A stretch of DNA of 21,607 bases from positions 1 to 21,607 of the IMG/VR virus record IMGVR_UViG_3300025101_000233; one strand, 5' to 3'. The DNA is from a virus. The notes under the pieces were generated by a model that made no database searches, was not told where the DNA came from, and saw only the letters and a program-made list of their open reading frames with translations. How positions within the stretch are numbered: position 1 is the stretch's first letter; each line of letters starts with the position of its first letter. Shown here piece by piece: positions 1 to 21,607 of this stretch. The translations under genes were made by a program, and so were the position numbers.

Positions 1-99
1 GCACGTAAGGATGATGTGAAAGATGATATGCACAATCTTATGGATGCACTCAAAAGATTAGAAGATAAGTTGGATAAAGTATTGATTGGAAATAGATAA
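1..99 (+). CDS. C-terminal end of an upstream late gene (partial)
   Basis: An open frame runs from the first base to a TAA at 97-99, giving 32 residues with no start inside the window. The fragment is charged, with many Lys and Asp residues and leucine/methionine heptad-like spacing (DALKRLEDKLDKVL), so it probably ends in a short coiled coil. It lies 8 bases before the ATP-grasp gene on the same strand and is probably the end of another gene of the late operon. The fragment is too short to assign a function. Confidence 0.65.
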   Translation, partial: ARKDDVKDDMHNLMDALKRLEDKLDKVLIGNR

Positions 100-107
100 A
101 GTTTAAT

Positions 108-875
108 ATGTCGGCATATTTATTTGGTCAATTAAGTGACCCTAATATTAAAGCACTAGAACCATACTTTGACAAATTCGTAGATCAATCTGCAAACATA
201 GAATGGAACATAACAGAAGATGTACTATACATAGAAGGTGAGCCTGTAACAGATTTAAATTCTATATTTTCAAGAAATAATGTATTTGAGGAGAACACTC
301 ACAAAAAGTATAATAATTTTCACATAATGAATAATTACCTACAGTGTCACAACGTAAACAAATACAATAAAAATTATAAATATGAGAACGTAACAAAGTT
401 AAACAACCTAATAATGGCTAAACAAATAGGTTTACAAATACCCTACACCGAAGTGACGGAAAAAAGCAACAGAGAAGATACCATAATAAAACCTGTCATA
501 GGTGGACAACATACTATAGATGGCAATGAAGCAAGCTACCCTTGTATTATACAACAAAAGATAACAGGTAAAAATAAAAGATTATATGTTATAAATAATA
601 AACATTTTGCCTTTGAGGTAATTACAGATAAGTTAGACTACAGAGATGATCCTGCAAGCACAGTTGTTGTAACAGAAATAGATGATGCCACTATAGAAAA
701 GGTTAAACATCTTATGTACAGATTAAATTTAAATTTTGGTGCTACGGATTTTATGGAAGATGAAAATGGACTTTGGTACTTGGAAACAAATACGGGTCCT
801 ATGTTTGTAGCTTTTGATACACAAGTGCAAGGTAAATTAGCTCAAGCAATAAGAAATGAACTTGATAATATATAG
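108..875 (+). CDS. ATP-grasp ligase, RimK/MvdD (graspetide synthetase)-like
   Basis: This 255-residue protein has the layout of a compact ATP-grasp ligase. Such enzymes activate a carboxylate as acyl-phosphate and join it to an amine or hydroxyl. Visible landmarks are a KLNNLIMAKQIGLQIPYT segment near 97-114 (the 'NK...A...GL..P.T' region of RimK and microviridin-type ligases), an ATP-binding IIKPVIGG near 126-133, QQKITG...RLYV near 149-161, FAFEV...DYRD near 168-180, and the metal-binding end FGATDFMEDENGLWYLETN near 210-228, where D214, E226 and N228 are the likely Mg ligands. RimK-family proteins act on protein or peptide carboxylates. The next gene starts 11 nt downstream and carries four graspetide-core-like repeats, which makes it the obvious substrate. 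The Shine-Dalgarno signal is weak. Other peptide-ligase roles, such as RimK-like amino-acid addition, cannot be excluded. The fold call is strong and the substrate is inferred. Confidence 0.85.
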   Translation: MSAYLFGQLSDPNIKALEPYFDKFVDQSANIEWNITEDVLYIEGEPVTDLNSIFSRNNVFEENTHKKYNNFHIMNNYLQCHNVNKYNKNYKYENVTKLNNLIMAKQIGLQIPYTEVTEKSNREDTIIKPVIGGQHTIDGNEASYPCIIQQKITGKNKRLYVINNKHFAFEVITDKLDYRDDPASTVVVTEIDDATIEKVKHLMYRLNLNFGATDFMEDENGLWYLETNTGPMFVAFDTQVQGKLAQAIRNELDNI

Positions 876-886
876 GCGTAACAAAT

Positions 887-2443
887 ATGACAACTAGGGC
901 AGTGGGTGAAGAAGGTGATTTTGCACAAATAACCACTATGGCTGTTGGTGAAGAATCTCCCGGAGGAATTGGTGGTGGTTTTGACCCTATTGCTAAAACT
1001 ATGGCAATCGGAGAAGATGATAATATACCAGACCCACCTAAGTTACTACCACCCGGTCAACTTCCTAAAACTAGAGCAATCGGAGAAGATGATAACATGG
1101 CAACAAAACCAGTTACAGATATTCAAGATACAATTGAAAAAAGAGCAGGTGCTACCGAGCTACCTGCTGGAACTAAATACAATCCTGTAATTCAACAAGT
1201 ACAAAGAGAGGAGCTTCTAACACCTCCGAGTGCATTGTCAACTGCTGATGCAGTAAGTCCTAGTCTTGTAACAACAGAAAATTTAGATGTTACTGTTCCT
1301 AGCAAACAAAATGCAGAAAAGTACACAGCAAGCACCATAGCAGGAACTCCTGAAGCAGTTGCGGCACAGGGCAAGTTATCATCTGAATCTGTAATAGGAG
1401 ACATACAGGGTGCAGTCAGCGAGGAATCCTTAGTTCAAGCCGCACAAGGTAAAGTATCTGAACAATCCACTGTCAAATATCAACTAGAGCAGTTATTCTC
1501 ATCTTTTGAAGAAGGTAAACCTTTACCTGCTTGGGCAGCTCCTGCAGTAAGAAATGTAGGTGCAATGATGCAAGCAAGAGGTCTTGGTGCATCTAGTATG
1601 GCTTCTGCGGCCATAACTCAAGCCATCATGGAATCAGGTATACCAATAGCCAAAGCCGATGCAGATAGATATGCACAAATGGACATGGCTAATCTGAACA
1701 ATCAACAACAGTCAGTTATGCAAAATGCCATGACCTATGCGGCTATGGACAAAGCTAACCTCGATGTTCGTACACAGATTGCAGTCAATAATGCTAAATC
1801 ATTTTTATCGATGGATTTACAAAATTTAGGTAGTGATCAAAAGATGAGAGAAATAGACTATGCAGGACAGCTACAGTCACTCACATCTAATCAGGCGGCC
1901 GAAAACTCAGCGGCTCAATTCAATGCCCAATCACAAAATCAAATAGATGAGTTCTTTGCTGAATTAGGTGGTCAACTTGAGACAGGAAATAAAAATCGTA
2001 AGGCTGCCCAAGAACAATTTAATGCAAATGAGAAGAACGCAATTGCTCAATACAACGCATCATTAGCCGATGCCCGTGAAAGATTTAATACAACAATGTC
2101 TACTCAAATAGCACAGTCAAATGCTGTGTGGCGTAGAGAAATAAACACAGCGGCAACTGCTAATCAAAATGCAGCCAATCAACAAAATGCTCAAAATCTG
2201 TTGGGTATAACTCAATCATCACTCGATGCGTTGTGGCAAAGATACAGAGATGAAGCAGGGTGGGCGTTGAAAATAGCAGAAAGCCAAGAACAACGTTTTC
2301 ACGAAATAGGTTTACTTGGTATGGAGATAGATTCAAACACTGATTTGTACGAGATGGAAAGTGATGCTACGTTTAGTACAGAATTAGGCAAAGCTGTGTT
2401 AAACGGTATATTTAAAGTCGGTTCAGTTTACGCGGCTAGATAA
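887..2443 (+). CDS. Virion-type structural protein with four graspetide-core-like repeats at its N-terminus
   Basis: This is a 518-residue protein in the late operon. Residues 1-75 are low complexity, rich in Gly and Pro, and hold four copies of (T/K)TxA(V/I)GE(E/D) at residues 2-9, 16-23, 37-45 and 61-69. The linkers between them look flexible (GGIGGG, PPKLLPPGQLP). Residues from about 195 to the end are rich in Ala, Gln and Asn and probably form long helices or coiled coils, as in phage internal-core, ejection or tail proteins. There is no catalytic domain that I recognise. The frame upstream is closed by a TAA at 866, so Met1 is the first possible start and the first repeat begins at residue 2. 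The neighbouring ATP-grasp gene suggests that the N-terminal repeats are enzymatically modified. Structural role is inferred from position and composition. Confidence 0.7.
   Translation: MTTRAVGEEGDFAQITTMAVGEESPGGIGGGFDPIAKTMAIGEDDNIPDPPKLLPPGQLPKTRAIGEDDNMATKPVTDIQDTIEKRAGATELPAGTKYNPVIQQVQREELLTPPSALSTADAVSPSLVTTENLDVTVPSKQNAEKYTASTIAGTPEAVAAQGKLSSESVIGDIQGAVSEESLVQAAQGKVSEQSTVKYQLEQLFSSFEEGKPLPAWAAPAVRNVGAMMQARGLGASSMASAAITQAIMESGIPIAKADADRYAQMDMANLNNQQQSVMQNAMTYAAMDKANLDVRTQIAVNNAKSFLSMDLQNLGSDQKMREIDYAGQLQSLTSNQAAENSAAQFNAQSQNQIDEFFAELGGQLETGNKNRKAAQEQFNANEKNAIAQYNASLADARERFNTTMSTQIAQSNAVWRREINTAATANQNAANQQNAQNLLGITQSSLDALWQRYRDEAGWALKIAESQEQRFHEIGLLGMEIDSNTDLYEMESDATFSTELGKAVLNGIFKVGSVYAAR
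890..1096 (+). repeat. Four tandem-type (T/K)TxA(V/I)GE(E/D) coding repeats
   Basis: The repeat units encode TTRAVGEE (890-913), TTMAVGEE (932-955), KTMAIGEDD (995-1021) and KTRAIGEDD (1067-1093). Spacers between them are 6, 13 and 15 residues. Units 3 and 4 with the following Asn codon (995-1024 and 1067-1096) match at 27 of 30 bases, so they look like a recent duplication. Units 1 and 2 match the TTxxxxEE core rule known for plesiocin-type graspetides. Units 3 and 4 replace the first Thr by Lys and the last Glu by Asp. Confidence 0.9.
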
Positions 2444-2457
2444 AGAAAGGTTAAGAT

Positions 2458-3012
2458 ATGTGGGATTGGTTAAGTAATATTTGGGGTGGAATAAGTAATA
2501 CAGTAGGATCAGTATATGATACTGTGGCTGATAGTTACGTAGGACAAGGTATAGAAAGTGCCTATGACTTTGTAACAGGAAATGAATCTTACGGTACTTT
2601 TAAAGATTCTGATTTTAATAACTTTAACTACAGTAGCACAGTATCTGGCTTAAAGACTGCAATGGATTTTGCTGGAGGTTTTATGGAAGTTATAGCACCA
2701 GCAGGAGCTACCACTCAAATGCCATCGTCTAAAAGAAGAAGAGTATCTGCACCGAACAGCACAGCAGGTTCAGCACAGTTTAATGCTAGTAAAAGTAATC
2801 TAGCAAACTTAGAATTTGGCTATACACCGAGAGTAAATGATGCTATAATAAAAGCAAACACAAGTAAAAATCCCTCAATAGAAATGGCAATAGCACAGAT
2901 GATGAACTACAAAGGTTCAGGTGGTACAACCATAAAGTTAGAAGGCTCTAAGATGCCTAGCGTGGCTGCCCGAACTAAAAAGCCATCATTTGCTCCTAAG
3001 TATTATGGATAA
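2458..3012 (+). CDS. Small late-operon protein, probably structural
   Basis: This 184-residue protein has no family that I recognise. The first 40 residues (MWDWLSNIWGGISNTVGS...) are Trp- and Gly-rich and likely amphipathic, which would suit membrane or protein contact. The middle carries a basic SKRRR patch near 111-115, and the C-terminal half is polar with many Ser, Asn and Lys residues. It follows the 518-residue repeat protein by 14 bases, with a GAAAGG ribosome-binding site before the ATG. Position suggests a minor virion or ejection component, but this is inference. Confidence 0.6.
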   Translation: MWDWLSNIWGGISNTVGSVYDTVADSYVGQGIESAYDFVTGNESYGTFKDSDFNNFNYSSTVSGLKTAMDFAGGFMEVIAPAGATTQMPSSKRRRVSAPNSTAGSAQFNASKSNLANLEFGYTPRVNDAIIKANTSKNPSIEMAIAQMMNYKGSGGTTIKLEGSKMPSVAARTKKPSFAPKYYG

Positions 3013-3017
3013 TAGAT

Positions 3018-3593
3018 ATGACACAAATTAGACCACCATTAGATATGAAGAACAGATCAAACGTTCAGATGAATCGTTTTAACAAAGCTCCTCCGGGATG
3101 GTCTTTGACTGAACCTAAAGGTAAATGGGCATGGGAAAAGCCACCTGTAAACTCTAGTCCTGCTCAAGCAGTTGACTCTGTTATAGACAGACTAGAAGCT
3201 CCTGAAGTACGTACTCAAATGGAAAAGCTAATGACTGCAGGTGTATCTATACAAGAGATAGTTAATACGATAGCAGTGGGTGGATTTAGTCAAGGTCAAT
3301 TTACTCCTGACGTAGCAGAGATAATTAAAGGTCCTTTGGCAGCTTACCTGATGGGGGTAGCAGCGGAAGAAGATATACCTGTAAAAGTTTACAATACAAA
3401 TGATGGTTTGTACAAGATAGACGAAGGTATGAGTGATGATGACATGATGAACGTTATGAAAGATAGAAACCCCGATCTGTATCAGTTCATACAATCAAAG
3501 GCTGATGAGATTGATGAAGAACCTGAACCGACTATTGAAAGAGGTTTCATAGCAATAGCTCCAGAAGAAGTATTAGAGGAAGGAACAATATAA
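3018..3593 (+). CDS. Late-operon protein, unknown, probably virion-associated
   Basis: This is a 191-residue protein. The N-terminus is Pro- and Trp-rich (RPPLDMKN..., PPGWSLTEPKGKWAWEKPP) and probably extended. A helical middle (VRTQMEKLMTAGVSIQEIVNTI) is followed by an acidic C-terminus with runs of Asp and Glu. No enzyme motif is visible. Its TAA shares the A with the ATG of the next gene (TAATG at 3591-3595), which points to translational coupling with the 645-residue protein. The tight coupling suggests that the two products are needed in fixed proportion. Function is not assigned. Confidence 0.6.
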   Translation: MTQIRPPLDMKNRSNVQMNRFNKAPPGWSLTEPKGKWAWEKPPVNSSPAQAVDSVIDRLEAPEVRTQMEKLMTAGVSIQEIVNTIAVGGFSQGQFTPDVAEIIKGPLAAYLMGVAAEEDIPVKVYNTNDGLYKIDEGMSDDDMMNVMKDRNPDLYQFIQSKADEIDEEPEPTIERGFIAIAPEEVLEEGTI

Positions 3594-5530
3594 TGGGATT
3601 AAGTGCAGGTGGTTTCTTCAAGAACTTTGTTAAAGGTGCGGCTCAACAGTATAATACTAATGTTGCATACGTAGAACAACAGAAGATAGAAGAAGAACGA
3701 GCAAAGAAGAAAGAAGCACGGAAATTTGCGTCTGACAAAAAGCTTAAAGAGATAGAGTATGGTTTTAAAGTAGAGGTTGAAAAAGCCAAAAGTGAAAACA
3801 AAAAGAAATATTTAGGTCAGTACAGTTACAAAAATGATAAGTTAGGTAAGTTTAATATTGCTATGCCAGAAGGATATGCTAGTTTAGCTGACGTAAAATC
3901 AAAGTATACAGTAGCAACAAATTTGTATGCAGAGCAAGTAAAAAATCTTCCAAAATTAAAAAACTCATTGACTGATCAAGGTTATCAAAATCTTCTTAGT
4001 GATATTGTTATGAACTATGCTGGAATGTCTACAGTCAAGGATGGCAAAGTTGAGGGTCAAGATGTAGAAATAGTATACAATCCTACCTACTACAAGACTA
4101 TGTTATCCAATCCTGATCTTGCTGAAGTATGGGGTAAACAACTTCAAAAAGACAAAGATGCTTTAGAATTGTACATAAAAAACACAAACGAAAATGCGTT
4201 TCTTGACTCAAAGGCTGAAATAAAAGAGACTAACGGAATGGTAAGCATGTCTATTCCCGGATTCTATGGAGCAGACAAACGTGGCACTTTTAAAAAGGAA
4301 GACATACTAGTTGCTCAAAGGTCTATATTAAGAACAGGTTCTACAAAAGACGTAATTAATTGGATGAACAATCAACAAAAATTTATGAAAGAGCAAACAA
4401 TAGATCACCAACAAAGATTTGGTGCAAACAGACCTGCCTACACAGGTAGTGATCTTATAAAAGCAATTGCTATAGCCAAGAGTGCTGTTAATTCAAGACT
4501 AGAGCCTAGTCAAGTAAGTGGCTTAACACCTGAAGTTGGTCAAGTTATACGAGACTCACTTAAACAACAAATGCCAGAGCTAGGAGAATACATAGTAAAT
4601 GACCCTCAAATTTTTCACCGAGTAATTAAAAACGCTTTACCTAGAAAAGCTAATCCTCCAATTAGACAAGTAAATAATCAACAGATTATGGCTAATAAAG
4701 AAGGATTTTTAAGTAGAATATTTGGTCCTGACAAAGGTAAATTAATTATAAACTCTTTGTCTAAAGCTCAACAATCAGGACAAAGGTTTGTTAGAGCAAA
4801 TGAAGTTGTAACTCTTGTTGATTCAGGAGCAGGAACTGGCTATGCTGCAGGTATTCAATCAGGAACAACTGGTTTTTTTGAACAGGCAAAAAGTTTAATA
4901 CAAAGAATGACAGGATACAAAAACGGTAGAAATGATTTAAGTGGCGTAGCAAACGATTTAGATAACGAAATGAATACGCTTGAACAAAGAATAGCTCAAG
5001 CAGAGACTCCTGCATTAAAAGAACAAATTGCACGAGATGCCTTGTTAAAATATACTACAACTCTTATGGTATTTGACATTGCTACTATGGCACAAGATGC
5101 AGGTGGTGGTTTGACAGCAGGAGGAACTACTGTAAGATTATCTGATGGTGACGTAAGATTATCTGCTCAAGCATTACAACAGAGCTTAAATGAAAATCCT
5201 ACTGCTATAAAAATAGTAGCTGTTAAAGTTGCTGAGTTAGCTGAAAAAGAAAAAGTAATATTTGAAATGATTTCTAGAGGGGATGTAGCTGAGGCAGGTG
5301 CTGCTTTAGTTATGTTAGATGCTTACAGAGGAGAACTAGGAGCATTGATTAGTTCTTTGCAAACAGATGGGGGAGCTTCCCTTGTAGGCAAAGATGATGA
5401 TGTAAACAAAAATGAAGGTTACAGATTCAGGGCAACACAAGATAACGATGTTGCAGAAGAAGAAAATCAAATAGCAGGCAGTGGCAATGTAGTTAATACT
5501 CAAGGCAAAAAGAGAAAGAAAGGTTTCTAA
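3593..5530 (+). CDS. Large internal-virion/ejection-like protein (T7 gp15 position)
   Basis: This is a 645-residue protein. Residues about 23-68 are a highly charged Lys/Glu helix (QQKIEEERAKKKEARK...) that looks like a coiled coil. The rest is mixed helical and polar, and the tail is basic (QGKKRKKGF). No catalytic motif is recognised. It lies between small structural genes and a 1603-residue protein. That order and size resemble the T7 gp15-gp16 pair of ejected core proteins, although no sequence match to T7 gp15 can be claimed from reading alone. Start and stop are both TAATG overlaps with the flanking genes (at 3593 and 5530), which firmly sets the reading frame limits. Confidence 0.6.
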   Translation: MGLSAGGFFKNFVKGAAQQYNTNVAYVEQQKIEEERAKKKEARKFASDKKLKEIEYGFKVEVEKAKSENKKKYLGQYSYKNDKLGKFNIAMPEGYASLADVKSKYTVATNLYAEQVKNLPKLKNSLTDQGYQNLLSDIVMNYAGMSTVKDGKVEGQDVEIVYNPTYYKTMLSNPDLAEVWGKQLQKDKDALELYIKNTNENAFLDSKAEIKETNGMVSMSIPGFYGADKRGTFKKEDILVAQRSILRTGSTKDVINWMNNQQKFMKEQTIDHQQRFGANRPAYTGSDLIKAIAIAKSAVNSRLEPSQVSGLTPEVGQVIRDSLKQQMPELGEYIVNDPQIFHRVIKNALPRKANPPIRQVNNQQIMANKEGFLSRIFGPDKGKLIINSLSKAQQSGQRFVRANEVVTLVDSGAGTGYAAGIQSGTTGFFEQAKSLIQRMTGYKNGRNDLSGVANDLDNEMNTLEQRIAQAETPALKEQIARDALLKYTTTLMVFDIATMAQDAGGGLTAGGTTVRLSDGDVRLSAQALQQSLNENPTAIKIVAVKVAELAEKEKVIFEMISRGDVAEAGAALVMLDAYRGELGALISSLQTDGGASLVGKDDDVNKNEGYRFRATQDNDVAEEENQIAGSGNVVNTQGKKRKKGF

Positions 5531-8500
5531 TGGTATCTGTTCGAGAAATTCAAAGTAATATTATAGAAGAAGAAACTAAGGATGATTCTGAAAAAAATAC
5601 TCCTGAAGTAAAACCTAATAATTTCTTAGATGATATAAACATTAAAGATAGCGATGCCGCAAGTCTTGACAACAGATTTTTCAGTGGAGCTACGGACAGA
5701 CCTGAAGAGCTACGTAATGACATCAATAATGCAATAGGGTATAGAAGTTTTAAATCGTATTACGACAGATATTTAGAAGATGAAAAAAAATTTAATCCTA
5801 ATGCTAAACTTATGAACAAAGTTGATTTTCAAAAGTTAGCCACTGAAGGAAAGATAATTGATGAAAATGACGGTAGTGTAGTTGACAACGTAGATAGCTC
5901 CCCCCTTGTACGTTTTGCAGAGGGTATGACCTACGAAGACAAAATAAAAGCAATGGCTAACAACAGAGCTAAAGAAATAGAGACTGCAGATTCTATAACT
6001 GATCTACCCGTTAATCGTCTTCTTACTAAATTTGCAGAACCAGTAAGAGATAAGAAAGAGCCAGTTCGTTTACCTAAAGGCAAGCCATTTTACATTGATA
6101 CAGAAGGTAACAAAGTTCAACTAGAAGAACGACCTTTGTTTGGCAACGTGGGAGAAGAAGGTAAAATTGTATTAGATTACGAAAACCCTGCCTTACTGTT
6201 TAAAAATTTTCTTGATAAAAAAACAAACTTAAGTGAATATCAAAAGTCAATGTTGATAAAGGCACAGGCTACTCAAGGGTTTATGGACACAGATAAGTCT
6301 TTAGAATCATACAGAACTGTGAATTACTCTAAAGACATGGTAAGAATGTTGGGTAACGCTAGTTTGTTTATGATTGAAGCTGGTGTCAACACTTTTAGTG
6401 ATTTACTAAAAGGTGCTGATGACGAAGAAACTCCTGAGTGGATGAAATCTATGAGACTTCCTGACACTCACATAGAATATGGTTCTGAAATATTTTCTCA
6501 AAGAACAGGTATAGATGTAGAAACAGCAGAAAGAATACTTGATTGGAGTCCTGACTTCATAGACCCAATTAAAAGAGAGTTTGTATCAGGACTACCAATT
6601 GCAGGTATGTTGAGCATAGCTAAATTTGGTGGAGTGATGCTACGAAATTCAGGATTTAGAAGTCACATTAAAAATAAATTTGGTGGTAAAACTTTTGAAG
6701 AAGCTTTTGAAACAGGGATGAAGCAAGGACAGAGCTATGACTCCATGTTAACTGGGTATGCTGAAACTGGGCTATTCAATTCCCCATTTTTAAATAGTTG
6801 GAAAAAGTCATCCACTATAGATTCTATAAATTCTGTGTCAGTTTTAAAAAATTACAGCAGAAGAGTTGATACTACTGATGTAGATAACATGATTAAAACA
6901 CAAGGAGACAGAGTATCTGAACTTTCTGAAAGAAGACTTAGTGATCCAAAATGGCATGATGCTTGGAGAAAAGAATCAGATACTTTAAAAGAATTACAGA
7001 ATAGAAAAAGAGATATGTTCCTAATGGCTAGGATTCCCAAAAAGTTTTTAAGTGCTATAAAGACAGAAGGGTTTCCTGCAATCGGTGTTGGTCTATCTAA
7101 GCATACACATCAAGAATATTTTGAAGATCAAAACGAAACTATGTTTGAATTTGGTGGTATTGCTTTAGGTTTATTTGGTGAAAAGGTAATGCTAGGGCGT
7201 ACAGGTAGCATGAGAAGCGTTCTTAACGGGGCGTTTACAAAAGACATAGCATCGGGTAAAAAGAAAATAGCTGAAGATTTTGTAGGTAACTTGTATGTAA
7301 AGTCTCCTGCATTAGCTCAAAACTTTGAGGATGGTCTAGAAGCTACACTTGCGTTAGAAAACAGATTAATGTCCTTAAGAGATGTTCAAGGCAAACCTAT
7401 TATAACTAGTCCTGATCTTGTATCAAAGACCATAGAAAATATAGGTGTGCTAAACATTTTAAAACAAACTGCAGGCTCTGCAAATAATTCTATAAAAGCA
7501 GGCGATGCTATGAATTTTAGCACTAAGTTCGTGGGTTTACAGACTAAACTTATAGATCAAAAGGTACTAAACGAAGAACTAGCTGACGCAGTTAACAAGC
7601 TTAACGTTGCAGCAACTTCTCCTAATATTACAGAAGCCGACTTGAAGTTTATAAAGGGATTGCAACGCTACGCAAAAGATAGTCAAACTTCCCTACAAAA
7701 AGAAATAGATGACTTCTACACAAATATAGATGACTCTACTGCTCTGTTACTTTTGAGAGCATCAGGTGCAAACATAGGTGGGGGTAAGTTAGATGACACA
7801 GGTGAGTTGCTTAACACACTAAACATGACACGCAAGAAAATGGACATAGCTTTAGGTAAAACATCTGAACAAATAACAGAAGAGTTAAATCAAAGGCTAC
7901 TTACATTCGATCAAGCGATAATGGATTTTACTAGAAAGACAGAAAACTCTAAAAGAATAATAACTAAGGATATGTCTAAGATAACTAGCTTGGCTTTTAA
8001 CTACATTAAAGAAGGCAAGTATCAAAAAGTATCTAATGGTTTTAATGTACTAAGAGAACAAAACAAAAATGCTTTCATGGATGCTTCTAGTGTTCTTGAT
8101 ACAATGATAGGTAACGTGGATGACTCTCTATTATTAGGCTCTGATGCAGCCAAAAGAATTGGTGGCACTAAATTGTCTGCAATTCAAAACTCAAACATGG
8201 GTGCTGTCTTAAATGATGCAGCCGATAATTTTTTTAACTCTAGACCTGAATTAACAGATGCAGTTAACGCAGTTAAATTAGAGTATCCAAATGCTACCTC
8301 TTTAGAAATATGGTCTGCTTTAAAACAGCAAGGTATTGAAAAAGGTCAGGACATAATGAAATTACCTTTGAACTTTGTAGATTTTGAGTTAGTAGCATCA
8401 GGTCTTTCAAGTGTTGCATATAAAGGGCAGGGAACTAGAGGTTCACTTCCTGTAAAAGAACTAAGAGACTCTTTATTTAAAGCTGCTGAAGACTCAAACA

Positions 8501-10341
8501 CAGGTTTTAAAGTGGGATTCTTTGATAAGTCAGGAGGAGTTCTTATAAGTGATAAGGTTATGAACAACTACAAACAAGTTAAAAATGCTTATATGGACTA
8601 TGCCGAAAGATATGATAAGGGAACTATTGGTGGTAATTGGTTAAGCACAGTGGTTAGCAAGGGTGAAGACGGTATAATATACAAAACAAAACAGAATCCT
8701 GCTAACTGGGTAGCAAATGAAGTAAACTCATACATCAAAGGTAACAAGTTATCCTCTCTAAGTACAGATTTTATGTCAGATATGGCATCCGTATTCAATG
8801 GAGTAAAGGTAGCAGGGGGTAAAAATACTCCTGTATCTTACCAATTTGTTGAAGGTCAAAGAGGAACTAGATCATTTAAAAGTTTGATGAAGAATAACTT
8901 AAAACTGATGGCTATCAATGCTAGTTCTGGTGGTAAAGGTATACAAAAGTTACGAGATGATCCTGTATTCAGAGGAAAGTTCTTGACTAGTAAAGAAATT
9001 AATGATGGTCGTGAGCTAATAGGTGAGGGTGACAAAGATCAATTTGCTGCCGTAATGTCACAGATGCAAAACGCCACTATGGTAAAACAAGATGGAACGA
9101 TTGTACCTATGTTTAGCCAAGCTGACATTGATTCAATCTATGATGTAGGTGGAATAGATGAGCTTGTAAGAGTTAGTAAGCCTGCCAAACTGTATGTTAA
9201 CAATGCTTTAGATGCTGTGAGAAAGAATGTTGATGAAGTAAGAAAGCCTGAAAGCACACAAGCAAAAGAGTTAAAGGCTGAAGCTGATTTGATGACAAAG
9301 TATGGTAGCAACCTAACTCCACAGGTTATATCAAAAGCTCTTAGCGAAGGAACAATAGGATTAAATAATTTAGATAGTGTAAGAACTGGTTACATACGTA
9401 GTTTAAAACAAAGAGGTGTAACAGGAAAAGCTTTCGATGATAACATAAGACGATATGATAAGTTGATAGCCAAGCAGGCTCTAGAACACATACAAACAGG
9501 ATCAGTAAAACCTGTACAGGGAACAATAGGAAATGTATCTAAGCCTATACCTACTTCAATTGATCCTGCTGCTATGTGGAAAAAATTAGGTGGAGAGTCA
9601 ACTACTCAAGAAACTGCGGCCATAAAACAAATATTAAATAGAGCAACGGGAGATGACAAACTATTTGAGAACTTGCAAGCAATAGCAGGTTTAATGAATA
9701 CTAGAGTTCCCGGAGCAAGTTCAGGTGTAAACTTTGCAGGAATACCTCGTGGTTTATCTGTAGAATCATATATAAGTAGAGTCTATTCTATGGCTAGGGA
9801 AGTTGTATCATTCAAGTACGTAGCAACTGAAGCAGTCTTACAGACTATGAGAATGAAAAAGTTCAGTGCTTTTGAAGCTATGATAGATGATCCAGAGATT
9901 GCTGAACATGTTGTTAAAATTATAAAAACTGGAAAACCTTTAACAGAAAAATTAGCAACAAACTTTTTGCAACTTATGACTAACGCTGTTGCAAAACAAG
10001 TTGTTAAGTATGAAAGTGCAGAAGGTTCAAGATTAAATCCAAATGCAGGCGAGGGATTCTTTTCTTCAGATGGGAATGGGGTAATTAACAATTACAACAA
10101 GTACACTAAACAAGGAGAAGAAAAAGGATTTTTGATAGGAGGTATAAGTAAAGAAGCTATGAAAGTACCTAGAGAGGGAGAATACTTAACTCCTAACTTA
10201 TTAAAAGTAATAACTCCGGGAGCTAGTGTGGGTGAAAAATTTGATGTAAGAAAGAAGCCTGAATTTTTAGGTGGCTCAGTTGACACTGACCCTAATACTT
10301 TGACAGGTGCAGAAAAGCTATTCGGAAGAGTAGTTAGATAA
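5530..10341 (+). CDS. Giant internal-virion/ejection-like protein (T7 gp16 position)
   Basis: At 1603 residues this is the largest gene in the window. It starts in a TAATG overlap with the 645-residue gene. The N-terminal 60 residues are acidic and probably disordered. The body is mostly helical and polar, with a few short apolar stretches (for example near residues 355-370, GLPIAGMLSIAKFGGVML, and 540-555). I see no lysozyme or lytic transglycosylase motif of the kind carried at the N-terminus of T7 gp16. Length, position after a gp15-like gene and lack of enzyme motifs fit a DNA-ejection or internal core protein. Alternatives are a tail tape-measure-like or a fibre-associated protein. The C-terminus is followed by a ribosome-binding site for the last late gene. 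Confidence 0.6.
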   Translation: MVSVREIQSNIIEEETKDDSEKNTPEVKPNNFLDDINIKDSDAASLDNRFFSGATDRPEELRNDINNAIGYRSFKSYYDRYLEDEKKFNPNAKLMNKVDFQKLATEGKIIDENDGSVVDNVDSSPLVRFAEGMTYEDKIKAMANNRAKEIETADSITDLPVNRLLTKFAEPVRDKKEPVRLPKGKPFYIDTEGNKVQLEERPLFGNVGEEGKIVLDYENPALLFKNFLDKKTNLSEYQKSMLIKAQATQGFMDTDKSLESYRTVNYSKDMVRMLGNASLFMIEAGVNTFSDLLKGADDEETPEWMKSMRLPDTHIEYGSEIFSQRTGIDVETAERILDWSPDFIDPIKREFVSGLPIAGMLSIAKFGGVMLRNSGFRSHIKNKFGGKTFEEAFETGMKQGQSYDSMLTGYAETGLFNSPFLNSWKKSSTIDSINSVSVLKNYSRRVDTTDVDNMIKTQGDRVSELSERRLSDPKWHDAWRKESDTLKELQNRKRDMFLMARIPKKFLSAIKTEGFPAIGVGLSKHTHQEYFEDQNETMFEFGGIALGLFGEKVMLGRTGSMRSVLNGAFTKDIASGKKKIAEDFVGNLYVKSPALAQNFEDGLEATLALENRLMSLRDVQGKPIITSPDLVSKTIENIGVLNILKQTAGSANNSIKAGDAMNFSTKFVGLQTKLIDQKVLNEELADAVNKLNVAATSPNITEADLKFIKGLQRYAKDSQTSLQKEIDDFYTNIDDSTALLLLRASGANIGGGKLDDTGELLNTLNMTRKKMDIALGKTSEQITEELNQRLLTFDQAIMDFTRKTENSKRIITKDMSKITSLAFNYIKEGKYQKVSNGFNVLREQNKNAFMDASSVLDTMIGNVDDSLLLGSDAAKRIGGTKLSAIQNSNMGAVLNDAADNFFNSRPELTDAVNAVKLEYPNATSLEIWSALKQQGIEKGQDIMKLPLNFVDFELVASGLSSVAYKGQGTRGSLPVKELRDSLFKAAEDSNTGFKVGFFDKSGGVLISDKVMNNYKQVKNAYMDYAERYDKGTIGGNWLSTVVSKGEDGIIYKTKQNPANWVANEVNSYIKGNKLSSLSTDFMSDMASVFNGVKVAGGKNTPVSYQFVEGQRGTRSFKSLMKNNLKLMAINASSGGKGIQKLRDDPVFRGKFLTSKEINDGRELIGEGDKDQFAAVMSQMQNATMVKQDGTIVPMFSQADIDSIYDVGGIDELVRVSKPAKLYVNNALDAVRKNVDEVRKPESTQAKELKAEADLMTKYGSNLTPQVISKALSEGTIGLNNLDSVRTGYIRSLKQRGVTGKAFDDNIRRYDKLIAKQALEHIQTGSVKPVQGTIGNVSKPIPTSIDPAAMWKKLGGESTTQETAAIKQILNRATGDDKLFENLQAIAGLMNTRVPGASSGVNFAGIPRGLSVESYISRVYSMAREVVSFKYVATEAVLQTMRMKKFSAFEAMIDDPEIAEHVVKIIKTGKPLTEKLATNFLQLMTNAVAKQVVKYESAEGSRLNPNAGEGFFSSDGNGVINNYNKYTKQGEEKGFLIGGISKEAMKVPREGEYLTPNLLKVITPGASVGEKFDVRKKPEFLGGSVDTDPNTLTGAEKLFGRVVR

Positions 10342-10362
10342 TTTAACTAAGGAGAACAACTA

Positions 10363-10701
10363 ATGAAGATGTATAACAATGGTCCACGCAAAGGCATGAT
10401 GTATGGTGGTGGTGCTACCCCAAGAAAGCCTATGATGTACGGTGGCATGGCTACTAAAAAGAAAATGCAAATGGGTGGACTTGCTGAACAGAACAGAAAA
10501 AAGAATACTGCTCAAGCACCTGCTATGAATCCAATGGGTGACATGACCGAACAGAAAAGATTTAGCATGGGTATGATGTACGGTGGCGAAGCTATGAAGA
10601 AGAAAAAGAAAATGCTCTACGGTGGTCAAGCTAAGTTAGATATGAATAAAAATAATAAGATAGACAAAGAAGACTTCAAAATGCTTAAGAAGAAGAAGTA
10701 G
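10363..10701 (+). CDS. Small basic MYGG-repeat protein with a C-terminal EF-hand-like loop
   Basis: This 112-residue protein is the last gene of the rightward block. A strong AAGGAG (10349-10354) sits 8 bases before the ATG. It is rich in Met, Gly and Lys and contains five copies of an M-x-(Y/M)-GG-x-A motif at residues 12-18, 24-30, 35-41, 71-77 and 84-90. Residues 93-104 (DMNKNNKIDKED) fit a single EF-hand or dockerin-type calcium loop, with D93, N95, N97, I100, D101 and D104 in the right places. The protein ends in a lysine run. Role is unknown; calcium binding is a prediction. Its last 17 coding bases overlap the convergent tiny gene at 10685-10807. Confidence 0.75.
   Translation: MKMYNNGPRKGMMYGGGATPRKPMMYGGMATKKKMQMGGLAEQNRKKNTAQAPAMNPMGDMTEQKRFSMGMMYGGEAMKKKKKMLYGGQAKLDMNKNNKIDKEDFKMLKKKK
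10396..10632 (+). repeat. Degenerate M-x-(Y/M)-GG-x-A coding repeats
   Basis: Five short protein repeats are encoded here: MMYGGGA, MMYGGMA, MQMGGLA, MMYGGEA and MLYGGQA. They are separated by Lys/Arg-rich linkers. At the DNA level the ATGATGTA(T/C)GGTGG core recurs. The repeat explains the histidine-rich antisense frame on the other strand, which is an artefact. Confidence 0.8.
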
Positions 10702-10807
10702 GCTTATCTCTCTGTCTAGATATCTTACGACCTTTAAAGAAAACAATTGTATTGATAGTGGTGTTGATAGTTATGGCAATAGTTAACCATGCTTCCCACC
10801 ACTCCAC
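10685..10807 (-). CDS. Tiny single-span membrane protein (40 aa)
   Basis: A GTG at 10807-10805 opens a 40-codon frame ending in TAA at 10687-10685. The predicted protein starts MEWWEAWLTIAITINTTINT, continues with an apolar IVFF and then a basic tail (KGRKISRQRDK). This suggests one N-terminal membrane helix with a positive cytoplasmic end. Support for translation is good: AGGAAGG (10822-10816) sits 8 bases upstream, and the GTG shares its G with the TAG of the preceding gene (TAGTG). This is the last gene of the leftward block, and it overlaps the 3' end of the convergent repeat-protein gene by 17 bases. A holin-like or spanin-like role is possible but unproven. Confidence 0.65.
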   Translation of the reverse strand: MEWWEAWLTIAITINTTINTIVFFKGRKISRQRDKPTSSS

Positions 10808-11028
10808 TACAAAAACCTTCCTGACTTATCCATAACCTCTTGTGCAATTGATCTCAAGTACCTTATGAAATCTCCTACCTTATTTGTACCCTCGTACATA
10901 GGAAGACCTAAGTTCATAGTCTTCTCGAACTCTTCAGGCTCAACTGCATCGTAGAGTATCTCAACATTCCCATCTTTATTTAAAAATGCTTCTAGTGAAA
11001 ATAATTTAGCTTTTACTTTGGACTTCAT
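10807..11028 (-). CDS. Small unknown phage protein
   Basis: This is a 73-residue protein with no recognised family. The N-terminus is basic (MKSKVKAKLF), and an acidic middle (DAVEPEEFEKTM) is followed by a helical C-terminus (VGDFIRYLRSIAQEVMDKSG). There is no signal peptide or membrane helix. It overlaps the upstream PD-(D/E)XK gene by 23 bases, and its TAG is joined to the next gene's GTG. Spacing and overlap support that it is a real gene in the leftward operon. Confidence 0.6.
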   Translation of the reverse strand: MKSKVKAKLFSLEAFLNKDGNVEILYDAVEPEEFEKTMNLGLPMYEGTNKVGDFIRYLRSIAQEVMDKSGRFL

Positions 11029-11497
11029 TGATTGGCTCTAATTTACTTATAGGTAAGTTATAACAATCAGTTCTAAATGTAAAACCGTTGCTTGGGTCTA
11101 CTTGACCTTTTTTATACCGAGTAGCTTTAGCGTAGTATTCTTGTTTAGCAATGCTACCTAGTATCCAAGCCTTACTGAGATCAGTCAGTATCCTCACGAA
11201 CACGTAACTGTCACAGTCTTGCTTAGTACCATGAGATGCAACCGAGCAATCATAATTAGACTGTGGCTTAGTATTACAACGCTTAGTCTTAACGTCAATT
11301 CGATTCCCATCTTTTACTAAATCATAGTTAAATGTGTTTGCTTCAGTTGCCCCAATGATATCAGCTACGATTATCTCGCCTATCGCACCTACTACGTTGC
11401 TAGTGCCACCTGTAATACTTCCCTGCAGTATGCCTACAGAAGAAGCTTTTTCCCTCGCATGACGCATATAATCTTCGCTGATTGGTACTTCGATCAT
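11006..11497 (-). CDS. PD-(D/E)XK superfamily nuclease-like protein
   Basis: This 163-residue protein has the signature of a restriction-endonuclease fold: an N-terminal helix with GAIGE (E41), a beta strand with YDLV (D59), then RIDVKTK, where D68 and K70 form the DxK half of the active site, followed by a DSYVFVRI core strand near 96-103. Proteins of this kind cut or trim DNA. In a lytic phage such a gene could serve host DNA breakdown or DNA processing. The start ATG overlaps the stop of the ribonucleotide reductase gene (TAATG at 11499-11495), so the two are co-translated. The exact substrate is unknown. Confidence 0.65.
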   Translation of the reverse strand: MIEVPISEDYMRHAREKASSVGILQGSITGGTSNVVGAIGEIIVADIIGATEANTFNYDLVKDGNRIDVKTKRCNTKPQSNYDCSVASHGTKQDCDSYVFVRILTDLSKAWILGSIAKQEYYAKATRYKKGQVDPSNGFTFRTDCYNLPISKLEPINEVQSKS

Positions 11498-13425
11498 TAG
11501 CTTGAACTCAAGTCTACGACTTCACAGGCATCTGCAGTGCAAGCTAATTCACGAGAACCACTCGTATTGTCTTCCTTTTCATACTTAGAAAACTTACTCC
11601 AATCCAACTTGGATGGCACACGACCATTCCACTCCAGATAATCATCAGCTTCTATATCTTGATAAGGAGCTTGTTGGTACGTGTGATCAGCAAACGGTAA
11701 GAATGATACACCTGATGCAATATCAAAGTTATCATACAACCATGCTCCCACTTCCATCCACTCCTCTTCCTTTACAGTAATAGTTACAGATGGTTTATGT
11801 TCGCACCAATTAAGTGCATAGACTTTCCATAGTTCTAGTTGTTCTAATGCACTCATCTCTGTTCTAGTGATAGCACCACTAGGAGATTTCATAGGAAATG
11901 AAAAGACAGTAACACTGTCAGGTTTCATTACGTCAGGTTCAGCAGGTATGCCCTCTTCTTTCATAAACTGTGTAAGTGGGTCTTTGTTATCACCACGTAC
12001 AGTTCTGATGTAAAAGTCATTATGTCTAGCATGAATACCTGATGCAGAGTCAGTCAATTGAGATACAGTACCACTTGGCTTTACACAAGTGATTGCCGTA
12101 CTTCTAGGTATACCAATCTTCTGTGCATACTCTTTGTTTGTATCGACTGCTACTTGTTTCAACTCTTGTAGCCAAACCTTTGAGTCTACCTGTTTGGATA
12201 GAACATAATGATCCATGATACCTGTCAGTGAAACGCCTAACAATCTTTCTTCCTCTGTATTTGTTTTCCATATCTTACGTAGATATTTTAAATCTGTAAG
12301 AGTTGATTGGAATGTACCTAACATGGTAGCAATCCTAACCTTTGATCGTAAAGATAGCAAGTCATCATTTTCTCTTACTACAACTTCAGATAAATTACAG
12401 AACTGATACGGTCTAAGTATGATCTCACTGCATGGGTTAGTTCCCCACATGTGTCCTGTCTGTCGCCTACCGTTCTTGGCTACCTGATCATCGGCAGCCT
12501 TACGGTTGAACATGCCACGTTCACCTGACTTGGACTCGTACAAAGCCAACCATTCTCTCATGTAAGTTTCCATAGCAGGCTTACCCTTGTAGGCTACAGA
12601 GTTGTTTGCCAATGCTCTTTGACCATTTGCGTTCCACCACTCACCTGCTTTAGCGTGTGCCATCTGATCATCATTAAGATTAGATAGGCTGATCAGTGCA
12701 GATCGTCTCACTCCCCCTACAACTACAACCTCGCCGACCTTACACATGATATCGTGACACTCAATAGGGAATAACTTTCTACCTGTTGCACTTTTAAATT
12801 TCTCAATAGTAAACTTAAATAAGTTAACGAGAGGATCAGCACCTGATGCCCTGCCACCCATAACTTTTAGTCTTGCACCTGCAGGTCTTACGTTAGATAC
12901 ATCCCATGTTGGTATCATACCCGAATACAACAAAGCCACCAACTCTCTGTAGGCTTTTGCCCAACCCATCTTGCTATCATCAACTGTGATGACAACGTCA
13001 GACTCTTGCATGTTCTCACTAATGATAGGTAGCTTGTCTACGTTCTCACGTTCAACAGAGAAACCTACACCTGTACCACACATAAGTATGTACATAGCTT
13101 CATCAAATGATCTCGGACTGTCTACGGGTAGGTAGCTACAGTTATAGCCACAAGTGTTATCTCTCTTGAGTGCTTCACCTGCAGTCATCATAGCTCTCAT
13201 AGATGGCATAACCTGCAAACTAGTTATGTACTCTTCCATCATTTCTTTATCGACTTTATCTATCTTATACTTGTGTTTCTCCATAAGAGTATCAGCCATA
13301 AAATTTACATACCTGCTGACTGTCTCTCCCCAATTCTCTCTTCTTCCCTCATCTTCCATCCATCTAGCATACCTAGACTTGTGTATAAATTCTTGATACG
13401 AGGTTGGTAACATATTAGATGTCAT
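11497..13425 (-). CDS. nrdJ: Adenosylcobalamin-dependent (class II) ribonucleotide reductase
   Basis: This 642-residue protein matches the monomeric class II ribonucleotide reductases of the Lactobacillus leichmannii type, which convert ribonucleotides to deoxyribonucleotides using vitamin B12 coenzyme. The active-site loop N330-P-C332-S-E334 is followed by C343 exactly 11 residues after C332, as C408 and C419 are in the L. leichmannii enzyme. An N-terminal cysteine of the redox pair lies at C92 or C96 (NTCGYNCSY), and the C-terminal swinging pair is C629-x4-C634. The phosphate-binding CVKPSGTVSQLTDSASGIH segment is present at 447-465. A GGAG ribosome-binding site precedes the ATG. The gene supplies dNTPs for phage replication and depends on host or environmental cobalamin. 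Confidence 0.93.
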   Translation of the reverse strand: MTSNMLPTSYQEFIHKSRYARWMEDEGRRENWGETVSRYVNFMADTLMEKHKYKIDKVDKEMMEEYITSLQVMPSMRAMMTAGEALKRDNTCGYNCSYLPVDSPRSFDEAMYILMCGTGVGFSVERENVDKLPIISENMQESDVVITVDDSKMGWAKAYRELVALLYSGMIPTWDVSNVRPAGARLKVMGGRASGADPLVNLFKFTIEKFKSATGRKLFPIECHDIMCKVGEVVVVGGVRRSALISLSNLNDDQMAHAKAGEWWNANGQRALANNSVAYKGKPAMETYMREWLALYESKSGERGMFNRKAADDQVAKNGRRQTGHMWGTNPCSEIILRPYQFCNLSEVVVRENDDLLSLRSKVRIATMLGTFQSTLTDLKYLRKIWKTNTEEERLLGVSLTGIMDHYVLSKQVDSKVWLQELKQVAVDTNKEYAQKIGIPRSTAITCVKPSGTVSQLTDSASGIHARHNDFYIRTVRGDNKDPLTQFMKEEGIPAEPDVMKPDSVTVFSFPMKSPSGAITRTEMSALEQLELWKVYALNWCEHKPSVTITVKEEEWMEVGAWLYDNFDIASGVSFLPFADHTYQQAPYQDIEADDYLEWNGRVPSKLDWSKFSKYEKEDNTSGSRELACTADACEVVDLSSS

Positions 13426-13711
13426 CTTTATTTTCTCCTATTGTTTTAATTAAACGATTTAAATACCATTTTGCTTTCTCTAAATCTTCTACACCATTCT
13501 TATATTTATATCTACACAAATATTTAAGAATGTTGCCTTGAAGATACGCTTCAAATCCACCACCTGTGACAGACTCTATCATGTCAATAGTCTCGATCCC
13601 TGCTTTATTGTAGTGAGCAGGACTATTAACCATGTCTTCTTTGTTAGAGCCTGATAAATACTTAGGCTCTTCTTCTTTTAATCTCTTCATCATATACTCT
13701 ATATGTCTCAC
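13415..13711 (-). CDS. DUF3310 protein (T7 gp1.7-like family)
   Basis: This 98-residue protein holds the DUF3310 pattern from residue about 28 on: VNSPAHYNKAGIETIDMIE, then GNILKYLCRYKYKNGVEDLEKAKWYLNRLI. DUF3310 proteins are common in phages. The T7 relative gp1.7 is a nucleotide kinase, which fits the position beside ribonucleotide reductase, but activity of this short version is not known. A GTG start at 13711 shares its G with the TAG of the gene before (TAGTG). Internal ATGs at 13693 and 13690 are alternatives. The stop overlaps the ribonucleotide reductase start by 11 bases. Confidence 0.8.
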   Translation of the reverse strand: MRHIEYMMKRLKEEEPKYLSGSNKEDMVNSPAHYNKAGIETIDMIESVTGGGFEAYLQGNILKYLCRYKYKNGVEDLEKAKWYLNRLIKTIGENKDDI

Positions 13712-14049
13712 TACTGTTCTTTACCAAAATCTACTTTAATTACATTTTCAGGCATGTCAAGTTTTTCTCCTGTTTCATCTTGATATTGTATCTGAAGTTC
13801 TTTGGCCGCAAAGTTAAACTCTATCTCTGACTCCCCACAACGAAACACTTCATCACCTCGTCTGCGTAGCAAAGCCATCATGCCCTCGTGCATAATAGAT
13901 GCAACAGTGTGATCCTCAAATGTCTTGTACTCCTTGCCTGTTGTGTCGTAGGCAACCAGATGAAACTGATCGTCTGGTAGTTCGGATATGACAATGTAGT
14001 ATTTGTCTTTCTCCAAACTCATTATGGTATTCATATCTTTCTTTTTCAT
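13711..14049 (-). CDS. Unknown phage protein
   Basis: A 112-residue protein starts at the ATG at 14049-14047, which overlaps the TGA of the endonuclease I gene as ATGA. A longer frame back to 14112 exists but would overlap the endonuclease by 67 bases, so I prefer the shorter form. The sequence begins MKKKDMNTIMSLEKDKYYIV and has alternating strands and helices. It ends in an acidic, short C-terminus. No motif or family is recognised. It lies in the nucleotide and DNA metabolism part of the operon. Confidence 0.6.
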   Translation of the reverse strand: MKKKDMNTIMSLEKDKYYIVISELPDDQFHLVAYDTTGKEYKTFEDHTVASIMHEGMMALLRRRGDEVFRCGESEIEFNFAAKELQIQYQDETGEKLDMPENVIKVDFGKEQ

Positions 14050-14420
14050 TTCTTTAGCCACTCCATAGGTATTGATCCTTCTGCCCACCTGAAGTTGTTC
14101 TTGAGACACCAATCAGCGTAGGTTGTTTTACTTCCCTTATAGATTTTATTCCTAGCGTTCATAAATACCATACGTATATCTAGCTTCTTGTGTTGTTCTT
14201 TTACCAAAGCCATCTTAACTCTGTCTGCCTTGTCGAACTCACCTTTAGCTTCAATGTATATGTTTGTAGCAGGTATGTAGAAATCAGGAGTGTAGGTACG
14301 TATCTTAGGCACATAGGTTATCTTGTGCTTTTCGTACTCAAACTTTATCTTGTTGTCTATTAGTTTTCTAGCTAGAGATAGCTCAAACTTAGATCGATAG
14401 CCTGCGTTCTTCCTAGCCAC
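14046..14420 (-). CDS. Endonuclease I, T7 gp3-type Holliday junction resolvase
   Basis: The 124-residue product resembles T7 endonuclease I, a junction-resolving enzyme that also helps break down host DNA. Using the GTG at 14420 as start, the catalytic residues line up as E13 (YRSKFE), D46 (YTPDFYIP), E57 and K59 (IYIEAKG). Downstream LDIRMVFMNARNKIYKGSKTTYADWC matches the family's C-terminal region. The GTG shares its G with the TAG of the preceding gene, and GGGGA lies 8 bases upstream. It gives a length and N-terminus like T7 gp3. The longer frame from 14546 would overlap the upstream gene by 127 bases and is unlikely. Confidence 0.9.
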   Translation of the reverse strand: MARKNAGYRSKFELSLARKLIDNKIKFEYEKHKITYVPKIRTYTPDFYIPATNIYIEAKGEFDKADRVKMALVKEQHKKLDIRMVFMNARNKIYKGSKTTYADWCLKNNFRWAEGSIPMEWLKK

Positions 14421-14815
14421 TATATTTTCCCCATTCGGATTTTCCAACTCAATGACTCTAGGCGTTTGTTGACATATCCTGCCATCTTCGGGGATTGTTT
14501 TTCTATTATAGTAAGTTCGTCTAGCAGGGGATATATCGGCACACATAAAATCTTTCCGTAGTTAAGGCTATAGTTTATTGTTTGAAATTCGTTTTCTACT
14601 TTTATAATATCTCTAGCTTCTGTTTCAGGAGTTACTGCACCATGTTCAGAGAAGTTATCTCGCAAAGTCAACGGTATTCCTCTGTCATGTTGTCTGAGAA
14701 ATGTTATATCTCTACCCCCACCTGTGCCTTTGTGAGACTCAATGTATATGTGATACAAGTTCTCATTCAACTCAAGTAACTTTGTCTGATAGCTATGTAG
14801 GTATATTGCCGACAC
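14420..14815 (-). CDS. Unknown phage protein
   Basis: This is a 131-residue protein that I cannot assign to a family. It contains a Gly-rich HKGTGGGRDITFLRQHDRGIP stretch near 29-49 and a helical C-terminus (KMAGYVNKRLESLSWKIRMGKI). The start is GTG, overlapping the TAG of the exonuclease gene as TAGTG, and its own stop is coupled to endonuclease I in the same way. The position between two nucleases suggests a role in DNA processing, but no catalytic motif supports this. Confidence 0.6.
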   Translation of the reverse strand: MSAIYLHSYQTKLLELNENLYHIYIESHKGTGGGRDITFLRQHDRGIPLTLRDNFSEHGAVTPETEARDIIKVENEFQTINYSLNYGKILCVPIYPLLDELTIIEKQSPKMAGYVNKRLESLSWKIRMGKI

Positions 14816-15705
14816 TATAATGCTTTCTTCTTTAATACGTCATACCATATCTTAGGTGTTGCTTTAGCCTTAGATGTAACTTTATCATGTAGTTGTGACT
14901 TCGACCAACAATGTGATCTGTAACCACACATGCTACATATCTTAGGCAAAATCTTGTTACCTGTTCGGATAACTTCGCCTTTTACTTTGTATGTTTCAAA
15001 CTCTGATTTAAATGGTTTTACAAACTTAGGATCAGGGTCAAGTAATCTCTTTACTCGTCTCTCTGCATCCTTTAAATATTCTTTTCTATCTTCTGCCTGC
15101 CAATCAGGTGCTTCAACCATTGCTAACTCACCACTTGACTTGTTAACTACAATCCACCCACCAAACGGTAGACCTGTAGCTTCACCATACAGATGCCCTT
15201 GCATTACGTAGCCAAAGGGGTCATCTTCTTTTATCTTATCATACCCACCGTACCCTGTGTACTTAAACTTAAATGCCCACTCACTAGCAGACTTAACATC
15301 CCAAACTTTTTCTATGCCCATCTCATCTCTTAAGATAAGGTCAAGTGTTCCTGTTACCTCATGCCCTGCAAGGGTGAGCTTGACAGATTTTTGTTTAGCT
15401 ACGATGTCTACCTCTGCTTGTTCCATGATAAGCACCATGACAGATTCAACTAAGTCACCAAACAAAAAACGAAACAAAGCATTGTAGTCCATGTCCTCTT
15501 GTATACCTTGCCTATCTAGTAACTGTTGACACAGAGGTCTACCTAGTCCTGACATACGTATACTGAACTTACGTTTCTTATTTAATTGTTTTTCTACAGA
15601 TTCTTCACACTCTTTTGCAAAGTCCATAATAGCACTAGGGGAGACCGTGACTTCCCCCCTAGTTGCTTTCTGCATGTAGTCTTGGATTTTAAGCAGATTT
15701 AACAT
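14815..15705 (-). CDS. RecB/Cas4-type exonuclease with predicted Fe-S cluster
   Basis: The 296-residue product has a PD-(D/E)XK nuclease core: D122 (GTLDLIL), D136 and K138 (VWDVKSAS) and a following QGHLYG (Q169, Y173) motif typical of RecB-family exonucleases. Four cysteines, C59 near the N-terminus and C257-x2-C260-x5-C266 near the C-terminus, match the Cas4/AddB iron-sulfur arrangement. In this replication block it probably supplies the 5' exonuclease activity that T7 gp6 gives, for recombination, primer removal or host DNA breakdown. The ATG at 15705 overlaps the upstream gene by 17 bases. The longer GTG-started frame from 15735 is less likely. Confidence 0.82.
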   Translation of the reverse strand: MLNLLKIQDYMQKATRGEVTVSPSAIMDFAKECEESVEKQLNKKRKFSIRMSGLGRPLCQQLLDRQGIQEDMDYNALFRFLFGDLVESVMVLIMEQAEVDIVAKQKSVKLTLAGHEVTGTLDLILRDEMGIEKVWDVKSASEWAFKFKYTGYGGYDKIKEDDPFGYVMQGHLYGEATGLPFGGWIVVNKSSGELAMVEAPDWQAEDRKEYLKDAERRVKRLLDPDPKFVKPFKSEFETYKVKGEVIRTGNKILPKICSMCGYRSHCWSKSQLHDKVTSKAKATPKIWYDVLKKKAL

Positions 15706-16543
15706 CGAAATCAGCCGACAAGTCCTGTTCCTCACTAGGAGAAATGAGTTTCTGAGCTTCTCTGTGCTGATTTAAAACGTTCTCATTGTGAGCCTTTACG
15801 GTCTCTGAAAAGTCTTTCATCAATGCCTTGTCTGCATCCGAGACTTGTACTTCCGAATGGAGAGTCGGAACGGGTACATAGTAAGTAACTGAACCTGACT
15901 TGACCCTGCTTGTTGCTAACTTAATAACAACCTTCTGCATAATCTTCTTCTGTCTAGTTAAGCTATCTATGAAATCTCTGATAGGTTTAAAGCCTGATCG
16001 CTTAAAGTAAGATACGAAAGGCTTGTCCTTTATATCTACCTTTGTGCCATCTGCTTTAGTGAAGTCGCCACTTACCTGACCATATATAACTTGGTTACAT
16101 ACTGCAGAACGTGACTTTACTTTTAGTGGGTCGTCATCAGAAAGAGTCTCTTCTTCCTTTGCAGATAATCTACCACACTTGTTGCCTGCTGATGTGTCAG
16201 GAAATTCTCCTGCCAACGTAGGCTTTTGTACTGACTTGCAAGAAAAAGTTCCCTGCTCCATATCATACACACTCCACTCAAAAGTACGTAGGATAGGTCT
16301 GATGAACGCTTCCTTTGCATAGATGAACTCACCATCTAAGAACATCTTCCATGAGCCACGAGTCAAGGCGACACCGTCATCTGTCTCCGTGTCATAGTTT
16401 ATGTTCAATCTAGGCAAGCCAACATTAGATGTCGTCTTTGCTTGTCCTGTAAGTTCCATAAACGTAGCAGTATCATCATCACTAAACGCTGATACTAACT
16501 GATCCATTTCGTTTCCAATTGTAGTCATTTCATTTGTTTCCAT
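15689..16543 (-). CDS. Putative ssDNA-binding protein
   Basis: This is a 284-residue protein without a motif that I can name. The core contains PRLNINYD near 44-51, aromatic strands (RTFEWSVYDMEQGTFSCKS), and three cysteines that could help bind a metal. The C-terminus is acidic with a hydrophobic spot (EEQDLSADFDVKSA), as in many phage ssDNA-binding proteins. The gene sits between DNA polymerase and exonuclease, where T7-like phages often encode their binding protein. AAAGGA lies 7 bases before the ATG. The assignment rests on tail and context only; it may be another replication accessory protein. Confidence 0.4.
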   Translation of the reverse strand: METNEMTTIGNEMDQLVSAFSDDDTATFMELTGQAKTTSNVGLPRLNINYDTETDDGVALTRGSWKMFLDGEFIYAKEAFIRPILRTFEWSVYDMEQGTFSCKSVQKPTLAGEFPDTSAGNKCGRLSAKEEETLSDDDPLKVKSRSAVCNQVIYGQVSGDFTKADGTKVDIKDKPFVSYFKRSGFKPIRDFIDSLTRQKKIMQKVVIKLATSRVKSGSVTYYVPVPTLHSEVQVSDADKALMKDFSETVKAHNENVLNQHREAQKLISPSEEQDLSADFDVKSA

Positions 16544-16582
16544 TTTTATTTCCTTTAAGTTTATTTAAAATGTAACTTGATG

Positions 16583-18118
16583 TTAATGGCTAACTTCAGA
16601 TAAGTCAAGCCAATTATTTCCTATTTTTAATTCTATTCCTATTGGCATGTCGTATTCTAAGCCATACCTAGCTTTCGAGCCATCAGAGATAGATAACATG
16701 GCTTCAGATAATACCTTGATACACTGATCTTTTTCATCAGGATGTACGTCAAGTACTATTGAATCATGTACTGTGTTGCATATTACTGATTGCATTTTAT
16801 TTTTTTGCATTACCTTATCTAGCTCAACTAGTGCAATAGGTAGCAAGTCAGCAGTTGCAAATCCTTGTACAGGGTAATTACAGATAGCCGTTCTGTTTGT
16901 GGCCGCACCCCAATCTGTCCACTTAGCATCAGGAAAAGAATAGACACGACCTGATGGTAGTTTGATCTCTTTGGTCTTAACTGCTTCTTTCTCTAGTTCC
17001 TTGTGCCATTCGGTAACTTTCTCATACTTCTCTTTAAAAGCCGTGTAGTAGGCTTGTTGTGCTGGAGTACCACTGACCCCACCATAGAGAGGTTTGAACG
17101 TGTGTGCCTTTGCATCCTGCCTAGAACACCCTATTATAGATGCAGTGTAGCTATGAACATCTGTTCCCTTAAGAACATCGTCATATGCTTGTGGGTCTTT
17201 AGATAAAAAGCCTGCCACCCTGAACTCTAACTGCGAGTAATCCCCCTCAAGTATGTAGCCACCATCAAATCTACTTTCAACTATCTTACGTATGGCAAAG
17301 GTAGAACCACGTGGCATGTTTTGAAAGTTAGGATTACGACTAGATAGTCTACCTGTAGCAGTAACACACTGCATAAATTCAGGATGAACAAAGTTATCAT
17401 CATCTACGTTATTCTTCATACCCTCAACAAAGGTAGATAGGTAGGTACGAATAGCATTGTATCTAGAATAGGCTACACAGAACTCACGTGCTTGACCACT
17501 CAATTCTGTTGACCTATCTTCAAGAGTTACCTTGTCTGTCTTAAACCCTGCAGATGCTACATCTTTTGGGTTACGAGGTACAATCTTAAATCCTGCTACC
17601 TCATTAGTATCCATGTACCTAGTGCCTTTACCTTTACACGGTTTGCATATCCGTAATGATTTACTTGGTTCACCATTCTTATTGACAAGCCTGACACGAC
17701 CATGACCTAGACAACCTGCACATTGTTGACCTACAGTTTTGTACACAATGTCTGTCATATTACGTACATTACGGATAAAATCATTCTTTCTCATACGTGT
17801 ACGTAGCTTTGGTTTGATGGTGTTACCCCTCATCTCCTGACCCAGATTGAATGTTATAGACCAGAGAGGTTTGTCCTTTACCTTACGTGAGTACAAGAGA
17901 ACGCTACGATCATCAGGACTAGATAGGTTGATTGGTGTATCGCCCATTGCTTCTTTAGCCATAGTCTGTAGTTTGTTTTCTAGATAGGATAGTTCCTCAT
18001 TATATTCTTTCTCTATCTTATCAAGGGTATCCAAGTTTATCTTAAGTCCGTTCATCTCAATACGAGTAAGGACTTTTGTCATTTCAAGCGAAAGCTTTAG
18101 TGTCGGTACTAATGTCAT
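16583..18118 (-). CDS. DNA polymerase, family A, polymerase domain with DnaJ-like zinc finger
   Basis: This gene (511 residues) encodes the 5'-3' polymerase half of a family A replicative polymerase. It shows TATGRLSSRNPNFQNMP at 254-270, motif A DYSQLEFR (D293), motif B RxxxKxxxFxxxYG (R333, K337, F341, Y345) and motif C VHDS (D452), where the usual Glu is Ser. The position equivalent to E. coli F762 is Phe. Two CxxCxGxG pairs at C133/C136 and C158/C161 form a DnaJ-type zinc finger in the thumb region, as reported for the HMO-2011 marine phage polymerase. The exonuclease domain is on the separate upstream gene. I chose the ATG at 18118 because GGAG lies 9 bases before it and the following LVPTLKLSLEMTKVL fits the family. 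An ATG at 18082 is the alternative. Confidence 0.92.
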   Translation of the reverse strand: MTLVPTLKLSLEMTKVLTRIEMNGLKINLDTLDKIEKEYNEELSYLENKLQTMAKEAMGDTPINLSSPDDRSVLLYSRKVKDKPLWSITFNLGQEMRGNTIKPKLRTRMRKNDFIRNVRNMTDIVYKTVGQQCAGCLGHGRVRLVNKNGEPSKSLRICKPCKGKGTRYMDTNEVAGFKIVPRNPKDVASAGFKTDKVTLEDRSTELSGQAREFCVAYSRYNAIRTYLSTFVEGMKNNVDDDNFVHPEFMQCVTATGRLSSRNPNFQNMPRGSTFAIRKIVESRFDGGYILEGDYSQLEFRVAGFLSKDPQAYDDVLKGTDVHSYTASIIGCSRQDAKAHTFKPLYGGVSGTPAQQAYYTAFKEKYEKVTEWHKELEKEAVKTKEIKLPSGRVYSFPDAKWTDWGAATNRTAICNYPVQGFATADLLPIALVELDKVMQKNKMQSVICNTVHDSIVLDVHPDEKDQCIKVLSEAMLSISDGSKARYGLEYDMPIGIELKIGNNWLDLSEVSH

Positions 18119-18680
18119 TAAATAGTTCTCCAAATGTTGTGCCAAAGGCTTCAAGTTGTTTTACTGCTACTTCTTCTGTAGCTAGTACGTCTGCTATACC
18201 ATATTCTTCTACAATCTCGTAGGGTATATCATAAAATGTTTTACCATCTTTTAAGTAAGGTGCAACCAAATCTTTTTCTTTTTGTGTAACACCGTATCGT
18301 TTTGCAAGAGAGTCAAGACTAAGTGACCACCTCTTTGCTTTAGCTAAGATGTATTCAGCCACCATTGTATCGTACACATGACGATCATAGGTAAAGCCAC
18401 ATGCTCTTATCCATGTCAGGTCAAACTTAAGGTTCTGACCAACAAGTACATCAGCACTATCCAAAGTGTTCTGCATTGTCTCAAACCAATCTTTACCTAC
18501 AAATGCTCTGTTGTCGGAATGGTAAATAAAATCGTAGCCTACCTCATCTTCGTCTAGCCACTTATATCCGATAGATACAAGCCTATTGTTAAAATAAGGC
18601 AGAGCAGTACTGCCACCCGATTCTTTAGTTTTATGAGTTGTCTCGACATCAAGTGTCAACACGTTTAGTTCTTCTGCCAT
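18084..18680 (-). CDS. DNA polymerase-associated 3'-5' exonuclease (proofreading domain)
   Basis: The 198-residue protein is a DnaQ-like/family A proofreading domain: Exo I LDVETT (D11, E13), Exo II VGQNLKFD (N83, D87) and Exo III YGIAD (Y160, D164). AGGAG lies just before the ATG at 18680, which sets the start. It ends with TGA inside the start of the polymerase gene, in another frame, so the two functions are on separate, 35-base overlapping genes. The products probably assemble into one polymerase. A programmed frameshift that joins them, or a sequencing error, cannot be excluded. Confidence 0.9.
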   Translation of the reverse strand: MAEELNVLTLDVETTHKTKESGGSTALPYFNNRLVSIGYKWLDEDEVGYDFIYHSDNRAFVGKDWFETMQNTLDSADVLVGQNLKFDLTWIRACGFTYDRHVYDTMVAEYILAKAKRWSLSLDSLAKRYGVTQKEKDLVAPYLKDGKTFYDIPYEIVEEYGIADVLATEEVAVKQLEAFGTTFGELFNDISTDTKAFA

Positions 18681-18957
18681 TATTTCTCCTATCTGTATAT
18701 ATTGAATGACAATTAGCACAGAGTATTCTGCACTTTCTTACTTCCTTAAATAAATTAACTAGACTATGTAGCACCATATGGCTAACTTGTTTAGTCTTGC
18801 TACCTATGTGGTCAAACTGTAAAGCAAGAGCATTTTCTCTGTAACCACAGATAGAACACCCACATTTCATCTTCACATGATTCAACCAATACCTCCTGCG
18901 TTTTGCTCTAGCACATCTCTTAGGATACTTATTAATAATACACACCCCTTTGTACAT
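18649..18957 (-). CDS. HNH endonuclease, probably a free-standing homing endonuclease
   Basis: This 102-residue protein has the HNH pattern: a basic N-terminus, CSIC (C34, C37), LQFDH (H50), then CRILCANCH (C80, C83, H84). These are zinc-binding and catalytic features of HNH nucleases. It sits between the helicase gene and the exonuclease half of the polymerase, and it overlaps both by 26 and 32 bases. Such placement beside replication genes is common for phage free-standing homing endonucleases. The Shine-Dalgarno signal upstream is weak, so translation may depend on the helicase stop. Mobility is inferred. Confidence 0.8.
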   Translation of the reverse strand: MYKGVCIINKYPKRCARAKRRRYWLNHVKMKCGCSICGYRENALALQFDHIGSKTKQVSHMVLHSLVNLFKEVRKCRILCANCHSIYTDRRNNGRRTKRVDT

Positions 18958-20161
18958 CTATTTGGGCATTGATCATACCATGCCATCCGTTGATTTTATT
19001 TTTAGATATACAAATGTGTCTTACTATATTGTCTACCTCACTTGATCCTGTCTTACCAATACCTATGATTGCATCAGCTTCACCTGCCTTACCTGTCCTA
19101 GAATTGTCAAGCATAGAGTAGTCAATAAATTGACGATCATGTGCATCGTAGCTTGCCTGACTAACTGCCCATATAAGTAGTTGATTTCGCTTGGCAATTT
19201 CTCTTGCAGTAACATAAGTCTCTTTCAATCTTTCATCACCACGATTGTATTGACCACCAACACGAAACTTATCTAGCTGATCACAGAACATAATGTCAGG
19301 TTTGTTTAACTTTGCATAGTCATCCATCTCTTCTACAGATGTACCAACTGAATCCATGATTGTTAGGTAAGGTTCTATCTCAAAGTGATATCGTTCAAGC
19401 AACTGATCTTTCTGCATTACCATCTCTTCTCTTGTTAACTCAAAATAAGATTGAATGATACGTAGCTTGATACGTTGGGCAGGTTCTTCGTTTGCCCAAT
19501 AGGTAACTTTGAATTTTTGTTTGATGTAAGATGATGCAAGGAAACAACAAAAGGTAGTCTTACCTACTTCAGGTCTAGCAAATATTATACCCAAGTTACC
19601 CTTATCCATTCCTTTAAGTTTTTCTTGGATAAGGTTGAATTGAAAAGGGAAATCTGTGTCTCCTGCTTCTTCTTCAAGCAGTTGAGCTAGGTCACTATCT
19701 ACTATGTTGTAGGTAGTTTTGTCACTCATGCGGCCATCTTCAACTGCATCTATAAGTCTACGTAGCTCACCAAACTCTTCGTTCTCACCTGTGAATATCT
19801 CTAATGCTTTCTCTCCTATCTGCCTTGCTCTATCTCTAAGCCACAAATTGTTGACCAAGTCTAGGTGGAGTTCATCATTATCTGTAGGTGTATCATCGAG
19901 TTCAGATATAACTTCTTGTATTCTGTTCCTAGCTGAATCAGGCATAGCAGGATTTCTGTCATTAAATATTCCTGCAAGTTCAGACTTAGTCAAAGTCTTA
20001 GCATACTTAGTGTGAGAATATATTATTGTATCAAAGATATCTTTTAGTTCTCTATCAAACATATCTCTATCTATTTTGTTCTTTACCTTTGCAAAGAAAT
20101 CAACATCTAAACAGAATCCTAAGACTTGTTTATCTACTGATATGATTGTCGATGAAGTCAT
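18932..20161 (-). CDS. DnaB-type replicative helicase
   Basis: This 409-residue protein unwinds DNA at the phage fork. An N-terminal helical DnaB-like domain (about 1-140) is followed by a RecA-type ATPase core: Walker A ARPEVGKT (195-202), NEEP (E225/E226), Walker B IMFCDQLDK (D294), and the H-motif-like VSQAS (Q335). The first glycine of Walker A is replaced by Ala, as in other DnaB-type ARPxxGKT loops. GAGG lies upstream of the ATG, and the gene overlaps the primase stop by 32 bases. Helicase and primase are separate here, unlike the fused T7 gp4. Confidence 0.9.
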   Translation of the reverse strand: MTSSTIISVDKQVLGFCLDVDFFAKVKNKIDRDMFDRELKDIFDTIIYSHTKYAKTLTKSELAGIFNDRNPAMPDSARNRIQEVISELDDTPTDNDELHLDLVNNLWLRDRARQIGEKALEIFTGENEEFGELRRLIDAVEDGRMSDKTTYNIVDSDLAQLLEEEAGDTDFPFQFNLIQEKLKGMDKGNLGIIFARPEVGKTTFCCFLASSYIKQKFKVTYWANEEPAQRIKLRIIQSYFELTREEMVMQKDQLLERYHFEIEPYLTIMDSVGTSVEEMDDYAKLNKPDIMFCDQLDKFRVGGQYNRGDERLKETYVTAREIAKRNQLLIWAVSQASYDAHDRQFIDYSMLDNSRTGKAGEADAIIGIGKTGSSEVDNIVRHICISKNKINGWHGMINAQIDVQRGVYY

Positions 20162-20918
20162 CTCGTTCCTCTCTCTCCATATTTTTCAGGTCTTTCTTTA
20201 GCACCACTAATTTAGTAGGCACATAATTAGACAGATGCCTGACAATGTCAACTGCTTTCCGAGTTGCATCTCTGTCTAATGCCACAAAAATTTTTTTATA
20301 ATTTTGAATTACTTGTATGTGGCTATCTAATAGTGATGTTCCCATCAATGCCATTCCTGTTATTATGTTAGATACGCTACACGCAGATGGGCAATCTTCT
20401 ACGACAAAAAGATTGTCTGTCATACCACACACAAATGGCATCTTGCTTGTACCATAACGTAACCATTTAGGCTTATTGCTACCTAGAGTTCTGCCTGTTG
20501 CATCAATAACCTTATCGCCTTCCTTAACTAGGTAAACTACTCTATCACGCTGGAAATCATATCTAATGTCAGCCAATCCATCTAGGTAGGCATCATAGGA
20601 ATGTACTTGTTTCACGTAGTTCTCAGCATTGATGTTGCGAGACAAAGAAACAAATGTATCAGGTATAACAAAATCAACTATCGCACTTTCTTCTTTAGTT
20701 TGTTTTTTGACAAATGCTTGACTTGAGTTATCTCTTGTTAAGCTAATACCTGTGCCACCTTTAGTATTACAATCAGCATGAAAGCAATTCCACAATCTTT
20801 CAAAGCCATTGTCCGTTACACTAAAAGTATTTGGTTTGCCACATATAGGGCAATCAGACCTATAACGCCCATAAGCAGGAATGGAAAGGGATTCAACATA
20901 ACTTTTTAACCACTTCAT
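20130..20918 (-). CDS. DNA primase, Toprim domain with zinc-binding N-terminus
   Basis: This 262-residue protein makes RNA primers for replication. Residues C23, C26, C45 and C50 (CPIC...NCFHADC) form a zinc-binding domain, and the Toprim domain has the conserved Glu in VVED (E174) and the DxD pair in ALDRDAT (D215, D217). This is the layout of the T7 gp4 primase half. Its ATG overlaps the TGA of the 30-codon gene before it (ATGA), and its end overlaps the helicase start. Confidence 0.9.
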   Translation of the reverse strand: MKWLKSYVESLSIPAYGRYRSDCPICGKPNTFSVTDNGFERLWNCFHADCNTKGGTGISLTRDNSSQAFVKKQTKEESAIVDFVIPDTFVSLSRNINAENYVKQVHSYDAYLDGLADIRYDFQRDRVVYLVKEGDKVIDATGRTLGSNKPKWLRYGTSKMPFVCGMTDNLFVVEDCPSACSVSNIITGMALMGTSLLDSHIQVIQNYKKIFVALDRDATRKAVDIVRHLSNYVPTKLVVLKKDLKNMEREERDDFIDNHISR

Positions 20919-21007
20919 AAATTTATACCCATAGATTGTAAAACTTTAAGTATCACAAAAATCGCAATTAAACAATATATATAAGGTAATGTATGCCTAT
21001 CTATCAT
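20915..21007 (-). CDS. Tiny membrane protein (30 aa)
   Basis: A 30-codon frame starts with ATG at 21007-21005 and stops with TGA at 20917-20915. The first ten residues are polar; residues about 7-23 (LPYIYCLIAIFVILKVL) form one clear hydrophobic helix. The start codon overlaps the TGA of the preceding gene as ATGA, and its own TGA overlaps the primase ATG as ATGA. These double junctions make chance unlikely, since the gene exactly fills the gap. There is no clear Shine-Dalgarno site, so coupling probably drives translation. Function is unknown. Confidence 0.55.
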   Translation of the reverse strand: MIDRHTLPYIYCLIAIFVILKVLQSMGINL

Positions 21008-21264
21008 TTACTTGTCGCATCTTTATACTGCTTACTATTTACAGTATAGACTTGTGCTAACTTATCTAACTCAAAGTTGTGCTTAAGTAACTTACGTGAC
21101 TTTGCTACACAGATAGGTATCCAAGTTAGGTAGTCTCGTTGGTTGCCTAGCTTAACTTGATCCTTGTTGACTAAACCCAAACGTACTGCAGATAGCTTCG
21201 CCCACAATACATGGTGCTTATCGTAACTACGTTGAGTTATGTCTGTTTTAATCTCTTCCATCAT
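21004..21264 (-). CDS. Small unknown phage protein
   Basis: The 86-residue protein is basic and helical, with no recognised domain. A central segment (NQRDYLTWIPICVAKSRKLLKHNF) is rich in aromatic and basic residues. It overlaps the ribbon-helix-helix gene by 17 bases, and GAGG lies before its ATG pair. Its stop is coupled to the 30-codon gene. The early position suggests a host-takeover or replication accessory role, but nothing visible proves it. Confidence 0.6.
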   Translation of the reverse strand: MMEEIKTDITQRSYDKHHVLWAKLSAVRLGLVNKDQVKLGNQRDYLTWIPICVAKSRKLLKHNFELDKLAQVYTVNSKQYKDATSK

Positions 21265-21448
21265 CTGCTATCCTCAAATCTTCTAAATATAGTTTAATTG
21301 CATTTCGGATAAGATCAGCTACGCTTACTTGTGTTGCATACCTATCTGTTTCCCTAGTAGCAAATTTCTCTAGTTCATTGTAGTCAGCTTTAGATACTGT
21401 CAAATTATAACTTTTAGTTTCTTCAGCGATTTTATTTGGTCTACTCAT
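21248..21448 (-). CDS. Ribbon-helix-helix DNA-binding protein
   Basis: This 66-residue protein has the size and pattern of a CopG/Arc-type ribbon-helix-helix regulator: a short strand (KSYNLTVSKADYNELEKFA) followed by two helices (VSVADLIRNAIKLYLEDL). Such proteins bind DNA as dimers through the N-terminal strand. It is the first gene of the leftward block, directly downstream of the divergent control region with its inverted repeats, so it may regulate its own operon. GGAG lies 5 bases before the ATG. The DNA target is inferred. Confidence 0.7.
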   Translation of the reverse strand: MSRPNKIAEETKSYNLTVSKADYNELEKFATRETDRYATQVSVADLIRNAIKLYLEDLRIADDGRD

Positions 21449-21464
21449 GTTATCTCCAATCTCC

Positions 21465-21509
21465 CTCGTGGGGTGTATCTCCCAATGGGATAAGTGCGTA
21501 TACCACGAG
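21465..21509. promoter_or_regulatory. Nested inverted repeats, candidate operator
   Basis: CTCGTGG (21465-21471) and CCACGAG (21503-21509) form a 7-base inverted pair. Inside it TCCCA (21480-21484) and TGGGA (21486-21490) form a second pair around one base. The right outer arm lies in the spacer of the leftward promoter, and the left arm lies in its 5' leader. This layout could allow a repressor, perhaps the adjacent ribbon-helix-helix protein, to block the promoter. Confidence 0.45.
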
Positions 21510-21526
21510 ATGTATTTTTACGTCAA
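21497..21526 (-). promoter_or_regulatory. Putative sigma70 promoter, leftward (replication operon)
   Basis: On the minus strand TTGACG (21526-21521) and TATACG (21502-21497) are separated by 18 bases, giving 5/6 and 4/6 matches to the sigma70 consensus. It lies upstream of the ribbon-helix-helix gene and would drive the leftward block. It overlaps the candidate operator. Confidence 0.5.
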
Positions 21527-21549
21527 GAAAATAATTTAAAAAAAATAGT

Positions 21550-21579
21550 TTGACACATCTTTTTAGTTAGGTGTATAAG
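21550..21579 (+). promoter_or_regulatory. Putative sigma70 promoter, rightward
   Basis: TTGACA (21550-21555), a perfect -35 match, and TATAAG (21574-21579), a 5/6 match to the -10, are separated by 18 bases. A run of 20 A/T bases (21528-21547) lies directly upstream and may act as an UP element. It would transcribe a gene beyond the right edge of the window. Confidence 0.6.
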
Positions 21580-21598
21580 ATACCCTGATCATAAATAT

Positions 21599-21603
21599 AG
21601 GAG
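21599..21603 (+). promoter_or_regulatory. Ribosome-binding site for a gene beyond the window
   Basis: AGGAG lies close to the right edge, about 20 bases after the -10 of the rightward promoter. The start codon it would serve is not in the window. Spacing to the promoter fits a short leader. Confidence 0.45.
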
Positions 21604-21607
21604 ATAG

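Follow-up and report, generated by a model that had tools for sequence, protein, structure and literature searches.

Why does a phage carry the gene for an ATP-grasp ligase directly upstream of a virion-type gene whose product begins with repeated TTxxxxEE-like motifs? Known graspetides are secreted peptides, short and made from dedicated precursors. We analysed the whole of a 21.6-kb viral record (IMGVR_UViG_3300025101_000233, hereafter the window), a fragment that its virion protein, its ribonucleotide reductase and DNA polymerase and the order of its genes assign to an HMO-2011-type phage (PMC9038755). In the window the ligase gene (108..875, + strand; 255 aa) ends 11 nt before the gene for the carrier, a virion-type protein of 518 aa (887..2443, +) whose N-terminal 69 aa form the repeat array; both reading frames are present as given in a preliminary description of this DNA. 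Judging from sequence and gene context, we think it likely that the locus is a phage-borne module of the plesiocin type and that the carrier is stapled at its repeats, a judgement that concerns stapling and does not extend to function.

The array holds four repeats on the + strand. The first, TTRAVGEE (890..913), is predicted to form an outer and an inner Thr-Glu ring and is followed at the carrier N-terminus by TTMAVGEE (932..955); KTMAIGED (995..1018), with a predicted Lys-Asp outer amide and Thr-Glu inner ester, precedes KTRAIGED (1067..1090). The TTxxxxEE cores described earlier for these 69 residues therefore stand for repeats 1 and 2, while repeats 3 and 4 read KTxxxxED; other contigs have up to eight repeats. 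Among 14,559 open reading frames (minimum 35 aa) of the collected loci, two or more strict repeats were found only in the virion protein of ligase-bearing contigs, and the window repeats are beyond chance. Synonymous codon differences among them show that at least some are not very recent copies. HMO-2011-type carriers span 518-1061 aa and are not small precursors with an N-terminal leader; in the window the first repeat starts at residue 2, which leaves such a leader no room, and no leader peptide was noticed.

The carrier is a QFN-repeat homologue of HMO-2011 phage1322_25 and HTVC033P gp56. The window carrier has no match in Pfam, the carrier profile has none in the PDB and single carriers have none in PHROG, so that its role rests on gene order, from which we infer that it is a virion protein; our literature search found no virion proteomics for it or its homologues. 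Gene order likewise marks the 184-, 191-, 645- and 1603-aa proteins of the remaining late operon (2458..10341, +) as presumed internal or ejection proteins. Beyond them, window positions 10363-10701 encode a small protein that contains MMYGG/MYGG repeats and whose end weakly resembles an EF-hand or dockerin. In relatives, the slot between the tail-fibre genes and the virion-type carrier gene is a cargo site. It holds genes that look by eye like 2OG-Fe(II) oxygenases (L033:7844-8491, L034:8506-9039, L013:6752-8612 and L021:9076-9645), genes annotated as such (L002:6700-8044 and HTVC033P) and also a PP-loop (QueC-like) protein. Some of these enzymes might likewise modify virion proteins.

Sequence profiles identify the ligase as a graspetide ligase rather than RimK or Ddl. 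Single-sequence searches were weak, yet the best four NCBIfam models were all graspetide ligases (SAV_5884 at 9.4e-12, grasp-with-spasm, MvdC and MvdD). No curated NCBIfam cut-off was reached, the best being TIGR04187 at 44.8 against 350 bits, and myxobacterial TIGR04187 matches likewise fall under it. Pfam gave no match up to E 10. Searched against the PDB, a profile built from 18 phage ligases gave six clear matches, all to graspetide ligases: PsnB at the top (1.3e-13), then AMdnB, MdnB, CdnC, PruB and MdnC. The one remaining row (5njt, 0.12) is due to chance, and RimK is absent. TIGR00768, the RimK-family model, was not reported for the window ligase and reached 16.2 against 143.4 bits in L006. 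K128, R158, LDYRDD 176-181 (IDYRED in L120), D214, E226, N228 and PMFxAFD 231-237 form the invariant core, and the five single residues are unchanged in 18 of 18 phage ligases. An AlphaFold model from these 18 diverse sequences reached a pLDDT of 88.9 (seven near-identical ligases as input gave only 30) and has the ATP-grasp fold and catalytic residues. Its best 19 Foldseek matches are graspetide ligase chains (PsnB, PruB and AMdnB), but structural Z scores of 20.4 for RimK and 20.2 for PsnB are a tie. Fold therefore cannot separate the two, and the type of substrate has to be judged from sequence and context.

That context was surveyed by scanning IMG/VR separately with the ligase, the repeat DNA and the virion protein. 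Besides the window, 41 further contigs encode the ligase. Repeat DNA alone found nine stretches, eight of them ligase-bearing phage contigs (two with just the 3' end of the ligase, at the contig edge) and one, in L028, rejected as a chance match in an unrelated tape-measure protein. Ligase-only and repeat-only scans each recovered the other partner, and every ligase match near the virion protein came with repeats. Among 85 virion-protein clusters made at 95% identity, ten have both ligase and repeats, none the ligase only, one the repeats only (a single weak copy) and 74 neither (p=3.5e-12, a value that overstates independence because the clusters share ancestry and is not a strict probability). 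An empty site is seen in L014, L034 and L037, where the small gene whose 3' end (1..99, +) forms the left flank of the ligase insertion in the window directly abuts a virion-protein gene, with neither ligase nor repeats. L062 and L063 contain a single repeat-like word and no ligase seen on the contig; in L062 (9983-12583) it is a lone TTMAAGEE in the virion protein, a possible relic of a lost array. The ligase is absent from 50,697 isolate-phage records.

The same association recurs on other carriers. The ligase family adjoins a different repeat protein in L116-L118 and yet another in L150, L152 and L153. Other contigs have a lone ligase near a DNA polymerase and carry the repeats in a separate region, in either a proline-rich protein or a transglycosylase (SLT, 4.1e-22). 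Repeats are present on six of six such lone-ligase contigs that reach 17.8 kb or more and whose ligase is intact; shorter ones often stop short of any carrier. Once the repeats are masked, neither comparisons among these carriers nor comparisons with the virion protein give significant similarity (best E 0.073 and 0.62). In L136 the ligase has two internal deletions relative to L119, amid flanks about 92% identical, and the contig encodes a transglycosylase homologue (46-50% identity with the L140 protein) from which the repeat block is missing. Ligase and repeats co-occur almost perfectly and are lost jointly. Such co-occurrence, the several carriers and the joint loss refute the notion that ligase and repeats are unrelated genes that happen to be neighbours; the survey turned up nothing in its favour, and we give it practically no credence.

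Bacterial genomes, scanned with the ligase alone, yielded 13 relatives, seven of which lie next to proteins bearing 2-14 repeats, in Polyangia (L163), Thermoanaerobaculia (L160), Sphingomonas (L162, L170) and Neomegalonema (L161, L164, L166). As in the phages, a homologous ligase stands beside a repeat protein, and the Polyangia repeats share the phage words TTMAVGEE, TTRAVGEE and TTQAVGEE; unlike the phage loci, these are chromosomal, with short precursor-like carriers and ligases only 24-28% identical. The precursor-like proteins of L160, L163, L162 and L170 share a terminal NPFGxF or NAFGxR, a possible follower sequence. Five further Neomegalonema ligases (L165, L167-L169 and L171) have no repeat protein within 2 kb, and may act on a substrate encoded in another part of the genome. 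In our tree, which does not include PsnB itself and whose bacterial set was collected with the phage profile, phage ligases form one clade (100/100) inside a 100/100 group shared with bacterial ligases, most of which adjoin TT...GEE repeat proteins; hhalign supports this grouping (E 1.2e-44). An IMG/VR scan with the bacterial ligases added no phage lineage. Marine bacteriophages appear to have taken over a bacterial stapling enzyme along with the repeats it acts on and to have incorporated these repeats into particle-type proteins of their own. The preliminary description had named two sequence-based checks of its proposal, a profile search with the ligase and a survey of homologous loci. Both came out in its favour, and neither a ligase placed far from peptide-modifying ATP-grasp enzymes nor independent occurrence of ligase and repeats was seen.

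When the repeats are anchored on A[VIM]G alone, 74 of 75 phage cases retain both T2 and E7, and the exception is not a repeat. In phage repeats, every E8 has T1 as its partner (32/32) and every K1 has D8 (21/21); within-array shuffles reproduced the E8-T1 or K1-D8 pairing in 0 of 20,000 trials, the repeats being copied within arrays and not fully independent. Three bacterial repeats pair K1 with E8. A rule of T1-E8 or K1-D8 for every repeat was rejected, as many have a non-nucleophile at position 1; these are probably single-ring. Replacing Thr-Glu by a longer Lys and a shorter Asp is the swap that would be expected for a direct side-chain link. Positions 1 and 8 covary like a side-chain pair, which lends indirect support to the predicted ester and amide rings. 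Phages mostly have M, R or Q at position 3, also A, L and others; these residues are mixed within arrays, as would be expected of a position that sets protease specificity.

Plesiocin, a group 2 graspetide of Myxococcota, offers the closest precedent, its ligase PsnB being the best PDB match by both profile and Foldseek. Both systems set repeated TTxxxxEE cores beside a single ligase, and a hairpin ring-in-ring topology is predicted for the phage. Unlike plesiocin, the phage cores lie in virion-type proteins instead of a small precursor with a leader, include K1-D8 and single-ring variants, and are served by a shorter ligase. The microviridin enzymes MdnB and MdnC belong to the same ATP-grasp macrocyclase family and make esters and amides, but work as two ligases on a different core with a PFFARFL-type leader. 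R2K ligases of jumbo phages are also phage-borne ATP-grasp peptide ligases; they appear to form a different clade, and host proteins are their proposed targets (PMC7824862, PMC4431377). Membership of the window ligase in R2K was considered and set aside. HMO-2011-type phages share the virion-protein homologue, gene order, ribonucleotide reductase and DNA polymerase with the window (PMC9038755), whereas the annotated isolates inspected, HMO-2011 and HTVC033P, have no ligase gene. Our literature search, in which few subscription journals were represented, found no phage graspetide, in agreement with the preliminary description, which knew of no such case.

We propose a model in which plesiocin-type cores moved into a virion-type protein. 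The ligase would phosphorylate Glu and Asp side chains of each [T/K]Tx-A-[V/I/M]-G-E-[E/D] repeat and join T2 to E7 as an inner ester, adding an outer ring where the chemistry permits, either a T1-E8 ester or a K1-D8 amide. A flexible array would thereby become a string of ring-in-ring hairpins that remains part of its carrier. The ligase might instead act like RimK, adding glutamates or other amino acids to the acidic GEE/GED motif with no intramolecular rings. The tie between RimK and PsnB by fold and a weak PHROG match to ribosomal protein S6 glutaminyl transferase speak for such tagging, but RimK is missing from the PDB profile matches, tagging would leave the conserved T2 and the T1-E8/K1-D8 covariation without a reason, and bacterial relatives adjoin precursor-like arrays; we regard it as improbable. 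Scarcely better are the prospects of an array that is cut from its carrier and acts on its own as a peptide, with the virion protein serving just as a vehicle. This would suit the N-terminal array of the window and the short precursor-like bacterial homologues, but the array is internal, with domains on both sides, in L005, L006, L024, L029 and the transglycosylase carriers, and no protease or exporter was recognised in the cassette.

What stapling would do for the phage is a separate matter. By appearance the carriers are ejected or internal virion proteins, with a lytic transglycosylase in another phage group. The likeliest use of stapled arrays would be to shield the carriers while they cross the host envelope, either as tethered serine-protease inhibitors with several heads or as linkers that proteases cannot cut. 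Graspetides characterised to date inhibit proteases (PMC8939145), and the potency of plesiocin increases with motif number (PMC13097080); together with the mix at position 3 and the ejected-looking carriers, protease inhibition makes tethered inhibition or protease resistance the leading predicted role. The fuller scenario, in which several phage groups eject proteins bearing such inhibitor arrays and so withstand or inactivate the proteases of the envelope while the genome is delivered, is offered tentatively, at less than an even chance. The rings could also form and serve as stiff mechanical spacers or in host binding, a serious possibility if short of an even chance. Phage arrays sit in hypervariable linkers in 1 to 8 copies, as this would suggest, but the variation at position 3 resembles that of a protease-specificity loop, and inhibition is what characterised graspetides do. 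The earlier suggestion that the hairpins stabilise the particle is one of several possibilities, and protease inhibition fits known graspetide biology better.

In a broader context, the enzyme class that makes graspetides seems to modify large virion-type proteins of phages as well, with the module on several unrelated carriers in different phages. The predicted hairpins on these proteins would perhaps be tethered protease inhibitors or armour. If confirmed, this would be a new particle modification for phages and a new use of stapling chemistry, and a ligase able to staple repeats that have no obvious leader would be useful for protein engineering. It would also suggest proteolysis as a barrier during DNA delivery, and, if ejected inhibitor arrays prove true, they would be both a previously undescribed virion post-translational modification and a form of counter-defence.
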